Both the position numbers and the translations under genes were made by a program. This document shows, one piece after another, positions 1 to 64,000 of a DNA stretch of 64,000 bases. The notes below the pieces were generated by a model. It did no database searches. It had not been told where the DNA came from and saw only the letters and a list, made by a program, of their open reading frames with translations. Numbering within the stretch: the stretch's first letter is position 1; each line of letters opens with the position of its first letter. The stretch comes from an uncultured Spirochaetales bacterium. GTDB lineage: Bacteria; Spirochaetota; Spirochaetia; Sphaerochaetales; Sphaerochaetaceae. The stretch is taken from assembly GCA_949285145.1 (NCBI GenBank), contig CASDXQ010000004.1, forward strand, positions 1-64,000. Direction: 5' to 3'.

Positions 1-1
1 A

Positions 2-265
2 ATCTGCATCATTCTTCAGGCTTTCAACACTGAAATAATCTCCCTGTTTCTTGGAACAGATGGAAGCGCTGCAGCATACAGGACGGGGGAAGAGAACCTC
101 TCCTATCTGGGCTGGTTCTACGGGATTCTTGGCTTTGCCTTTGTCACAGGAGGCGTGCTGCGCGGCATGGGAAAGATGGCATCATTCACCGTGGCATTGT
201 TCTCTCCAGTGCCCCGGAGGTATCAGGAAAAGGAAAGATCTTATATCTGCCGGTCTATGATCTGA
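2..265 (+). CDS. MATE-family exporter, C-terminal fragment
   Basis: The reading frame is already open at the left edge and runs about 87 codons to a stop. It contains the pattern expected near the end of MATE (NorM/DinF-type) multidrug/cation antiporters: a hydrophobic helix LSYLGWFYGILGFAF followed by GGVLRGMGKMASFTVALF, which matches the family's VLRG-G block. After ALF the sequence changes abruptly to a charged tail rich in R, K and E, where MATE proteins normally have another membrane helix. So the gene may be truncated or shifted at its 3' end, but most of it lies outside the window and this cannot be settled. It is on the same strand as the ABC-F gene, 167 bases upstream of it. Confidence 0.55.
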   Translation: MCIILQAFNTEIISLFLGTDGSAAAYRTGEENLSYLGWFYGILGFAFVTGGVLRGMGKMASFTVALFSPVPRRYQEKERSYICRSMI

Positions 266-432
266 TGTTTCTTTAAAGGAAAATTCTCATGCGGGAAAAA
301 TCAGCTTTTTCTGCCGTGCTGCGGGCGTGTTGAACAGAACACAGACATATGATAGCATCCTGTCTGTCGGAGGGCCTGCAATGTCATCAATCCAGTGAAA
401 ATTCCAAGCGCTTTATTTTTCCGGAGGATTTG

Positions 433-1944
433 ATGTTTTTGCATCTTGACAACATTACTTTTTCATACCCTGAATCAGGGTGCCTTCTGTTTTCAGATCT
501 GTCATTGTCATTCCGGCAGGGCTGGACTGTGATCGCCGGTGCGAACGGCAGCGGCAAGAGCACGCTTGTCTCAATCGCCGCCGGTCTCACGGCACCGGAT
601 TCAGGCCGTGTTCGCAAAAGCGGGGAAGCTGTGCTGTGTCCCCAGGTTTTCGAAGGACTTGAGCCTCAGGACTGGAGTGATATTTTCAGTGGCGATAATC
701 ATGTCGGGATGCTCAAGTCCACGCTCTCACTCACTGACGAAATGATAGAAAGGCAGGAGACCCTTTCAGGCGGAGAGAAGAAAAGACTTCAGCTTCTGGC
801 AGCACTGTCTCATTCACCTGAAATACTCATTCTTGATGAGCCGACCAACCACCTTGATGCATACAGCAGACAGCTTATGATCAATGCCCTCAGGATATTT
901 GACGGCATCGGGATAATTGTTTCCCATGACAGGGCTTTTTCCGCTGCTCTTTCATCGAGGACTATCCTTTTCGACAGGGCGGCAGACGGGCTTACGACAT
1001 TTGAGGATATTCCGCTGCCTCTTTCTGATGCGCTTGATGAGAGTGAGAGACGGAAGAAAGCAGGGCGCGATGCATATGAGAGTATCCGCTCGGCAATATC
1101 GGCACAGCAGATGATCGTCCGGAAGCTTGGAGAGAGAAGCCGGTCAAAGCAGAAAGATCTGTCGAAAAGGGGCATAAGCAGCAAAGACCATGATGCGAAG
1201 GCCAGGATTGACGGTGCACGTCTGTCTGGAAAGGATGCATCCCTTGACGGTGCAATTAGAAACCACATGTCAATTTCGGCACAGCTTGAAGGAAAGCTTG
1301 AAGCGGCCGGAAAACCTCTGATGAGAAAGGAAGGTCTGACTCTTTCCGGCAGCATGAGGGTGCCTGATCTCTCATTTCCTGAAACTGTGATAAACGCCGG
1401 CAGCTATCGCCTGAACGTACCGGCTCTTTCAGTCAAAGCCGGATCGCATATAGCAATCACCGGCAGGAACGGCAGCGGTAAAACTCTTTTCATGAAGGCT
1501 TTTCACGATTATCTGGAAGAGACGGGTAAGGGGGATTTTGTCCTTTACATTCCGCAGGAATTCACCAGTGCAAAGGAAGAGAGGCTGCTTTCTTCCTTCC
1601 GTTCGCTTGAAGATGATGAAAGGGGGCTAGTACTTTCGGATATGTACCGCATGGGATCAAATCCGTCATCGCTGTTCTCGCATGAACTCTCACCGAGTCC
1701 GGGTGAGATGAAGAAGCTGGCCCTTGCACTGTCGAGGAGAAAAGGGTGCAGCGTACTGATGATGGACGAGCCGACCAATCATCTTGACATCGTCTCGATG
1801 AAGATTCTCGAGAAGATGTTCTCGCAGGACGGAAAGGATCTGACAATACTTCTCGTAAGTCATGATGAGGCGTTCATTGCCGCCTGCTGTGACACTGTAT
1901 GGAGACTTGAGAGGAACGGGAACAGCGGACATATGATACTCTGA
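433..1944 (+). CDS. ABC-F family ATPase (two ABC domains, no membrane part)
   Basis: The 503-residue soluble protein has two ABC domains. The first has Walker A GANGSGKST, signature LSGGEKKRLQ and Walker B LILDEPTNHLD. The second has Walker A GRNGSGKT, a degenerate signature (LSPSPGEMKK, where LSGGE is usual) and MMDEPTNHLD. A charged, basic linker lies between them. ABC-F proteins act on ribosomes, as translation factors or as antibiotic-protection proteins, and do not transport. Which role applies here cannot be told. The start at 433 is chosen because GGAGGA lies a few bases upstream and the protein then begins MFLHLDNITFSY, a normal ABC N-terminus; an upstream in-frame ATG at 349 has no such site. 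No partner gene is evident. Confidence 0.85.
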   Translation: MFLHLDNITFSYPESGCLLFSDLSLSFRQGWTVIAGANGSGKSTLVSIAAGLTAPDSGRVRKSGEAVLCPQVFEGLEPQDWSDIFSGDNHVGMLKSTLSLTDEMIERQETLSGGEKKRLQLLAALSHSPEILILDEPTNHLDAYSRQLMINALRIFDGIGIIVSHDRAFSAALSSRTILFDRAADGLTTFEDIPLPLSDALDESERRKKAGRDAYESIRSAISAQQMIVRKLGERSRSKQKDLSKRGISSKDHDAKARIDGARLSGKDASLDGAIRNHMSISAQLEGKLEAAGKPLMRKEGLTLSGSMRVPDLSFPETVINAGSYRLNVPALSVKAGSHIAITGRNGSGKTLFMKAFHDYLEETGKGDFVLYIPQEFTSAKEERLLSSFRSLEDDERGLVLSDMYRMGSNPSSLFSHELSPSPGEMKKLALALSRRKGCSVLMMDEPTNHLDIVSMKILEKMFSQDGKDLTILLVSHDEAFIAACCDTVWRLERNGNSGHMIL

Positions 1945-2274
1945 CGGCAACTGTTCCTTTCTTCAGGCCGGCTGTGAAGGAGTGCCATCGCCAGTCATAT
2001 ATTATGCTCCTGAGTGCTGAAGAGATGCTTCTCAGTAGGGCGTTTTTCTGCAATTCTGATCATGTTTCGGAAAAGTTTTGAATTTTTCAGAAAGTAAAAT
2101 TTGTTAAAAGCCATTGCATAATTTATTATGTACATGTAGTATCTGTTTTCACTGCATGTCTGTTTTGAGCTGAAAACATCCGGGGAGAGTACAGACATGG
2201 ACAGGATGTGAAAATGAAAAGGGATGGCAGCTGTGTCTTTCATATGGAAGGCTCAGGCTGTGCGGAGGGCTGCT
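1945..2274. other. 330-base intergenic leader before the amino-acid ABC operon
   Basis: This gap has no convincing gene. It is AT-rich around 2080-2150. It contains a possible stem with arms ACATCC near 2177 and GGATGT near 2204, upstream of the ABC operon start. I could not match it to a riboswitch class by eye. It probably carries the promoter and untranslated leader of the operon at 2275-4897. Confidence 0.3.
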
Positions 2275-3384
2275 ATGATTGAGATCAGGCACTTAAGAAA
2301 AGTATTCGATGACGATACTATTCCCCTGAAAGACATTGATATCACGATAAACAAAGGTGACGTGATATCTGTCATCGGACCTTCTGGAACAGGAAAATCA
2401 ACACTCCTCAGATGTATCAACATGCTGACCGAACCCACATCGGGCAGCATCATTGTCGACGGTCAGGACATCACTGAGAAAGGATGCAACCTCAACGAGA
2501 TAAGAAAGAAGATGGGAATGGTTTTCCAGTCATTCAATCTTTTCGGACATCTCACAATCATTGAGAACATCATGAATCCCCAGATAACACTGCTGGGCCG
2601 CAGCCGTCAGGAGGCATATGACAAGGCCATGTATCTTCTGCAGCAGGTCGGTCTTGCTTCCAAGGTTTTCAATTATCCTGATGAGCTTTCAGGCGGACAG
2701 CAGCAGAGAATCGCCATTGCAAGGACGCTTGCCATGGATCCTGACATCATCCTTTTCGATGAGCCGACAAGTGCGCTTGATCCTTCGATGATCGGCGAAG
2801 TCCAGTCTGTCATCAAGATGCTGGCGAAAAGCGGAAGGACGATGATGATCGTCACGCATGAGATGGATTTCGCAAGGAAAATCTCCAACCGCATCATCTT
2901 CATGTATGACGGGTACATTCTTGAGGAGGGAACTCCGAAGCAGATTTTCGAGCATCCACAGAACGAGATCACGAAGAAATTCATACAGCGTCTTTCCTCT
3001 CTTACATACAGGATCACTTCCACCGCTTTCAATGTCGAGGCGATGAATGACGAGCTCAACGCATACGGCGAGAAACTCCTCATAGAGGCGGAAAGACTGA
3101 GCAAGCTCATGCTCGCATTTGAGGAAATCTGTATCAACAACATTGTCGCAAACAGCGAAGTTCCCGATGTCCTCGTGAAAGTCGAGTATTCCGAAAAGCT
3201 TGATATCCTTTCAATGCTCATCTGCTATAAAGGTGAGAGATTTGATGTCCATGAATCCGGCAGCAAGCTTTTCCTTGATCTGCTTGCAGAACCCACGACG
3301 GAAATCAAGCAGGATGACATAAGCGGAGATCCAATGGGCTATGATCATGTGATCTCAATGCGTTTCAGATGGGTGGAGGAGTGA
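2275..3384 (+). CDS. Amino-acid ABC transporter ATPase with extra C-terminal domain
   Basis: Residues 1-250 are a GlnQ/HisP-type ATPase: Walker A GPSGTGKST, Q-loop VFQSFNLFGH, signature LSGGQQQR, Walker B IILFDEPTSALDP and the switch His in VTHEMDF. It should energise the permease encoded 4 bases downstream. The family is normally 240-255 residues; this one has 369. The extra 120 residues include FEEICINNIVAN, resembling the N-box of GHKL/RsbW-type ATPase folds, and a YKGERFD segment where such domains carry their DxGxxFD motif. This suggests a degenerate anti-sigma-like or regulatory domain, which is an inference. ATG at 2275 follows GCGGAGGG; an earlier in-frame ATG at 2224 would add an unrelated tail. 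Confidence 0.9.
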   Translation: MIEIRHLRKVFDDDTIPLKDIDITINKGDVISVIGPSGTGKSTLLRCINMLTEPTSGSIIVDGQDITEKGCNLNEIRKKMGMVFQSFNLFGHLTIIENIMNPQITLLGRSRQEAYDKAMYLLQQVGLASKVFNYPDELSGGQQQRIAIARTLAMDPDIILFDEPTSALDPSMIGEVQSVIKMLAKSGRTMMIVTHEMDFARKISNRIIFMYDGYILEEGTPKQIFEHPQNEITKKFIQRLSSLTYRITSTAFNVEAMNDELNAYGEKLLIEAERLSKLMLAFEEICINNIVANSEVPDVLVKVEYSEKLDILSMLICYKGERFDVHESGSKLFLDLLAEPTTEIKQDDISGDPMGYDHVISMRFRWVEE

Positions 3385-3388
3385 GAAA

Positions 3389-4897
3389 ATGAAGAAAATA
3401 TGTCTGTTTTTCGCGGCCTTCCTGCTGCTTTCATCCTGCATCTTTGCTTCTGCCTCAGAATACACGACGATTGAGGAGCTTAACGGAAAGAACATCGGTG
3501 TCCAGACTGCCGTGCTTTACGAGGAACTGATTCAGGACAGGGTTCCTGATGCTGTTTTCCAGTATTACACAATGCCCAACGACATGATTTTGGCACTTCA
3601 GTCCGGCAAGGTTGATGCCTATCTCATCGAGGAAGTGAGCTACGGGGTTCAGAAAAAGAACCATCCTGATCTTGCAGTCCTTGACGAGCCTGCCGGTTAT
3701 ATCAATGCGACCTGCATCATCGGCAACAACGAACGTCAGGACAGGCTGCTGTCAGAGCTTAACCAGTTCATTGCCGACAGCTGGGATAACGGACTGCTTG
3801 ATGAGCTTTATGATTACTGGATCGCAGACTTCGATCCCGTGAACGACAAGTGCGACATCACGGGCTTTAGTGGAGAAAACGGTGTGATCAGCGTTGCCGT
3901 TGAAGGCGGCTATGAGCCGTTCTCCTTCATCAGCAATGGAAACATCTCGGGTTTTGATGTCGATTTCATCTGCCGCTTTGCACGTGCATACGGCTACACT
4001 CCGGAATTCTATGAGGTGCCTTTTGAAGCCATCGCACCCGGGGTGGAAAGCGGAAAATATGATATCGGAATGAACATTGTCGTAAGCGCGGAGCGCAATG
4101 AGACGGGAACATTGTCCTCTGTCTATTACACAACGCCGATACGTCTTGTCATCATGGGCGAGGACGAGTCTGAACTCACATTCTTCCAGCAGCTGGCGGA
4201 AAGCTTCAACAAGACATTCATGAGAGAAGGCAGATGGAAGCTTTTTGTCGAAGGCGCGGGAATCACGATTCTCATCACGGTGACTTCAATCATCGCGGGA
4301 ACTGTTCTGGGCTTTATCATCTACATGCTGTGCAGGAAAGGGAATGTCCTTATGAACAAGGGAACAAATGTCTTCCTATGGCTGATTCACGGCATGCCTA
4401 CGGTACTTCTTCTGATGATTCTCTATTACATCGTATTCGGCTCTTCTTCCCTCAGCGGCACATGGGTATCCGTGGTGGGCTTCTCGCTGATGTTCGCCTG
4501 TTCGATGATCGACATGCTGCGTGTCGGCTGCAATGCGATAGGAAAGGGGCAGTTTGAGGCATCCACGGCACTGGGCTACTCGGAGAGGCAGAGTTTCTTC
4601 AAGATCATCCTTCCCCAGGCGGCGCAGCATTTCCTTCCAATCTACCGCAATGATGTGGTCACCCTCATCAAGGAAACATCTGTTGTCGGCTACATCGCCG
4701 TGCTGGATCTCACAAAGATAAGCGATCTTGTCAGAAGCCGCACCTATGAGGCCTTCTTCCCTCTGATCGTCACTGCGATCATGTACTTCATAATATCCGC
4801 AGTGCTGACAAAGCTTGTCACCATTGTCGAGCATTCGATTGATCCGAAGAGAAGGAAGAAAGACAAGATACTCAAAGGCATAAAGGAAAAAGACTGA
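3389..4897 (+). CDS. Amino-acid ABC transporter: fused, rearranged binding protein plus permease
   Basis: The 502-residue protein has a signal sequence with a lipobox-like LSSC ending at Cys17. Residues 27-150 match the second half of family-3 binding proteins (ELNGKNIGVQT, ALQSGKVDAYL, a terminal helix ending YDYWI). Residues 160-255 match the first half (GGYEPFSF, GFDVDFICRFA, SGKYDIGMNIV). So the lobes appear in swapped order. From about residue 285 onward it is a HisM/GlnP permease with several membrane helices and the coupling loop EASTALGYSERQ...PQ near 389-409. It pairs with the upstream ATPase to form an amino-acid importer. Substrate unknown. A terminator follows. Confidence 0.85.
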   Translation: MKKICLFFAAFLLLSSCIFASASEYTTIEELNGKNIGVQTAVLYEELIQDRVPDAVFQYYTMPNDMILALQSGKVDAYLIEEVSYGVQKKNHPDLAVLDEPAGYINATCIIGNNERQDRLLSELNQFIADSWDNGLLDELYDYWIADFDPVNDKCDITGFSGENGVISVAVEGGYEPFSFISNGNISGFDVDFICRFARAYGYTPEFYEVPFEAIAPGVESGKYDIGMNIVVSAERNETGTLSSVYYTTPIRLVIMGEDESELTFFQQLAESFNKTFMREGRWKLFVEGAGITILITVTSIIAGTVLGFIIYMLCRKGNVLMNKGTNVFLWLIHGMPTVLLLMILYYIVFGSSSLSGTWVSVVGFSLMFACSMIDMLRVGCNAIGKGQFEASTALGYSERQSFFKIILPQAAQHFLPIYRNDVVTLIKETSVVGYIAVLDLTKISDLVRSRTYEAFFPLIVTAIMYFIISAVLTKLVTIVEHSIDPKRRKKDKILKGIKEKD

Positions 4898-4914
4898 TTT
4901 CCATTTGACATCAT

Positions 4915-4950
4915 AAAGGTGCGCTCAGGGTTGAGGTCTGCACCTTTTTT
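4915..4950 (+). terminator. Rho-independent terminator of the amino-acid ABC operon
   Basis: AAAGGTGC (4915-4922) pairs with GCACCTTT (4940-4947), a perfect 8-bp stem that runs into six Ts at 4945-4950. It sits 18 bases after the permease stop and separates it from the potassium channel gene. Confidence 0.85.
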
Positions 4951-4969
4951 ATGTTGGCAGAGAAAGTTA

Positions 4970-6421
4970 ATGCATTATAAATCGATAATCCGTCTTCTGA
5001 GCTATATCACATTCCTTATGGCAGTTTTTCTGCTTGTCCCATCACTTGTATCCGTTTTCTACAAAGAAGATGAGTGCATAAGAGGGTTCCTGCTCACATC
5101 TTTCATAATGCTGGTGACTTCCTCTGTTGCCGTCCTCATCTCCGGCGGTGTCGAGAAGATCACAATAAGTGTGAAGGACAGCTATCTTTTTGTCACGCTG
5201 ACATGGTTTCTCCTTGCGTTTTTCGGAGCTCTGCCTTTTTATTTTACAGGAGCGTTTGACAGCTTTGCAGGCTGTTTTTTCGAAAGCATGTCGGGCTTTA
5301 CCGCCACAGGAGCTTCAATGATGGGGGAAATCGACACTTCCCTCAAAGGCATACTTTTCTGGCGCAGCATGACCAACTGGATCGGAGGCATGGGTATTGT
5401 CCTTCTCTTCATCGCCGTACTTCCGTCCCTCGGGATGAGCGGTGCATCTTTGTACGGTGCGGAGATGATCGGACCGACAAAGGAAAAACTGCTGCCGCTC
5501 ATGAAAGATACGGCACTTGTGCTTTGGGCCCTTTACATAGGCCTTTCGGTTCTCCAGGTTGTTTTTCTCTTTTTCGGCGGACTGGACTGGTTTGATGCCA
5601 TGACGATCATGTTTGCGACGATGGGATCTGCCGGATTTGCACCTCACAGCGCGTCAATTGCTTATTATGATTCTGTCTATGTCAACTGGGTGTGCATCAT
5701 CTTCATGTTTCTGGCAGCTGTCAATTTCTCGCTTTTCTTCCACCTGCTGCGGGGTAAATTCAGAAAGGTTTTTTCGAATTACGAGCTGAAGCTGTATTTC
5801 ACGATTCTGTGCATTGCAACCCTGCTTGTGACATGCAATCTTGTCATGAAGGGGTTCTTCTCCCTTCCTTCCGCATTCAATCATGCGGCATTCCAGGTCG
5901 TGAGCTTCATGACGACTACCGGCTTTGTCAGCGCGGATTACTCATCCTGGCCTTTTTTCTCGCAGATGGTACTGTACATTCTGTGCATAATAGGGGGATG
6001 TGCCGGTTCCACGAGCGGCGGCATAAAAGTGATCCGGGCAGGGGCCATGATGCAGATCTTCCGCAATGCCATGATAAAACGGCTTCATCCCTCCGCCGTC
6101 GTGAAGATACATACCGGAACCTCAGGATTCTCGACAGACACCGTTCAGGCCATAGCTGGATTCACGGGCTTTTATTTCGCGAACATAATTCTGGGAACTC
6201 TCATATTGTCGCTTACCGGTTTTGACTTCCTGATCACGCATTCCGCGGTTCTCCTTGCACTGACAAATGTGGGCGTCGGTTTCGGCGGGCTGGGCACGAG
6301 TGTCTCATTCTCCATCTTTCCTGACTGGGCACTGTCCGTTCTTTCCTTTCTCATGCTTGCCGGACGTCTTGAGCTTTTCACGGTCTATTCAATCTTCACA
6401 CGCGACTTCTGGAGAAGGTAG
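4970..6421 (+). CDS. TrkH/KtrB-family potassium uptake protein
   Basis: A hydrophobic 483-residue membrane protein with the four-fold pore organisation of TrkH/KtrB. The selectivity-filter loops can be seen as SGFTATGAS, MGSAGFAP, MTTTGFVS and TNVGVGFG, each with the conserved Gly. The conserved GGCAGSTSGGIKVIR block lies between pores three and four. It should move K+ (or Na+/K+) across the inner membrane, normally with a cytoplasmic TrkA/KtrA gating subunit; none is encoded in this window. The start is placed at 4970 (MHYKSIIRLL, just before the first helix). Because it lies after the terminator, it is presumably transcribed from its own weak promoter. The ribosome-binding site is poor (AGAGAAAG). 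Confidence 0.9.
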   Translation: MHYKSIIRLLSYITFLMAVFLLVPSLVSVFYKEDECIRGFLLTSFIMLVTSSVAVLISGGVEKITISVKDSYLFVTLTWFLLAFFGALPFYFTGAFDSFAGCFFESMSGFTATGASMMGEIDTSLKGILFWRSMTNWIGGMGIVLLFIAVLPSLGMSGASLYGAEMIGPTKEKLLPLMKDTALVLWALYIGLSVLQVVFLFFGGLDWFDAMTIMFATMGSAGFAPHSASIAYYDSVYVNWVCIIFMFLAAVNFSLFFHLLRGKFRKVFSNYELKLYFTILCIATLLVTCNLVMKGFFSLPSAFNHAAFQVVSFMTTTGFVSADYSSWPFFSQMVLYILCIIGGCAGSTSGGIKVIRAGAMMQIFRNAMIKRLHPSAVVKIHTGTSGFSTDTVQAIAGFTGFYFANIILGTLILSLTGFDFLITHSAVLLALTNVGVGFGGLGTSVSFSIFPDWALSVLSFLMLAGRLELFTVYSIFTRDFWRR

Positions 6422-6433
6422 AAAAAGATTTCC

Positions 6434-6463
6434 TTGACAGGGGAAGGAATCCGTTACAACAAT
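6434..6463 (+). promoter_or_regulatory. Promoter of the sulfatase/sugar ABC operon
   Basis: TTGACA at 6434-6439 is a perfect -35 box. A possible -10 box AACAAT lies at 6458-6463 (18-base spacer). It sits just downstream of the potassium channel stop and abuts the palindrome at 6463-6480. Confidence 0.55.
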
Positions 6464-6480
6464 ATACACACGAGTGTATA
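6463..6480. promoter_or_regulatory. LacI-type operator candidate
   Basis: TATACACACGAGTGTATA has 7-base inverted arms around a central CG-containing core, the usual geometry of LacI/GalR-family operators. It overlaps the end of the -10 region and the expected transcription start and ends just before the ribosome-binding site CGGAGG. The regulator encoded at 8029 is the obvious candidate; binding is inferred. Confidence 0.6.
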
Positions 6481-6490
6481 CGGAGGCTGT

Positions 6491-8032
6491 ATGGAAAAGA
6501 AACATCAGGTTGTTTTCATAATGACTGACACAACACGTTACGACATGGTCGGCTGCTATGGGTATCCCGACATGAAAACTCCATGCATAGACAGACTTGC
6601 ATCTGAGGGAGTCAGGTATTCGAGGGCATACAGCTGCCAGCCTGTGTGCGGGCCTGCACGGAGTGCGATCTTCACCGGCCTCTATCCTCATTCCAACGGA
6701 AGCTTTACGAACTGCGTGCCTTTATGGGCCGGAGTGAAGACAGTCGGAGAGAGAGTGAGCGGGAAGGGTGTGCACAGCGTGTATATCGGCAAATGGCATC
6801 TTGATGGCGGAGATTATTTCGGAAACGGAATCTGCCCCGAAGGATACGATGAACGCTACTGGTTTGATATGAAGTGCTATCTTGACGAGCTGAGCGACGA
6901 GGAAAAGATAAAGTCGAGAAAGGAATCCTCGTCTCTTGAAGACGGCGGCATTGATGAGACATTCACATTCGGCCACCGCATTGCGCAGCGCGCGATAGAT
7001 TTCCTCAGCAGGGAAGGAAAGGACGAGGATTTCTTCCTGACGGTCAGTTTTGACGAGCCCCATCAGCCTTATTTGTGTCCAGAGCCGTTTGCTTCGATGT
7101 ATGAAGGCTATGAACTTCCCCTGACTCCTGCGTATTACGATACTCTTGAAGGAAAGCCTCTGCTTGAAAAGCTGTGGGCCGGAAAGAATCTTCATGAGGA
7201 TAAATCGAAGCTTTCCATAAAGCCGCAGCTGTTTCTGGGCTGCAACAGTTTTGCGGATTATGAGATAGGACGTGTTCTTGATGCCGTAAGGGAATATGCT
7301 CCGGATGCGATGGTGATCTTCACATCGGATCACGGAGAGGCGCTTGATGCACATTCCCTTTCGCTCAAGGGACCTAGCGTATATGAGGAGATATGCCACA
7401 TACCTCTGATCATTAAGGGAGGTGCATACTGCAGCGCACCTGAGGGTGCTGTATATGATCATGTTGTCAGCCATATAGACATCACTCCCACGATTCTGGA
7501 TTATTTCGGAATTGCGAAGCATCCCGAGATGCCGGGTGTCAGCATGCGGCCTGTTATCGAAAAGCCGGATGAGAATGTCCTTCATGATGTGGTGTATACT
7601 GAGTTCCATCGTTATGAGATAGATCACGACGGATTCGGCGGCATACAGTTCATGAGAGCCGCTATAACTGACAGATACAAGATGGCTCTTTTCCTTCTCG
7701 ATGAGACTGACGAGCTGTTTGACACAGAAAAAGATCCTTATGAGCTGAGAAACCTTATCTATGATGAGTCATACGCTGATGTGAGGAAACGTCTTCATGA
7801 AAATATCCTCACAATGATGAATGATACCCGTGATCCTTTCCGCGGCTATCAGTGGAGGACCCGGAACTGGAACAGGGAAACAGAGAAACCGGACTGGGAG
7901 TGTGATTACTGCACCAGACAGCGTCCCACAGCTGACGATGAACACAGACAGCTTGATTATGATACCGGACTGCCTATAAAGGAATTCGTGCGGTTCAAGA
8001 AGAAATACGACAAGCCCGCAGGAACGATATGA
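6491..8032 (+). CDS. Cysteine-type sulfatase, cytoplasmic
   Basis: The 513-residue protein is a type I sulfatase of the alkaline-phosphatase superfamily. It begins with the metal-binding block VVFIMTDTTRYDMVGCYGYP and has the catalytic signature CGPAR (pattern C-x-P-x-R, whose Cys is converted to formylglycine) in QPVCGPARSAIFTG. GKWHLDGGDY and FTSDHGE are further metal/active-site segments. It should remove sulfate from a sugar. There is no signal peptide, so it acts inside the cell, fitting the downstream importer. Activation needs an anaerobic sulfatase-maturating enzyme, which is not encoded here. ATG at 6491 follows CGGAGG. Its stop overlaps the LacI gene start (ATGA), indicating translational coupling. 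Confidence 0.9.
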   Translation: MEKKHQVVFIMTDTTRYDMVGCYGYPDMKTPCIDRLASEGVRYSRAYSCQPVCGPARSAIFTGLYPHSNGSFTNCVPLWAGVKTVGERVSGKGVHSVYIGKWHLDGGDYFGNGICPEGYDERYWFDMKCYLDELSDEEKIKSRKESSSLEDGGIDETFTFGHRIAQRAIDFLSREGKDEDFFLTVSFDEPHQPYLCPEPFASMYEGYELPLTPAYYDTLEGKPLLEKLWAGKNLHEDKSKLSIKPQLFLGCNSFADYEIGRVLDAVREYAPDAMVIFTSDHGEALDAHSLSLKGPSVYEEICHIPLIIKGGAYCSAPEGAVYDHVVSHIDITPTILDYFGIAKHPEMPGVSMRPVIEKPDENVLHDVVYTEFHRYEIDHDGFGGIQFMRAAITDRYKMALFLLDETDELFDTEKDPYELRNLIYDESYADVRKRLHENILTMMNDTRDPFRGYQWRTRNWNRETEKPDWECDYCTRQRPTADDEHRQLDYDTGLPIKEFVRFKKKYDKPAGTI

Positions 8033-9021
8033 CGAGAGGAAGAATCACACGCAAGGATGTTGCACTTAAAGCCGGTGTCAGCGAGACGGTTGTCAGCTAT
8101 GTGCTTAATGCGAACCGCTATGTTGACAGTGCCAAGAAGGAGAGAGTGCTTCAGGCTGTCAGGGAACTGGGATACGTTCCATCTCCTGCGGCACGCTCGC
8201 TTAAAGGCAAGGATGCCCATCATGTTCTTTTCATTGTCGATGACATGGTTTCAGAGTATTTCGGTTCGATAATCGCTGAAATGGAGAACCTGGTTGCCGG
8301 AAAAGGTTTTCTTTTCTCCCTTGCATGCGACAGAGGAGATGAGAATTTCGTACAGACAGTGTGCAACTGGTCTTTCGACGGTATCATCATAGGTTCTGCA
8401 ACGATAAGAACTGAGGATATTCAGAGGATCATCGATACTGGAATGCCGACAGTGATTCTGTCGATGAATGACTATCCGGCATTCAGCGGGCGCTACGGGC
8501 TTGTGTTTACAGGACTGAAAAACGGATCTGTGAAAGTGATGGAATGCATGAGGAAGAGAGGACGAAAAAGAATTGCCTTTGTCGATTCATTTTCCATCAG
8601 CGGTTCGCCTGTAAATAAGGCCGACTTCCGCTATATAGGCTATAGGGAGGCTCTGAACGGAGCCGGTGAGATAATAATAGACGGGTGCTCCGGTTCTGCA
8701 GAACTCAGGAAGAAGATAGCAGATGTTTATGAGAAGACGCATTTCGATGCGCTTTTCTGCAGGACGGACAGAATTGCAGCTGAAGCGATGATTGCCCTCT
8801 CTGCAATCACTCTGACTGTCCCGTCTGATGTTTCTGTTGTGGGTGTGAACAACAGCAGGATCGCAATGTACACTCAGCCGAGGCTGACAAGTCTTGCGAT
8901 AAGGAAAGATGAGGTGGCAGAAGCCACACTGAGGCTTTTCTCCTCATTGAGAGTGAGCAGCAAGGAGGAGATTCTTACTGTTCAGCTTGAAACAGATCTT
9001 ATAGAGCGCGAAAGCGTATAG
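8029..9021 (+). CDS. LacI-family transcriptional regulator
   Basis: The 330-residue protein has the LacI/GalR plan. Residues 6-55 are the helix-turn-helix and hinge helix (TRKDVALKAGVSETVVSYVLN, then VLQAVRELGYVPSPAARSL). The rest is a periplasmic-binding-protein-like sensor domain (HHVLFIVDD, FDGIIIGSA, DVSVVGVNN, LTSLAIRKDE). It probably represses the operon it sits in through the palindrome at 6463-6480, with a sugar or sulfated sugar as inducer (inference). It starts inside the sulfatase stop codon (ATGA overlap) and is followed 32 bases later by the binding-protein gene. Confidence 0.9.
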   Translation: MTRGRITRKDVALKAGVSETVVSYVLNANRYVDSAKKERVLQAVRELGYVPSPAARSLKGKDAHHVLFIVDDMVSEYFGSIIAEMENLVAGKGFLFSLACDRGDENFVQTVCNWSFDGIIIGSATIRTEDIQRIIDTGMPTVILSMNDYPAFSGRYGLVFTGLKNGSVKVMECMRKRGRKRIAFVDSFSISGSPVNKADFRYIGYREALNGAGEIIIDGCSGSAELRKKIADVYEKTHFDALFCRTDRIAAEAMIALSAITLTVPSDVSVVGVNNSRIAMYTQPRLTSLAIRKDEVAEATLRLFSSLRVSSKEEILTVQLETDLIERESV

Positions 9022-9053
9022 GAAATTTCATTCAAGGCAAAAAGGAGGCCTAT

Positions 9054-10337
9054 ATGAAGAAATTATTGTGTATTGCATTGATCGCACTTATGGTCATGGC
9101 AAATGTCTTTGCCGGCGGCAGCGGTGAAACTGCTGAAGCAAATGCTGATTCTCCAGTTACACTCAAAGTCGCAAACTATGCTCTGCTTGAAAGCGGCTAT
9201 GAGGATTTCTGGGCAGGTGTCAAGGAAGGTTTTGAGGCAAAGTATCCCCAGTACAAGATTGAATGGGTCACAGCTCCGTATGGAGAAATTCTCAATCAGG
9301 TGATCAACATGGCCGGCGGCGGTGACAGGGTTGATGTCATCTTCGGTGAGGAAGCATGGGTTCCTCAGCTTTATTCATCCGGCCTTGCAGCTCCCGTGAC
9401 ATCAATCGTCGATGAAGCCTTTGTGTCGGATTTCGATCCTGCTGTAATGGATGTGTTCACCATTGACGGCGACATCTACGGCATTCCTCTTTACGTCTCA
9501 CCGTTCATTCTCTATTACAACACAGAGCTTTTCGAGCAGGCAGGTCTTGATCCGGCAAATCCTCCGAAAACATACGATGAGATGCTTGCTGCAGCTGAAA
9601 AGCTTTCACAGCTGACTGATGCCAACGGCAACAAGGTCTATGCATTCGGTCAGACAACCGCTTCTGTCGTCATTTCAGGAAGCTCTCTCATTTCCATGAT
9701 CTATAACTTCGGCGGCAACGTATTCACTGAGGACGGACAGCTTGATGTCGACAATGAAGGCTTCCGCCAGGCATTCGAGATGCTGCAGCTTCTTGATGAG
9801 AAGGGTTACAATCCCCAGAATGCGAAACTCAAGGATCTGAGGAATCTCTTCGCCCTGGGCCAGCTGGCCATGTACTATGATCAGAGCTGGGGCTTCAACG
9901 GCGTGAGCTCAATCAATCCCGAAGCTTCTTCATTCACAGCATCCGCAGCTCCTCTTGCAGGCGGCAGCGGCAGCGGCGAAGCGGTTCTCTGTTCCCACTG
10001 CTTCATAGTTGTTGACAACGGAGAGGCAAAGAATGCGGCAACGGATGCATTCGTGCAGTATGTCATAAGTGAGGAAGTACTCAGCGATTACCTTGCCAAT
10101 GTAACTCCTGCATATCCGGCAAAGAATTCCATGTCTGATATGGAATCTGTTGTAAACTCAGGTGTTCTCAAGGGAGCATCCTCTTCAATCAGCAATGTGA
10201 GGAAGGTTCCTTATGTAAGCGCGATGAGCGACATTTCCCTTGATCTGTGCACACTGGCACAGGCAGTGACGGTTTCCAACACTTCCGTTGACCAGGCAAT
10301 CGAGGCTTTCGTCAGAAGTGCGTCGGTGAAGCTCTGA
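9054..10337 (+). CDS. Sugar ABC transporter substrate-binding protein (family 1)
   Basis: The 427-residue exported protein has a signal peptide ending ...MANVFAGGSGE. The absence of a lipobox Cys suggests it is cleaved by signal peptidase I, a frequent form in Sphaerochaeta-like spirochaetes. The mature part has family-1 features: WVTAPYGEILNQVINMAGGGDRVDVIF, YGIPLYVSPFILYYNTELFEQAGL and TYDEMLAAAEKLSQ. It should capture an oligosaccharide for the two permeases downstream. Strong ribosome-binding site AAGGAGG. A stem-loop after the gene may raise its expression over the permeases. The operon has no ATPase gene, so a shared MsiK-like ATPase from elsewhere is probably used. Confidence 0.9.
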   Translation: MKKLLCIALIALMVMANVFAGGSGETAEANADSPVTLKVANYALLESGYEDFWAGVKEGFEAKYPQYKIEWVTAPYGEILNQVINMAGGGDRVDVIFGEEAWVPQLYSSGLAAPVTSIVDEAFVSDFDPAVMDVFTIDGDIYGIPLYVSPFILYYNTELFEQAGLDPANPPKTYDEMLAAAEKLSQLTDANGNKVYAFGQTTASVVISGSSLISMIYNFGGNVFTEDGQLDVDNEGFRQAFEMLQLLDEKGYNPQNAKLKDLRNLFALGQLAMYYDQSWGFNGVSSINPEASSFTASAAPLAGGSGSGEAVLCSHCFIVVDNGEAKNAATDAFVQYVISEEVLSDYLANVTPAYPAKNSMSDMESVVNSGVLKGASSSISNVRKVPYVSAMSDISLDLCTLAQAVTVSNTSVDQAIEAFVRSASVKL

Positions 10338-10349
10338 TTCATTATTTTC

Positions 10350-10377
10350 AAAGGGCTGTAAGCGATTGCGGCCCTTT
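10350..10377 (+). terminator. Intra-operon stem-loop after the binding-protein gene
   Basis: AAAGGGC (10350-10356) pairs with GCCCTTT (10371-10377), followed by a short pyrimidine run. Such hairpins between a binding-protein gene and permease genes usually reduce read-through or protect the upstream mRNA. Confidence 0.6.
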
Positions 10378-10397
10378 CCCCTTCAGGGAGGTATGTT

Positions 10398-11303
10398 TTG
10401 AGAAGTCTCAGCAAGAAAAAAGGAGATATGTATTACGCCATGATGCTTACCGTCCCGGCGCTCATACTCGCTCTCCTTTTCATTTTCATCCCCATAATAG
10501 ACTCCGTAATAAAGAGTTTCCAGGATTATAAAGTCAGAAACATAATTGCAAATGTTCCGGGAGAATGGAACAACTTCGAAAACTATACGAAGATTTTCAT
10601 CTCCGGTTCTCTTCCGAATGCCATTATAAACACATTCTCATTTGTCATTATGGTCATACTCTGCCAGTTTGTCCTGGGCATGGCGCTGGCACTGGTTCTG
10701 AATTCAAATGTGCGCTTCGCACGGTTTTTCAGAAGTATCATGATGACACCGTGGGTTGTTCCCACTGTCATTTCCGCACTCATCTGGATGTGGCTTTTCC
10801 AGCCCCAGTACGGACTCGTGAAATACTTTGTGCAGCTTTTCACGGGAGGGGAGGTCACCGATTTCGCCATGCTGAACAATCCTGATACAGCACTTATGGG
10901 CGTCTCGATAGCCGCACTGTGGAAACAGATACCGCTCATGACGCTGCTTCTTCTTGCCGGACTGCAGAACGTCCCTTCCGACATCCTGGAAGCGGCGACG
11001 ATTGACGGAGCGGGGTCACTCAGAAGGTTTTTCTCGATCACACTGCCTTATCTGTCACCGGTTGTGAAGGTTTCGATTTCGATGTCCATCATAGAAAACT
11101 TCAAGCAGTTTCCTCTTTTCTGGACGATGACGGGAGGAGGACCGGACGGAGCGACCACCAATCTTGCCATACTGAGCTACAGGGAAGCGTTCGTGAGCAT
11201 GAACATGGGCTCCGGTGCCGCGGTCACCACAATCTGGATGGCTCTGATGATCATAACTATCGGTGTATACAACAGGCTGTTCAGAACACAGGATATGTCA
11301 TAG
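10398..11303 (+). CDS. Sugar ABC transporter permease (MalF/UgpA type)
   Basis: The 301-residue protein has six predicted membrane helices and the permease coupling motif EAATIDGAGSLRRFFSITLPYLSP (EAA...G). It forms the import channel with the next gene product. It starts with TTG at 10398: GGGAGGT is correctly spaced, and the ATG at 10393 leads straight into a stop in its own frame. It ends 18 bases before the next permease gene. Confidence 0.9.
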   Translation: MRSLSKKKGDMYYAMMLTVPALILALLFIFIPIIDSVIKSFQDYKVRNIIANVPGEWNNFENYTKIFISGSLPNAIINTFSFVIMVILCQFVLGMALALVLNSNVRFARFFRSIMMTPWVVPTVISALIWMWLFQPQYGLVKYFVQLFTGGEVTDFAMLNNPDTALMGVSIAALWKQIPLMTLLLLAGLQNVPSDILEAATIDGAGSLRRFFSITLPYLSPVVKVSISMSIIENFKQFPLFWTMTGGGPDGATTNLAILSYREAFVSMNMGSGAAVTTIWMALMIITIGVYNRLFRTQDMS

Positions 11304-11321
11304 GGAAGGAGGAGTGATAGC

Positions 11322-12167
11322 ATGAATATAAAAACAGGCAGAATATTATCTCTTGTTCTCAGGTATCTGATCCTTGCGGCAATCATTCTTTTCCTGCTGT
11401 TTCCGATCTACTGGATGCTGGCAACCTCGTTCAAGACGAACATGGAAGCTTATAAGTATCCTCCGACATTCTATCCTGATGAACCTTCATTCTCCGCATA
11501 TATGTCGCTTTTCACTGAAAACAATCAGTTCTTTGTCTATTATGTGAATAACTTCATAGTATCCGGGATTACCGCACTGGTCTGCACCCTTGTCGCGATC
11601 ATAACAGGCTATGCAATCGCGAGGTTCAATATAAAGTGGACGATTCTCGTGGCTTCGCTGCTTGTGTTCACACAGATGTTCCCGATTGTCAGCCGCATGA
11701 TAAGCCTTTACGGCCTTATGTCGGACATCGGACTCATCAATACCCGTACAGGTCTCGTGCTTGCGATAAGCGCGGCCCAGATACCGTTCTGCGCCACGCT
11801 GATGTCATCCTTCTTCCGTAATGTGCCGAAGGAAATCGAGGAGGCCGCATACGTTGACGGAGCCGGAAGGAATAGAATCCTCTTTTCCGTGATCACACCT
11901 CTTGTGAAGCCCGGCATGCTTGCTGTCGGCATTTATGCGTTCCTGCAGACATGGGATGACTACCTCCATGCTGCGACGCTCATTCAGAGCGATAATCTGA
12001 GAACGCTCTCGATCGGTATCTCACTGCGCTATCTGGGAGAGCTTTCCTATGACTGGAGCCTCATAAACGCAATCTCTGTCATCGGTACGATCCCGATGGT
12101 TCTTGTGTTCTTCTTCTTCCAGAAGTATATGATCAAAGGACTTGTGGCAGGTGCCGTAAAAGGCTGA
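11322..12167 (+). CDS. Sugar ABC transporter permease (MalG/UgpE type)
   Basis: The 281-residue membrane protein has the typical second-permease N-terminus (FLLFPIYWMLATSFKTNMEAY, YPPTFYPDEPSFSAY) and coupling motif EEAAYVDGAGRNRILFSVITPLVKPG. It is the heterodimer partner of the permease at 10398 and the last gene of the operon. GGAAGGAGG precedes the ATG. A strong terminator follows within 30 bases. Confidence 0.92.
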   Translation: MNIKTGRILSLVLRYLILAAIILFLLFPIYWMLATSFKTNMEAYKYPPTFYPDEPSFSAYMSLFTENNQFFVYYVNNFIVSGITALVCTLVAIITGYAIARFNIKWTILVASLLVFTQMFPIVSRMISLYGLMSDIGLINTRTGLVLAISAAQIPFCATLMSSFFRNVPKEIEEAAYVDGAGRNRILFSVITPLVKPGMLAVGIYAFLQTWDDYLHAATLIQSDNLRTLSIGISLRYLGELSYDWSLINAISVIGTIPMVLVFFFFQKYMIKGLVAGAVKG

Positions 12168-12192
12168 TGCCGCCGGACTTCTCCACCTCCAT

Positions 12193-12219
12193 TCCTCCCT
12201 CAGGGGAGGATTTTTTTTT
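12193..12219 (+). terminator. Rho-independent terminator of the sugar ABC operon
   Basis: TCCTCCC (12193-12199) pairs with GGGAGGA (12204-12210) and is followed directly by nine Ts (12211-12219). Confidence 0.9.
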
Positions 12220-12221
12220 CA

Positions 12222-12296
12222 CAAATCTGTTTGACATGTTGACAAGTACAATACCGCAAATCTGTTTGACAAAATACCGCAAATCTGTTTGGCAAA
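12222..12296. repeat. Short tandem repeats containing TTGACA-like boxes
   Basis: CAAATCTGTTTGACA occurs at 12222-12236 and 12257-12271, and with one change (TTGGCA) at 12280-12294. The last two copies are part of a 23-base unit repeated head to tail at 12251-12273 and 12274-12296 with one mismatch. The last TTGGCA serves as the -35 box in front of the remnant at 12325. The repeats may be promoter duplications or an operator array. Confidence 0.7.
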
Positions 12297-12317
12297 TGTC
12301 TTATAGAATAATATATT
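12289..12317 (+). promoter_or_regulatory. Leaderless-type promoter before the DUF4143 remnant
   Basis: TTGGCA (12289-12294), 17-base spacer, TATATT (12312-12317). The -10 box ends 7 bases before the ATG at 12325, so transcription would start at or next to the start codon. There is no ribosome-binding site. Confidence 0.5.
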
Positions 12318-12324
12318 CATTTAT

Positions 12325-12456
12325 ATGAACAAGAAATATTATCCAAGAGTCGTAGATAATATCTTGAAACAAAGTCTGCAGGTTTCCGGTGGAAGAATTT
12401 CATACACGACGGATGCTGACATCCATATAGTTCCAATAGGATGCCCCGGACCATAA
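12325..12456 (+). pseudogene. Collapsed DUF4143 (AAA-type ATPase) gene remnant, 43 codons
   Basis: The frame starts MNKKYYPRVVDNILKQSLQ, a close match to the N-terminus of the widespread roughly 400-residue ATP-binding DUF4143 proteins. It then jumps directly to ISYTTDADIHIVPIGC, which resembles their extreme C-terminus. The Walker A region and the whole body of the protein are missing. The simplest reading is a large in-frame internal deletion that kept both ends and the promoter. It could still be translated as a 43-residue peptide, but a function is unlikely. Confidence 0.55.
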
Positions 12457-12504
12457 TTGTCTGTTTGAGATTTTTAATCATCTTGGTTTCTGTATGTTTT
12501 CTTT

Positions 12505-12527
12505 CTTTAAAACATTTGTTTTTAAAG
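12505..12527 (-). terminator. AT-rich inverted repeat downstream of the MATE gene
   Basis: CTTTAAAA (12505-12512) pairs with TTTTAAAG (12520-12527), a perfect 8-bp inverted repeat about 70 bases past the stop of the minus-strand MATE gene. The stem is weak. It may help end that transcript. No gene is seen between 12457 and 12595. Confidence 0.3.
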
Positions 12528-12595
12528 GGGACTGCAGTCAGTTTTTTTCATCCAGAATCTGGTTTGAATATGAGCATTTTTCTGCTTGGAAAAAC

Positions 12596-13942
12596 TCAGC
12601 CGTTCTTTCTGTACTTTCTGTAGATCACAGTGAAACAGATCACATGGGAGATGAATGTTATTATCCAGGTGATCGGATATGAAAGATACAGCGTGAAAAG
12701 AGTCGGGGAGAGTCTGTAGACTGTCATGATCCATATGATCCTGAAAAGGCATACGCCGGTGAGCGTGACAATGGTCGGCAGGAGGGAGTAGCCCAGGCCC
12801 CTTATCGAGCCGCATGCTGTATCCATCATGCCGTCAAAGAAATATGTCGGGAAGATCACTTTCATTCTTCCCATGCCGTATGAGGCGACTTCGGGATCCG
12901 ATGTATAGATTGAAAGCAGCTGATTGCCGAAGATGAGGCCGAGTGAGCCCAGAATTATGCCGACAAGTGCGACAATGACAGTGCATACAATGAAGATCGG
13001 CACAATTCTCTCTTTCTTTCCGGCTCCCATGTTCTGGCTTGTGAAACTTGTTGATGCCTGATAAAGGGAGTTCATGGCCGTATATATGAATCCTTCAAGG
13101 TTCACACCCGCCGTGTTGCCTGCCACGGCAATTGAACCGAATGTGTTTATTGAAGACTGGATCAGGACATTCGAGATGTTGAAAAGAGCACCCTGAACTC
13201 CTGCGGGAAGTCCTATTTTCATGATAAGGCGAAGCTTCGAGCTGTATATTTTCAGTCTTCTCAGATCAAGATTGTATGCTGCATTGCTTTTCATCATGCA
13301 GCGTACGACAAGGAATGCCGAAATGTACTGCGATATGATTGTAGCAAGGGCGACACCTGCAACACCGAGGCCGAAAACAAGTACGAAGAAAAGATTCAGG
13401 CATACGTTTATGATGCCGGATGTGAGAAGGTAGATCAGCGGACGTCTGGTATCTCCGACAGCCCTGAGTATTCCGGCGCCGAAGTCGTAAGTCAGCATTG
13501 CCGGCATTCCGAGAAATACTATGCTCATGTAAAGCACTGCCTGTGACAGGACATCATCCGGGGTTCCCATGAGGGAGAGAAGCGGACGTGCCCCGATAAG
13601 CCCTATCACTACAAGAGCGAAGCCGCAGACAATGGAAAGGAGAATCGACGTATGTACGAGTTCGTCTATGTTCTTCTGGTCCTTTGCGCCATAGTAGCGT
13701 GCCATGAGCACGCTGCTTCCGATTGAAAGACCGAGGAATATGTTGACTATCAAATTGTTCAGACTGCTTGTTGAGCCGACTGCGGCCATTGCCTGAGGTC
13801 CTGTGAATTGACCCACAACTATGATATCGGCAGCATTGAAGAGAAGCTGGAGAATGCCGGAAGCCATCAGGGGAAGGGCGAACTGCAGCACTTTCGGAAC
13901 AAGAGGCCCGCTGCACATGTCAATTTCGTAACTACGCTTCAT
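12596..13942 (-). CDS. MATE-family efflux transporter
   Basis: The 448-residue protein has about twelve helices and the MATE N-terminal pattern EIDMCSGPLVPKVLQFALPLMASGILQLLFNAADIIVVGQF, plus RRPLIYLLTSGIINVCLNLFFV between helices. It exports drugs or metabolites using a Na+ or H+ gradient; substrate unknown. The start at 13942 gives the family's usual short N-terminus. The open frame extends further upstream to 14089 without MATE similarity. No good ribosome-binding site precedes the ATG, but TATCAT lies 8 bases upstream (13951-13956) with TGGAAA 17 bases before that, so this gene too may be leaderless. Confidence 0.88.
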   Translation of the reverse strand: MKRSYEIDMCSGPLVPKVLQFALPLMASGILQLLFNAADIIVVGQFTGPQAMAAVGSTSSLNNLIVNIFLGLSIGSSVLMARYYGAKDQKNIDELVHTSILLSIVCGFALVVIGLIGARPLLSLMGTPDDVLSQAVLYMSIVFLGMPAMLTYDFGAGILRAVGDTRRPLIYLLTSGIINVCLNLFFVLVFGLGVAGVALATIISQYISAFLVVRCMMKSNAAYNLDLRRLKIYSSKLRLIMKIGLPAGVQGALFNISNVLIQSSINTFGSIAVAGNTAGVNLEGFIYTAMNSLYQASTSFTSQNMGAGKKERIVPIFIVCTVIVALVGIILGSLGLIFGNQLLSIYTSDPEVASYGMGRMKVIFPTYFFDGMMDTACGSIRGLGYSLLPTIVTLTGVCLFRIIWIMTVYRLSPTLFTLYLSYPITWIITFISHVICFTVIYRKYRKNG

Positions 13943-14106
13943 AGCCAGTGATGATATTCCTGCGCCGATAATATTTCCAGTACTTCCCGCATGAAAAAAT
14001 ATGGATCTGAATTTTTCTCCGTGTAAAGAAGTGAGGTATAGATAGAAGGAAAGAGCGGTAACTCTTATGATTTGAATCGCCAAAAACAAGTCAAGGAGAA
14101 CCGCTC

Positions 14107-14283
14107 ATGAAAGAAGATAGCACGTACCTCTTGTCAGAATCCACAGGCTGGATAGTGGATTGGGAGAACCCATTGCTTGAGCTGTGCAGGGACGGCCGGC
14201 GAGGCATCACGTATGAGAAGATCACAAGCGAGCAGCTTGACGAGTTGCAGTATCTTGCATATCCGATGGAATATTACGTCTGA
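14107..14283 (+). CDS. Small conserved-looking hypothetical protein, 58 residues
   Basis: ATG at 14107 follows AAGGAG with good spacing, and the frame closes at 14283, right before a strong terminator. The product is acidic and probably cytoplasmic, with aromatic pairs near both ends (GWIVDWENP, YPMEYYV) and no signal or membrane segment. I do not recognise a family. The ribosome-binding site, the clean stop and the terminator 20 bases later make it look like a real single-gene transcript, divergent from the MATE gene. Confidence 0.6.
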   Translation: MKEDSTYLLSESTGWIVDWENPLLELCRDGRRGITYEKITSEQLDELQYLAYPMEYYV

Positions 14284-14305
14284 TTTTTCAGATTGTCTGT
14301 CTTAC

Positions 14306-14329
14306 GTCTGCCGGGTCAGTCCGGCAGAC
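14306..14329. terminator. Bidirectional terminator between the small gene and ldhA
   Basis: GTCTGCCGG (14306-14314) pairs perfectly with CCGGCAGAC (14321-14329). ATTTT follows on the plus strand, so it ends the small gene. It lies 31 bases after the ldhA stop on the other strand and could serve both. Confidence 0.85.
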
Positions 14330-14360
14330 ATTTTATCTGTTTTCAGCAGATCCTTTGTTT

Positions 14361-15341
14361 TCACTTCACCTGGTGTGTCAGAGTCTTTCCTTCTTCGAAT
14401 TCCTTCACATTCGCAAGCGTTGTCCCGCTGATTGCACTGAGGGCCTCCTCGGTAAGATAGCCCTGATGTGATGTTATGATCGCGTTGGGCATGCTTATGA
14501 GGCGGGCAAGAGTGTCATCTTCTATGCCTTCGCTGCTCTGATCCGTGTAGAATATTCCGGCTTCTTCCTCATAGACATCCAGTGCCGCGCCTCCTAGTTT
14601 CTTCTCCTTCAGAGCCTCAACAAGGGCTTCGGAGTCGATCAGGGCACCGCGGGAGGTATTGATCAGGAAGGCTGTGTCCTTCATGGCATCAATGGTTGCC
14701 GCATTGATCATGTGCCTGTTCTCTTTTGTGAGAGGGCAGTACAGCGAGACAACATCCGCTTCTCTCAGAAGTGTGTCAAGATCAGTGTACTGCACATCAG
14801 GATCCTTTGCCGGATACGGGTCGTATGCAAGGACTTTCATGCCGAATCCTTTTGCGATGCCGATTGCAACCCTGCCGATTTTTCCGGTGCCGACAACTCC
14901 GAATGTCTTGCCGTACAGATCCATGCCCACAAGGCCCGAGAGGGAGAAGTTGAATTCCCTTGTCCTCACATATGCATGTGTCAGCTTTCTGACAAGCGCG
15001 AGAAGAAGGGCGAAAGAATGTTCGGCAACAGCATGCGGGCTGTATGCCGGGACTCTCACGACAGGAATGCCTTTTTCATTCGCATACTGGTAATCGACAT
15101 TGTTGAAGCCGGCAGAACGCATGGCGATGAGACGGACTCCTTCCTGGCTGAGGATGTCGATGACAGTTCTGTCAACCGTGCAGTTGACAAACGGGCAGAC
15201 CACATCCGCACCTTTTGCCATGACTGCACTGTGGGCATTCAGCGCAGGTTCGAGGTATACGATCTCAAAGCCGTAATCCATGTTTGCCGCGTCAAAATGC
15301 TTTTTATCATAATTTTTGGTGTCAAAAAGAACTATTTTCAT
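14361..15341 (-). CDS. ldhA: D-lactate dehydrogenase (D-2-hydroxyacid dehydrogenase family)
   Basis: The 326-residue cytosolic enzyme reduces pyruvate to D-lactate with NADH. It aligns along its length with E. coli LdhA: N-terminus KIVLFDTKNYDKKHF, MRSAGFNNVD, RVPAYSPHAVAEHSFALLLAL, NAD-binding VVGTGKIGRVAIGIAKGFGMKVLAYDPYP, catalytic Arg in INTSRGALID, Glu in DVYEEEAG and the catalytic His in ITSHQGYLTEEAL. The start at 15341 follows GCAGGAG; an ATG three codons earlier is too close to that site. It fits a fermentative, redox-balancing role. It is downstream of the CheB-CheR gene on the same strand but 114 bases away. Confidence 0.92.
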   Translation of the reverse strand: MKIVLFDTKNYDKKHFDAANMDYGFEIVYLEPALNAHSAVMAKGADVVCPFVNCTVDRTVIDILSQEGVRLIAMRSAGFNNVDYQYANEKGIPVVRVPAYSPHAVAEHSFALLLALVRKLTHAYVRTREFNFSLSGLVGMDLYGKTFGVVGTGKIGRVAIGIAKGFGMKVLAYDPYPAKDPDVQYTDLDTLLREADVVSLYCPLTKENRHMINAATIDAMKDTAFLINTSRGALIDSEALVEALKEKKLGGAALDVYEEEAGIFYTDQSSEGIEDDTLARLISMPNAIITSHQGYLTEEALSAISGTTLANVKEFEEGKTLTHQVK

Positions 15342-15454
15342 GTTTGTCATTCTCCTGCACCTAATGTAATGATAAAAATTCCATAAGGAAAGAAAAATTT
15401 TCTCTCCTTCTGTGAGAGTGAGACAGAGGATGCCGCATGCTGCGGCATCACGAT

Positions 15455-18064
15455 TCACTTCTCAGCTTTTTCCTTATTCTCATCTCCGCTATGAAGCGGA
15501 TTTTCCCCGAGACTGTCTATGATGGTGATGACCAGTCCTCTTATGCTGTTTTCGGTTGTCCTGTACGGCGCGATACGCAATGTATAGCAGCGTCCGTTCA
15601 TTGCCGTAACCTCACGGTCGATGGAGATCAGATCCCTTAAGACCGTACGGCAGTCGGCTTCGATCGCCTCATCCGGGAAGCTGTGTGCGAATATCTGGAT
15701 TGAACGCCCGATATCATGATCCATGAGCTGGAATTCGCGTCCCACGTATTCGGTGAACTTTCTTATGTTCAGATTGCTGTCCACGAAGAGAATGCCGATC
15801 ATCGTGGATGAGAGGAAGTTCGACAGGTCGTTTGTCATCATCGTCAGCTCGTCGAGCTTCAGCTGGTGCTCTGTATTTACGGTGTACAGCTCCTCATTGA
15901 CGGACTGCAGCTCTTCTGTTGAACTCTGGAGTTCCTCGTTGGCTGTCAGAAGCTCCTCGTTTGCAGCCTGGAGCTCACCGTTCACGGTTTCAAGACGCTG
16001 GATGGTGGCTCTCAGATCGCTCTGCGAGACCGAGAATTCCTTCTCAAGCTCCGCAATGCGCTTTGCAGCTGTTGCATCGAGATCGTACTTCTCCACATTC
16101 CCATCAAGTTCTGCCGGTCTGTTCTCAAGGAAGAGAATCGCGATAAGACTTTCATCATCGCCGGCATCTGAGTGCGGAACAGGCTGGATTGACAGGTCTA
16201 TTACCTTGCGTCCGGACGGGCAGTCGAGTGCGATTGATGTGTAAGTCACTCCCTTATGCTCGCTGCGCACCTTGCTCAGTCCCGTTGCCGCGACAAGATT
16301 GAGATCCCTGTTGACCATGCTGAAGAAATTCAGCGTCGCTTTTCCCGGCGCGATTGTGAGATAGTCGCTGTATGCGCCGAAGAAATGAACCACATTGTCA
16401 TCCCTGTCGATGACAACTGAAGGAGGGAGGAATTTCTCAAGGAATCTGGAATACAGGTTTTCACCGTTGCTCTCGTCATTCGGCTTGACGGATGCCCTTA
16501 TGCTGGATGGAGAGATTGCCTGTATGTTGGGAATATTGAAAGTCGGCGGGGTGAGATCCTCGACTTTTCCATCTCCTTTGTGTATGTATATCTTCTCCGC
16601 ACTGCACACGGGCTTGAAGAGATTCACATATTCTCCGGCGGTCTCGCTCTTGCCGAGGAAGAGATAACCGTTGTTTTTCAGCGCCGAGTGGAAGATCGCG
16701 AAAAGGCCGCGGCGCAGCACAGGCTGGAAATAGATCATCACGTTGCGGCAGACGATGAGATCAAGCTTGCCGAAAGGCGGATCGGAGAACATGTTGTGTG
16801 TCGCGAAGACGATCATTTTCCTTATCTCGCGGCAGATCTGGTACTGCTCGTTCTGCTTGATGAAGAATTTGGAAAGACGGTCGGATGAGACATCGTCGAT
16901 TATGTTTTCCGAGAAAACGCCCCTGCTTGCCTGTTCGATGGCACGGCTGTCCACGTCTGTTGCGAATATCTTGATATCTCTTGTGACTTCAAGTTCCTCC
17001 ATGACTTCCTTGAAGAGGATCGCGATTGAATAAGCCTCTTCGCCTGTAGAGCATCCGGCGCTCCAGACCCTTATCGGTTCATCTTCCTTCGCCCTGTCGA
17101 CAATCTTGTAAATCACATTGTATTTCAGCTTCTCAAAGAAACCCGGGTCACGGAAAAAGTTTGTGACACCGATGAGAATTTCCTTTACGAGGATATTCAC
17201 TTCCTCCGTGTTGTCACCGAGCAGATGGGCGAAATCGGAAAGCGTCGCGGTATGTGTGACCAGCATGCGGCGCTCTATGCGGCGCAGGATGGTTGAACGT
17301 TTGTAATATGTGAAATCTATCCCGCTTGCATTCTTCAATATCGCATAGATGTGCGAGAGTGTTTCCTCCTCTGAGAAAAGTTCGTCATCCTCATTTGCCT
17401 GTGCGTCTCCCGGGCGGGAACGCAGGAGTATAGGAGTGGAAGAGAAGTTCAGGATCTCTTCCGTGATCTCTTCGGGAGAGAGTATGAAATCTGCAAGTCC
17501 CGTATTGATCACACTGCGCGGCATGCCGTCGAATTTCGCACTCTCCGGTGCCTGGGCGATGACAAGTCCTCCCTTTTCCTTTATTGCCTTTATGCCGTTC
17601 GTACCGTCCGATCCCGTACCGGAGAGAACAATGGCGATCGAGTGTTCCTTTTTCTCTTCGGCAAGGGAAGTGAAGAAGACATCAATCGGATGATTGAGCG
17701 TTCCGGCATCATAGTCGGAGAGAATCAGCTGATTCTGCTGTATCGTCATGTATTTCTTCGGCGGTATGAGATAGACAGTATCAGGATGGATGCTCATATG
17801 GTTTTCCGCCTGATACACAGACATCTGCGTGTGCTTTGCGAGGATGTCAGCCATGAGGCTTTTGTAATCAGGCGACAGATGCTGGATGACAACAAAGCAG
17901 AAACCGCTGTGGGACGGCATGTAGTCGAAAAACTGCTGCAGTGCCTCAAGTCCGCCGGCAGATGCTCCGATTCCTATGACAAGAGGGGATGCGGAGACTT
18001 TCTTATCCATTTCCTGCTTTCTGTCTGTCTTCTGTGATGTTTTCTTTTTCTTGTTTTCTTCCAT
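15455..18064 (-). CDS. CheB-CheR hybrid with coiled coil and PAS domain
   Basis: The 869-residue protein has an N-terminal CheB methylesterase domain (residues 27-210) with Ser35 in GIGASAGG, His62 in IQHLSPDY and Asp153 in GTGSDG. A CheR methyltransferase domain follows, with SAM-binding VWSAGCSTGEEAYS, IFATDVD and FDLIVCRNVMIYF-like sequence (about 230-490). A PAS-like segment, then a heptad-rich coiled coil built on repeated N-E-E-L-Q units (about 660-740), and a last PAS domain complete it. It lacks the receiver domain of classical CheB. Such hybrids usually act in signalling pathways other than flagellar chemotaxis. AGGAGG precedes the ATG. It starts 20 bases after the c-di-GMP gene and is likely co-transcribed with it. 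Confidence 0.92.
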   Translation of the reverse strand: MEENKKKKTSQKTDRKQEMDKKVSASPLVIGIGASAGGLEALQQFFDYMPSHSGFCFVVIQHLSPDYKSLMADILAKHTQMSVYQAENHMSIHPDTVYLIPPKKYMTIQQNQLILSDYDAGTLNHPIDVFFTSLAEEKKEHSIAIVLSGTGSDGTNGIKAIKEKGGLVIAQAPESAKFDGMPRSVINTGLADFILSPEEITEEILNFSSTPILLRSRPGDAQANEDDELFSEEETLSHIYAILKNASGIDFTYYKRSTILRRIERRMLVTHTATLSDFAHLLGDNTEEVNILVKEILIGVTNFFRDPGFFEKLKYNVIYKIVDRAKEDEPIRVWSAGCSTGEEAYSIAILFKEVMEELEVTRDIKIFATDVDSRAIEQASRGVFSENIIDDVSSDRLSKFFIKQNEQYQICREIRKMIVFATHNMFSDPPFGKLDLIVCRNVMIYFQPVLRRGLFAIFHSALKNNGYLFLGKSETAGEYVNLFKPVCSAEKIYIHKGDGKVEDLTPPTFNIPNIQAISPSSIRASVKPNDESNGENLYSRFLEKFLPPSVVIDRDDNVVHFFGAYSDYLTIAPGKATLNFFSMVNRDLNLVAATGLSKVRSEHKGVTYTSIALDCPSGRKVIDLSIQPVPHSDAGDDESLIAILFLENRPAELDGNVEKYDLDATAAKRIAELEKEFSVSQSDLRATIQRLETVNGELQAANEELLTANEELQSSTEELQSVNEELYTVNTEHQLKLDELTMMTNDLSNFLSSTMIGILFVDSNLNIRKFTEYVGREFQLMDHDIGRSIQIFAHSFPDEAIEADCRTVLRDLISIDREVTAMNGRCYTLRIAPYRTTENSIRGLVITIIDSLGENPLHSGDENKEKAEK

Positions 18065-18084
18065 TTTTTTCCTCCTGTCCTGTA

Positions 18085-21000
18085 TCAGCTTGTTTTCCTT
18101 TTCAAAAGGTACTTTTCCCTGAAATCCTGAGCATTCATCGGTTTGTCATAATAATAACCCTGAGCGTAATTGCAGCCGATTTCAAGAAGTGCCTTTATCT
18201 GTTCCTGTGTTTCCACACCTTCCGCCACGCATCTCATTCCACGTCCTTTTCCTATATGCACAAGATCTTTGACAAGCATTCTGTTTGCCTCATTGTCGGC
18301 AAGCTGGGTTATGAGACTCCTGTCAAGCTTGACCGTGTCGAATGTCACATTGGTGAAAAGCGACAGGTTCGCATAGCGCGAGCCGAAATCATCAAGGCAG
18401 ACGCGGAAGCCGTATGAGCGGAAGCTGTCCACTGTTTTTTTCAGTTCGCTATCCGTTATTGCATCGGCATTCTCCGTGATCTCAAGCGACAGCATATCTG
18501 CCGGTATGTCCGGGTAGCGGCTCTGGATTGCGATCGTCGATGCAAGGATCGAGGGATGAGTGAGAGTGACACGTGAGAAATTGACGCAAACGGGCAGAAG
18601 GCCGAATCCTTCCTTTCTCCATCTGTCACTCTGGCTGAGTACTTCATCCAGCACATACAGATCGAGTTCCCTTATGCTGCCGTGCTCCTCCAGCTTTCCG
18701 ATGAAACGTGAAGGTGGAATCAGTGCGCCGTTTTCATCTATGCCCCGCACAAGGGCCTCTGCCGAGATGAGAGAGCCGTCATTCATATTGACTATCGGCT
18801 GATAGTATACTGCAAGCTTTGTGAACAGTGTCTTCTCTCCCATTGCTGAATAATCTTCCAGAGTGGAGAAGATTGAAGGCGCTATCACGTGGGCCGCATC
18901 CCTGTTCATGTTCATGTCGCTTCTGGCATCATCAACAAGACGGCGACCGGTGAAGACCCCGTCCGCCCATGCGCATCCTATTCTCACATCGCGCGGATAG
19001 CGGCGCTGCAGAATTGAATTGAGCCGTGCGCACCGGCCGAGGAAAACCTGCTTTGTGGTGTTCGGACAGAAGGCGATGAACTCTGCATCCCATGTCCTGA
19101 AGAGCAGGGAAGGCCCGAAGATGTCCGCAAGGGATTTCGACACGTACCACAGCAGACGGCTGCCGTATTCAAAACCTTTGCTGTTGTTGATAGCGGTTAT
19201 TGCGGGAATGTCTATGCACACAGCTCCCAGAGAAGTGAATTTATCGGAATTGAGGGTATAGATTGTCGCCATGTAGGAACGCAGATCCGGCATGCCCATA
19301 AGCTGTTCTGCACTGCTTTCATTTTTCCCCTTAGCCCTGTCCGATGCCTTGAAACGTTCTTCTTCATGCATGATATAAGGAATGAGAGTGCTGAAGAGCG
19401 CGGCGCTGGCAGGATGCTTTCTGGCGTTCTCGATGCACAGGAAACCTTCGATCCTGTCTTTGCGTGAAAGCGGAAATGCTGTGTAATGCCACACTTCATC
19501 TTCTTTTCCCTCTTCCGTCTTCACACCCTGAGTGCGTGTGAGGAACACGGGAGCTTTCTCTTCTATGCAGCGTTCAAGCAGGTGGAAATTCTTCAGAATC
19601 ATTCCGGATACGACCTGCTGTATGGATCTCTTGCAAGGATCATCCCATTCATACGGCATTGTCACGACTTTGTCATTTTTTGCAAGGGAGAGAATATAGA
19701 CACGGTCCGCATTGTAATACAGTCCAATGTTCCTGAGAACGCCGAGAATTGAATTCTCAAGACTGCTGGCAGACAGCATGGCACCCATGCAGTTGAAAGC
19801 CACGTCTTTCTCTCCTTCGCTCAGCGGTCTTGAAAGTTCTCCTGCAAGAACGGCTATCTGTTCGTCTTTGCTTTCGTTTTCCAGTCTTGTCCAGCTTTTG
19901 TCTTCGCTTTCACTTGCGAATGACACTGTATCCACGGGGGCGTTCCACCTCTGTGAGCAGGCATATGACGCATTTGCAAGCAGTGCGCCGTATCCTGTCT
20001 GTCCGCTCTGCTGTAGTGCGACACCGACAACGAAACGCATCATCGGCGATGCCGGATTTGTACGTATCACGCGCCGGATGAATGTTATGACTTCATCGAT
20101 TTTATGCCTGAGGTGATCCTCAGACGTCTCATGGGGGAAAATTACAAGCAGCCGCTCTATGCCGTAACGGCCGACAATGCAGTTTCCTCCAAGACCGAGC
20201 GACAGTGAGGCCGCTATATCCTGTATCAGAGACTCCTGCATGAGACTTGACTGGCCTGCGAGCCCGTTTATCTGGAAAACTGCAAGCGCCTTTGTCATAT
20301 CATCAGTGCTGAATATTGCAGAAGCGATCTTCTCAATTGACGGCTTGTCATACAGCACGGCATCCTCAGTGATGGTGAAAATCCCCTCTCTCAGGATTCT
20401 CTCACTCCTGGATGAAAGCGGAATCTGCAGCACATATGCGTTCATATACAAATCATGGGTTATTGCGGACTCTACAAGATGCAGGACATGGCGGACCTTC
20501 CTTATGTTCCCGCCTCTGTCAGGACTCTCCATATCCTTGCATATCCAGCGTCTTCCTTCATCGTACATTTCCATGAGGTTATCTGCGGTATATGTGAACG
20601 GGCCAGTGCTGTTTTTTTCCTTTCTGAAGAATCCGGCAGAGAACTGTTCCAGCAGCTTATGCGGCTGTGATGAATCAATGCTGTCTGTCAGATTTCTTCC
20701 TTCCATCCAGTATTCTTCCACTTTGTTTCGCGTGAGATTCACGTGCAGGTGTACGACAAGACGGGAGAGAAGCGCTTCGGGAAGCAGCCTGGCAGGAATC
20801 CAGTCGAAACCCTGTTCGGATAATGTAGCGGACATCGGCTGCTCGATTCCGATTGCCCTTACTGCATGTCCCACATCGTCATAAAGAGTGCGGTAGGAGA
20901 GGGCTACCCAGCTGAAGAATGTGCTGTCATGATAACGGATCATGAAATTGCCGTAGCCCTGGCTCTGTCCTGCAAGGATCTGGGATGCAAACTGCCTGAA

Positions 21001-22158
21001 CTGGTCAATTGAATTCTGGTGGATGAAACCCCTGCTGATAAGCTGGGAGGGGAAGTCCGGCAGTGTCAGTTCCCTGACTTCCCCGTTTTCCGTCTTCCAG
21101 TATGAGGTGAATGTCCTTTTCCTGATATCCACTTCCCACAGCTGCTGGGAAGTCTGGTCGAATGCAGTCTGCAGCCTTTCATTCGTATCTTCAAGGTATA
21201 CTTCGTTTTCCTTGTAGAGCGTGACATCATTTGTCGTGACGAGCATTGTGACGCGGGCTGAGCCTGTGTCTATCTGGACGGCACGGATATGCCACCATTT
21301 CCAGCCGCTTGACGAAGTGACACGGTGTGTATGCTCGACAGGACAGTGATTCTTCAGTCCGTCATAAAGATTCTCCATCAGGTTCTGTATGTCATCCGGA
21401 TGCACTATCGATGCAAGCGGAATGGGGAGATGGAATGTATTGTAATCCTTTCCTATCAGACGGCAGTAGCTGGGGCTGACATATACAATCTGGGCAGTGT
21501 CGCCGAATTCCACCATCGCAACACCGCTGTCCAGATATTCAAGCAGGCTGTTTATGGGAATGGCATTCACATTATGGTAATCTTCGCTCCTGTCATCCTT
21601 GCGCTGATCACGGCTTGTCAGGCGGAAAGTGTGTTTTCCTTCTTTCTTGGCTTTGTAAAGTGCGATATCGGCACTTTTGTACAGCATTTCGAAGTCTTCA
21701 CCTGTGCCGGTGACATAAATTCCCACACTTGCGGTGAGATTCACGACTTTCTTGTCTCCCAGCGAAAGCTGGAGGGCTTCACATATCTGGGCGCCTTTCT
21801 TTCCCGCATATTCCGCGTTTATGTCCTTGCCGCACAGGAAGACTGCGAATTCGTCACCGCCCAGGCGTCCTATTATGTCGCTGGCCCGGAAAAGATGCGA
21901 GAGTATCTGGGCCGACTGTCTGATTGCCATGTCTCCAGCCTGATGTCCCAGTGTGTCGTTGACAAGCTTGAAGTCATCAAGATCTATGATGAAAGCGGCG
22001 CAGGATTCTCCTTCCTGCATTGCCCTCAGTTTCTTTTTTATATGCCCTTCCATCGTGGCGCGGTTGAGAAGACCTGAAAGAGAATCCTTTGATGCTCTCT
22101 GGAGCAGCTTTTCCAGTTCATTCTCTCCGACTGCCACCGCTGATTTGTTTTCATCCAT
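18085..22158 (-). CDS. Very large GGDEF-PAS-GAF-EAL cyclic-di-GMP protein with three GGDEF-like domains
   Basis: The 1357-residue soluble protein begins with an intact diguanylate cyclase domain (GGDEF at 100-104, inhibitory site RASD at 91-94). Two PAS-like domains follow (about 200-320 and 330-440). A second GGDEF-like domain is degenerate (GIERL at 666-670), then comes a GAF-like region (about 785-930) and a third degenerate GGDEF (WDAEF near 1000). The C-terminal EAL phosphodiesterase domain (about 1114-1350) keeps EAL at 1134-1136, ITEN, DDFG near 1256, KLDRS and EGVET, so it should be active. The protein could both make and break c-di-GMP. No membrane segment is seen. It leads an operon with the CheB-CheR hybrid. 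Confidence 0.9.
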   Translation of the reverse strand: MDENKSAVAVGENELEKLLQRASKDSLSGLLNRATMEGHIKKKLRAMQEGESCAAFIIDLDDFKLVNDTLGHQAGDMAIRQSAQILSHLFRASDIIGRLGGDEFAVFLCGKDINAEYAGKKGAQICEALQLSLGDKKVVNLTASVGIYVTGTGEDFEMLYKSADIALYKAKKEGKHTFRLTSRDQRKDDRSEDYHNVNAIPINSLLEYLDSGVAMVEFGDTAQIVYVSPSYCRLIGKDYNTFHLPIPLASIVHPDDIQNLMENLYDGLKNHCPVEHTHRVTSSSGWKWWHIRAVQIDTGSARVTMLVTTNDVTLYKENEVYLEDTNERLQTAFDQTSQQLWEVDIRKRTFTSYWKTENGEVRELTLPDFPSQLISRGFIHQNSIDQFRQFASQILAGQSQGYGNFMIRYHDSTFFSWVALSYRTLYDDVGHAVRAIGIEQPMSATLSEQGFDWIPARLLPEALLSRLVVHLHVNLTRNKVEEYWMEGRNLTDSIDSSQPHKLLEQFSAGFFRKEKNSTGPFTYTADNLMEMYDEGRRWICKDMESPDRGGNIRKVRHVLHLVESAITHDLYMNAYVLQIPLSSRSERILREGIFTITEDAVLYDKPSIEKIASAIFSTDDMTKALAVFQINGLAGQSSLMQESLIQDIAASLSLGLGGNCIVGRYGIERLLVIFPHETSEDHLRHKIDEVITFIRRVIRTNPASPMMRFVVGVALQQSGQTGYGALLANASYACSQRWNAPVDTVSFASESEDKSWTRLENESKDEQIAVLAGELSRPLSEGEKDVAFNCMGAMLSASSLENSILGVLRNIGLYYNADRVYILSLAKNDKVVTMPYEWDDPCKRSIQQVVSGMILKNFHLLERCIEEKAPVFLTRTQGVKTEEGKEDEVWHYTAFPLSRKDRIEGFLCIENARKHPASAALFSTLIPYIMHEEERFKASDRAKGKNESSAEQLMGMPDLRSYMATIYTLNSDKFTSLGAVCIDIPAITAINNSKGFEYGSRLLWYVSKSLADIFGPSLLFRTWDAEFIAFCPNTTKQVFLGRCARLNSILQRRYPRDVRIGCAWADGVFTGRRLVDDARSDMNMNRDAAHVIAPSIFSTLEDYSAMGEKTLFTKLAVYYQPIVNMNDGSLISAEALVRGIDENGALIPPSRFIGKLEEHGSIRELDLYVLDEVLSQSDRWRKEGFGLLPVCVNFSRVTLTHPSILASTIAIQSRYPDIPADMLSLEITENADAITDSELKKTVDSFRSYGFRVCLDDFGSRYANLSLFTNVTFDTVKLDRSLITQLADNEANRMLVKDLVHIGKGRGMRCVAEGVETQEQIKALLEIGCNYAQGYYYDKPMNAQDFREKYLLKRKTS

Positions 22159-22355
22159 AAAAACAGATTAACCCCTGATGTTTTCAACAGGACAGTGCCT
22201 TGATGCTGCAGGCAGCACTTTCATGATGGAGCACAGGGGATTGAGGCCGGCTCATGCAGTTCAATGACAGTATCCGTATATTTCACAATAATAGCACACC
22301 GCATTTCAATGTGACAGGTTTAATTGACCCGCCTTTCAAATAAAACAACAAAATT

Positions 22356-22396
22356 TTCACCTCTTCACGATATGGGGATATAATATTTTCAAGGAG
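22356..22396 (+). promoter_or_regulatory. Promoter and ribosome-binding site of the hydrolase gene at 22403
   Basis: TTCACC (22356-22361), 17-base spacer, perfect TATAAT (22379-22384), then AAGGAG at 22391-22396. Transcription would start at about the ribosome-binding site, giving a very short leader. The rest of the 22159-22355 gap is AT-rich with no gene. Confidence 0.6.
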
Positions 22397-22402
22397 ACTG
22401 TG

Positions 22403-23431
22403 ATGGAAAGAAAGTTTTTTTCTCCCGGCTGTTCCGGTTTTTCATGGAAGAGTGAAGACAACCTGCATTTTCTCGGGCGCACCTATGATATGTTCGGCGA
22501 TCTTAAGGGCAACATGATAACGCTCATTGCAGAAGGTTATGAACTGAATACATCCCCCTCCGGAGAAGGGGAGAAGGTCAGTCTGAGATACGGCCTCATC
22601 GGCAATGCCATACAGGGCTCCGCTTCTCCCATTTTCACTGACGCGATAAACGAGAAAGGCCTCATGGGAACACTTCAGAACTTCCCCTCTTACGGCCACT
22701 TTGATACGCAGAAGGGGAAAACCGATGTGCATCCTGCATTCTTCCTTCCTTACATGCTCGGCCTTTGTTCCTGCATTGATGAACTGTGCGAAATGGCCGG
22801 TAAAATCAATCTGACAGGCGAGCTTATATTCAACTCCCATATGTCCGTGCATTATATTTTCAGCGATGAAAGCGGGGAGGCTGTCATCATCGAGCCTGAT
22901 GAAGATGGCATAACTGTTCACCGCAATACAGTCGGCGTTATGACGAATGCCCCCGGTTACAGATGGCAGCATGACAATCTGAAAAACTATGTTGCACTCT
23001 CTCCGTTTCACACCCCGCCGCGGCCTCTTCTGGGCGAGAGTGTCTCGACATTTGGCAGCGGCACCGGCGGCAGCTTCGGCCTGCCCGGCAGTTTCTCGTC
23101 TCCCGACAGGTTCGTGCGTCTTGCCTTTGCCAAGGATTTCTCTCCTCCAGGAAAGAATGAGGAAGATGCCGTGAACCGCATGTTCAGTATTTTCTCAACC
23201 GTAACGGTTCCTGACGGTATGCTGAGGGAATCGGCGGAAAGTGAGGAATGCGAGAAAACACTGTGCACCTGCGTTATGTGTTCTGAAAGCCGCACGTATT
23301 ACTTCTCTCCCTTCGAGAACAGGAGAATCAGCGCGTACTCCCTTATGAATGCCCTCCGTCTGATGAAAGACGGGGAGAAGATCAAACTGTATCCTCTGCC
23401 GCTGGTATGCGATATTGATCATGTCGTCTGA
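22403..23431 (+). CDS. Choloylglycine hydrolase / penicillin V acylase family (linear amide hydrolase)
   Basis: The 342-residue Ntn-hydrolase has CSGFSWKSEDNLHFLGRTYD, the counterpart of the bile-salt hydrolase start (nucleophile Cys, then Arg and Asp). Also seen are INEKGLMGTLQNFPSYG, MTNAPGYRW and SSPDRFVRLAF, matching the family's Asn and Arg active-site segments. The Cys is residue 10, so a nine-residue propeptide would have to be removed, as in penicillin acylases; most bile-salt hydrolases start at Cys2. There is no signal peptide. It hydrolyses an amide bond; whether the substrate is a bile salt, a penicillin-like compound or an acyl-homoserine lactone cannot be told. AAGGAG precedes ATG 22403. 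Confidence 0.85.
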   Translation: MERKFFSPGCSGFSWKSEDNLHFLGRTYDMFGDLKGNMITLIAEGYELNTSPSGEGEKVSLRYGLIGNAIQGSASPIFTDAINEKGLMGTLQNFPSYGHFDTQKGKTDVHPAFFLPYMLGLCSCIDELCEMAGKINLTGELIFNSHMSVHYIFSDESGEAVIIEPDEDGITVHRNTVGVMTNAPGYRWQHDNLKNYVALSPFHTPPRPLLGESVSTFGSGTGGSFGLPGSFSSPDRFVRLAFAKDFSPPGKNEEDAVNRMFSIFSTVTVPDGMLRESAESEECEKTLCTCVMCSESRTYYFSPFENRRISAYSLMNALRLMKDGEKIKLYPLPLVCDIDHVV

Positions 23432-23499
23432 GGGATGATCCGTTACTTTGACAATAACTGCGAGGCACGCCCGCCGCTGAATTTATGTGTTCTGTTTTT

Positions 23500-24390
23500 T
23501 CAGAATTCGATAAGTTCGTACTCTCTTGTTCCGTATCCCAGTTCTGCTGCCGCCTCGATTGTGTGGATGCCGTTGCGGCTGTTGACTCTCTCCATGAAAT
23601 GTTCCTTTCCCGTGTCATCACTGTTCATGACAAGATCGATGCATGCCTGATCGATTGCAACAGGATCAAGGGATGCAAGGATGCCGATGTCTTTCATGCA
23701 GGGGTCCTCTGCAACCTCACAGCAGTCGCAGTCCACAGAAAGATTCTTCATCACATTGATGAATGCGATCCTGTCTCTGAAGTGCTTCACCACAGTCATG
23801 GCGGCATCTGCCATCGCTTTGGGAAAGACTGTGCTGTTTGCATGTTTCTGCCAGGTCTCAAAGCGGTCGTCAGTGACACCTGCCGAGTGGATGAGCGCTT
23901 TTCCCGCACGGCTTGCGCAGCCTATTGAAAGCTGTTTGAGAGCTCCGCCGTAACCTCCCATCGGATGACCCTTGAAGTGGGCGAGGATCAGCATCGAATC
24001 ATAATTCAGGATGTTCTTTCCCACATGGTTCTCTCTAAGGACCTTTCCGCCTGTCACATTCCAGATGACATCGGGTCCCTCTCCGTCCATAAGATCGACA
24101 TTGAAGTACTTTGTCCATCCGTGTTCTTCCATGAGTTTCCAGTGTGATTCAGTGTTGTCCCTCACTCCGCCGGCAGCATCTCCGTATGCGGTGTTGCATT
24201 CAACAATGGTACCGTTGACTTTCTCAACCGCCGGACGCCAGAATTCGGGGGGCAGGTAGTTCTGGTTTCCCTTTTCTCCCGAGTGGACTTTGACTGCCAC
24301 TTTCCCCGTAAGCTGTATGCCGAGCTTTTCATAGGCTTCAACCACCTTTTCCGGTGTAAGCGCTCTGGTGAAATAAACTTTGGCTTTCAT
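23500..24390 (-). CDS. DUF362 domain protein
   Basis: The 296-residue protein is a DUF362 family member: KVAVKVHSGEKGNQNYLPPEF, CNTAYGDAAGGVRDNTE, LAHFKGHPMGGYGGALKQLSIGCASRAGKALIHS and ILASLDPVAIDQACIDLV. Many relatives carry a ferredoxin domain after this unit; this one does not, though it has a CDCC cluster near residue 230. The biochemical role of the family is not established; redox or iron-sulfur functions are often suggested. GGAGG precedes the ATG at 24390. Its promoter carries two palindromes, one identical to that of the flavodoxin operon at 50946. It converges with the hydrolase gene. Confidence 0.85.
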   Translation of the reverse strand: MKAKVYFTRALTPEKVVEAYEKLGIQLTGKVAVKVHSGEKGNQNYLPPEFWRPAVEKVNGTIVECNTAYGDAAGGVRDNTESHWKLMEEHGWTKYFNVDLMDGEGPDVIWNVTGGKVLRENHVGKNILNYDSMLILAHFKGHPMGGYGGALKQLSIGCASRAGKALIHSAGVTDDRFETWQKHANSTVFPKAMADAAMTVVKHFRDRIAFINVMKNLSVDCDCCEVAEDPCMKDIGILASLDPVAIDQACIDLVMNSDDTGKEHFMERVNSRNGIHTIEAAAELGYGTREYELIEF

Positions 24391-24418
24391 ATGATTCCTC
24401 CATGGATGCAACTCTGTT

Positions 24419-24433
24419 CTGACAGAGTGTCAG
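24419..24433. promoter_or_regulatory. Palindromic operator, copy 1 (DUF362 promoter)
   Basis: CTGACAGAGTGTCAG, 6-base arms with a 3-base centre, flanked by matching T/A to give 7-base arms. It lies just downstream of the -10 box of the minus-strand promoter and covers the expected transcription start. The same 15 bases occur at 50946-50960. Confidence 0.7.
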
Positions 24434-24437
24434 AGTA

Positions 24438-24466
24438 ATAATCGCATTGTTCTGACACACTGTCAA
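24438..24466 (-). promoter_or_regulatory. DUF362 promoter with overlapping operator copy 2
   Basis: On the minus strand, TTGACA (24466-24461), 17 bases, GATTAT (24443-24438). The -35 box is part of a second palindrome of the same type, CTGACACACTGTCAA at 24452-24466. So one operator overlaps the -35 box and the other follows the -10 box. Confidence 0.6.
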
Positions 24467-24543
24467 TATAAATGACGATCCAGTATTCATGTTGCCTGCA
24501 TGCCTGAAGAGAGGGTATCCTTAGCTGTATAAGGAGAAGGCGT

Positions 24544-25446
24544 ATGCTTGAACTCACAGTCGGACACTGCGGAGAAGATTATTACACAATACAGGAAGCC
24601 CTTGATGCGGTTCCTTATGAGACAGAGGCAAAAATCACCATAAAGGAAGGAGTGTATGAGGAGAAGCTTTTTGCCGACAAAAGAAAGCTTACGGTTACAG
24701 GGGAAGGAAAGGTTGTCATACGCTGGGCTGACAGTGCCCGCACGATAATGCCGGACGGACTCAAAAGAGGAACATTCAGAAGCTATACGGCATTCTTCTC
24801 AGGTTATGAGCTTCATCTTGAGAACCTGCGCTTTGAGAACAATGCCGGGCGCGGATGTGATGCCGGACAGGCCCTTGCCCTTTATCTTGATGCGCAGAAG
24901 GCTTTTCTCGAGAATGTGGAGCTTTACGGTCATCAGGACACGCTTTTCGTTGCGCCCCTTCCTGAAAAGGAAAGGGAGAAAAGAGGCTTTTACGGGCCCC
25001 GCTGTTTCTCACCCCGCACTCCTGACCGGGTGTATGTCAGGGGAGGCAGCATTTACGGCGGTGTTGATTTCATCTTCGGCGGTGCCGATGCGCTTTTTGA
25101 GAGTGTGAGGATAATTTCAAATGAAGCGGGGTATGTATGCGCCCCTTCAGGCCATGCGGATGATACAGGGTTCATATTCAGGGACTGCTCATTCGAGCAT
25201 GAGGATCTTGAAGATGAATCGGTGTACCTCATGAGACCATGGAGAGCGGAGGGGAAGGCAACATTCATAGACTGCACTTTTTCGTCACACATAAACAGAA
25301 AAGGATTTTCACCGTGGAGCGGAAGGGAAGATGAGGCATCTCTTGCCTCATTCAATGTGAACAGCGCCATTTTCGGGGAAAAGCATATGATCAGTGACGA
25401 AGAGGCGGCACTTCTGCCGGAACGCTTTCTTGAGAATATGAAATAG
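24544..25446 (+). CDS. Pectinesterase-family protein, no signal peptide
   Basis: The 300-residue right-handed beta-helix protein keeps the carbohydrate-esterase-family-8 motifs: YYTIQEALDAVP, KEGVYEEKL, QALALYLDAQ, ENVELYGHQDTLF (catalytic Asp), GGVDFIFGGADALFE (catalytic Asp) and MRPWR (catalytic Arg). Pectinesterases remove methyl esters from homogalacturonan. The lack of a signal peptide implies that it acts on short oligogalacturonides already imported. AAGGAG precedes the ATG. It is divergent from the DUF362 gene across 153 bases, so the operators there could affect it too. No other pectin gene is nearby. Confidence 0.88.
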   Translation: MLELTVGHCGEDYYTIQEALDAVPYETEAKITIKEGVYEEKLFADKRKLTVTGEGKVVIRWADSARTIMPDGLKRGTFRSYTAFFSGYELHLENLRFENNAGRGCDAGQALALYLDAQKAFLENVELYGHQDTLFVAPLPEKEREKRGFYGPRCFSPRTPDRVYVRGGSIYGGVDFIFGGADALFESVRIISNEAGYVCAPSGHADDTGFIFRDCSFEHEDLEDESVYLMRPWRAEGKATFIDCTFSSHINRKGFSPWSGREDEASLASFNVNSAIFGEKHMISDEEAALLPERFLENMK

Positions 25447-25458
25447 TTCTTCCTTCTC

Positions 25459-25487
25459 TTGTATTTGCATCTCCGCTGCGCTAGAGT
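25459..25487 (+). promoter_or_regulatory. Promoter candidate of the fusion flavoprotein gene
   Basis: TTGTAT (25459-25464), 17-base spacer, TAGAGT (25482-25487), 19 bases before the ATG at 25506. Both boxes match consensus at four of six positions. Confidence 0.4.
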
Positions 25488-25505
25488 GAAGACAAGAGGT
25501 ATATT

Positions 25506-28076
25506 ATGAAGATACTGGTTTTAGGCGCTGTCGCGGCCGGAACGAAAGCAGCTGCGAAACTCAAGAGAGAAGACAGATCTCTTGATGTGAAGATCATCAC
25601 AAAAGGAAATGATATTTCCTATGCAGGCTGCGGGCTGCCTTATTACATAGGAGAAGTCATTGAGGACAGAAGTTCTCTTATCGTGAACACGCCTGAAAAA
25701 TATTCATCGCTTACCGGTGTGGATGTTCTGACCGGCTGTGAGGCTGTCGGTGCCGATTTTGTGAAAAAGAGTGTCACTTACGTCGACAGAGATGGAAACA
25801 AAGGACAAGAGAGTTATGACAAGCTGGTCATAGCGACAGGAGCTGAAAGCATAGTTCCTCCTGTTGCGGGCGTTGAGCTGGAAGGTGTCTTCACGGTGCG
25901 CACTCCCGATGATGCTGAGAATATAAGGGCTTATGCGAAGAAAGACGGTGTTCGGAAGGCTGTCGTCGCCGGTGCCGGTTTCATCGGGCTCGAGATTGCG
26001 GAGAACCTGCACAGGGAAGGTCTTTCAGTCACCGTCATTGACATGGCCGATCAGATAATGCCCAATGCCTTTGATGAGGAAATGGCTTCATGGGCCGGAA
26101 AGAGAATCGAAGAGGCCGGTACCAGAGTACTGCTGGGGGCAAGACTTGAGGAGATCAGAGGAGAGAACGGAAAGGCCGTGTCAGTCAGGACTGACAAGAC
26201 AGAGCTTCCTGCCGATATGGTCATTCTCGCACTCGGTGTACGTCCTTCCACTTCATTTCTTGAAAATACCGCGCTTGAGATGGAAAAGGGTGCGATCGTC
26301 GTCAATCAGAACATGGAGACAAATATTGAAGATGTCTATGCGGCCGGCGACTGTGCTCTTGTGACAAACAGGATCACAGGAGAGAGAATGTATTCTGCAA
26401 TGGGCTCGAGTGCAAACATAAGTGCAAGAGTGCTTGCAAAGAACGCTGCCGGAAAGGCTTCCCTTTACCCGGGCGCCCTCGGGACAGGTGTTGTCAGGAT
26501 ACTTGACAATCTCAACGCGGGACGTACGGGTCTTACTGAGGCCGCTGCCGTCAAGAAGGGTTTTGAAACTGTCACTGCAGTTGCCGTGACAGACGACAAG
26601 GCTCACTATTATGAGGGTTCCTCCTTCTTCATCATGAAGCTCATAGCGGAGAAAAAGACTCACAGAATACTCGGCTTCCAGATTCTCGGAAGCGGAAATG
26701 TCGACAAGATAAATGATATCGCGGTGCTTGCCGTTACAAAAGGCATGAAGGTGGAGGAATTCGACAGTATGGATTTCTCCTACGCTCCTCCTTTCTCAAC
26801 GGCAATTTCTCCTTTTGTCCAGATTTGCAATGTGCTTGAGAACAAGATACTCGGACAGCTTGAGACAATTACCCCGCTTGAATACATGAAGACACGGGCA
26901 AAGGGATACAAGGTCATTGATGTCATGCCTGAAAAGACGATTCCCGGTGCGCAGTGGATCGATCTTGGACATGTCACCGGTCCGCTGGAGGGCATCGCAC
27001 GTGATGAGAAGCTTCTGCTTGTCTGTGCCAGGGGAAAGAGGGGCTATTTCCTCCAGAACCGCCTGAAGTATTACGGATATACGAATACAAGAGTGCTTGA
27101 AGGAGGCCTTACCTTCAATGATGTGAGAGTCGATTTCGGCTCCGTGATCCCTCCTGAGGAAGTGAAGAGGGTGAAAGGTCTGGGATGCCTTCAGGACAAG
27201 AGACAGCCCGATCATTTCAATGTGAGGGTGATAACAAGGAACGGCAAGCTCACGTCTGCAGAACAGATGGCTGTCGCTGAAGCCGCGAGCAGGTTCGGAA
27301 GCGGGGAAGTGACGATGACAACTCGTCTGACTCTTGAAATCCAGGGTGTTCCTTACCCGGACATCGATCCGCTTATTGCATATCTGAAGGAGAGAGGTCT
27401 TGATACCGGCGGAACCGGAAGCAAGGTGCGTCCTGTGGTTTCCTGCAAGGGAACTACATGTCAGTACGGTCTCATCGACACATTCGGTCTGTCTGAGAAG
27501 CTTCACAGGATATTCTATGAAGGTTGGCATGGCGTTTCACTCCCGCACAAGTTCAAGATCGCGGTGGGCGGCTGTCCTAACAACTGCGTGAAGCCCAGTC
27601 TCAACGACATCGGAATAATGGGCCAGAGGATAATCGACTTCAGCTTTGACAAATGCAAAGGCTGCCGTGTGTGCCAGGTTGAGAAAGCCTGTCCGGTAAA
27701 GATCGCCCGTCTTGAAGACGGAAAGCTGGTTGTGAAGGACAGCGAGTGCAACCACTGCGGGCGCTGTCTTGACAAGTGTCCCTTCGGCGTCACTCCTTCA
27801 TATACCACAGGCTATGCGGTTTATGTGGGCGGCCGCTGGGGCAAGAAGATAGAGCTCGGCAAGAGGCTTTCACGTGTGCTCACAAGCGAGGATGAAGTCA
27901 TCCGTCTTGTCGAGAATGCGATTCTTCTTTTCAGGGACGAGGGAATCAGCGGGGAGCGCTTTGCCGATACCGTGAACCGTCTCGGCCTTGAGTATGTCGA
28001 GGATAAACTGTTCAGCGGCAAGATTGACAAAGAGAAGATCTTGAAGAAGAATGTTACCGGCGGGGCAACCTGCTGA
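25506..28076 (+). CDS. CoA-disulfide reductase / rhodanese / siroheme sulfite reductase-like / ferredoxin fusion
   Basis: The 856-residue protein has four parts. Residues 1-445 are a CoA-disulfide-reductase-type flavoprotein: FAD site GAVAAGTKAAAKLKR, redox Cys42 in YAGCGLPYYIG, NAD site VVAGAGFIGLEIAENL and YAAGDCALV. Residues 455-545 are a rhodanese domain with Cys508 in LLVCARGKRG. Residues 570-710 resemble the C-terminal half of nitrite/sulfite reductases, with Cys648 and Cys653 (SCKGTTCQYG) and Cys691 and Cys695 (GGCPNNC) placed to hold a [4Fe-4S]-siroheme centre. Residues 718-760 are a double [4Fe-4S] ferredoxin (CKGCRVCQVEKACP, CNHCGRCLDKCP). It probably moves electrons from NAD(P)H to a sulfur substrate. 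The first two domains are known together as CoADR-Rhd; the exact reaction is unknown. Confidence 0.88.
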   Translation: MKILVLGAVAAGTKAAAKLKREDRSLDVKIITKGNDISYAGCGLPYYIGEVIEDRSSLIVNTPEKYSSLTGVDVLTGCEAVGADFVKKSVTYVDRDGNKGQESYDKLVIATGAESIVPPVAGVELEGVFTVRTPDDAENIRAYAKKDGVRKAVVAGAGFIGLEIAENLHREGLSVTVIDMADQIMPNAFDEEMASWAGKRIEEAGTRVLLGARLEEIRGENGKAVSVRTDKTELPADMVILALGVRPSTSFLENTALEMEKGAIVVNQNMETNIEDVYAAGDCALVTNRITGERMYSAMGSSANISARVLAKNAAGKASLYPGALGTGVVRILDNLNAGRTGLTEAAAVKKGFETVTAVAVTDDKAHYYEGSSFFIMKLIAEKKTHRILGFQILGSGNVDKINDIAVLAVTKGMKVEEFDSMDFSYAPPFSTAISPFVQICNVLENKILGQLETITPLEYMKTRAKGYKVIDVMPEKTIPGAQWIDLGHVTGPLEGIARDEKLLLVCARGKRGYFLQNRLKYYGYTNTRVLEGGLTFNDVRVDFGSVIPPEEVKRVKGLGCLQDKRQPDHFNVRVITRNGKLTSAEQMAVAEAASRFGSGEVTMTTRLTLEIQGVPYPDIDPLIAYLKERGLDTGGTGSKVRPVVSCKGTTCQYGLIDTFGLSEKLHRIFYEGWHGVSLPHKFKIAVGGCPNNCVKPSLNDIGIMGQRIIDFSFDKCKGCRVCQVEKACPVKIARLEDGKLVVKDSECNHCGRCLDKCPFGVTPSYTTGYAVYVGGRWGKKIELGKRLSRVLTSEDEVIRLVENAILLFRDEGISGERFADTVNRLGLEYVEDKLFSGKIDKEKILKKNVTGGATC

Positions 28077-28161
28077 TAGTAAACAGGATTCAGGATTTGC
28101 CAGACTTGTATTGAAAAGGAAAGGGCTTTGAAAAATCGTAAATCCTTCTCATGAGGATAGT

Positions 28162-29013
28162 ATGTTCAAAAAGCCCTTTCTGTGTCTTCTAATGGTGCCT
28201 GCACTTCTTTCTCCGCTTCATGCATTCACGACGGCATGTCTCAATTCATCGATTGCCGATCTCTTCCTTCTTGCCGGCGGCAGTGTTGATATTACGGTGC
28301 AGGATTCAGTTGACAGAGGTTTTGTGCCTGATGATGTGCTTCTTGCCGATTCCGCATCGGGGATGAACATCAACAGGGAAATTCTCATTTCAGGAGCTCC
28401 TGATCTGGTCCTCGGCTCTGCAGACAGTGCATCACATGTGAAACTCAAGCGTTTCCTTGATGAGAGAGGCGTGGATATGATTCTCATAAAGCAGGACAGC
28501 TTTGAGGACTTCCTTTCAGTTTTCAGGACTCTCACCGAAATTACAGGACGAAGTGACCTTTTTGTAAAATACGGTCTCGGGCAGAAAGCCGGCATTGAGG
28601 CAATCATAGAGGAATGCAGAGGAAAGGAAGATAAGCCGTGCGTTCTTTTCGTAAGGGCGGGAAGCGCATTCTCGTCTGTCAGGGCGAAAAGGGCAGATGA
28701 CCATTTCGCTGCCGGCATAATAGAGGACCTGGGCGCTGCAAATGCCGCGGATGTGAATGATGTACTCACCGAAAGCCTTTCCCTTGAAGCCATAATCACA
28801 AGTGATATCGACAAGATACTCATAGTGCCGCAGGGTGATGAGGGTGAGAGCATCAGCTATATGAATTCTCTTTTCAGCCGTCCGGGATGGCGGGATATAA
28901 AAGCGGTGAAAGAAGGAGAAGTCCATTTTCTTCCAAAGGATTTGTTCCATTACAAGCCCAACGGACGGTGGGCGGAAGCCTATGCCGTAATGAAAGAGGT
29001 GCTTTATGGATAA
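28162..29013 (+). CDS. ABC transporter substrate-binding protein, cobalamin/iron-complex type
   Basis: The 283-residue exported protein (signal peptide ending around SPLHA) has the fold pattern of BtuF/FecB-like binding proteins: ISGAPDLVLG, LKRFLDERGVDMILIKQDSFEDFLSVFRTL, then a long helix, and a C-terminal lobe with FSRPGWRDIKAVKEGEVHFLP. It binds a cobalamin, haem, siderophore or related chelate for the permease and ATPase that follow. There is no lipobox Cys at the signal end. GAGGATAGT precedes the ATG. Its end overlaps the permease gene by 8 bases. Confidence 0.85.
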   Translation: MFKKPFLCLLMVPALLSPLHAFTTACLNSSIADLFLLAGGSVDITVQDSVDRGFVPDDVLLADSASGMNINREILISGAPDLVLGSADSASHVKLKRFLDERGVDMILIKQDSFEDFLSVFRTLTEITGRSDLFVKYGLGQKAGIEAIIEECRGKEDKPCVLFVRAGSAFSSVRAKRADDHFAAGIIEDLGAANAADVNDVLTESLSLEAIITSDIDKILIVPQGDEGESISYMNSLFSRPGWRDIKAVKEGEVHFLPKDLFHYKPNGRWAEAYAVMKEVLYG

Positions 29014-29983
29014 TGTCAGATTCATCAGAACTGTCATTGTCCTGTCCCTGCTGTTGGCCATGATGACAGTCATCTCCCTCTTCACGGGCTCTGTTCCCCT
29101 TGATCTTTCCTCAATCCCCGATGCTGGTTCGGCAGAGAACATCATTTTCTTTTCGCTGCGTCTGCCCAGGGTGTGTGCCTGCCTTCTTGCCGGCTTTGCA
29201 CTTGCGCTTTCGGGTTTCATGCTCCAGAGCGCGAGCTCAAACGATCTTGCAAGCGGAAACATCATAGGAATAAACGCAGGTGCGGGATTTGCAGTCCTTC
29301 TGTTCCTTGTTTTCTTTCCAGATTTTTTCCATCTGCTGCCCTTTGCGGCATTCGCCGGTGCGCTTATGGCATGTGCGCTTGTCTTCATCATTTCTGCATT
29401 CACGAAGAGCATAGGCTCATCAGGTTCCCTGATTCTTTCCGGTGTTGCCGTAAATGCGCTCTTCAATGCGCTTATAAGCGCGCTGAGTTCGCTTTTTCCT
29501 GATGTGATGTCATCCTACAGCTCCTTCTCGGTCGGAGGCTTCGCATCTGTATATGCCTCATCCCTCATCGTTCCCTCCCTCCTGATATGTGCGGGAGGAA
29601 TACTGTGTTTCTCACTTTCTCCCGTGATGAACATCATAAGACTGGGGGATGAGATCACATCATCCATGGGATACCGTCCCTTCAGAATCAGGATAATCCT
29701 TGCTTCGGTAGCGGCCCTGCTTGCATCCAGTGCCGTCTCATTCGCAGGACTGCTGGGCTTTGTCGGTCTTGTGATTCCTCATCTTGCCCGCTTCCTCAGC
29801 GGAGGAGAATCTCTCAGGTCGCTGGTTATATCTGCCCTGGCAGGACCGCTTCTGGTGCTTTCGGCAGATCTTCTGGCCCGTACCGTGATTTCCCCGGGTG
29901 AACTTCCTGCAGGCATTTTCCTTTCCATTACAGGCGTGCCGTTCCTCATCTTTCTGCTTGTAAGGAGGAAAAGATATGATTGA
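29006..29983 (+). CDS. FecCD/BtuC-family ABC permease
   Basis: The 325-residue membrane protein has the FecCD signature: LRLPRVCACLLAGFALALSGFMLQSASSNDLASGNIIGINAGAGFAV, later GDEITSSMGYRPFRIR and FAGLLGFVGLVIPHLARFLSGG, ending with PGELPAGIFLSITGVPFLIFLLVRRK. Typical ten-helix BtuC-like importer subunit. It overlaps both neighbours by 8 bases, so the three genes are translationally coupled. Confidence 0.93.
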   Translation: MDNVRFIRTVIVLSLLLAMMTVISLFTGSVPLDLSSIPDAGSAENIIFFSLRLPRVCACLLAGFALALSGFMLQSASSNDLASGNIIGINAGAGFAVLLFLVFFPDFFHLLPFAAFAGALMACALVFIISAFTKSIGSSGSLILSGVAVNALFNALISALSSLFPDVMSSYSSFSVGGFASVYASSLIVPSLLICAGGILCFSLSPVMNIIRLGDEITSSMGYRPFRIRIILASVAALLASSAVSFAGLLGFVGLVIPHLARFLSGGESLRSLVISALAGPLLVLSADLLARTVISPGELPAGIFLSITGVPFLIFLLVRRKRYD

Positions 29984-30686
29984 AGTTTCGTCCCTTACGA
30001 TAATGGAAGGCGGAAAAACTCTTCTTGACAATCTTTCCTTCACACTTGAAGAGGGAAAGATATATGCATTGTGCGGGGTTAACGGAAGCGGCAAGACCAC
30101 GCTGATCAGGGCACTGAATTCCTATTTTCCGCATTACGGCGGAAGTATCCGCTTCAACGGAAAGGAACTCTCCCGATGCAGCAGAAAGGAAAAGGAAAAA
30201 CTTCACGCCCTTCTTCCCCAGAGCATTCCGGTCTCATCAGTGAGCACAGCGTCCCTTTTCGAACACAACGGACAGGCCGCCGCACTGCTTGACGGATTCT
30301 CTCTTTCCCGTCTCGTGAGACAGAACCTTGCAAGCCTTTCAGGCGGAGAAAGGGTTATGGTGTTCCTTTCCCTCATGCTCTCCCGTGATGTGCTTCTGTA
30401 TTCATTTGACGAAAGTGAGGCGAATCTGGATGCCATGTACAGAAAGCTGATCGAAGAGAGGATGAGAAAGCTTGCTGAAGAGAAAAAGACCGTTCTGGCC
30501 TCATTCCATGACATCAACAAGGCACTTGAAATAAGTGATGAGCTAATTGTCCTGTCAGAAGGCAGGCTGGCCTTCAAGGGAAATCCTGCCATGTTCATAT
30601 CTGATGATATAGGGGGAAGGTTCTTCTCCCTTGACCTCAGAAGACTCACTGATGAGGAGGGACGTCAGTATTCACTCTTTTTGTAA
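29976..30686 (+). CDS. ABC transporter ATPase, FecE/BtuD type
   Basis: The 236-residue ATPase has Walker A GVNGSGKTT, signature LSGGERVMVFL and Walker B LLYSFDESEANLD, where the usual LDEPT is replaced by FDESE, keeping the catalytic Glu equivalent. The switch region is ASFHDINKAL. It energises the permease at 29006. It ends 15 bases inside the convergent chelatase gene. Confidence 0.9.
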   Translation: MIEVSSLTIMEGGKTLLDNLSFTLEEGKIYALCGVNGSGKTTLIRALNSYFPHYGGSIRFNGKELSRCSRKEKEKLHALLPQSIPVSSVSTASLFEHNGQAAALLDGFSLSRLVRQNLASLSGGERVMVFLSLMLSRDVLLYSFDESEANLDAMYRKLIEERMRKLAEEKKTVLASFHDINKALEISDELIVLSEGRLAFKGNPAMFISDDIGGRFFSLDLRRLTDEEGRQYSLFL

Positions 30687-31328
30687 TTCCATCAGGTGCC
30701 GTATGAATATGTTTTTCAGTGAGGGGAAAACGGATAGTATTCCATTTTCGATGAAGGAGACGTCATAGCCGGAAGAGGCAAAGTGCTTTGAGCATCCGGC
30801 CATGATTTCATGCTTTGCATGATGGCCGCAGGTGAGAAGGAAGGGAATCAGAGTCAGGCCGGTGCAATGCGGTTTCAGTGTTCTGTAGTTGTCTTTTCCT
30901 TTCAGCGCAGTGATGATCACATCGTCTCTCAGATGCTCCTGAAGTGTCCGGTATTCTTCTATCGTCCGCTGTTCATCTCCGTGTGCGACGAGAATGTAAT
31001 TGTGGTCTTTCTTCTTGTCCAGAGTACTGTTTATGACAGAGGCACATTCCCTTATGTCGTCTTTCCTGCAAAGCAGGGGCGGTGCTGTTACTGCCCCGCA
31101 AGAGAGGAGCTTTTCATAAGTTCCCCCTTTCTGTATGAGAAGCGGGAGGATTAGAATCTTCTCATCAGGTGAAAAAGCAAGCCGGCTTGAAATATCCTGA
31201 TGCATCAGGCTGATGCTTCCGCACGACAGTGATGACGCATCCTGCAGCTCTGTGATGAAAGAGGAAAGCTCTGACATTGCTTTTTCATCCTTTGTACCGA
31301 AGTATGCGATGATAATTCTTTTCTTCAC
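30672..31328 (-). CDS. CbiK-like sirohydrochlorin chelatase
   Basis: The 218-residue protein resembles anaerobic cobaltochelatase CbiK: N-terminus RIIIAYFGTKDEKAMSEL, metal-binding-type His in ILVAHGDEQ, and PFLLTCGHHAKHEIMAG with further His residues. CbiK inserts Co2+ (or Fe2+) into sirohydrochlorin for cobalamin or siroheme synthesis. No other cobalamin or siroheme synthesis gene is present in the window. It converges on the importer operon and faces the siroheme-type fusion protein, so a role in preparing siroheme or remodelling an imported tetrapyrrole is plausible but inferred. Confidence 0.75.
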   Translation of the reverse strand: MKKRIIIAYFGTKDEKAMSELSSFITELQDASSLSCGSISLMHQDISSRLAFSPDEKILILPLLIQKGGTYEKLLSCGAVTAPPLLCRKDDIRECASVINSTLDKKKDHNYILVAHGDEQRTIEEYRTLQEHLRDDVIITALKGKDNYRTLKPHCTGLTLIPFLLTCGHHAKHEIMAGCSKHFASSGYDVSFIENGILSVFPSLKNIFIRHLMELQKE

Positions 31329-31337
31329 TTTTCTTGC

Positions 31338-32414
31338 CTATTCAAAAGAAAGCGCGACTTCAAGCGAGAGAACGTCACGGGGTGCCAGACCGTATACTAC
31401 GCCGAAATCCTGCCAGTAGTAAGCCGCGGCGATTTCGAAGCAGAGGAAGTCAAGCGTGATTCCGCATGCAGGGTAGCCGCCGTCAAGGCCGAGGTTGATA
31501 TCGATGAATTTTGTTATCCCGAGGGAAGCTCCGGCATTCAGGCTTTCAAGCAGATCCGGGTATGACCGGATGCGATTCCAGCCTCTCATGCCGATCTCAA
31601 GATCAAGGGAAAGGAATGACCAGCTGCCTTTCCAGCCGACGGCAGTGTCTATCCCGACAGGATTGGGAAGTGTGAAGGAATTGCCTTCATCATCATTCAT
31701 ATGGTAGGCGCTGCCGAGATTTCTCACTGTGAAGGCTGTGGAGAAGCCGAGAGGATAGGTGACATTCACTCCGATATCGAAAGAGACGGCATGCCCGCTG
31801 TATATTCTGAAATCGCCGTATCCCTCTGAATCGATCAGAATGCCGACAACGGTCTCTACTCCGGCAGGATTGGTGTACATCCTGTAATCAAGGTTGAGGA
31901 TTGCTCCTGCTGACAGGGTATAATCATCATCAAACCTGAATTCATGTGCGAAGCCTGCAGAAAGTGTGCCGCTCAGATCAAGAGACAGATTCGTTGCCAC
32001 GGATCCTCCCGTGGTTATGACTCTTTCCGATGCGCTTATGCTTGCCCCCAGGCCGAAGAGAGTGATGTCAATCCTCTCCTCAATGGAAACGAGCGGCATT
32101 GTACCCGAGAATTCCCTTAAGAGATCAAGAATGCCGTTGACCATTCTTTCCTGATCCATGGAGGCGATATCGGAAATATTTCCGATGAAATCGTTTTTCA
32201 GCATCCCCGATGCGTTATAAAGCCGGGCTGCAAGAGGTATTTCAAGAGAGAAACCGGAGGATGCCAGGAATGCGGGGTTATGGGAGAAAGCGTAGCTGAC
32301 ATCTTCACTTGTGAGAACAGCGTTTCCCCTTGCCCGTGCGTCAATCGAGACAGCATTCAGACATGTCATGGCACAGATGAGAAATATGATCAGTGAACTC
32401 AGTTTCTTTTTCAT
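31338..32414 (-). CDS. Putative outer-membrane beta-barrel protein
   Basis: The 358-residue protein has a clear signal peptide (LSSLIIFLICAMTCLNAVS). The body alternates hydrophobic and polar residues with many short glycine turns, as in beta-barrels (for example ISASERVITTGGSVATNLSL, and GITLDFLCFEIAAAYYW). I do not recognise a named family; spirochaete PorV/OmpA-like barrels look similar. It starts in the stop codon of the lipoprotein gene upstream (ATGA overlap), so the two are made together and probably act together at the cell envelope. It ends 9 bases before the chelatase start. Confidence 0.6.
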   Translation of the reverse strand: MKKKLSSLIIFLICAMTCLNAVSIDARARGNAVLTSEDVSYAFSHNPAFLASSGFSLEIPLAARLYNASGMLKNDFIGNISDIASMDQERMVNGILDLLREFSGTMPLVSIEERIDITLFGLGASISASERVITTGGSVATNLSLDLSGTLSAGFAHEFRFDDDYTLSAGAILNLDYRMYTNPAGVETVVGILIDSEGYGDFRIYSGHAVSFDIGVNVTYPLGFSTAFTVRNLGSAYHMNDDEGNSFTLPNPVGIDTAVGWKGSWSFLSLDLEIGMRGWNRIRSYPDLLESLNAGASLGITKFIDINLGLDGGYPACGITLDFLCFEIAAAYYWQDFGVVYGLAPRDVLSLEVALSFE

Positions 32415-33202
32415 AATATTCCCTCCACGATATCGGAAAGGTCGTAGAATGAGTCAATGTCGCTGCCGACAAGATCGATTTGTGAAACTGCATCAAGCAG
32501 CACCGATGTGAGCTCGACTGCATTCGCGGAGACGTTCTCCATGAGATTCACATCTCCGGTTCCGTCCCACAGCGATACACCGAATTCGACGACATCAGAC
32601 GGTGTATCGATGATGAGTATGTAAAGCACATCGAAAATGGAAGCGATCGTGTTTATCGTGAGCTGGATGGTTATGTAATCCTTTATCGTTTTGCATTCAA
32701 CATTGTCTACAGTTGTTTGCAGATCTTCGAAAAAACGGACAAGACTGTCAGGATTTATGCTGATTCCCGCAGCCTCAAGATTCTTTGAAAGTGTTCTGAT
32801 GAAAGAGCTGGTATTCTCAAGGATTTCGTATGCAAAATCCTCTGTATCATTACAGTAAGCCTTTGACAGTGCATCAAGCGGGCGGGATAGATAGGAGTCA
32901 AGATCACCATACTGGCTCAGGTATCTGACTGTCTGGATCAGTGTGTCCGCTTCTCTTTCTGTCAGCTGCTTTATTACATTGTAGGCCTTTTGCGGCTCAT
33001 AATTGATTTTGATTTTCCCCTTGTAGTCATCAGTGATGTCCAGCAGATTGAAACTGCTGCCATGGGGTATGCTGACTGTTTTTACCGTGCCCCGGCTGTG
33101 ATCAAGCGGATCATACAGACCGAGTGAAGTGTAGACATTGGGCTCAGTGCAGGAAAGAATGCACAGCACTGAAATGATTATTGACAGAATTCTGAGTTTC
33201 AT
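32411..33202 (-). CDS. Lipoprotein of unknown function
   Basis: The 263-residue protein has a lipoprotein signal with lipobox CILSC (Cys near residue 18). The rest is mostly helical and acidic, without recognisable motifs. ATG at 33202 follows AAGG with normal spacing; a GTG two codons earlier is less likely. It is translationally coupled to the beta-barrel gene, so a lipoprotein-barrel complex is plausible. The 33203-33433 gap behind it holds no gene that I can support. Confidence 0.65.
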   Translation of the reverse strand: MKLRILSIIISVLCILSCTEPNVYTSLGLYDPLDHSRGTVKTVSIPHGSSFNLLDITDDYKGKIKINYEPQKAYNVIKQLTEREADTLIQTVRYLSQYGDLDSYLSRPLDALSKAYCNDTEDFAYEILENTSSFIRTLSKNLEAAGISINPDSLVRFFEDLQTTVDNVECKTIKDYITIQLTINTIASIFDVLYILIIDTPSDVVEFGVSLWDGTGDVNLMENVSANAVELTSVLLDAVSQIDLVGSDIDSFYDLSDIVEGIL

Positions 33203-33433
33203 ATTCACCGCCTTATGATGAAAGCTTACACCGGCTCCGGTTTTCTCTCAATGGCGGCAGAGGTATATGAAAGCAGGTGATGAAACAGAGTGCATCTTCT
33301 CTTATTCCGGCAGCCCGCACGTGAGGAAGAGAAGACAGATGATAACGGAGAAAGCTCTGCCGGGGTCTGTCTTCATCTTCTATGATCCGGTTTTCAGAAT
33401 TCCTCTGAATGCCGGGATGATCCTTCGGGATGA

Positions 33434-35338
33434 TCAGTCAAATTTCTTGTCATACAGCAGTGCTGCAATCAGCACCACAAAGCAGGATCCTGCATTGTGT
33501 ACCAGTGCTCCGGTGACGGGGGTCAGCATCTCCAGAAGAGAAAGCACAATAGCTACAAAGTTTATGCACATGGAAAGAGTGATGCTGAATTTTATTGTCT
33601 TCACAGTAGCATTGGACAGCCTTTTCAGATAAGGAATTTTCGAGATGTCATCGCTCATAAGTGCAATATCGGCAGCTTCCACGGCAATATCGCTGCCAAT
33701 GCTTCCCATTGCAACTCCGACATCTGCGGTTTTCAATGCGGGAGCATCGTTTACGCCATCGCCGATCATACAGACTTTACGGCCGGAGGCTTTCAGTGAT
33801 TCTATATTCCGCACTTTTTCTTCCGGCAGCAATTCTGCCCGTACTTCTGAGATTCCCACCTGTTTTGCAAAATATTCTGCGGTTTTCTCATTGTCGCCTG
33901 TGAGCAATACAGTGCGGGTGTGCATGGAATTAATCTGTGAGATCATATCTTTTGCTACCGGACGCAGTACATCGGACAGCGTGATCACACCGGTGCAGAC
34001 ATTGTTCTCAGCTACAAGAATGGAAGCTTTTCCTTCGCTGCGGAGTTTTTCCAATATGCCATGTATCTGTCCGCTGATGGCGACTCCCTGTTCCTGAAGG
34101 AATTTTTCATTTCCGCAAAGCAGGTGCTTTCCTGCAATCACGGCACAGATGCCTTTTCCTGCTGCCATTTTGAAATCTAGCGACTCTGTTAATGGCAGAT
34201 TCAGTTTCCTTGCACCTGCTACAACGGCTTTTCCCAGAGGATGCTCGCTTTTTGCCTCGGCAGATGCTGCCATGGCAAGCAGATCTTCTTCCGAGAGCAA
34301 AGATGAGAAGACAATTACATCGCTGATTTCCAGACATCCGAACGTAAGGGTTCCGGTTTTATCAAATGCGATTGTATCTGCTTTTCCCATCTTTTCCAGC
34401 GATTCCCCCGACTTTATGATGATACCGTGTTTTGTGGCCTGTCCGATGGCTGCCATGATTGCAGTGGGAGTGGCCAGCACCAGGGCACATGGGCAGAACA
34501 CCACCAGTACTGTCACGGCCGTGACAATATTGCCGGAGAACACATAGGCCATAACAGCAATCAGCAGGGCAACCGGGACAAGCCAGCTAGCGACCCGGTC
34601 GGCAATCCGCTGCATGGGTGCCTGCCTGTTTTCCGCATCCCTAACCATGCGTATCAGCTTTTGCAGGGAACTGTCTTCTCCGACTTTTGTCGCTGTTATG
34701 TCGATTGCTCCGAACCGGTTGATTGTTCCACAGAACACCTCATCCCCGGCGGCCTTGTCTACAGGAAGGGATTCTCCGGTTATGACAGACTGATCCACCG
34801 ATGTCTCACCTGTCAGGATCTTTCCGTCCACCGGGATTGTTTCTCCCGCCAGAATACGCAGAATATCTCCTTCGCGAATATCCATTACCGGAATCATTTC
34901 TTCCTTTCCGTCACGGATGCGGCGTCCACGGGTCGGGGCCAGTCCGGCCAGCTTTTTCAATCCTTTTTTCGCACGGTTTGTGGTTGCTTCCTCAAGCAAT
35001 GCCCCAAGTGCCATGATGAAAGCCACTTCTCCTGCAGCAAACAATTCTCCTATGGCAAGCGCTGCAAACATTGCGATACATATGAGAAGGGCAGAAGATA
35101 TCTTGCTGATGCCGTGGTTGTGAATGATCCGCCAGATTGCAAGGTAAAGTAAAGGTATGCCGCTGACAATGATGGTTACCCATGCAGGGTCAAACGGTAA
35201 AAAACTCATGTGCACCGTGTTGCCGCTGAATTCCTCCGCTAAATGCGGGACCAGATCCAGCAGAAGGAAAACTCCTGCCGCAATGGTCATAGGCAGTCCT
35301 GCGAGAACATCATTGATTCTCTTCAATGCTGATGCCAT
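33434..35338 (-). CDS. Heavy-metal-transporting P-type ATPase (P1B)
   Basis: The 634-residue protein has the P1B motifs: CPC in VVFCPCALVLATPTAI, phosphorylation site DKTGTLT, SEHPLGKAVV, TGES and MIGDGVNDAPALK. There is no N-terminal metal-binding HMA domain. The last membrane helix is HNAGSCFVVLIAALLY, which suits Zn/Cd/Co-type rather than Cu-type pumps, though the metal cannot be proven. It should export a toxic divalent metal. ATG at 35338 follows AAAGGAGGA. It is divergent from the TetR gene, the normal arrangement for a repressor-controlled efflux pump. Confidence 0.93.
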   Translation of the reverse strand: MASALKRINDVLAGLPMTIAAGVFLLLDLVPHLAEEFSGNTVHMSFLPFDPAWVTIIVSGIPLLYLAIWRIIHNHGISKISSALLICIAMFAALAIGELFAAGEVAFIMALGALLEEATTNRAKKGLKKLAGLAPTRGRRIRDGKEEMIPVMDIREGDILRILAGETIPVDGKILTGETSVDQSVITGESLPVDKAAGDEVFCGTINRFGAIDITATKVGEDSSLQKLIRMVRDAENRQAPMQRIADRVASWLVPVALLIAVMAYVFSGNIVTAVTVLVVFCPCALVLATPTAIMAAIGQATKHGIIIKSGESLEKMGKADTIAFDKTGTLTFGCLEISDVIVFSSLLSEEDLLAMAASAEAKSEHPLGKAVVAGARKLNLPLTESLDFKMAAGKGICAVIAGKHLLCGNEKFLQEQGVAISGQIHGILEKLRSEGKASILVAENNVCTGVITLSDVLRPVAKDMISQINSMHTRTVLLTGDNEKTAEYFAKQVGISEVRAELLPEEKVRNIESLKASGRKVCMIGDGVNDAPALKTADVGVAMGSIGSDIAVEAADIALMSDDISKIPYLKRLSNATVKTIKFSITLSMCINFVAIVLSLLEMLTPVTGALVHNAGSCFVVLIAALLYDKKFD

Positions 35339-35405
35339 TGGATTCCTCCTTTCGCAGAAAGCCTCCGACAAATACAGAAGCCTTGCGTACAATAAGTATT
35401 GTAAC

Positions 35406-35418
35406 GAACATTTTGTTC
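35406..35418. promoter_or_regulatory. Palindrome in the ATPase/TetR divergent promoter
   Basis: GAACATTTTGTTC is a perfect inverted repeat (GAACA, three-base centre, TGTTC). It sits between the divergent genes, 25 bases upstream of TATAAT at 35443-35448 (plus strand, toward the TetR gene). It is a candidate TetR operator. Confidence 0.45.
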
Positions 35419-35522
35419 TCTTTAATTGTGTTGGAAAAACTGTATAATAACAATGGATAGTTCATTCAAACTGTTCGGTAACGGACACTTATGTGAAATT
35501 GTTCAAAAATGGGGTAATCATC

Positions 35523-36086
35523 ATGGACAGACGTCAGCAGAAGACACGGACAGCTATATTCCAGGCTTTCACTGCTCTCCTGGGTGAAGAAAGCTACAGC
35601 CGTATCACGGTACAGGAAATCATTGACAGGGCAAATGTGGGACGTACCACATTCTATGCTCATTTTGAAACAAAGGATGAGCTGCTGAAAGCATTGTGCG
35701 AGAATCTGTTCTGTCATATCATTGCCAGCGCAGAGGACTGTTCCCACACTCATGGGCTGTATTGTGACGGCAGTGCACCGGAATCTATTTTCTGTCATCT
35801 GCTTCAGCACTTGAAGGAAAACGACAGTAATGTTCTCGGGCTGCTTTCCTGTGAGAGCAATGAAATCTTCCTCCGTTTTTTCAAGGATAGTCTGTGTGAG
35901 CTGATCCGTTCGCAGTTTGACATGCAGAAACATCCCTTTGGTAGAAAAGTGCCTGCTGATTTTCTTGTGAATCACATTTCTGGAAGTTTTGTGGAGATGG
36001 TGCTCTGGTGGATCCGGGGAAGGATGAAACAGACTCCGGAGGAACTGGACTGCTACTTCCGCTCTGTGATTGAACCTGTACTTTAA
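35523..36086 (+). CDS. TetR-family transcriptional regulator
   Basis: The 187-residue protein has a TetR N-terminal DNA-binding domain (RTAIFQAFTALLGEESYSRITVQEIIDRANVGRTTFYAHFETKDELLKAL) and a helical ligand domain with several Cys and His residues, which could sense metal. It probably represses the divergent metal pump and itself. Start at 35523 (MDRRQQKTRTAIF) is preferred to a GTG ten codons upstream, since family members begin just before this point. The pair resembles cassettes of anaerobic Firmicutes, so transfer is possible. Confidence 0.85.
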   Translation: MDRRQQKTRTAIFQAFTALLGEESYSRITVQEIIDRANVGRTTFYAHFETKDELLKALCENLFCHIIASAEDCSHTHGLYCDGSAPESIFCHLLQHLKENDSNVLGLLSCESNEIFLRFFKDSLCELIRSQFDMQKHPFGRKVPADFLVNHISGSFVEMVLWWIRGRMKQTPEELDCYFRSVIEPVL

Positions 36087-36151
36087 ACACCAGGACTGAG
36101 CTTCATGCGTATTGTCAACGGCCTTCCATGCATTTCATTGCATGAGAAGCA

Positions 36152-36171
36152 AAGAGTCTTTGCAGACTCTT
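36152..36171 (+). terminator. Stem-loop after the TetR gene
   Basis: AAGAGTCT (36152-36159), loop TTGC, AGACTCTT (36164-36171): a perfect 8-bp stem 65 bases after the TetR stop. There is no long T run, so termination may be weak. Confidence 0.5.
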
Positions 36172-36224
36172 GTCAGAATGAGTGGGGCTGATCAATAAGG
36201 CAGAAGCGGGAAAAATGAAAAAGG

Positions 36225-36258
36225 CAGCCGGACCATTTCTGGGTTTCTCTTCCGGCTG
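36225..36258 (-). terminator. Terminator of the fatty-acid operon
   Basis: CAGCCGGA (36225-36232) pairs with TCCGGCTG (36251-36258). In the minus direction it is followed by CCTTTTTCATTTTT, a U-rich tail. It lies 38 bases after the stop of the acyl-CoA synthetase gene. Confidence 0.8.
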
Positions 36259-36296
36259 TCCCTGTTTTCTCATGGTTGACTGGGCTTCCTGTCAAA

Positions 36297-37934
36297 TCAC
36301 AGTCCTTCTGCTTTCCTCAGATCGTTCTTCCTTATCTTGTTGCTTATGGTTTTGGGAAAACTCTCAACGAATCCTATTTTCCTTATCCATTTGTACTCGG
36401 CAAGCTTTGAGTTGCAGTATTCCTTTATTTCCTTGTCGAGTTCCTTTGAGGGAAGGAATCCGTCCTCAAGGAGGATCAGTGCCTTCACCGCCTGGCCTCT
36501 CAGGGTGTCGGGCACACCTATCACAGCACATTCAAGAACTGCGGGGTGTGTGACAAGTATATCCTCGATTTCAGCCGGTCCTATTCTGTATCCGCCGCTT
36601 TTGATGATGTCGTCAAACCGCCCCTTGAACCACAGGTATCCATCCTCATCCATGCATGCTGAGTCCCCTGTATGATATACACCGTCCTTCCATGCATCTT
36701 TGTAAAGTCCGTCATTGCCAAGATACCCCGAGAAGATTCCGATCGGCTTTTTCCCGTTTTCAGGAAGGATGACGATCTCTCCTCTTTCTCCTCTTGCCGC
36801 TTCCTTTCCATCCGCATCCGTTATCATGACGGTGTAGAGGGGAGAGGGGACACCCATTGAACCGTCAACAGCCTTGATGCCGCTGAGGTTTCCCGCGATG
36901 AGCACGGTTTCCGTCTGGCCATAGCCTTCGTGAAGTTCAAGGCCTGTCTTCTCCTTGAATGCCCTGAAGATTTCCGGACTGAGGTACTCTCCTGCGGTGG
37001 AGGCATGACGCAGTGACGGCATTGCCGCAACTCCCTTTCTCACCAGATAGCGGTATACAGTCGGCGGTGCGCAGAAAGAGGTCACATGGTATTTGTTTAT
37101 GATGGTCACCAGGTTGCTGGGGTCGAAATTGTCAAAATCATAGGCCATGACGGCACTGCCTGCAAGCCACTGCCCGTACAGTTTGCCCCATGAGGCTTTT
37201 GCCCATCCTGTTTCCGCAAGAGTGAAATGCAGGCCGTTGTCCTCTGCTCCCTGCCAGTATTTTGCGGTCACGATATGGGCAAGTGCGTAGGTATGGTCAT
37301 GGATCACTCCTTTAGGATAGCCGGTGGTTCCTGACGTGAAATAAATGAGCATCGGTTCCTCTGCTTTTGTGCTGATCCGCTCAAAAGGCTCCGCACTTTC
37401 CATATCGGCATCACCGGACAGGTTCATATAGCCTTCAATGTCTTTCCCGATCGTCCATTTCCTCACATCGCAGCCGTACTGTGAACATGCCTGCAGAAAT
37501 TCTGAATGGGTATCGGAAAGAGGAGTGATGACAGCTCCTTTCGCATCTGATGCCTTAAGGCGGTAGACAAAGTCGGCTGCAGTCAGCATGTGTGTCATCG
37601 GAATCATCACAGCCCCTATTTTCTCAAGAGCTGCCGCAAGCGGCCAGTACTCGTAATGGCGGCGCAGGCATACTATGACCCTGTCTCCTTTTCCGATTCC
37701 GTTCTTCATCAGGACTTTTGCATATTTTATGCTCATGTCCCTGATGTCCCTGAAGGAGAATATCTTCTCCTCGTCTTCGCTGTTGCACCAGACAAGCGCT
37801 GTCTTGTCCGGCTGCTGTGCCGCGATTGCGTCAACCACGTCGTAAGCGAAATTGAAATTTCCGCTGTAATGGAAATCTATGTTCTCAAGCCTGCCGTCCT
37901 TCTCATGGACGGTGCAGAATCTGTCATATATCAT
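36297..37934 (-). CDS. AMP-forming acyl-CoA synthetase (medium-chain type)
   Basis: The 545-residue enzyme of the acyl-adenylate superfamily activates a carboxylic acid with ATP and CoA. Motifs: P-loop YFTSGTTGYPKGVIHDH, GYGQTET, YHTGDSACMDEDGYLWFKGR and FDDIIKSGGYRIGPAEIE, with the C-terminal catalytic Lys in FPKTISNKIRKNDLR. It is the last gene of the fatty-acid operon, 10 bases after accA. That position suggests it feeds exogenous acyl groups into lipid synthesis, perhaps replacing the missing FabH-dependent initiation. ATG at 37934 follows AAAGGA; a start 11 codons earlier would overlap accA. Confidence 0.9.
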   Translation of the reverse strand: MIYDRFCTVHEKDGRLENIDFHYSGNFNFAYDVVDAIAAQQPDKTALVWCNSEDEEKIFSFRDIRDMSIKYAKVLMKNGIGKGDRVIVCLRRHYEYWPLAAALEKIGAVMIPMTHMLTAADFVYRLKASDAKGAVITPLSDTHSEFLQACSQYGCDVRKWTIGKDIEGYMNLSGDADMESAEPFERISTKAEEPMLIYFTSGTTGYPKGVIHDHTYALAHIVTAKYWQGAEDNGLHFTLAETGWAKASWGKLYGQWLAGSAVMAYDFDNFDPSNLVTIINKYHVTSFCAPPTVYRYLVRKGVAAMPSLRHASTAGEYLSPEIFRAFKEKTGLELHEGYGQTETVLIAGNLSGIKAVDGSMGVPSPLYTVMITDADGKEAARGERGEIVILPENGKKPIGIFSGYLGNDGLYKDAWKDGVYHTGDSACMDEDGYLWFKGRFDDIIKSGGYRIGPAEIEDILVTHPAVLECAVIGVPDTLRGQAVKALILLEDGFLPSKELDKEIKEYCNSKLAEYKWIRKIGFVESFPKTISNKIRKNDLRKAEGL

Positions 37935-37944
37935 TTCTGGTCCT

Positions 37945-38709
37945 TTAAAATGAGCGGAAACGCTCATATCGTCTCTCTCTTATGTTCCCGATTTCCGACA
38001 GCTGCTTTATTTCTTCATAAAGCTCATCGGAAAGAGCGGCAAAGAATTCACGGCTTCCAAGCTTTTCCTCACTGATGATCCTGTCCGCAAAATGGAATTC
38101 AAGGGCATCCTCGGCTGTGAGCCGGAGGGCGGCTGCCGCTTCATCGGCCCTTTTCGCATCGCGGTAGAGTATGTTGGCGCATCCTTCCGGGGAAATCACG
38201 GAATAGATGCTGTTCTCAAGCATCCACAGACGGTCACATACCGCCAGGGCCAGTGCACCTCCGCTGCCGCCTTCCCCGATGAGTATGGTCACGACCGGCA
38301 CATTCAGTGCGCTCATCTCCATGAGGTTCTCCGCAATGGCTTCTCCCTGTCCGCGCTTTTCCGCTCCGATGCCGCAGTATGCACCTGATGTGTCCACAAA
38401 GGTCACGACAGGGCGGTGGAATTTCTCGGCCTGCCTCATCAGGCGCAGGGCCTTTCTGTAACCTTCCGGTTCCGGTGAACCGAAGGAGCGCAGGATGCGT
38501 TCCCTTGTGTTCTTTCCTTTCTCGATTCCTATCACGGTGACGGGAATATCCTTCAGGAAAGCGATCCCGCCGACAATTGCCTTGTCGTCTCCGTAACGCC
38601 TGTCGCCGTGCAGCTCGGTGAAGGAGGTGAACATGGAAGATATGAAATCAAGTGATGTGGGCCTTGAGGCGAGTCTTGCTGCCCTTACTTTGTCATATGC
38701 GTTTTTCAC
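37945..38709 (-). CDS. accA: Acetyl-CoA carboxylase carboxyltransferase alpha subunit
   Basis: The 254-residue crotonase-fold protein: FTSFTELHGDRRYGDDKAIVGGIA, GIEKGKNTRERILRSFGSPEPEGYRKALRLMRQAEKF, TFVDTSGAYCGIGAEKRGQGEAIA and IGEGGSGGALALAVCDRLWMLENSIYSVISPEGCA. With AccD it transfers CO2 from carboxybiotin to acetyl-CoA, giving malonyl-CoA. It is shorter than the E. coli protein (319), as in Firmicutes. The start overlaps the accD stop (ATGA). Confidence 0.95.
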   Translation of the reverse strand: MKNAYDKVRAARLASRPTSLDFISSMFTSFTELHGDRRYGDDKAIVGGIAFLKDIPVTVIGIEKGKNTRERILRSFGSPEPEGYRKALRLMRQAEKFHRPVVTFVDTSGAYCGIGAEKRGQGEAIAENLMEMSALNVPVVTILIGEGGSGGALALAVCDRLWMLENSIYSVISPEGCANILYRDAKRADEAAAALRLTAEDALEFHFADRIISEEKLGSREFFAALSDELYEEIKQLSEIGNIRERRYERFRSF

Positions 38710-39551
38710 TTGTTTCCTCCATGCAGGTGCAGCAGTGAGGTGATGAGAGCCTTTTCCTCTTTTCTGTCACACACTATGTCGACAAAACCGTGTTCAAGCA
38801 GGAATTCTGAAGTCTGGAAACCTTTGGGAAGTTCCTGCTTAGTGGTTTCTTCGATGACTCTCTTTCCCGCAAAGCCGATCGTTGCTCCTTTTTCCGCGAT
38901 TATGATGTCACCGTCCATTGCGAATGACGCACTCACGCCTCCCGTGGTGGGATCCGTAAGCACGGTTATGTAAAGCAGGCCGGCATCGCTGTGCCGTCTG
39001 AGCGCGGCGCTTGTCTTTGCCATCTGCATGAGGGATACAAGGCCTTCCTGCATTCTCGCCCCGCCCGAAACGGTCCAGCCTGTGACGGGAAGCCTCTTCT
39101 CAAGCGCCCACTCGAAAAGCCTTGTGATCTTCTCTCCGCAGGCTCTTCCCATGGAGCCCATCATGAAATTCCCGTCCATGACAAAGAGTGCACACTCATG
39201 TCCGCCTATCCTTGCACTGCCTGTGACGACAGATTCCATTTCACCGCTTGTGGCACGCGCCTTGTCAAGCTTGAAGCCGTAGCCGGGGAAGGAGAGGGGA
39301 TCCTCAGACACGATGGATGGAAACAGTTCGCTGAAGCTGCCTTCATCGCACATGTAGCTGATGCGCTTTCTTGCACCTATGCGGAAATGATAGGAACAGG
39401 AGCAGGTCATCATATTGCTTTCAGCCTGGCTGAGTTTCAGCGTTCTGTGGCAGTTGGGACATACGACTTCCGCTTCTCCGTACGCTGGAGCGGCACTCCT
39501 TCCTTCTTTCTCCAGCTCGTTGCCGGGAGTGTTGCTGAATGTCAACAGCAT
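38706..39551 (-). CDS. accD: Acetyl-CoA carboxylase carboxyltransferase beta subunit
   Basis: The 281-residue protein has an N-terminal zinc ribbon and a carboxyltransferase domain (FVMDGNFMMGSMGRACGEKITRLFEWAL, VSGGARMQEGLVSLMQMAKTSAA, LTDPTTGGVSASFAMDGDIIIAEKGATIGFAGKRVIEET). In the zinc ribbon the first pair is CPNC as usual, but the second is CSC where CPxC is typical, so one spacing differs. It is coupled by overlap to accA (ATGA) and to accC, whose stop shares a base with the accD start region. Confidence 0.95.
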   Translation of the reverse strand: MLLTFSNTPGNELEKEGRSAAPAYGEAEVVCPNCHRTLKLSQAESNMMTCSCSYHFRIGARKRISYMCDEGSFSELFPSIVSEDPLSFPGYGFKLDKARATSGEMESVVTGSARIGGHECALFVMDGNFMMGSMGRACGEKITRLFEWALEKRLPVTGWTVSGGARMQEGLVSLMQMAKTSAALRRHSDAGLLYITVLTDPTTGGVSASFAMDGDIIIAEKGATIGFAGKRVIEETTKQELPKGFQTSEFLLEHGFVDIVCDRKEEKALITSLLHLHGGNK

Positions 39552-40861
39552 TATTTCCTTTCCTCCATGAAAGCGGTGTCATAATCGCCTGAGATGAAGC
39601 GCGGATCATTGATGATTGCAAGCTCGTCATTGATGTTCGTCTCTATTCCCTCAATGATCAGCTCGCACAGGTATGCCCTCATCTTCCTTATGGCTTCTTC
39701 CCTTGTCCTGGTGTACACCATCAGCTTTCCCACGAGAGGATCGTAGTAGGGCGGCACCTCGCTTCCGGACTCAAGATATGTGTCAAAGCGCACGAACGGG
39801 CCTCCCGGAACATGAATCCTTTTCACGGTACCGGCACTCCTTGCATTTATCCTGCATTCGATGGCGGCACCTGAGAGCCTCACATCCTTGTGGGTGAATG
39901 AGAGGGGGACACCCGCCGCGATCCTGATCTGCCATTTGACAAGGTCGATGCCGGTCAGTATTTCCGTCACCCCGTGTTCAACCTGAAGACGCAGGTTCAT
40001 TTCCATGAAGTAGTAATGACCGTAATCGTCAAGCAGGAATTCAAGCGTGCCGGCTCCTGTGTAGCCGAGCTTCCTGACAGCCTGTTCAGACATCTCGAGA
40101 AGCTGTGCCCTGACACTCCTGTCAAGTCCCGGAGAAGGCGATTCCTCTATGAGCTTCTGGTGCCTCAGCTGTATTGAGCAGTCTCTCTCTCCCAGTGCTA
40201 TGGAATTGCCGAATTCATCACACAGGACCTGAACCTCGATGTGACGGGCCTTTTCAATGCATTTCTCAAGATAGAGGGAGCCGTCTGCGAAAGCAGCCTG
40301 GGCCTCCATCTGGGATACAGGAAAGCATTCTTCCAGCTCGTGCGGGGTGTATGCGGGTCTTATTCCTCTTCCGCCTCCGCCGCTTGCAGCCTTGAGCATG
40401 ACCGGGTAGCCAAGTTCCTCTGCTTTCGCAAGGGCTTCCTCCACACATGAGAGGACACCTGTACCCGGTATGACGGGAAGGCCGGCTTCCCTGGCAAGCC
40501 TTTTCATCTCCGCCTTGTCCTCGAGCTTCTTCATCGTGTCCGCATCAGGACCGATGAATGCGATTCCGTTCTCACGGCAGAGGGAGGCAAAGGAGGCATT
40601 CTCGGAGAGAAAACCGTATCCGGGATGGATGGCATTCGCCTTCATCGCCAGTGCTGCGCTTATGATCCTTTCCTTGTCAAGGTAACTTTCATGAGGCTGG
40701 CTGCCACCTATGCAGATGCTCTCATCCGCAAGCGCCCTGTGCAGGGAATCCCTGTCCGCCTGTGAGTACACGGCAACGGTCTTTATCCCCATTTCCTTGC
40801 AGGCCCTTATTATTCTGACGGCGATCTCGCCTCTGTTTGCTATCAGGATTTTCGAGAACAT
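39551..40861 (-). CDS. accC: Biotin carboxylase
   Basis: The 436-residue ATP-grasp enzyme carboxylates the biotin on AccB. Motifs: MFSKILIANRGEIAVRIIRACKEMGI, HPGYGFLSENASFA, FIGPDADTMKKLEDKAEMKRLA, KAASGGGGRGIR, EVQVLCDEFGN, ERDCSIQLRHQKLIEESPSP, EFLLDDYGHYYFMEMNLRLQVEHGVTE. The usual NTRxQVEH is here NLRLQVEH, keeping the Glu and His. Start at 40861 follows AAGGAAGCGG. It overlaps the fabZ end by 19 bases. Confidence 0.96.
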   Translation of the reverse strand: MFSKILIANRGEIAVRIIRACKEMGIKTVAVYSQADRDSLHRALADESICIGGSQPHESYLDKERIISAALAMKANAIHPGYGFLSENASFASLCRENGIAFIGPDADTMKKLEDKAEMKRLAREAGLPVIPGTGVLSCVEEALAKAEELGYPVMLKAASGGGGRGIRPAYTPHELEECFPVSQMEAQAAFADGSLYLEKCIEKARHIEVQVLCDEFGNSIALGERDCSIQLRHQKLIEESPSPGLDRSVRAQLLEMSEQAVRKLGYTGAGTLEFLLDDYGHYYFMEMNLRLQVEHGVTEILTGIDLVKWQIRIAAGVPLSFTHKDVRLSGAAIECRINARSAGTVKRIHVPGGPFVRFDTYLESGSEVPPYYDPLVGKLMVYTRTREEAIRKMRAYLCELIIEGIETNINDELAIINDPRFISGDYDTAFMEERK

Positions 40862-41283
40862 ACCGCTTCCTTGTCTGCAAGAGCGAATGAGAAGAGTGCG
40901 CTTATGCAAAGTCTGCCGTCCACATAGCCTTCACCTTCACAGAAGTAGAAATCCCCCATGGTGCGCTTGATCCGGCATTTTGTCCTGAACTCGTCTCCCG
41001 GGAAAACCGGGCTCTTGAATCTGACTTTGTCAAGACCGGCATAGACGCTTATCTTTCCTTCGCTTTTCTCTCTGTCTATGAGGCAGCATGCACTCTGTGC
41101 CAGTATTTCGCACAGGATCACACCCGGAACTATGGGGTTGCCGGGAAAGTGTCCGTCAAGGAAGAACTCATCTCCCTTTATCCTGTACATGCCGTGAGAC
41201 TCATCTCCATCCTTTTCCACCTCATCAAGAAGCAGCATGCTGTTCCTGTGGGGGAGTATTGTCATAATCTGTGTTCTGTCCAT
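40843..41283 (-). CDS. fabZ: 3-hydroxyacyl-ACP dehydratase
   Basis: The 146-residue hot-dog-fold enzyme removes water from 3-hydroxyacyl-ACP. It has the FabZ N-terminus IMTILPHRNSMLLLDEVE, catalytic His in GHFPGNPIVPGVILCEILAQ with the partner Glu in the following helix, and DKVRFKSPVFPGDEF. Located between accB and accC exactly as in streptococcal clusters. Confidence 0.95.
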   Translation of the reverse strand: MDRTQIMTILPHRNSMLLLDEVEKDGDESHGMYRIKGDEFFLDGHFPGNPIVPGVILCEILAQSACCLIDREKSEGKISVYAGLDKVRFKSPVFPGDEFRTKCRIKRTMGDFYFCEGEGYVDGRLCISALFSFALADKEAVCSRKS

Positions 41284-41287
41284 GGCA

Positions 41288-41707
41288 TCAACCCTGAACC
41301 ATTCTGAAAAGCGGTGTGCCGAATCCTACGACCGTACCGTTTTTCTGCAGGACTTCCGCAATGGTTCCGTCCTCTTCCGCATTGATCTCGTTCATCAGTT
41401 TCATTGCCTCGATCAGGCAGAGCGTGTCTCCGCTTCTGACCTCCTGTCCGACATTGACATAAGGTTCGGCATTTTCGGCCGGAGATGTGTAGAACACGCC
41501 CACCATCGGGGAAGTGATGATCTTTCCTTCCGGCTTATCCTCTTTTTCTTCCACTTTGTAAGTTTCTGTTTTCTGAACCGGAGCGGAAGGGGCAATGCTG
41601 CCTCCTTTTTCCAGACGGACAGTGCATCCGTCCTCGTTGACTTCAAGCCCTGTAAGGGAAAGCTCGTCCATCAGGCTTGCATATTTCTTGATATCTTCAA
41701 TGTTCAT
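41288..41707 (-). CDS. accB: Biotin carboxyl carrier protein of acetyl-CoA carboxylase
   Basis: The 139-residue protein has an N-terminal region followed by a charged, flexible linker and a C-terminal biotinyl domain: MVGVFYTSPAENAEPYVNVGQEV, then EAMKLMNEI with the biotinylated Lys. It carries CO2 between AccC and AccA/AccD. Confidence 0.95.
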   Translation of the reverse strand: MNIEDIKKYASLMDELSLTGLEVNEDGCTVRLEKGGSIAPSAPVQKTETYKVEEKEDKPEGKIITSPMVGVFYTSPAENAEPYVNVGQEVRSGDTLCLIEAMKLMNEINAEEDGTIAEVLQKNGTVVGFGTPLFRMVQG

Positions 41708-41710
41708 ATG

Positions 41711-42946
41711 TCATACCCTCCTGAAGGCTATGACGGCATTGTGGCCGCCGAAGCCGAGAGATGTTGAGATTGCGATATCCATCCTGGCATCCCTTGCCGT
41801 AAGCGGAACATAATCAAGGTCACAGTCGGGATCTTTCTCAATGAGGTTTATCGTCGGTGTGACGATGTCTTTCTCAAGAGTCAGAAGTGCCACCATTGCC
41901 TCAAATGCTCCTGCGGCTCCGAGCATGTGCCCCGTCATTGATTTGGAAGAAGAGATCATCGCCCTGTATGCCGCCTCGTGGCCGAGTGCGCTCTTTATGG
42001 CCAGGGTCTCGCCCTTATCGTTGAGCGGGGTTCCGGTTCCGTGGGCATTTATATAGATCCTCTCATCTTCGTTCCAGCCGGATTCCTCCAGTGCCTGTCT
42101 TATGGCCCTTGCGCCGCCTTCCGCGTCGGGAGCCGGAGCCGTGATGTGGTATGCATCGCAGGTTGAACCGTACCCGGTGACCTCCCCGTAGATATGGGCA
42201 CCGCGCTTCTTCGCCCTCTCATATTCCTCCAGGATCAGTGTGGCGGCGCCTTCGCCGATCACGAAGCCGGCTCTTCTCCTGTCGAACGGGAGAGAGGCTG
42301 CTGCAGGATCAGTGGAGACCGAGAGTGCCTGCATGTTCTGGAATCCTGCGACTCCGGGCTCGCTGATGGCGGCTTCCGCACCGCCGGTGATCACTGCATC
42401 GGCATAGCCGTGGCGGATGAGGCGGTATGCTTCTCCTATTGCGTTGGTTCCGGATGCACATGCGGTCACAGCCGGCAGGGCAGGGCCTTTGCAGCCGAAT
42501 CTTATGGCAATCATTCCCGCAGCCATGTTCGGTATCATCATGGGCACGAAGAAGGGAGAGACTCTTGAAGGGCCTCTGGAGTCGAGCTTCCTCATTTCGC
42601 AGGTGAAGGTGTTTATTCCTCCGATACCGCTTCCGTAATAGACGGCAAAGCGCTGTGCGTCGACACTGCCTGCAATGCCGCTGTCGTCGATGGCCTGCTG
42701 GCTTGCCGCGATCGCGTACTGCGCGTACAGATCGCTTCTGAGCATCTCGCTTTTGTCCATCCAGTCACGTGCGTTGAAGTTCTTTACTTCCGCATCGAGC
42801 TTTGCCTTATAGTCTGCGGTATCAAAACGTGTGATTTCGCCGATACCGCATACGCCGTTCACAAGATTTTCCCAGGCTTCAGTGACTGTATTTCCTACAG
42901 GGCTTACGGTACCGAGGCCTGTTACTACAACGCGTCTTTCTTCCAT
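41711..42946 (-). CDS. fabF: 3-oxoacyl-ACP synthase II
   Basis: The 411-residue condensing enzyme elongates acyl-ACP with malonyl-ACP. The Cys-His-His triad is visible: Cys in VTACASGTNAIGEAYRLI, His in NAHGTGTPLNDKGE and His in SSSKSMTGHMLGAAG. N-terminus RRVVVTGLGTVSPVGN. The ATG at 42946 is chosen because AAAGGA lies 7 bases upstream; an ATG two codons earlier touches that site. It is the only condensing enzyme in the cluster. Confidence 0.96.
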   Translation of the reverse strand: MEERRVVVTGLGTVSPVGNTVTEAWENLVNGVCGIGEITRFDTADYKAKLDAEVKNFNARDWMDKSEMLRSDLYAQYAIAASQQAIDDSGIAGSVDAQRFAVYYGSGIGGINTFTCEMRKLDSRGPSRVSPFFVPMMIPNMAAGMIAIRFGCKGPALPAVTACASGTNAIGEAYRLIRHGYADAVITGGAEAAISEPGVAGFQNMQALSVSTDPAAASLPFDRRRAGFVIGEGAATLILEEYERAKKRGAHIYGEVTGYGSTCDAYHITAPAPDAEGGARAIRQALEESGWNEDERIYINAHGTGTPLNDKGETLAIKSALGHEAAYRAMISSSKSMTGHMLGAAGAFEAMVALLTLEKDIVTPTINLIEKDPDCDLDYVPLTARDARMDIAISTSLGFGGHNAVIAFRRV

Positions 42947-42957
42947 AGTCATTTCCT

Positions 42958-43686
42958 TTACATCGCAAGTCCGCCGTCCACCCTGATCACTTCACCTGTT
43001 ATGTAGGATGAAGAGGCAAGGAATGCGACGGCTGAAGCCACATCCTCGCCCCGGCCTGTCCTCATGAGAGGAATCGATGCCAGGAGCGGATTGTCTTCCT
43101 TTATATCCTTTGTCATGTCGCTTTGTATGAAACCCGGTGCAACTGCATTGCATGTGATGCCTTTGGATGCCAGTTCCCTTGCGACAGACTTCGTCAGGCC
43201 GATGAGACCTGCCTTTGATGCAGCATAGTTTGCCTGTCCTGCATTTCCCATGAGGCCGGAAACGGAGCTGATGTTTATGATCCTTCCTTCCTTTGCCCTG
43301 AGCATCAGCGGACAGACGGCCCTGATCATCAGGTATGCTCCTTTGAGGTTTGTGTCCATGACCTCATCCCATGCATCCTCGCTCATCATGGCGATGAGAG
43401 CGTCACGGGTTATTCCGGCATTGTTGACGAGAATATGGACGGAGCCGAAATCTTTCTTCACTTGCGAAACCGTCGCCTTCACATCTTCACAGGAGGCCAC
43501 GTTGCATCTGTATGCCGCAGCCTTCACACCGTATGCAGTGCATTCGCTTACACTCTGCATGGCCGCTTCAGTGTTGCCCGCGTATATCACTGCGATATCG
43601 GCACCGAGGGAGGCAAGTTTAATGGCAACGGCCTTGCCTATGCCGCGGGAGGCGCCTGTGATGATCGCGGTCTTTCCTTCAAACAT
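42958..43686 (-). CDS. fabG: 3-oxoacyl-ACP reductase
   Basis: The 242-residue short-chain dehydrogenase uses NADPH to reduce 3-oxoacyl-ACP. Cofactor motif TGASRGIGKAVA, NNAGITRDALIAMM, active-site Ser in NISSVSGLMGNAGQANYAASKAGLIGLTKS with the YxxxK pair, and the C-terminal GEVIRVDGGLAM. It overlaps the fabD end by 8 bases. Confidence 0.96.
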   Translation of the reverse strand: MFEGKTAIITGASRGIGKAVAIKLASLGADIAVIYAGNTEAAMQSVSECTAYGVKAAAYRCNVASCEDVKATVSQVKKDFGSVHILVNNAGITRDALIAMMSEDAWDEVMDTNLKGAYLMIRAVCPLMLRAKEGRIINISSVSGLMGNAGQANYAASKAGLIGLTKSVARELASKGITCNAVAPGFIQSDMTKDIKEDNPLLASIPLMRTGRGEDVASAVAFLASSSYITGEVIRVDGGLAM

Positions 43687-44596
43687 TTCTGACCTCCTCG
43701 AGGATCCTGTTCACACCTTCCGCCGTTCCGGCATTGTATGTCTTCACATCCCTGCTGATTCTCCTGATGAGACCCGTGAGTGTGGAGCCCGGACCGATTT
43801 CAATGACACTTGTCACGCCACATCTGATCATGTCCTCCACGATATCCACCCAGCGTACAGGACTCTTGATCTGAAGGGCGAGAGCTGCCTTGATGTTTCC
43901 TTCATACTTCCTGCCGCTCACGTTTGACCATACAGGGATTGACGGGGCTGAGAAACTGAATGCATCAAGCTGCTCAAGGAAACGGTCCGCTGCAGTGCTC
44001 ATGAACGGGGAGTGGAAGCCGCCTGAGACACGGAGTCTCATCGTCCTTCCTCCCGAAGCTTTCACGCTTTCCTCAAAAGCTTCGACTTCATTCCTCGCAG
44101 CGGCGACAACCACCTGTCCCGGGGAATTGTAGTTCACCGGATAGATGCTGCGGTACTGTGCCGCAAGTTTCTCAACTGTCGCATCCTGAAGTTTCAGGAC
44201 AGCATCCATCACCGCATCGGTTTTTTCAGTCGCTTCCTGCATCAGAGCCGCCCTGATGCGGGTTATTTCGAATCCGTCCTCCATGCTGTAGACACCTGCA
44301 GCTGCAAGTGCTGTGAGCTCACCGAGCGAGAAACCGGCCGTGCATGAGGGCTTTATGCCTTCCTCCTCAAGCACCGCAGTGATCATTGCCTCAAGCGCAT
44401 ACATCGCACACTGTGTGTTTGCAGTCTGCATGAGAGTCTCCTCGCTTGAAGAGAAGATAAGCTCCTTCAGTCCTGACCTGCGTTTGTCAAGATCATCAAG
44501 GACTTTTCCTGCTGCAGGAAATGCATCATAGATGTCTTTCCCCATGCCGGGGTACTGAGCTCCCTGACCTGAGAATACAAAAGCTAGATTATCCAC
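43679..44596 (-). CDS. fabD: Malonyl-CoA:ACP transacylase
   Basis: The 305-residue enzyme loads malonyl groups on ACP. It has FVFSGQGAQYPGMGKDIYD, nucleophile Ser in AGFSLGELTALAAAG (Phe replaces the His that commonly precedes the Ser), and the catalytic His in RVSGGFHSPFMSTAADRF. I place the start at a GTG (44596): AGAGGAG lies 7 bases upstream and the product begins MDNLAFVF. An ATG at 44617 would lie before that site and overlap fabK by 34 bases. With the GTG the overlap is 13 bases. Confidence 0.92.
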   Translation of the reverse strand: MDNLAFVFSGQGAQYPGMGKDIYDAFPAAGKVLDDLDKRRSGLKELIFSSSEETLMQTANTQCAMYALEAMITAVLEEEGIKPSCTAGFSLGELTALAAAGVYSMEDGFEITRIRAALMQEATEKTDAVMDAVLKLQDATVEKLAAQYRSIYPVNYNSPGQVVVAAARNEVEAFEESVKASGGRTMRLRVSGGFHSPFMSTAADRFLEQLDAFSFSAPSIPVWSNVSGRKYEGNIKAALALQIKSPVRWVDIVEDMIRCGVTSVIEIGPGSTLTGLIRRISRDVKTYNAGTAEGVNRILEEVRNV

Positions 44597-45528
44597 TTCG
44601 AGGCTCCTCTGAGACATTCTTCAGCGCCGCTCATCACGTCTTCGATGATGTCCTTTGCGCTTTCTATTCTGTTCACATAAGCCGCAACCTGTCCTGCCAG
44701 ATAGCAGCCTCCCGCGGGGTCTCCGTCAACAACGGCTTTCCTGAGCGCTCCTGTTCCGAGCTTTTCAAGCTCCTCATCATCCATGCCGCCGAATTCCGCT
44801 TTTGCGTATTCACGTGCGAAGGTGGTGCGCAGGGACCTTACGGGATGTCCGAGTTTCTTTCCGGTCACCATCGTGCACAGGTCACCCGCCTTGAGGATTT
44901 TCTCCCGGTAGGTCTGGGAGATCGTGCATTCCTCAGCTGACAGGAAACGTGTTCCCATCTGGATTCCCTGAGCGCCGAGCATGAATGCGGCCGCAGCCTG
45001 ACATCCTGTTGCAATACCGCCTGCCGCAAGCACAGGCAGATGTGTTGCCGCCGTGATGAGGGGAGTGAGGACCATGGTGGTAAGCTCTCCGACATGCCCG
45101 CCGCTTTCTCCGCCTTCCGCAATGAGGGCCGATGCACCGAGTCTTGTCATGAGCTTTGCCATAGCAACTGATGCGACAACCGGAATGACCTTGATGCCGC
45201 AAGCTTTCCAGGCATCCATGTATTTTGAAGGATTGCCCGCACCCGTCGTGACAACTGCGACACCTTCCTCGCATACGAGAGAGGCGATCTCGTCAGCATA
45301 CGGGCTCATGAGCATTATGTTCACGCCGAAGGGCTTGTCAGTCAGGGCCTTCGCGATGCCGATCTGTTCCTTCACATAGGATGCGGGAGCATTTCCGGCC
45401 GCGATTATTCCGAGTCCTCCCGCAGATGAGACTGCGGCGGCAAGCTTTCCGTCAGCAATCCATGCCATGCCGCCCTGGAACAGCGGATACTTTATGCCCA
45501 GGAGGTCTGTAACCGGGGTTCTGATCAT
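44584..45528 (-). CDS. fabK: Enoyl-ACP reductase II, flavoprotein type
   Basis: The 314-residue FMN-dependent TIM-barrel enzyme of the 2-nitropropane dioxygenase family does the last step of elongation. Motifs: YPLFQGGMAWIADGKLAAAVSSAGGLGIIAAGN, PFGVNIMLMSP, IAEGGESGGHVGELTT, VLAAGGIATGCQAAAAFMLGAQGIQMGTRFLSAEE. FabK replaces FabI in streptococci and many anaerobes and is insensitive to triclosan. It follows acpP by 3 bases. Confidence 0.95.
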   Translation of the reverse strand: MIRTPVTDLLGIKYPLFQGGMAWIADGKLAAAVSSAGGLGIIAAGNAPASYVKEQIGIAKALTDKPFGVNIMLMSPYADEIASLVCEEGVAVVTTGAGNPSKYMDAWKACGIKVIPVVASVAMAKLMTRLGASALIAEGGESGGHVGELTTMVLTPLITAATHLPVLAAGGIATGCQAAAAFMLGAQGIQMGTRFLSAEECTISQTYREKILKAGDLCTMVTGKKLGHPVRSLRTTFAREYAKAEFGGMDDEELEKLGTGALRKAVVDGDPAGGCYLAGQVAAYVNRIESAKDIIEDVMSGAEECLRGASKWII

Positions 45529-45531
45529 CCC

Positions 45532-45765
45532 TCAGTTCTCCTTTGACATGATGAAGTCCACAAGGTCCTTCACTGTCTCGATCTTCTTGTCAAGTTCGAT
45601 TGTGGTGTCAAGCTTGTCCTCAAGTTCCATGAGCACTTCAACTGTGTCAAGTGAATCGATTCCAAGGTCCTTGAATGTGCTTTCCATCTTCACATCTTCG
45701 GCAGCTGTGTCTGTTCTGTCAGCAACGATTTCTGAGATTGCATTGAAAATTTCCTGTTCGGTCAT
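45532..45765 (-). CDS. acpP: Acyl carrier protein
   Basis: The 77-residue acidic four-helix protein carries the phosphopantetheine on Ser in DLGIDSLDTVEVLMELED. It is the first gene of the fatty-acid operon. There is no ribosome-binding site before the ATG. TGTAAT lies at 45777-45772, six bases upstream, suggesting a leaderless transcript. A long inverted repeat lies just upstream (45780-45804). Confidence 0.94.
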   Translation of the reverse strand: MTEQEIFNAISEIVADRTDTAAEDVKMESTFKDLGIDSLDTVEVLMELEDKLDTTIELDKKIETVKDLVDFIMSKEN

Positions 45766-45779
45766 GATATAATTACAAT

Positions 45780-45804
45780 TTGACAGAAAATGTAAATCTG
45801 TCAA
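45780..45804. promoter_or_regulatory. Inverted repeat in the fatty-acid operon promoter
   Basis: TTGACAGA (45780-45787), nine bases, TCTGTCAA (45797-45804). The arms are perfect. On the minus strand the distal arm contains TTGACA. It lies directly upstream of the presumed -10 box of acpP, the natural place for a fatty-acid regulator such as a FabT or FapR analogue; no such regulator gene is adjacent and the sequence is not the known FabT or FapR site. Confidence 0.5.
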
Positions 45805-45983
45805 TAAAAAAATAACAGAAGAGTCCGCAATGATCAAGGGAAACATGAAAAAGCGGAAGAAAAAACATCATCGCCTTATTTTACGCTGTATTTTCTATGG
45901 CATTTTCCTCTCTTTTTCAGCTATCATTCCAAGTCGTGAAGATGGCTTTTGCAAAAAACCTTCACGTGGAAAGGAGAGAGAAG

Positions 45984-46895
45984 ATGCTGGATGTGCTGCT
46001 GCGTGCGCTGTTCTTTTTCGGCATGGTCGCACTTGCCTATATACTGAAAAGAGCCGGGGTGCTGAAGAAGGAAGATGCCGAAGCGCTGGGGCGTGTCATA
46101 ATGAACATCACGCTGCCGTGTGCGATACTTGTGTCCTTCAGGACTTATGTCTTTGATCTTTCTATGCTGCTGCTGACGGCTGCGGGATTTTTATCCACTG
46201 TCCTCATGTTCATTCTCGGTTATCTTATCTCTCTGAAAAAAGGAAGGGATGAGAGGATCTTCTACATGCTCAACATGGGAGCATACAACATAGGCAATTT
46301 CACGCTTCCATTCGTTTCGGGTTTTCTCGGGGCTGCGGGAACGGTTGCAACATGTCTTTTCGATATGGGAAACGCAGTGATGTGCGTGGGAGGCAATCTT
46401 GTCTTCACACAGATCGCGGTTGACGGGAAAAGAGAAGGAAAAGGGATTGTGAGAAGCCTGCTCGTTGTTTTCACAAAACCTTCTTTCACGGTTTATGTGA
46501 TCATGATGATTCTCGCCCTTATCGGGATAAGGCTTCCCGATGTGCTTTTTGATTTTGCCGCCGCCATAAGTCCTGCAAACGGAATCATTGCGATGTTCAT
46601 GATCGGTCTCATGTTCGAATTCACCTTCGACAGGGAAAGCATCAGGGAAGTTGCCACAGTGACTGTGCTCCGTCTTCTCCTGTCGGTTGCGATCGCATAT
46701 TTCTTCTTCAGCTTCACATCTTTCCCATATGAGGTAAGGAAGGCTGTTGCAGTCACGGCATTCGCCCCGATAAGCAGCGCTGCGGGAGCCTTCGTGCAGG
46801 AACTTCACGGAGACCAGGCGCTGGAAGGCTTTGCCAGCACGGTTTCAATAATCCTGTCACTTGTCATAATTCCTGTCCTCATTGCCGTGCTGTGA
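45984..46895 (+). CDS. AEC (auxin efflux carrier) family permease
   Basis: The 303-residue membrane protein has ten helices in two halves, with LGRVIMNITLPCAILVSFRTY and MGAYNIGNFTLPFVSGFLGAAG in the first, and NGIIAMFMIGLMFEF then AVTAFAPISSAAGAFVQELHGD in the second, the usual AEC pattern. Bacterial members export malate, amino acids or similar anions; the substrate here is unknown. ATG at 45984 follows AAGGAG. It stands alone, divergent from the fatty-acid operon. Confidence 0.85.
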   Translation: MLDVLLRALFFFGMVALAYILKRAGVLKKEDAEALGRVIMNITLPCAILVSFRTYVFDLSMLLLTAAGFLSTVLMFILGYLISLKKGRDERIFYMLNMGAYNIGNFTLPFVSGFLGAAGTVATCLFDMGNAVMCVGGNLVFTQIAVDGKREGKGIVRSLLVVFTKPSFTVYVIMMILALIGIRLPDVLFDFAAAISPANGIIAMFMIGLMFEFTFDRESIREVATVTVLRLLLSVAIAYFFFSFTSFPYEVRKAVAVTAFAPISSAAGAFVQELHGDQALEGFASTVSIILSLVIIPVLIAVL

Positions 46896-46935
46896 CTTCT
46901 TTTCCAAGTCAGAGTAAAGAGATATTATCTCAGTC

Positions 46936-48209
46936 ATGGAATTTTCTGATTTTGGAACAAAGCTGTCATCACATTCAGGTATCCTCCAGCTTATGGATGA
47001 TATCGCAAAGCCTCTGCCGGGAGGCGTCAGGCCGATCCCGCTCGGGGGAGGGAACCCCGCACGCATAAAGAAGGTCGAGGAAGCCTACAGAAGGGAGATG
47101 GAAAATCTTCTGAAGGACGGGGAGCGGTTTGAGGACTTCATCGCACATTACGATTCTCCTCAGGGAAGGGTTTCTTTCATCAGTACCATAGCCTCATTTT
47201 TCAGAAGGAAGTACGGATGGAACATCACCGGCGACAATGTGGCACTCACCAACGGCAGCCAGAGTGCCATGTTCTATCTTTTCAATCTGTTCTCGGGAAT
47301 GACGGGAGGCGTCAGGAAAACCGTCCTTTTCCCTCTCATGCCGGAGTATATTGGTTATGCGGACCAGGGAATCGAGAATGACACATTTGTCTCCATTCCG
47401 TCAAAATGCGAATATTATGAGGACAGGACATTCAACTTGATGTAAATGCCGTGGAGAAGTATCTGGATACTCATCCTGAAGTTGGTGCCATTGCGGTCAC
47501 CCGACCGACAAATCCGAGCGGCAATGTACTTACCGACAGCGAGATCAATGCACTGTCGTCTCTTGCACATAAGTATTCCATCCCCCTCATAGTCGACAAT
47601 GCATATGGTCTGCCTTTTCCCGATATAATTTTTGCCGACAACGCCGAGCCTGTCTGGAATGAGGACATAGTCCTTTCCATGAGCCTCTCGAAAATAGGGC
47701 TTCCCTCGATCAGGACGGGAATTGTCATTGCCCGCCCCGAGATCATAAAGGCTGTTGGAAACATAAATGCCATCATAGCGCTTGCAACAGGTTCTTTCGG
47801 TCCTGTTCTTGCCGAACGCATGATCTCTGACGGCGAGCTTGTCGGGCTTGCAGAGAATGTCGTGCAGCCTTTCTACAAAGGCAAGGCCGAGAAGGTTGAA
47901 GCGCATATAAGAAAGTATTTTGAAGGAACCGACTATTATTTTCACAAGATAGAAGGCTCCATTTTCTGCTGGATATATCTTCCTTCTCTCAAGGTGAGCG
48001 CTCTTGAATTCTATGAAATACTGATGAAGGACGGTGTTGTCACCGTACCTTCAGAGTATTTCTTCTTCGGCAGCGGTGAGCAGAAGAATGGCCTGCCGTA
48101 TCCTCATCCCCATTATGATAAGTGCCTGCGTCTCAATTACAGCGGCGATGATGAAATTGTGAGGGAAGGCATCGAGATAATAAGCCGGCGTTACAGGGAG
48201 TATTCCTGA
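46936..48209 (+). pseudogene. avtA: Valine-pyruvate aminotransferase, interrupted by a frameshift
   Basis: Two abutting frames together match E. coli AvtA almost end to end. The first (46936-47445) runs from FGTKLSSHSGI through LGGGNPARI, NVALTNGSQSAMFYLFNLF and PLMPEYIGYADQGIEND. The second (from 47451, open upstream from about 47430) covers AVTRPTNPSGNVLTDSE, IVDNAYGLPFPDIIF, MSLSKIGLPSIRTGI with the PLP Lys, and the C-terminus. Read in the second frame, bases 47433-47450 give QLDVNA, which continues the alignment, so a single base is missing at about 47431-47436. It is either a true one-base deletion that inactivates the gene or a sequencing/assembly error. The rest looks intact. Note that a GTG at 47451 could only make a truncated protein. 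Confidence 0.85.
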
Positions 48210-48224
48210 ACGGAAAAGATGCGG

Positions 48225-48250
48225 TGCAGGGGCTTTCCCCTGCATTGTTT
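48225..48250 (+). terminator. Terminator after avtA
   Basis: TGCAGGGG (48225-48232), loop CTTT, CCCCTGCA (48237-48244), then TTGTTTTT. It lies between the convergent avtA and the anion permease genes. Confidence 0.88.
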
Positions 48251-48251
48251 T

Positions 48252-49355
48252 TCACTGCACCAGTGAGAAGGCTGCCAGAATGGCAAGAAGGGTGAAATTG
48301 AGAATGAGGAAGAGAACAATGTACTTTCCTTTCCTTCCTTTCTCCCTCTTGAAATAGAATTTCATCGATATGAGCGATGCAAGGGATGCGACCGGAGTGC
48401 CGAGTCCTCCTATGTTTGTTCCGACAAGAACACCTTCGGCGCTGTCGGTGAAAGGAGAGAGAAGTATTGCGGCTGGTACATTGCTTATCACCTGGGAGAC
48501 GATTGCAGAAGTTGCGATGGCGCTTTTATCCATGAAGGCGGTCAGCATCTTCTCGACCGCGTCTATGCTTCTAATGTTTGCCGAGAAAATGAAGAAACAT
48601 ACAAATGTGAGAAGCAGGATATAGTCTATCTTCATGAGTGTCTTCCGGTCGCATATGATGAGAACTGTGAGTTCTGCTATGAAGAGAATTTTCCAGTCAA
48701 GTACTCTGAAGACCGAAAACAGTGCCAGAACAAGGAAAACGGAGAACATCAATGTCTTTTTCCTGTCAACGGCTGTGTTCTCATCATCTTCCGTTTCCAG
48801 CTTTTCCCTTCCTGCGAGAAAAAGACGCCATATGATGAGCACAAGTATGAGGGAAATAATGGAATAGGGGAGAATTGACGCGAAGAAAGTTCCCGCATCA
48901 AGGGAGAAATATGAGCAGATGAATATGTTCTGCGGATTGCCCACCGGTGTTGTCATGCTGCCCAGATTCGCCGCGATTGTCTCGAGTATAACAATCCTGA
49001 TTATGTAATTCTCATCCCTCTTTTCCTTTTCCATGATCATGAGAGTGAAAGGAACGAACATCAGCAGGGCGACGTCATTTGTGAAAAGCATTGAGGAAAA
49101 GAAGACTATCATGACAAGGAAAAGCGACAGGCGGCTTATGCTTCCCGCTTTTCTTGTAAGCGATGATGCGACGGATGTGAAGAGCCCTGAGCTCTTGAAT
49201 CCTTCAGATACTCCCATGAGGCAGAAAAGAAGTGCAAGTGTCCTGAAGTCCACCGCACTGATCCATTCCACTGAGGGAGGATTGAAAAACGATGACAGCA
49301 CTGCTGCTGCAAGTGCTATTACGAATACCATTTCGGATTTGATGAATTTCAACAT
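48252..49355 (-). CDS. ArsB/NhaD-superfamily anion permease
   Basis: The 367-residue membrane protein has ion-transporter-superfamily features: FTNDVALLMFVPFTLMIM, ETIAANLGSMTTPVGNPQNIFI and, in the second half, VSQVISNVPAAILLSPF and GTNIGGLGTPVASLASLIS. These two TPxGNP/NxPA-type loops form the substrate site in SLC13/ArsB-like permeases. Substrate (dicarboxylate, arsenite, other anion) unknown. Start at 49355 is just before the first helix; the promoter may be TTGATC-17-TAATAT upstream on the minus strand. Longer open frame upstream to 49511 has no similarity. Confidence 0.8.
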   Translation of the reverse strand: MLKFIKSEMVFVIALAAAVLSSFFNPPSVEWISAVDFRTLALLFCLMGVSEGFKSSGLFTSVASSLTRKAGSISRLSLFLVMIVFFSSMLFTNDVALLMFVPFTLMIMEKEKRDENYIIRIVILETIAANLGSMTTPVGNPQNIFICSYFSLDAGTFFASILPYSIISLILVLIIWRLFLAGREKLETEDDENTAVDRKKTLMFSVFLVLALFSVFRVLDWKILFIAELTVLIICDRKTLMKIDYILLLTFVCFFIFSANIRSIDAVEKMLTAFMDKSAIATSAIVSQVISNVPAAILLSPFTDSAEGVLVGTNIGGLGTPVASLASLISMKFYFKREKGRKGKYIVLFLILNFTLLAILAAFSLVQ

Positions 49356-49525
49356 GATTCTGACCCAATGGCATATATTAGTGAGTGTGGAAGGAGAGAT
49401 CAACATGATGAAGGTGCAATGTCTGGAATATTCTGTTCTCTTACAACATGTTTCATCACATGAGATGATCTTCATCCTTCTCTGATAAATCTGTTGAGAC
49501 TTTCTTCTCAATCCTGTCCTGAATC

Positions 49526-49554
49526 TTGTTAAACATCTGCCGGGGTAGTATTAT
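49526..49554 (+). promoter_or_regulatory. Leaderless-type promoter of the MATE gene at 49562
   Basis: TTGTTA (49526-49531), 17-base spacer, TATTAT (49549-49554), then 7 bases to the ATG. No ribosome-binding site is available, since GGGGTAG lies within the spacer. Confidence 0.55.
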
Positions 49555-49561
49555 CATCAGC

Positions 49562-50905
49562 ATGGCTGTGATGGATATGACGAAGGGCAGTATCGTGCAC
49601 TCTCTTGTGAGCTATACGATACCCCTTGTCCTCGGGAATTTGTTTCAACTTGCCTACAACGTGGTGGATTCCATGATAGCAGGGCATTTCATAGGTGCCG
49701 GTGCGCTTGCCGCAACCGGCATGGCATCTCCCGTGATGAATATCCTGATACTCGGCATTTCAGGCATCTGCATAGGAGCCGGTGTCCTCATGAGCAATTT
49801 CTTCGGCTCGAAAGATATGGCAAGACTGAAAAAGGAATTGTCGACGCTGCTGGTCTCGGGCACGCTTTTTTCCATTGTTATCACAGCGCTTGCAATAGCA
49901 TTCACAAATCCTCTGCTGCGGCTTCTCAACGTGCCGGCGGACTTGCATCACGACACCGCCGTATACCTCAGGATCATTTTCATCGGGGTGCCGTTCACAT
50001 ATTTTTACAATGCACTTTCGCAGGCGCTCAAGAGCGTGGGAGATTCAAAGACACCTCTCAAGTTCCTCATGGCATCATCGGTACTCAACTGTGCTCTTGA
50101 TCTTTTTTTCGTCGGCTACATGGGATTCGGCATCACATGCTCGGCTGTCACGACGACAGTGGCGCAGGCTGCATCCGCGCTGCTCTGCTTTGCATATATC
50201 TACAGGAAGGTGCCCTTGCTGAGCCTGCGGGCTGATGAGATGAAAATCGACAGGAGTCTGCTTAAAACCACTCTGTCATACGGTACTGTCACTGCACTGC
50301 AGCAGTCCGTGCAGCCAATAGGAAAGCTCCTGATACAGTCCTGCGTCAATACTCTGGGCACCGCAGTCATCGCCGCATACAATGCCGTCACCAGAATTGA
50401 TGACTTCGCCTATACGCCACAGCAGAACATAAGCCATGCCATGACTACCTTCATTGCCCAGAACAGGGGAGCCGGAGACAGGAAGAGGGCCTATGCGGGT
50501 TTTGCCAGAGGCATGGTGATCGAAGTCATTTATTTCGTCATACTGTGTGCGGTTGTGTATTCCCTTAAAGGCATCATAATGTCGCTTTTCATCAATCCGG
50601 AAGAATCTCCCCTGGTTGTCGAGGAGGGTGTTACCTATCTTTCTATAATGTCCTTTTTCTATATTTTCCCTGCACTCACAAACGGAGTGCAGGGTTTCTT
50701 CCGCGGGGTGGGAAGAATGAAGATCACACTCATAAGCACATTCATACAGGCATCCCTCCGCGTGGTTTTCACTTTCATTCTTGTTCCGTATTACGGCATA
50801 CACGGTATCTGTTATGCATGTGTGATCGGCTGGATATGCATGCTGCTTTTCGAGATTCCCTGCTATTTCATGTTCCGCTCGAAGGATCTGAAAGCAGCAG
50901 CCTGA
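49562..50905 (+). CDS. MATE-family efflux transporter
   Basis: The 447-residue twelve-helix protein has MTKGSIVHSLVSYTIPLVLGNLFQLAYNVVDSMIAGHFIGAGALAA, ICIGAGVLMSNFFGSKD and, between the halves, SKTPLKFLMASSVLNCALDLFFV. It exports drugs or metabolites against a cation gradient; substrate unknown. Start at 49562 (MAVMDMTKGS) is typical of the family; an ATG three codons later is possible. A promoter ends 7 bases before it. The flavodoxin operon follows after about 100 bases with its own promoter. Confidence 0.9.
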   Translation: MAVMDMTKGSIVHSLVSYTIPLVLGNLFQLAYNVVDSMIAGHFIGAGALAATGMASPVMNILILGISGICIGAGVLMSNFFGSKDMARLKKELSTLLVSGTLFSIVITALAIAFTNPLLRLLNVPADLHHDTAVYLRIIFIGVPFTYFYNALSQALKSVGDSKTPLKFLMASSVLNCALDLFFVGYMGFGITCSAVTTTVAQAASALLCFAYIYRKVPLLSLRADEMKIDRSLLKTTLSYGTVTALQQSVQPIGKLLIQSCVNTLGTAVIAAYNAVTRIDDFAYTPQQNISHAMTTFIAQNRGAGDRKRAYAGFARGMVIEVIYFVILCAVVYSLKGIIMSLFINPEESPLVVEEGVTYLSIMSFFYIFPALTNGVQGFFRGVGRMKITLISTFIQASLRVVFTFILVPYYGIHGICYACVIGWICMLLFEIPCYFMFRSKDLKAAA

Positions 50906-50915
50906 AGCAATTCTG

Positions 50916-50944
50916 TTGACGGCACTGTCTGAGGATATTATATT
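50916..50944 (+). promoter_or_regulatory. Promoter of the flavodoxin operon
   Basis: TTGACG (50916-50921), 17-base spacer, TATATT (50939-50944). The palindrome at 50946-50960 follows immediately and would cover the transcription start. Confidence 0.7.
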
Positions 50945-50945
50945 A

Positions 50946-50960
50946 CTGACAGAGTGTCAG
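50946..50960. promoter_or_regulatory. Palindromic operator, copy 3 (flavodoxin promoter)
   Basis: CTGACAGAGTGTCAG, identical to 24419-24433 in the DUF362 promoter. In both cases it sits right after the -10 box, the position of a repressor site. Its size and symmetry suit a TetR- or MarR-type dimer. Confidence 0.7.
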
Positions 50961-51003
50961 AATAATTCTCTGCATGATGCAAGAACAGACAGGAGAAGAG
51001 AAG

Positions 51004-51453
51004 ATGAAAAAACTTATTGCATATTTCTCGGCAAGCGGCGTGACAAAAAGTGCAGCAGAGCAGCTGGCTGCCATCACGGGAGCGGATCTTTATGAGATCA
51101 GGCCGGAGATGCAGTACAGCAGGGAGGATCTTGACTGGAGGAATAAGCAGAGCCGCAGCTCACTTGAGATGACGGATCCTTTTTCCCGTCCGGCACTTGA
51201 GAAAAGTGTTCCTGATGTGTCTTCCTATGATATGGTTTATATCGGATTCCCCATCTGGTGGGGTGTCGCACCGCGGCCGGTAAACACATTCATTGAAAGT
51301 GCCCGTCTTGAAGACAAGCCGGTTTATATCTTCGCCACGAGCGGTGGAAGCGGTATTGACTATGCCCTCAATGATATGAAGAAGAAATATCCTTCCCTTG
51401 ACATCAGAGGCGGAAAGCTTCTTAAGGGAAAGGTTGAAAGCGACATAATCTGA
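51004..51453 (+). CDS. Flavodoxin-family protein
   Basis: The 149-residue FMN protein has KKLIAYFSASGVTKSAAEQLA (phosphate-binding loop), DMVYIGFPIWWGVAPRPVNTFIE and IFATSGGSGIDYALNDMKKKYP, the pattern of short-chain flavodoxins and related quinone/azo reductases. It moves electrons between redox partners. ATG at 51004 follows AGGAG. It is first in a two-gene operon with the monooxygenase-like gene 9 bases later, under the palindrome shared with DUF362. Confidence 0.9.
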   Translation: MKKLIAYFSASGVTKSAAEQLAAITGADLYEIRPEMQYSREDLDWRNKQSRSSLEMTDPFSRPALEKSVPDVSSYDMVYIGFPIWWGVAPRPVNTFIESARLEDKPVYIFATSGGSGIDYALNDMKKKYPSLDIRGGKLLKGKVESDII

Positions 51454-51462
51454 GGTGATGCG

Positions 51463-51789
51463 ATGAGTTTTTCGATAAATCTTTACTACACCGGTCATGA
51501 TGGCAGTGCAAAGGCCTTTGTGAAGGAAATGTGTGAAAGCGGAACAGTGGATGAAATAAGGAAACTCCCGGGCTGTCTGAGATATGATTACTTCATCAGT
51601 CTGTCTGATGATGAGACCGTCCTTCTCATCGATACATGGGAGACCCAGAAGGCCCTTGATGACTACCATTCATCTGAGCTGATGAGGAAGGTTGCCTTCC
51701 TCAGGGAGAAGTATGATCTTCATATGAAGGCAGAACGCTATGTCAGAGATGACATGAATGACAGAGACGCGGCTTTCATAAGGAAGTAG
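51463..51789 (+). CDS. Antibiotic biosynthesis monooxygenase (ABM)-domain protein
   Basis: The 108-residue ferredoxin-like-fold protein has the small ABM pattern: GSAKAFVKEMCESGTVDEIRKLPGCLRYDYFISLSDDETVLLIDTWETQKALDDYHSSELM. Relatives such as YgiN act on quinols or haem, or have unknown function. It is co-transcribed with the flavodoxin gene (9-base gap, ribosome-binding site GAGGTG), which suggests a quinone or redox-stress role. Confidence 0.82.
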   Translation: MSFSINLYYTGHDGSAKAFVKEMCESGTVDEIRKLPGCLRYDYFISLSDDETVLLIDTWETQKALDDYHSSELMRKVAFLREKYDLHMKAERYVRDDMNDRDAAFIRK

Positions 51790-51979
51790 GGGAAGAACAG
51801 AAAATTTTGTAAGCAAGTCATGTAAAAGGCACATACCTTCGGAAAACAATGGATCTGTGCATTCTTGAGACTCAGGGCAGAAGCCTGGGCAAACGGCATC
51901 CGGGGTATGAACATGATGAAATTGACAGCGTCAGGAAAGAAATCCACGGTGTTAACCGGTAATTGCAGGCTGTTCTTTG
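51790..51979. other. Intergenic region before the DUF1847 promoter
   Basis: Weak stems only (GCACA near 51829 with TGTGC near 51855). No gene or clear terminator seen for the flavodoxin operon. Confidence 0.3.
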
Positions 51980-52008
51980 TTGACAAGTGGTAACAATGGA
52001 TACATTAT
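51980..52008 (+). promoter_or_regulatory. Leaderless-type promoter of the DUF1847-GntR operon
   Basis: TTGACA (51980-51985), 17-base spacer, CATTAT (52003-52008), then 7 bases to the ATG at 52016. AATGGATACATTAT at 51995-52008 differs by one base from a 14-mer before the tartrate operon (53904-53917). Confidence 0.6.
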
Positions 52009-52015
52009 TTTATTT

Positions 52016-52657
52016 ATGACCAGCTATTATTGTGCACAATGCACGCATTATGAATGCAGCAAGGAAGTGAAGGGAGATCTTCCTCCTTCATGCCCCATGA
52101 GAGATAAGGATCTTATGGAGTCCTCATTTGCTGAATACTCAAAGGAAGAGAACAGAAAATTCTATATAACGAGCAGTGAGATCGAGGCTCTCGGCTACTG
52201 TCAGTGGACAAGGCTGAGGGAGATCATGGAATTCTCATTCAGGATGAATTATCACAGGATAGGTCTTGCATTCTGCAGGGGACTGAGGAATGAAGCCAGG
52301 ACAGTGGCGAAAATCCTGAAGGAGAACGGATTTGATGTAATAAGCGTTATCTGCAAGACAGGCGGAATCGACAAGGATAAAGCTGGAATCGTCCATAAGG
52401 TGCATCCCTGTGAATATGAGCCGATGTGCAACCCGGTGGCTCAGGCAAAGGCCCTTGAGAGGGCCGGGACTGAGTTCAATATTGTGCTGGGGCTTTGCGT
52501 TGGACATGACAGCCTGTTCTTCAAATACACTCACACAATGACCACTGTGCTGGCTGTGAAAGACAGAGTTACGGGGCATAATCCTCTGGCTGCTGTCTAT
52601 AACAGTGAAGGCTATTTCAAAACACGTCTGAGGATGGATGATGGAAAAACTGAGTAA
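52016..52657 (+). CDS. DUF1847 protein, cysteine-rich
   Basis: The 213-residue protein begins CAQCTHYECS and has several more Cys (SCPMRD, CEYEPMCNPVAQAKALERAGTEFNIVLGLCVGHDSLFFKYTHTMTTVLAVKDRVTGHNPLAAVY), the hallmark of DUF1847, an anaerobe-enriched family likely to bind a metal or iron-sulfur cluster. Function unknown. The start at 52016 has no ribosome-binding site and lies 7 bases after a -10 box. It overlaps the next GntR gene by 17 bases, so it is co-expressed with two regulators and may supply their signal (inference). Confidence 0.85.
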   Translation: MTSYYCAQCTHYECSKEVKGDLPPSCPMRDKDLMESSFAEYSKEENRKFYITSSEIEALGYCQWTRLREIMEFSFRMNYHRIGLAFCRGLRNEARTVAKILKENGFDVISVICKTGGIDKDKAGIVHKVHPCEYEPMCNPVAQAKALERAGTEFNIVLGLCVGHDSLFFKYTHTMTTVLAVKDRVTGHNPLAAVYNSEGYFKTRLRMDDGKTE

Positions 52658-53204
52658 TGCCACAACAAAGGAAGCGATAGCACAGCAGCTGAGGGAGCTT
52701 ATTTTCTCCCGCCAGCTGGATGACGGGCAGGAGATCACGCAGAATGAGGTTGCAGACAGCCTCTGTCTGTCCCGCATGCCGGTAAGGGAGGCTTTCCTTG
52801 TCCTCACCGAAGAAGGTCTGCTTACACGTCTGGCGAACAGGCATATTGCAGTGAACGGGATGAATTATGACAGGGCACTTGTATATTTCCGTCATCTCAT
52901 CATGTGCGACTGCATCGCAATGGATTATATGAAGACTCATAATGACATTACCGATGAGAGAAGCTGGCATGAAGCGCTTCTTTCATCAAGCGCTGATCCT
53001 CTTATAAAAGCGGTGTGTTCATCATCGCTGAAAGGCTATACCTCATATTTCTTTGAAAAACACAGAAGTCCCGACAGGTCAGCACTGCTGAAGAAAATCT
53101 CCCTGTTGATAGATGAAGGCAAGAAGGCTGAAGCTGCCCTTCTGCTTCAGGGGGAATATCTTCAGATGATAACTTCTGTACTGGAGGTGGAATTTGCTCA
53201 GTAA
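52641..53204 (+). CDS. GntR-family regulator, short form
   Basis: The 187-residue protein has a winged-helix GntR domain in residues 5-75 (TTKEAIAQQLRELIFSRQLDDGQEITQNEVADSLCLSRMPVREAFLVLTEEGLL). The C-terminal helical domain is shorter than the usual FCD domain. An upstream GAGGATGG inside the DUF1847 end can serve ATG 52641 or the ATG just before. It overlaps the second GntR gene by 11 bases. Confidence 0.82.
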   Translation: MEKLSNATTKEAIAQQLRELIFSRQLDDGQEITQNEVADSLCLSRMPVREAFLVLTEEGLLTRLANRHIAVNGMNYDRALVYFRHLIMCDCIAMDYMKTHNDITDERSWHEALLSSSADPLIKAVCSSSLKGYTSYFFEKHRSPDRSALLKKISLLIDEGKKAEAALLLQGEYLQMITSVLEVEFAQ

Positions 53205-53850
53205 TCTCAGACCGATTGAAATGCTTCCGGCAAGGGAGCGCGTGGCCTCTGCATTGAGAAAGGCAATAATGAGCCAGGAGTTCAGGAAGGGAGATGAGCT
53301 CAGCATTGACAAGGTTGCTTCCATGCTCGGAATCTCCGCAACACCGGTAAGGGAAGCTTACCAGATGCTTTCCCAGGAAGGTCTCATAAAACTGCGTCCC
53401 AACAAGGGTGCGATAGTAATCGGAATGAATGAGAAATGGGTAAGGGACCATTTCGGCGTGCGTGCCGTTCTGGAGGCGGAAGCTGCCAGGCTGTGTGCGC
53501 TGAACGCAGATGACTTTTCCTCAATCGAGCTCATTGTGACGAAATCGGGTAACCTTATAGAGAACGGAGATTATTCTTCATATGCCGACCTCAATCAGGC
53601 TTTCCATCTTGCAATATGGAACCTGTGCGGCAATGACAAGCTGAGAACAATGGTGTCAAATCTCTGGAACGGTCTCTCACTCGGTGCAAGGGTCAGTGTG
53701 GAGGATTATGCCAGAATCTCCATCACGGAGCATATAGAAATTTTCCACAGAATAGAGGCAAAGGACGGGGAGGGTGCATATAAGCTGATGCACCGGCACA
53801 TTGACAGGAGCATGGAGAGCATGCTGACACATCTGTCGGAAAACAGCTGA
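53194..53850 (+). CDS. GntR/FadR-family regulator with FCD domain
   Basis: The 218-residue protein has a GntR winged helix (RERVASALRKAIMSQEFRKGDELSIDKVASMLGISATPVREAYQMLSQEGLIKL) and an FCD ligand domain with its metal-ligand residues (VRAVLEAEAARLC, DLNQAFHLAIWNLC, ITEHIEIFHRIEAKDGEGAYKLMHRHI). FCD regulators sense organic acids. It starts at TTG 53194 after GGAGGTGG, inside the end of the first GntR gene. Position upstream of the tartrate operon makes it that operon's likely regulator. Confidence 0.88.
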   Translation: MLSNLRPIEMLPARERVASALRKAIMSQEFRKGDELSIDKVASMLGISATPVREAYQMLSQEGLIKLRPNKGAIVIGMNEKWVRDHFGVRAVLEAEAARLCALNADDFSSIELIVTKSGNLIENGDYSSYADLNQAFHLAIWNLCGNDKLRTMVSNLWNGLSLGARVSVEDYARISITEHIEIFHRIEAKDGEGAYKLMHRHIDRSMESMLTHLSENS

Positions 53851-53871
53851 GAAATTTTTTTGATTTTTTTC

Positions 53872-53905
53872 TTGACATCCTTGAAGATTGGTTTATGATC
53901 ATAAA
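53872..53905 (+). promoter_or_regulatory. Promoter and palindromic operator of the tartrate operon
   Basis: TTGACA (53872-53877), 16-base spacer, TATGAT (53894-53899). The perfect 14-bp palindrome TTTATGATCATAAA at 53892-53905 covers the -10 box. A GntR/FadR dimer is the natural candidate to bind it. AATGGATACAATAT follows at 53904-53917. Confidence 0.7.
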
Positions 53906-53949
53906 TGGATACAATATCAAAAATCAGATATTTAACACAGGAGGTTTAA

Positions 53950-55224
53950 ATGAGTTCTGCTGTAATTACCCTTATTTTCCTGGTTTTCGCAGTGGTGATG
54001 TTCGTATGGGAAAAGCTTCCTCTGGCACTTACCAGCATGATCGTATGTATCGGTCTTGTGCTCACAGGTGTCCTTGAACCGGCTGCCGCGTTCTCAGGCT
54101 TTGTCGATACGAACGTCATTCTGTTTGTAGCGATGTTCATTGTCGGAGGTGCTTTCTTCGAGACCGGCATGGCTGACAGAGTAGGCGGCCTGGTTACAAA
54201 ATTTGCCAAAAGCGAGAGGCAGACGATTGTCGCCGTCATGCTTGTCACAGGCCTGATGAGCGGCTTCCTTTCCAACACGGGAACCGCAGCCGTACTGATC
54301 CCGGTCGTTATCGGCATCGCATCGAAATCCGGCTATTCAAGATCAAGGCTTCTGCTTCCTCTCGTTTTTGCCGCGGCAATGGGTGGAAACCTCTCTCTCA
54401 TCGGAGCCCCCGGCAACATGATCGCACAGAGCGCCCTGCAGAGCATCGGCCTTGAATTCGGCTTCTTTGAATACGCATGCACAGGACTTCCGCTTCTCAT
54501 CTGCGGTATCGTGTATTTCGCACTTTTCGGTTACAAGCTGCTTCCTGATGCTTCAAAATGTGTTCCCAGCGATACAATCTTTGATGAAAAGCCTCAGGAC
54601 AAAGACGTACCTGCATGGAAACAGTGGGCTAGCCTCATAATTCTCGTCCTGACGGTTCTTGCCATGATCTTTGAAGATTTCATCGGCATTCCTCTTTACG
54701 TTTCCGGATGTATCGGCGCAATCCTCCTTGTCCTTACCGGCGTCATGACAGAAAAGCAGGCATACAAGAGCATAGACATGCAGACAATCTTCCTCTTCGG
54801 CGGCACACTTGCCCTTGCAGAGGCTCTTGAGACTTCCGGTGCCGGTGCCATGGTCGCGGATGCCATCATCGGACTTTGCGGTTCCAACCCGTCTCCTCTT
54901 GTTCTCACCTTCGTGATCTTCATGGTCGCCTGTGTTCTCACGAACTTCATGAGCAACACTGCGACTACGGCACTCCTTGTTCCGATCGCACTCAGCATTG
55001 CAACAGAGCTCGGTGCTGATCCGAAGGCCGTTCTCATGGCAACAGTAATCGGTGGAAGCTGCGCATACGCAACACCTATCGGCATGCCGGCCAACACAAT
55101 GGTCATCGGTGCCGGCGGTTACCGCTTCATGGATTACGTCAAAGCCGGTCTTCCTCTCATTGCAATCGCGATCATTGTCAACATGATTCTTCTTCCGATC
55201 TTCTTCCCGTTCTTCCCGGGTTGA
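53950..55224 (+). CDS. SLC13/DASS-type dicarboxylate (tartrate) transporter
   Basis: The 424-residue membrane protein has two inverted repeats, each with the substrate- and Na+-binding SNT loop (FLSNTGTAAVLIPV and FMSNTATTALLVP), and GGNLSLIGAPGN and SCAYATPIGMPANTM motifs. These mark SLC13/DASS-type permeases. The immediate linkage to ttdA-ttdB indicates that it imports L-tartrate or exchanges it for a C4 acid. CAGGAGG precedes the ATG. The short gap to ttdA supports one operon. Confidence 0.88.
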   Translation: MSSAVITLIFLVFAVVMFVWEKLPLALTSMIVCIGLVLTGVLEPAAAFSGFVDTNVILFVAMFIVGGAFFETGMADRVGGLVTKFAKSERQTIVAVMLVTGLMSGFLSNTGTAAVLIPVVIGIASKSGYSRSRLLLPLVFAAAMGGNLSLIGAPGNMIAQSALQSIGLEFGFFEYACTGLPLLICGIVYFALFGYKLLPDASKCVPSDTIFDEKPQDKDVPAWKQWASLIILVLTVLAMIFEDFIGIPLYVSGCIGAILLVLTGVMTEKQAYKSIDMQTIFLFGGTLALAEALETSGAGAMVADAIIGLCGSNPSPLVLTFVIFMVACVLTNFMSNTATTALLVPIALSIATELGADPKAVLMATVIGGSCAYATPIGMPANTMVIGAGGYRFMDYVKAGLPLIAIAIIVNMILLPIFFPFFPG

Positions 55225-55246
55225 TTGAATAAGTGAGGTTCAGTAT

Positions 55247-56146
55247 ATGGAAAACAAAAATGAAAGAGAGAAGATGACTCATCTCATGGCATCATTCATC
55301 TCATATGTGTCAAAGAAGCTTCCTGACGACGTCGAGAAGAAACTTTCAGAACTCAGGAAAGTCGAAACCGGGGATCTTGCAAGCACCATTTATGATACTA
55401 TGGCGAAAAACCAGCAGCTTGCATGGGACCTGAACCGTCCATGCTGTCAGGATACCGGTGTTCTCCAGTTCTGGGTGAAGTGCGGTACGAAATTCCCTCT
55501 CATTGACGAGCTTGAAAGTCTTCTCAAGGATGCAGTCGTCGAATCCACATTCTCAATGCCTCTGAGACACAACAGTGTCGAGACTTTCGACGAGTACAAC
55601 ACGGGCCGCAATGTCGGCAAGGGAACACCGACTGTTTTCTGGGACATCGTCCCTAATTCAGACAAGGTTGAGATCTACACATACATGGCAGGCGGCGGCT
55701 GCACGCTTCCCGGCAAGGCCGGTGTTCTGATGCCCGGTATGGGGTATGAGGGCGTGACCAGGTTCGTTCTTGATGTCATGACAAGCTATGGTCTCAATGC
55801 ATGTCCTCCTCTGCTTGTCGGTGTAGGCGTCGCAACAAGTGTGGAGACTGCCGCGCTCCTTTCAAAGAAGGCTCTTATGAGACCGATCGGAAGTCATAAC
55901 AGCAATGAAAGGGCGGCCGAGATGGAAAAGCTTCTTGAGGACGGCATCAATTCAATCGGACTCGGTCCTCAGGGAATGGGAGGCAGGATGTCTGTCATGG
56001 GTGTCAATATCGAGAATACGGCACGACACCCGTCCACAATCGGTGTTGCCGTCAACGTTGGCTGCTGGTCACACCGCCGTGGTCATATCATTTTCGACAA
56101 AGACCTCAATTATGAGATCACCACACATTCAGGAGTCACATTATGA
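55247..56146 (+). CDS. ttdA: L(+)-tartrate dehydratase alpha subunit (class I fumarase family)
   Basis: The 299-residue protein aligns closely with E. coli Ttd[97 protein letters not shown]. Cys residues in [17 protein letters not shown] and VGCW hold the [4Fe-4S] cluster. It dehydrates L-tartrate to oxaloacetate with TtdB. A two-subunit fumarase is the alternative, but closeness to TtdA and the transporter favour tartrate. Its last codons overlap ttdB (ATGA). Confidence 0.92.
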
Positions 56147-56757
56147 GCGAGAAAAAGATTCTAACCACACCAATAAAAGATGAAGATCTCAAAGATATCC
56201 ACGTCGGAGATATCATATATCTCACCGGCCATATCGTAACATGCCGTGATGTCGCACACCGCCGTCTGATTGAGGAGAAGATGCCTCTTCCTGTTGACAT
56301 CAGGGGCGGAGCGATCCTTCATGCCGGGCCGATCATCAAGCCGCTTGATAACGATAAGTTCCAGATGGTCTCTGTCGGTCCCACAACCAGCATGAGAATG
56401 GAGAAATTCGAGTATGAGTTCATCAGGGAAACCGGAGTGAAGCTTGTTGTCGGCAAAGGCGGCATGGGAGAAGGAACTCAGAAAGGCTGCAAGGAATTCA
56501 AGGCTCTTCACTGTGTATTCCCGGCAGGATGTGCGGTTCTCGCTGCTACCGAAGTTGAGGAAATCGAGGATGCCCAGTGGAGGGATCTCGGCATGCCGGA
56601 GACGCTGTGGGTATGCCGTGTGAAGGAGTTCGGGCCTCTCATTGTCTCAATCGACACGGACGGACGCAATATGTTCGAAGAAAGAAAGGTTGAATACAAC
56701 AAGAGGAAGGAAGAGGCCTACGAGGAAATCTGCAAGCATGTGAAATTCATAAAGTAA
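56143..56757 (+). CDS. ttdB: L(+)-tartrate dehydratase beta subunit
   Basis: The 204-residue swivel-domain subunit matches E. coli TtdB over its whole length: [106 protein letters not shown] and [18 protein letters not shown]. It completes the active site of TtdA. It is the last gene of the operon and is followed by a terminator. Confidence 0.94.
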
Positions 56758-56784
56758 TTGTCATTCTCACTTTGTGTTTGTTCA

Positions 56785-56817
56785 GGGAGGCTGCCGTGCT
56801 GACAGTCTCCCTTTCCT
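56785..56817 (+). terminator. Terminator of the tartrate operon
   Basis: GGGAG then CTG (56785-56793) pair with CAG then CTCCC (56803-56811), with one unpaired base on each side, followed by TTTCC and TTTT. Confidence 0.75.
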
Positions 56818-56820
56818 TTT

Positions 56821-57798
56821 TCATAAAGTAAGTTCCTGTCCGTTGCGGACTATGTATTTCGCATCGGCGGTTATTGACTCAGGTATTGAGATGCCGAGTC
56901 TGTCAGCTTCATCAAGGTTGATGTACAGTTCAAGATTCTCAAGGTAGACAACCCCGATTTCCTCAGGACTCTCGCCGTTCAGTATCCTTTCAATGACCTG
57001 TCCCGTGAGAAGGCCTGACTGGTAGTAGTCAAAACCTCCGGCAATGAGGACCTGTGTGCCGGATGCGGATGTCACATCAGCGGAGAACAGCGGTATGGAA
57101 TGGGCGGCGCATACATCGGAAAGCGATGCTATTGCTGAAATGACCGTGTTGTCTGTCGCCACGTACATCGCATCAACCCTGTCTATGATTGACTGGACAG
57201 CCTGCCTGACTTCCGCTGAATTGGACACGGAGGCGGTTGCAAGTTCAACTCCTGCATCAGAACAGGCACTCTTCATTGCTTCCATGAGGGTAATTCCGTT
57301 GGCTTCTGCGGATGTATATACCATGCCGACAGTTTTCGCGCCTGTGATCTCCTCAATGAGGTCAAGATGAACACTGACCGGGACCATGTCGGATGTGCCG
57401 CATACGTTTGTCAGATCTGTGAGGCCGGCTTCTTCAGGATCGGTCACTGTCGCATATACGACCGGAATGTCGTCAAACACATTGGCAAGAGCCTGTGCTG
57501 TAGGTGTTGCGATACCCACGACAATATCTTTTCCTTCCTCCTTGAAAAGCTGTGCAATTGATGCTGCCGTGCTGATATCCCCGTTTGCATTCTGTGTTTC
57601 AAACTCGGCATTGATGCCTGCTTGAGTAATATATTCAATAATGGCATGTTCAATTGAATCCAGTGCGGGGTGTGCCATCAGCTTTGAAATTCCGATCTTC
57701 AGACTGTCATCTGCCCCCGCTGCCTCATCCGCCCCCTGTGCAGAGACTGTGAACAGGACAGTGAACATTATAAGTACGAGAGTCATGATTTTTTTCAT
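56821..57798 (-). CDS. ABC transporter substrate-binding protein, TrpX/ABC_sub_bind type
   Basis: The 325-residue exported protein has a signal peptide ending VSAQGAD. Its body matches the ABC_sub_bind family (LKIGISKLMAHPALDSIEHAIIEYI, VVGIATPTAQALANVFDDIPVVYATVTDPEEAGL, GMVYTSAEANG, VRQAVQSIIDRVDAMYVATDNTVISA, PLFSADVTSASGTQVLIAGGFDYYQSG). Such proteins feed a two-gene permease/ATPase importer for aromatic amino acids or similar ligands, but none is nearby, so it is an orphan in this window. GGAGGCG precedes the ATG. Promoter TTGACA-18-TATAGT is seen on the minus strand at 57854-57825. Confidence 0.82.
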   Translation of the reverse strand: MKKIMTLVLIMFTVLFTVSAQGADEAAGADDSLKIGISKLMAHPALDSIEHAIIEYITQAGINAEFETQNANGDISTAASIAQLFKEEGKDIVVGIATPTAQALANVFDDIPVVYATVTDPEEAGLTDLTNVCGTSDMVPVSVHLDLIEEITGAKTVGMVYTSAEANGITLMEAMKSACSDAGVELATASVSNSAEVRQAVQSIIDRVDAMYVATDNTVISAIASLSDVCAAHSIPLFSADVTSASGTQVLIAGGFDYYQSGLLTGQVIERILNGESPEEIGVVYLENLELYINLDEADRLGISIPESITADAKYIVRNGQELTL

Positions 57799-58096
57799 TT
57801 TACGCCTCCAATGCTGATGATGTTACTATAAAAAGAAACATAAAAACATGTCAAGATACTTTGCATAGAAACATTGTAAAATCTTGGACTATGAATTGTA
57901 TGTTTTTATCTTATAAGTAAATATAATTAAATATATTAAGGAATAATCATTTAGAAATGAATAAATACGGTAACGTCTGTACTGTCATCTGTTTTTGCAG
58001 TGGGACAAGATCATTTCTCTTTTCCGGTGCTTTTCTTCTCTTTCCGCTTTTTTCTTGTCCCTTCAGATGCTAGAATTGCATCAAGTGAGGAGAACT
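57799..58096. other. AT-rich divergent intergenic region
   Basis: About 300 bases without a gene. It holds the minus promoter TTGACA (57854-57849), 18-base spacer, TATAGT (57830-57825). GAAACAT occurs near 57835 and 57866. On the plus strand TGCTAGAAT (58068-58076) is an extended -10 box for the aconitase X operon. Confidence 0.55.
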
Positions 58097-59365
58097 ATGG
58101 AACTGACTCAGAGACAGAGAGACATCCTTGAAGGAAAAGAAGGGGATGTCAAGGCAAAGGTCATGAAGACGCTCGTAATGTACGGAGAGACTTTCGGGGC
58201 GGAGAAGATGGTCGACATCACAGGGGAGTACGGACACCTCGTCACCAGTTTCGGACTTTCCGTGATGAGTCCGGTGTATGACCTTATGGATACGCTTATA
58301 AATTCAGGCACTCTTTCCTGCCAGCGCTTCAGCGTTGATCCGCGTCCGCTGGAGAAGGGACTGCCGATGAATCTCATACAGAACATCTTCTTCCGAGTGA
58401 TGTACTCAAAGCAGAAGGATTATGATGCACAGCTTGAAAAACTGGGTATCATGAGCGACGATGCATATACCTGCACCTGCTATATGGATGAAGTGGGGAA
58501 TGTCCCGAAGGAAGGCGACATACTCTCATGGGCGGAAAGCTCAGCCGTGGTATATGCTAACAGTATTCTCGGTGCGCGCTGCAACAGAAACAGCGGCATT
58601 CTCGATCTTTTCGGTTCCATTGCCGGCTGTGTGCCTTATTTCGGTCTTCTGACCGATGAGGGAAGAAAGGCAACATGGCTGATCGAAGTGAAGACCTCGA
58701 AAAAGCCCGAAGCCCAGCTGCTCGGCTCCGCAATCGGAATGAAGGTGATGGAAGATGTTCCCTATGTGACAGGAATGGATAAGTACTTCTCTTCTCTTGA
58801 CGAAGATGCGAAGGCTTATTTCAAGGATTTCGGGGCGGCAACAGCCTCCAACGGAGCAGTGGGACTTTACCATATCGAGAACCTTACGCCGGAAGCGGTG
58901 AAAAACGGCAGGTCTCTCCTTAAAGAAGGTTACAGGACATTTGTCATTGACGATGCCGTGCTTGAAGAGACAGAGAGGAATTATCCTGTCATATGGAAAG
59001 ACAGGAATGCGAAAGCGAAGCTTGCATTCATAGGCTGTCCTCATCTTTCAGCTGCCCAGCTTGATTCATGGGCTGACAGAATCAATGATGAGCTTTCAGC
59101 CAGGGGAATGAAGAAAGTTTCGATTAAGACTGTCATGACTGCAGCTCCGGCCCTGATGGATAAATTCAAGGCGGGAGAGAAGGGACGGCGTCTCATGAGG
59201 CAGGGTGTCATTCTTTCCCATATCTGTCCTCTCATGTATATGAACAATCCCCAGTGCGGTTCAATGCCCGTGATTACCTGCTCCAACAAGCTGAGGACAT
59301 ATACATCGGCGCGCTATTACAAGGAAGACGAGCTTCTCAAAATGATATGCGGAGGTGCAAGATGA
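58097..59365 (+). CDS. Aconitase X catalytic (large) subunit
   Basis: The 422-residue protein belongs to the AcnX family (formerly DUF521): ELTQRQRDILEGKEG, TVxMP-like and VYANSILGARCNRNSGILDLFGSIAGCVPYFGLLTDEGRKA, GAATASNGAVGLYHIENLTPEA, AFIGCPHLSAAQLDSWAD. Cys residues in GARCNRN, IGCPH and YMNNPQCGS could hold its iron-sulfur cluster. Known bacterial AcnX act as dehydratases, for example on cis-3-hydroxy-L-proline; archaeal ones act on phosphomevalonate. No proline or mevalonate gene is adjacent, so the substrate is open. GAGGAG precedes the ATG. It overlaps the small subunit gene (ATGA). Confidence 0.9.
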   Translation: MELTQRQRDILEGKEGDVKAKVMKTLVMYGETFGAEKMVDITGEYGHLVTSFGLSVMSPVYDLMDTLINSGTLSCQRFSVDPRPLEKGLPMNLIQNIFFRVMYSKQKDYDAQLEKLGIMSDDAYTCTCYMDEVGNVPKEGDILSWAESSAVVYANSILGARCNRNSGILDLFGSIAGCVPYFGLLTDEGRKATWLIEVKTSKKPEAQLLGSAIGMKVMEDVPYVTGMDKYFSSLDEDAKAYFKDFGAATASNGAVGLYHIENLTPEAVKNGRSLLKEGYRTFVIDDAVLEETERNYPVIWKDRNAKAKLAFIGCPHLSAAQLDSWADRINDELSARGMKKVSIKTVMTAAPALMDKFKAGEKGRRLMRQGVILSHICPLMYMNNPQCGSMPVITCSNKLRTYTSARYYKEDELLKMICGGAR

Positions 59366-59811
59366 GCGAGAGAATTTTCAAAGGACGTGCTGTCGTAAAA
59401 GGAAATGTGAGTGCCGAGGCACTTGTATCGCACGGCGGTTTCAATACGCTTGCAAGCTATCAGCATTCGCTTATGTTCGGCGATAAAACCGGAAAATGCT
59501 CTGATCAGAACAATCCCGACCTGTATGAGAAGCCGATGGCAGGCAAGGCCCTGATCATGCCGCAGACAATCGGAAGCACGACAGGAGGTCTTGTCCTGTA
59601 CTGTGCCGCATGCATGTCACGACAGCCCGCATGCCTGCTTTTCAGCAAGGAGATAGACTCGCTTGCCGCCGCAGGCGCAATCCTTGCCGATGTGTGGACA
59701 GACAATTCCATGCCGACGGTCGACGGTCTTGGAGATGAATTTCTTTCGTATGTGAAGACGGGAGACAGAATCACGGTAAGTGAAGACGGCAGCGTGAAGG
59801 TCGAACGCTGA
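59362..59811 (+). CDS. Aconitase X swivel (small) subunit, DUF126
   Basis: The 149-residue protein has the swivel-domain pattern: FKGRAVVKGNVSAEALVSHGGFNTLASY, FGDKTGKCSDQNNPDLYEKPMAGKALIMPQTIGSTTGGLVLYCAACMSRQPACLLFSKEIDSLAAAGAILADVWTDNSMPTVD, ending with ITVSEDGSVKV. It forms the heterodimer with the large subunit, whose stop it overlaps. A terminator follows. Confidence 0.9.
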   Translation: MSERIFKGRAVVKGNVSAEALVSHGGFNTLASYQHSLMFGDKTGKCSDQNNPDLYEKPMAGKALIMPQTIGSTTGGLVLYCAACMSRQPACLLFSKEIDSLAAAGAILADVWTDNSMPTVDGLGDEFLSYVKTGDRITVSEDGSVKVER

Positions 59812-59830
59812 GCATTGGCCAAGCAGCAGG

Positions 59831-59859
59831 GCATGAAACGGCACACAGCCTTTTCATGC
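59831..59859 (+). terminator. Terminator of the aconitase X operon
   Basis: GCATGAAA (59831-59838) pairs with TTTCATGC (59852-59859), followed by TCTTTTC. Confidence 0.75.
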
Positions 59860-59864
59860 TCTTT

Positions 59865-60743
59865 TCATCTGCCCTGACGTGATGCCATTTTGCATCGGTA
59901 CATCTCCCTGTCTGCCTGGATATACTGCTTTTTGAAATCGGCATCACTTTCTCTTATCGAGATTCCGGATGATATGCTGATTCCCTCCCGGGCAAGGGAT
60001 GTGCGGATCTCCTCAACCTGATTCCTGAATGTCCTCTCATCACAGATGCAGTCGCTTATGAGAAATTCGTCTCCTCCGGTTCTGTATGAGCTTTCGGGAA
60101 ATCTTTCTTTCAGACAGAAGGCGACACGTACAAGCACCTCATCCCCTGCATTATGACCTTGAAGATCATTTACATCCTTCAGGTTGTCGATATCGAAGCA
60201 GGCAATGGAAAGTTTTGAGTATTTCTCCTTTTCCGCTTTCTGCAGACGGTTACGGTTGAAAAGACCCGTAAGGGGATCTGTTTCTATTATTTTCCTGAGA
60301 ATTTTCTCTTTCTCTGCGTATTCGCTGATGTCGAATACGAGCCGCTGGATCACATCTCCTTCCGCTTTACTCTCAATGAAGGAATTCAGGCTCTTTATAT
60401 GAAGTTCCCTTCCGGTGCCGGTAATGACAGTGTATTCGCATACAGATGTGTCTCCCTCTTTTCTCAGCGATGAAAGGCTTTGTGCAAGTTTCTCTCTTTC
60501 AGGATCCGGAATTGATGCCCAGAAACCCTGTTTCCATGATATCTTTCCGATTTCCCCGTCACTTGTGCCGGTAAGAGAGAGCAGGAGGTTGTTGTATGAC
60601 AGCAGAGTGTAACCGTCTTCTGTCCTCAGAAATCTCAATACAAGGCACGGCAGACTGTCATAGATGCTTTTCAGATATTCTATCTGCCGTTCCTTTTCCT
60701 CGATAAGATCATGGATATCGGAATATGTACCGCTGTTTCTCAT
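59865..60743 (-). CDS. PAS-GGDEF diguanylate cyclase
   Basis: The 292-residue soluble protein starts with a short coiled coil (DLIEEKERQIEYLKSIYDSL) and a PAS domain (about 30-130), followed by a GGDEF domain (from DPLTGLFNRNRLQKAE; ACFDIDNLKDVNDLQGHNAGDEVL; signature TGGDEF). It should make c-di-GMP from two GTP. No RxxD inhibitory site precedes GGDEF (PESSYRT). It is encoded alone, converging with the aconitase X operon. Confidence 0.9.
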   Translation of the reverse strand: MRNSGTYSDIHDLIEEKERQIEYLKSIYDSLPCLVLRFLRTEDGYTLLSYNNLLLSLTGTSDGEIGKISWKQGFWASIPDPEREKLAQSLSSLRKEGDTSVCEYTVITGTGRELHIKSLNSFIESKAEGDVIQRLVFDISEYAEKEKILRKIIETDPLTGLFNRNRLQKAEKEKYSKLSIACFDIDNLKDVNDLQGHNAGDEVLVRVAFCLKERFPESSYRTGGDEFLISDCICDERTFRNQVEEIRTSLAREGISISSGISIRESDADFKKQYIQADREMYRCKMASRQGR

Positions 60744-60934
60744 CACTCTTTCCCTTGTCCGTGCTGCAAGTGAACACACCTGAAAATTTTACAATCTTGA
60801 ACCGGCTTTTCCAGCATGTGAAAAGTATGGTTCACCCGATTTTGTTGACGATTTATCCTGTTTGTTATTTCCTGATGCCTGATTCAATTGCGGAAATGCC
60901 GGAAAAATAATAATTTCCAGATAAGGAGGGCTGA

Positions 60935-61678
60935 ATGCTCAGAATCGGAATCTGTGACGACGAGCCTCTTTATCTTGAGAAGGTGAATACAGCTGTTACG
61001 TCTTATTTTTCGCCTATGCATGTGAAGATAAGCACATTCAGTGACGGCAGTTCATTCCTGGAAGCGGCGAAGAGAGGCCGGCATTTCGATATTGCCGTCC
61101 TTGACATCGTCATGCCTAAGTTCTCCGGACTGGAAATTGCAAAGGCGCTGAAGAGAGACAATCCCGGAATCCAGATAATTTTCCTCACATGCAGCCGTGA
61201 TTATGCAGTCGATGCTTTTTCTCTCGGGGCTGTGCATTATGTTCTCAAGCCTTTTGATGAGCACAGCTTCCATGAAGCTCTTGAGAGGGCTTCATCTGCT
61301 TTCCGGCTCAATGATGATATGATAACGCTGAGTCTGCCGGGAGGAATGATGCACAAACTGCCGGCTTTTGAGATCATCTACATTGAAAGTCTCGGCCACA
61401 GAAGAATAGTTCATACCACCGGCGGGGAATATGAGGAGACGCGGATCACGCTTTCTTCTTTTCTTCTCCTGCTTGAACGCCTGTGTCCGTCTCAGTTCAT
61501 CCAGCCATACCGCGGATACATAATAAATCTCGGCTTTGTCAAAAGCATTTCACCCGGAAAGATCACGCTGACCAACGGAGACGGCATTCTCATAAAAAGA
61601 GGAGATTTCAGACGGCTGAGAAACATCATATTCGACTATATTTTTCCCCGTACGGAGGACGGCAATGGAAAATCTTGA
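60935..61678 (+). CDS. LytTR-type response regulator (AgrA-like)
   Basis: The 247-residue protein has a receiver domain (RIGICDDEPLYLEK, phospho-acceptor Asp in FDIAVLDIVMPKFSG, Thr in IIFLTCS, Lys in HYVLKPF) and a C-terminal LytTR DNA-binding domain (EIIYIESLGHRRIVHTT, LLLERLCPSQFIQPYRGYIINLGFVKSI). It is the partner of the kinase that overlaps its end by 14 bases. Ribosome-binding site AAGGAGG. Confidence 0.92.
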   Translation: MLRIGICDDEPLYLEKVNTAVTSYFSPMHVKISTFSDGSSFLEAAKRGRHFDIAVLDIVMPKFSGLEIAKALKRDNPGIQIIFLTCSRDYAVDAFSLGAVHYVLKPFDEHSFHEALERASSAFRLNDDMITLSLPGGMMHKLPAFEIIYIESLGHRRIVHTTGGEYEETRITLSSFLLLLERLCPSQFIQPYRGYIINLGFVKSISPGKITLTNGDGILIKRGDFRRLRNIIFDYIFPRTEDGNGKS

Positions 61679-62948
61679 GTTTTTCCCCCTTATCCGTGTT
61701 GCTGCCGTGATACTGACTCATGGCTTCACTTTGTATCTCATGGGAGAAGCACGCAATGGAAATGCAAAGCGCACGGCAATAATATGGTTTACAGTCATGT
61801 CCGTGTGTCTGTCAGTCTGTGTTGTCACCATGTATCTGATGAGCTGGAGCATCCTGTCCGTAAGCATTGTTTATGCAATTCTTGTTATCTCATGCATCAT
61901 TGTATACTGTTTTGTCTTCGAAGGGCCGGCAATGAGAAACCTGTTTGTCTGCATGACCTACTGTACTTATTTCATGCTTGCAGTAAGTCTGTCGCAGTTC
62001 ATCTGCGATGTCTGTTTCTCTTCAAGCCAGAGTGCAATGCTGGCCATCCGCTCACTCATCTCTCTGCTTTATATCGTCATTCTCCTATGCGGGTTCTCGC
62101 GTAAAATACATGTTGCGACGGCAGGTATAGATAAAGGCTGGCTTGCCCTCACTTTTTTCTCCTCAATTTCCTTTTTCTCGGTTTCCGCTTTCTCTATTTC
62201 AAATGTCTTCGAATTTGATGACAGGATGAAGTATTACAACTGGCTGCTGCTGACGGCAGTGCTTGTCACTTCGGCATACTGGGTCATTTTCCGTCTGGTC
62301 TCGCTGCTGCGCATTGAAGAGGAACTTGACAGCATGAAAGTAAGGCAGAAATGGCTTGAAAGGGAACTTGATGCGGAAAAGGCGATGGTTGACCTTGCAA
62401 GAACAATGCGGCATGACATGCGGCATCATAACCGTATCATACTCGAGATGCTTGAAGCGAATGATGCTGAAAGGGCAAAAACTTATCTTGAAGAGTATGA
62501 GGGAGCGGTAGCCGATGCGCCTCCTGTGTACTGGAGCGAGAACATGATTGTCAATTCTCTTGTGAGAATGGCATACCGGAGGGCAGTATCCTCAGGTGTT
62601 CTTTTCACTGCAGATATCCAGATTCCCTCATCTCTTGCCATATCCGATAAAGAACTTGTATCTCTTATAGGAAACATTCTGGACAATGCAGTGGAAGCCT
62701 CATCACATGTGCACGACGGGTTCATTGACTTTTCAATGTCGTATCACAATGGTGCTGTGCGTATCGAGATGAGAAATTCCGTTTCAGGCAGCATAAGACT
62801 CACTGACGAAGGACTTCCAATGACCACAAGAGCCAGCGGCGGGGTCGGAATGAGGAGTGTACGCTCACTTGTCGGCTCTCACAGCGGCATGCTGCGCTGC
62901 ATGCAGGAAGGCGATGTCTTCATAACACAGGTGATAATGCACTGCTGA
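61665..62948 (+). CDS. Membrane sensor histidine kinase, GHKL type (AgrC-like)
   Basis: The 427-residue protein has six or so N-terminal membrane helices (residues 5-215), a dimerisation coiled coil with the phospho-His region ARTMRHDMRHHNRIILEML, and a GHKL ATPase with N-box ELVSLIGNILDNAVEAS and GGVGMRSVRSLVG. AgrC-type kinases sense peptides or small ligands. No peptide gene (agrD) or processing gene (agrB) is seen nearby, so the ligand is unknown. A terminator follows. Confidence 0.9.
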   Translation: MENLEFFPLIRVAAVILTHGFTLYLMGEARNGNAKRTAIIWFTVMSVCLSVCVVTMYLMSWSILSVSIVYAILVISCIIVYCFVFEGPAMRNLFVCMTYCTYFMLAVSLSQFICDVCFSSSQSAMLAIRSLISLLYIVILLCGFSRKIHVATAGIDKGWLALTFFSSISFFSVSAFSISNVFEFDDRMKYYNWLLLTAVLVTSAYWVIFRLVSLLRIEEELDSMKVRQKWLERELDAEKAMVDLARTMRHDMRHHNRIILEMLEANDAERAKTYLEEYEGAVADAPPVYWSENMIVNSLVRMAYRRAVSSGVLFTADIQIPSSLAISDKELVSLIGNILDNAVEASSHVHDGFIDFSMSYHNGAVRIEMRNSVSGSIRLTDEGLPMTTRASGGVGMRSVRSLVGSHSGMLRCMQEGDVFITQVIMHC

Positions 62949-62961
62949 AAACTTATAAAGA

Positions 62962-62985
62962 AAGAGCAGGGCGGTCCCTGCTCTT
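62962..62985 (+). terminator. Terminator of the two-component operon
   Basis: AAGAGCAGGG (62962-62971), loop CGGT, CCCTGCTCTT (62976-62985): a perfect 10-bp stem. It lies between convergent genes and can work both ways. Confidence 0.85.
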
Positions 62986-63000
62986 GTGATGAGTATTCTG

Positions 63001-64000
63001 TCATATCTTCATTGCCGTTTCATATGCTTTCCAGATGACGGTTCTCAGGTTGCCGACTTTGAGGCAGTCTCCCACAAGATGCACCTTTCCTCCTCCTTTC
63101 ACAAGCGGGGCAGGATTGTAGCCGATACTGCTGATGACGCTCTCACAGGCAATTTCCTTTTCATCTCCTCTCTCATTCTTTATTACGATTGCTCCTTTTC
63201 TCACTTCCTTGAGTGATGAGTTCAGATGCACTTCCACATTGTTGAGGGCAAACCATTCTCTCAGGTATGAACTGTTGGCAAGGCATACGCCTTTCTGGGC
63301 AATGAGATCATTCTTCATTTCAACAATGATGACCTTTTTGCCCTGCAGTGCAAGTTCATATGCGACCTCGCAGCCTGTCAGTCCTCCTCCTATGACAGCA
63401 ACACTGCTGCCCGTACTCTTGCCGGTGAGATACTCGCAGGCTTCAATCATCATGTCGCTTCCGGGAACCGGAATGCGCTTTGCTACGGCTCCTGTGGCAA
63501 TGATGATCTCATCTGCATCCAGCGAGGAAACATCGTTCACTTCCTCTTTCAGCCTGACTTCAATTCCCAGCTTGTCCATCTGCCGTATGTACCATGAGAG
63601 AAGGTCGCGCAGCTTGCCTTTGTAGGATTCTGCGCTTGCAGCGATGAAAGTGCCTCCGAGCCTGTCCGTTTTTTCATAGATCACGGGGTTATGGCCGCGC
63701 AGTTTCAGCACGCGGGCGGCTTCCATTCCTCCGATGCCGCCTCCCACTATGGCAACTTTTTTCGCTTTTGCAGCTTTCTTAATGCAGTGTTTTGACCACT
63801 GCATTGTCTCTGCATTCACCGCGCAGCGTGCCATGTTGAGGCTGTCAAAGAGGTCCTGATCATTGGGAACGCCTTCATAATGACACATGTTGAAACATCC
63901 GTTATGGCAGAGTATGCATGGTCTTATGTCCTCAGCCTTGTCATTCATGAGTTTCGTGACCCATTCCTGGTCTGCAAGGAAGGGACGTGCGAAACCTGCG
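63001..64000 (-). CDS. NADH:flavin oxidoreductase / 2,4-dienoyl-CoA reductase-type, partial
   Basis: The C-terminal 333 residues are visible; the start lies beyond the right edge. They include the end of an Old Yellow Enzyme FMN domain (AGFARPFLADQEWVTKL), the [4Fe-4S] Cys motif CILCHNGCFNMC, then a FAD/NAD(P)-binding half: KKVAIVGGGIGGMEAARVLKLRGHNPVIYEK, EIIIATGAVAKRIPVPG, VAVIGGGLTGCEVAYELALQGKKVIIVE and VHLVGDCLKVGNLRTVIWKAYETAM. This is the FadH/bile-acid BaiCD-like layout, passing electrons from NAD(P)H via FAD and the cluster to FMN. Substrate unknown. The gene may be a 2-enoate or dienoyl-CoA reductase. Confidence 0.88.
   Translation of the reverse strand, partial: AGFARPFLADQEWVTKLMNDKAEDIRPCILCHNGCFNMCHYEGVPNDQDLFDSLNMARCAVNAETMQWSKHCIKKAAKAKKVAIVGGGIGGMEAARVLKLRGHNPVIYEKTDRLGGTFIAASAESYKGKLRDLLSWYIRQMDKLGIEVRLKEEVNDVSSLDADEIIIATGAVAKRIPVPGSDMMIEACEYLTGKSTGSSVAVIGGGLTGCEVAYELALQGKKVIIVEMKNDLIAQKGVCLANSSYLREWFALNNVEVHLNSSLKEVRKGAIVIKNERGDEKEIACESVISSIGYNPAPLVKGGGKVHLVGDCLKVGNLRTVIWKAYETAMKI

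Follow-up and report, generated by a model that had tools for sequence, protein, structure and literature searches.

AsrC has an NADH-linked partner, and in CoADR-Rhd enzymes the rhodanese domain is known to handle persulfides. A pyridine-nucleotide oxidoreductase is fused to a siroheme domain in NirB, the large subunit of NADH nitrite reductase. In the F420-dependent sulfite reductase Fsr, the electron module is an F420H2 oxidase, and sulfite is held by Arg355, Arg423, Lys460 and Lys462 (PMC10229431). AsrC, the siroheme subunit of AsrABC, is related to Fsr-C, both being group III Dsr-like proteins (PMC3448663). In sulfate reducers, DsrC takes sulfur from DsrAB as a trisulfide, and this trisulfide is reduced by DsrMK (PMC10504309). 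As for cofactor supply, cobamide salvagers are bacteria without the early tetrapyrrole steps that rely on outside precursors (PMC6461909); cobamide synthesis is the subject there, whereas siroheme is mentioned 0 times in that paper.

The spirochaete locus analysed here carries a CoADR-Rhd unit and a siroheme-type sulfite reductase half on one chain. Within the window, i.e. the whole stretch of 64,000 nucleotides that was analysed, the fused gene is organized as follows:

25506 to 28076, + strand: fused CoADR-rhodanese-sulfite reductase gene, 856 aa, one intact ORF from ATG to stop
25506 to 26807, + strand: CoADR half, residues 1-434, with FAD/NAD(P)H and dimerisation domains (Pfam Pyr_redox_2 1-289 and Pyr_redox_dim 336-434; PDB phmmer; fold match)
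25629 to 25631, + strand: Cys42, CoADR redox cysteine (SYAGCGLPYY), invariant in 21 fused proteins
26901 to 27110, + strand: rhodanese domain, residues 466-535 (Pfam Rhodanese, E 3e-5, 24.8 bits, cutoff 22.2)
27024 to 27026, + strand: Cys507, rhodanese cysteine, invariant in 21 fused proteins
27195 to 27392, + strand: NIR_SIR ferredoxin-like half domain, residues 564-629, with sulfite ligand R574 (Pfam NIR_SIR_ferr, E 4e-14, 52.4 bits, curated cutoff 24; Fsr alignment)
27417 to 27998, + strand: NIR_SIR 4Fe-4S/siroheme domain, residues 638-831, with cluster Cys 647, 652, 690 and 694 and ligands R642, K682 and K684 (Pfam NIR_SIR, E 8e-28, 97.3 bits, curated cutoff 27)
27639 to 27791, + strand: inserted eight-Cys 2x[4Fe-4S] ferredoxin, residues 712-762 (Pfam 4Fe-4S dicluster 713-762; Fsr alignment)
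28014 to 28073, + strand: variable C-terminal arm (residues 837-851) and GGATC (852-856) with terminal Cys856 (alignment)

The original prediction of a single-chain fusion is thus borne out by the one ORF, by the Pfam domains, with nitrite/sulfite reductase matches in the expected stretch (560-710), and by the occurrence of the same fusion in other genomes. The nearest solved structures to residues 1-540 are persulfide and CoA-persulfide reductases with a rhodanese domain. In particular, PDB phmmer of the CoADR half retrieves the A. fulgidus protein 6pfz and E. faecalis CoAPR 8a56, while the predicted model gives fold matches at a TM(target) of 0.93. Alignment with the CoADR-Rhd/Npsr/CoAPR group (6pfz, 8a56, 3icr, 3ntd) extends over the full length of this part and includes both the redox and the rhodanese cysteines, though the fusion has about 300 more residues, which make up a whole sulfite reductase. 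All elements of a CoADR-Rhd architecture are therefore found, namely the FAD/NAD domains, the dimerisation domain, a redox Cys near residue 43 and a rhodanese with its Cys; of the two cysteines named beforehand Cys42 was correct, and "Cys508" is in fact Cys507. For the last 300 residues, the best solved relative is Fsr-C (E 1e-35 to 1e-32). The fusion scores below cutoff with the CoA-disulfide reductase equivalogs (TIGR03385, 378.9 against 578.8; NF007123, 386.7 against 458) and with the AsrC equivalog TIGR02912 (105.7 against 324.1 bits). In the fold search with the full model, the PDB matches listed cover the N-terminal CoADR half only, and the siroheme loops 636-655 and 691-694 are modelled at pLDDT below 50.

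The same full-length fusion, without stops, recurs both in the spirochaete genus and in Clostridia, which rules out chance or misassembly. It is present in 13 of the 16 genomes of the genus at 59-92% identity, and in clostridial genomes at 55-58%; the Clostridia with it include Negativibacillus, Lachnospiraceae NSJ-143, Copromonas, Eisenbergiella and others. Collectively, sequence comparison indicates that the fusion of a CoADR-rhodanese unit with a complete Fsr/AsrC-type sulfite reductase half and two ferredoxin clusters is real. Of 391 clostridial genomes sampled, 56 gave a strong match to the sulfite reductase half, at more than 350 bits. Most of these reductases are encoded by a gene of their own (about 320 aa); CoADR-Rhd is often encoded by the next gene, other reductases are solitary, and two clostridial reductases are joined to other N-terminal modules. 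The CoADR-Rhd part is also found by itself, ending at the junction, in a spirochaete genome (G030) and at another locus (L036). When 71 reductase domains were placed on a tree, those from spirochaetes fell into two groups, each embedded among clostridial sequences, a placement that fits two lateral transfers, many branches being weakly supported.

To a large extent, the reductase half resembles Fsr-C: the domain order, the 12 cluster cysteines, the four sulfite-binding Arg/Lys and the two ferredoxin clusters are shared (PMC10229431, PMC3448663). Indeed, all 12 cluster cysteines of the fusion pair with Fsr cysteines in the alignment, including the eight of the ferredoxin (717/720/723/729 and 748/751/754/758), and Arg355, Arg423, Lys460 and Lys462 of Fsr correspond to R574, R642, K682 and K684. 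These 16 residues are invariant in the 21 aligned fused proteins. With its catalytic residues all kept, the joining of a siroheme-type (Fsr/AsrC/Dsr-like) reductase to CoADR-Rhd stands as first proposed, though two details required correction. The four siroheme-cluster cysteines exist but had been numbered 648, 653, 691 and 695, one too high; and where two [4Fe-4S] clusters had been announced, the count of cysteines leaves room for three, one siroheme-coupled and two ferredoxin-type. On the other hand, the fusion differs from Fsr by its CoADR-Rhd electron module, by the GGATC arm and by the spacing of the first cysteine pair, which had been correctly read as Cys-x4-Cys (CKGTTC) against Cys-x5-Cys in solved Fsr.

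This shorter spacing had raised doubts about siroheme binding. It is seen, however, in every clade member read, as CKGTTC or in slightly altered forms, CKATTC and CKGTVC among them, whereas the AsrC-like protein of another spirochaete, G046, has the x5 spacing (CPGARLC). Being universal within the clade, Cys-x4-Cys is ruled out as a mark of decay. Furthermore, in two Clostridia (loci L030 and L037) genes for siroheme biosynthesis come after the fusion gene, which ties the clade to siroheme. At L030, hemA, hemC, cobA/hemD, hemB and hemL were confirmed by Pfam, and the TIGR01470 match of that genome (G063:C40:13235-13810), for precorrin-2 dehydrogenase, lies between hemA and hemC after correction for the contig offset. 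Such an operon is not common to all clostridial fusions, since it was seen at L030 and L037 but not at L031-L035. The concern about the spacing is thus answered indirectly, by its clade-wide occurrence and by the two members heading siroheme genes. A degenerate or iron-sulfur-only siroheme half, to which the missing residue and the lack of CobA, HemB and precorrin-2 dehydrogenase in the spirochaete genus might point, appears very improbable: the same motif is carried by siroheme-making Clostridia, the four sulfite ligands are kept and the segment 633-711, which holds the siroheme-cluster site, is the best conserved domain of the protein (67% invariant positions; the other domains have 14-36%). 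The reductase half very probably binds siroheme.

Since all four ligands are conserved, sulfite is the best-supported substrate, and a probable one. A one-chain thiosulfate reductase is a serious alternative, in which the rhodanese would split thiosulfate, the CoADR would reduce the persulfide and the siroheme half would reduce the sulfite, giving two sulfides. Such a scheme explains why a rhodanese and a sulfite reductase share one chain, and the same route has been proposed in Halanaerobium for a separate rhodanese and Asr, whose protein levels respond to thiosulfate, as does sulfide production (PMC5497025). We nevertheless consider it the less likely of the two. No thiosulfate-specific gene was seen near the fusion, many clade members are standalone reductases without any rhodanese, and the rhodanese of CoADR-Rhd enzymes is associated with persulfides.

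A further element, the C-terminal Cys arm, was overlooked in the original prediction, as were the adjoining importer and chelatase and the host's lack of siroheme synthesis. The sequence GGATC or GGASC closes every fused protein. Just before it, residues 837-851 are the least conserved stretch (0% invariant) whereas the last five are fully invariant in the 21 aligned proteins; in the predicted model, the C-terminal end has a mean pLDDT of 52. When 58 clostridial genomes were compared, with flanks of only 1.5 kb for some loci, the GGAxC tail was found in 25 of the 26 reductases fused to or lying beside CoADR-Rhd but in 1 of the 32 others (p 4e-14). The latter is fused to a C_GCAxxG_C_C domain, and the only tail-less reductase among the CoADR-linked ones is close to the end of its contig. 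On the tree, three contrasts on well-supported branches are nearly all concordant but too few for significance, so that shared ancestry could account for the association. Since tail-less standalone reductases exist, the tail seems dispensable for siroheme chemistry itself.

These observations bear on the role of the CoADR half. As in NirB, it could be a NADH-to-ferredoxin feed for a six-electron sulfite reductase, the rhodanese and the tail being minor or regulatory. NirB, too, joins Pyr_redox_2 to a siroheme domain, its model TIGR02374 matches residues 5-329 (217 bits, below the cutoff of 578), and the reductase occurs in fused and two-gene forms, as is seen with electron-transfer partners. 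But the fusion has a rhodanese and a ferredoxin in addition, and the BFD [2Fe-2S] domain is absent from the Pfam families listed for it. Moreover, a pure electron feed would need neither the invariant Cys42, Cys507 and GGATC tail nor the occurrence of this tail with CoADR and almost never without it, which makes this explanation unlikely. The arm could instead act as a sulfur or redox relay from the siroheme site to the rhodanese and CoADR cysteines, a role to which we give an even chance by analogy with DsrC/DsrMK. The likeness proposed is that, in both, sulfur that is only partly reduced would travel on a C-terminal Cys arm to another reductase; in the fusion, however, the arm belongs to the same chain and is not homologous to DsrC, the reductant would be NADH and there is no membrane complex. 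AsrABC differs in turn by its separate subunits and a different NADH module.

Four genes adjoin the 3' end of the fused gene:

28162 to 29013, + strand: class III substrate-binding protein of the proposed importer (Pfam Peripla_BP_2, fold matches)
29006 to 29983, + strand: FecCD-type permease (Pfam FecCD, 1e-73)
29976 to 30686, + strand: ABC ATPase, heme/B12/siderophore type by homology
30672 to 31328, - strand: CbiK-like (sirohydrochlorin) metal chelatase, convergent (Pfam CbiK, 54.6 bits, cutoff 26.2)

The gap between the fusion and the binding-protein gene is 85 bp, and the binding-protein, permease and ATPase genes then overlap by 8 bp. In the genus, the importer lies directly 3' of the fusion wherever the latter occurs (13 genomes) and is missing from the 3 genomes that lack the fusion. 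Spirochaete loci with sufficient sequence all share this order, even where protein identity has dropped to 33-38%, whereas the upstream genes vary. A search for a shared regulatory motif upstream of the fusion gene gave just scattered conservation near the start codon. In the 13 fusion genomes of the genus, a CbiK-like chelatase usually accompanies the importer, and within the family CbiK is confined to fusion-bearing genomes. It is not a fixed partner, as no chelatase lies beside the importer in a deep spirochaete branch (L053-L055) or in most clostridial importer clusters.

The host of this importer lacks the genes for its presumed cargo. Searches across genomes found no HemB and no CobA match over cutoff in the 37 family genomes searched, and no precorrin-2 dehydrogenase in the 13 fusion genomes of the genus. 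With these three enzymes missing, the spirochaete, judged by its gene content, cannot make siroheme by any known route. All three importer components thus lie beside a probable siroheme enzyme in a host without siroheme synthesis.

The fold of the binding protein (pLDDT 90) matches the heme binders RhuT, ShuT, IsdE and BhuT but also siderophore binders, so that fold alone does not fix the substrate. More generally, the homology of the importer spans heme, siderophore and B12 systems, and its substrate must therefore be deduced from gene linkage and co-occurrence. In 59 clostridial genomes with a clade reductase, the importer is present in 33 of 35 genomes without precorrin-2 dehydrogenase and in none of 24 with it, 2 of these 24 scoring below the model cutoff (p 1.5e-14). 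The exchange is similar for HemB (33 of 36 without the enzyme, 0 of 23 with it) and for CobA (32 of 34, and 1 of 25); the CobA exception, G429, has neither HemB nor precorrin-2 dehydrogenase. Most of the clostridial importers (27 of 33) lie on the same contig as the reductase, within 3.4 kb. Over eight independent HemB contrasts on supported branches of the reductase tree, the importer changed in the opposite direction in 6.7 and concordantly in 0 (p 0.016). Three Clostridia, G064, G113 and G310, have neither HemB nor importer; the G310 exception is likely due to genome incompleteness, since its reductase is nearly identical to that of the HemB-bearing G362. Finally, in the spirochaete G046 an importer of this type and a CbiK-like gene come after the asrA-asrB-asrC-like operon of a different sulfite reductase (names read from the sequences, CbiK excepted); this genome has no CobA over cutoff, no precorrin-2 dehydrogenase and, for HemB, a 46-residue fragment match only.

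By family, the FecCD permease and the heme/B12/siderophore-type ATPase would also be compatible with B12, heme or iron uptake, the location beside the reductase being incidental to siroheme, and a relative of the importer in G060 sits in a cobalamin gene cluster. This seems quite improbable, given the near-perfect exclusion between importer and siroheme biosynthesis genes in the 59 genomes, repeated on the tree, the joint absence of importer and fusion inside the genus and the occurrence of the importer beside another type of sulfite reductase in G046. Nor can B12 import be read from a riboswitch: Rfam gave no cobalamin riboswitch and no other match in the window and eight related loci. We therefore favour siroheme or a precursor as the likely substrate. 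Where a CbiK-like gene is present, sirohydrochlorin import followed by iron insertion is likely. In most clostridial importer clusters, import of ready-made siroheme is more likely, because no chelatase lies alongside and the genome has no precorrin-2 dehydrogenase. The gene content of G046 and G060, which have cobalamin-pathway genes but no HemB or CobA over cutoff apart from the HemB fragment match, would agree with uptake of a precursor that siroheme and B12 share.

Taken together, these data suggest that one chain acts as an NADH-linked siroheme sulfite reductase. Sulfite would be reduced in its C-terminal half, where the two ferredoxin clusters would feed a siroheme-[4Fe-4S] centre. The terminal Cys of the flexible arm would then take the sulfur as a persulfide and hand it to the rhodanese/CoADR half, which would reduce it to sulfide with NADH, a job done by DsrC and DsrMK in sulfate reducers. 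The downstream ABC importer would bring siroheme or sirohydrochlorin into the spirochaete, and the CbiK-like chelatase, where present, would insert the iron. As a whole, this reading, with its arm relay and imported cofactor, has a probability of roughly 60% in our estimation. In the literature searched, no description was found of siroheme uptake or of a CoADR-sulfite reductase fusion; the parts are each of known kind, and what is new, as far as can be told, is how they are combined, the tail and the way in which the cofactor is supplied.

The presence of the importer beside the reductase in organisms that apparently do not make siroheme points to a previously undescribed scavenging of siroheme from neighbours. 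It is somewhat more probable than otherwise that gut spirochaetes and Clostridia include a guild of siroheme auxotrophs that depend on a dedicated importer for cross-fed sulfite reduction, the CoADR forms being a one-chain analogue of DsrAB-DsrC-DsrMK. Sulfite-derived sulfide in the gut is usually inferred from dsr/asr marker genes, and the fusion, which scores under the Asr cutoff, may be overlooked. The genome-wide rule that the importer occurs when biosynthesis is absent provides a direct candidate substrate for an unassigned transporter family, and the C-terminal Cys arm offers a simple soluble system for studying how partly reduced sulfur moves on from the siroheme site to another reductase. 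Siroheme is usually regarded as home-made by every organism that uses it; were it the cargo of the importer, it would become a shared good, and the sulfide output of many gut anaerobes would hinge on their neighbours.

CoADR-Rhd, the CoA-disulfide reductase and rhodanese part of the fusion, stands alone in the related loci L014 (genome G030) and L036, where it terminates at the domain junction. These lone proteins share about 70% identity with the N-terminal part of the fusion, and the importer is not adjacent to them in either locus. They may be the product of domain loss or represent the unfused ancestor. N-terminal partners other than CoADR-Rhd are joined to the same reductase domain in two loci:

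L080:1081-2430, reductase with another N-terminal module
L081:1498-2904, reductase with another N-terminal module

The L080 partner is a C_GCAxxG_C_C redox domain (Pfam), and this protein ends with GGATC, a C-terminus also seen in the fusions. The L081 protein resembles it, as judged by eye, and lacks GGATC at its end. In clostridial two-gene clusters of CoADR-Rhd and reductase, a PF03601 (YeiH-like) permease, possibly a sulfite/sulfonate transporter, often comes next:

L112:8760-9791, permease
L071:2619-3698, permease

Genes of the choloylglycine (bile salt) hydrolase family recur as neighbours of the reductase cassette: two spirochaetes have one immediately upstream of the fusion, and two Clostridia have one close to it. 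A DUF362 protein, retained across several species of the genus, is also close to the fusion in the window:

window 22400-23431, choloylglycine hydrolase family
L046:6594-7628, same family
L047:12432-13466, same family
L098:4933-5904, same family
L105:7977-8948, same family
window 23500-24411 (-), DUF362 protein

The hydrolase could tie taurine freed from bile salts to sulfite, although its family also includes penicillin acylases.

In genome G060, an importer relative lies within a cobalamin cluster (locus L059):

L059:3238-4137, CbiK (sirohydrochlorin-type chelatase family)
L059:4165-6144, TonB-receptor-like gene
L059:12489-15425, importer relative

This CbiK has a signal- or lipoprotein-like start and adjoins the receptor-like gene. 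Neither HemB nor CobA was found above the cutoff in the G060 genome. It is possible that the L059 gene set serves the uptake of a corrin precursor.
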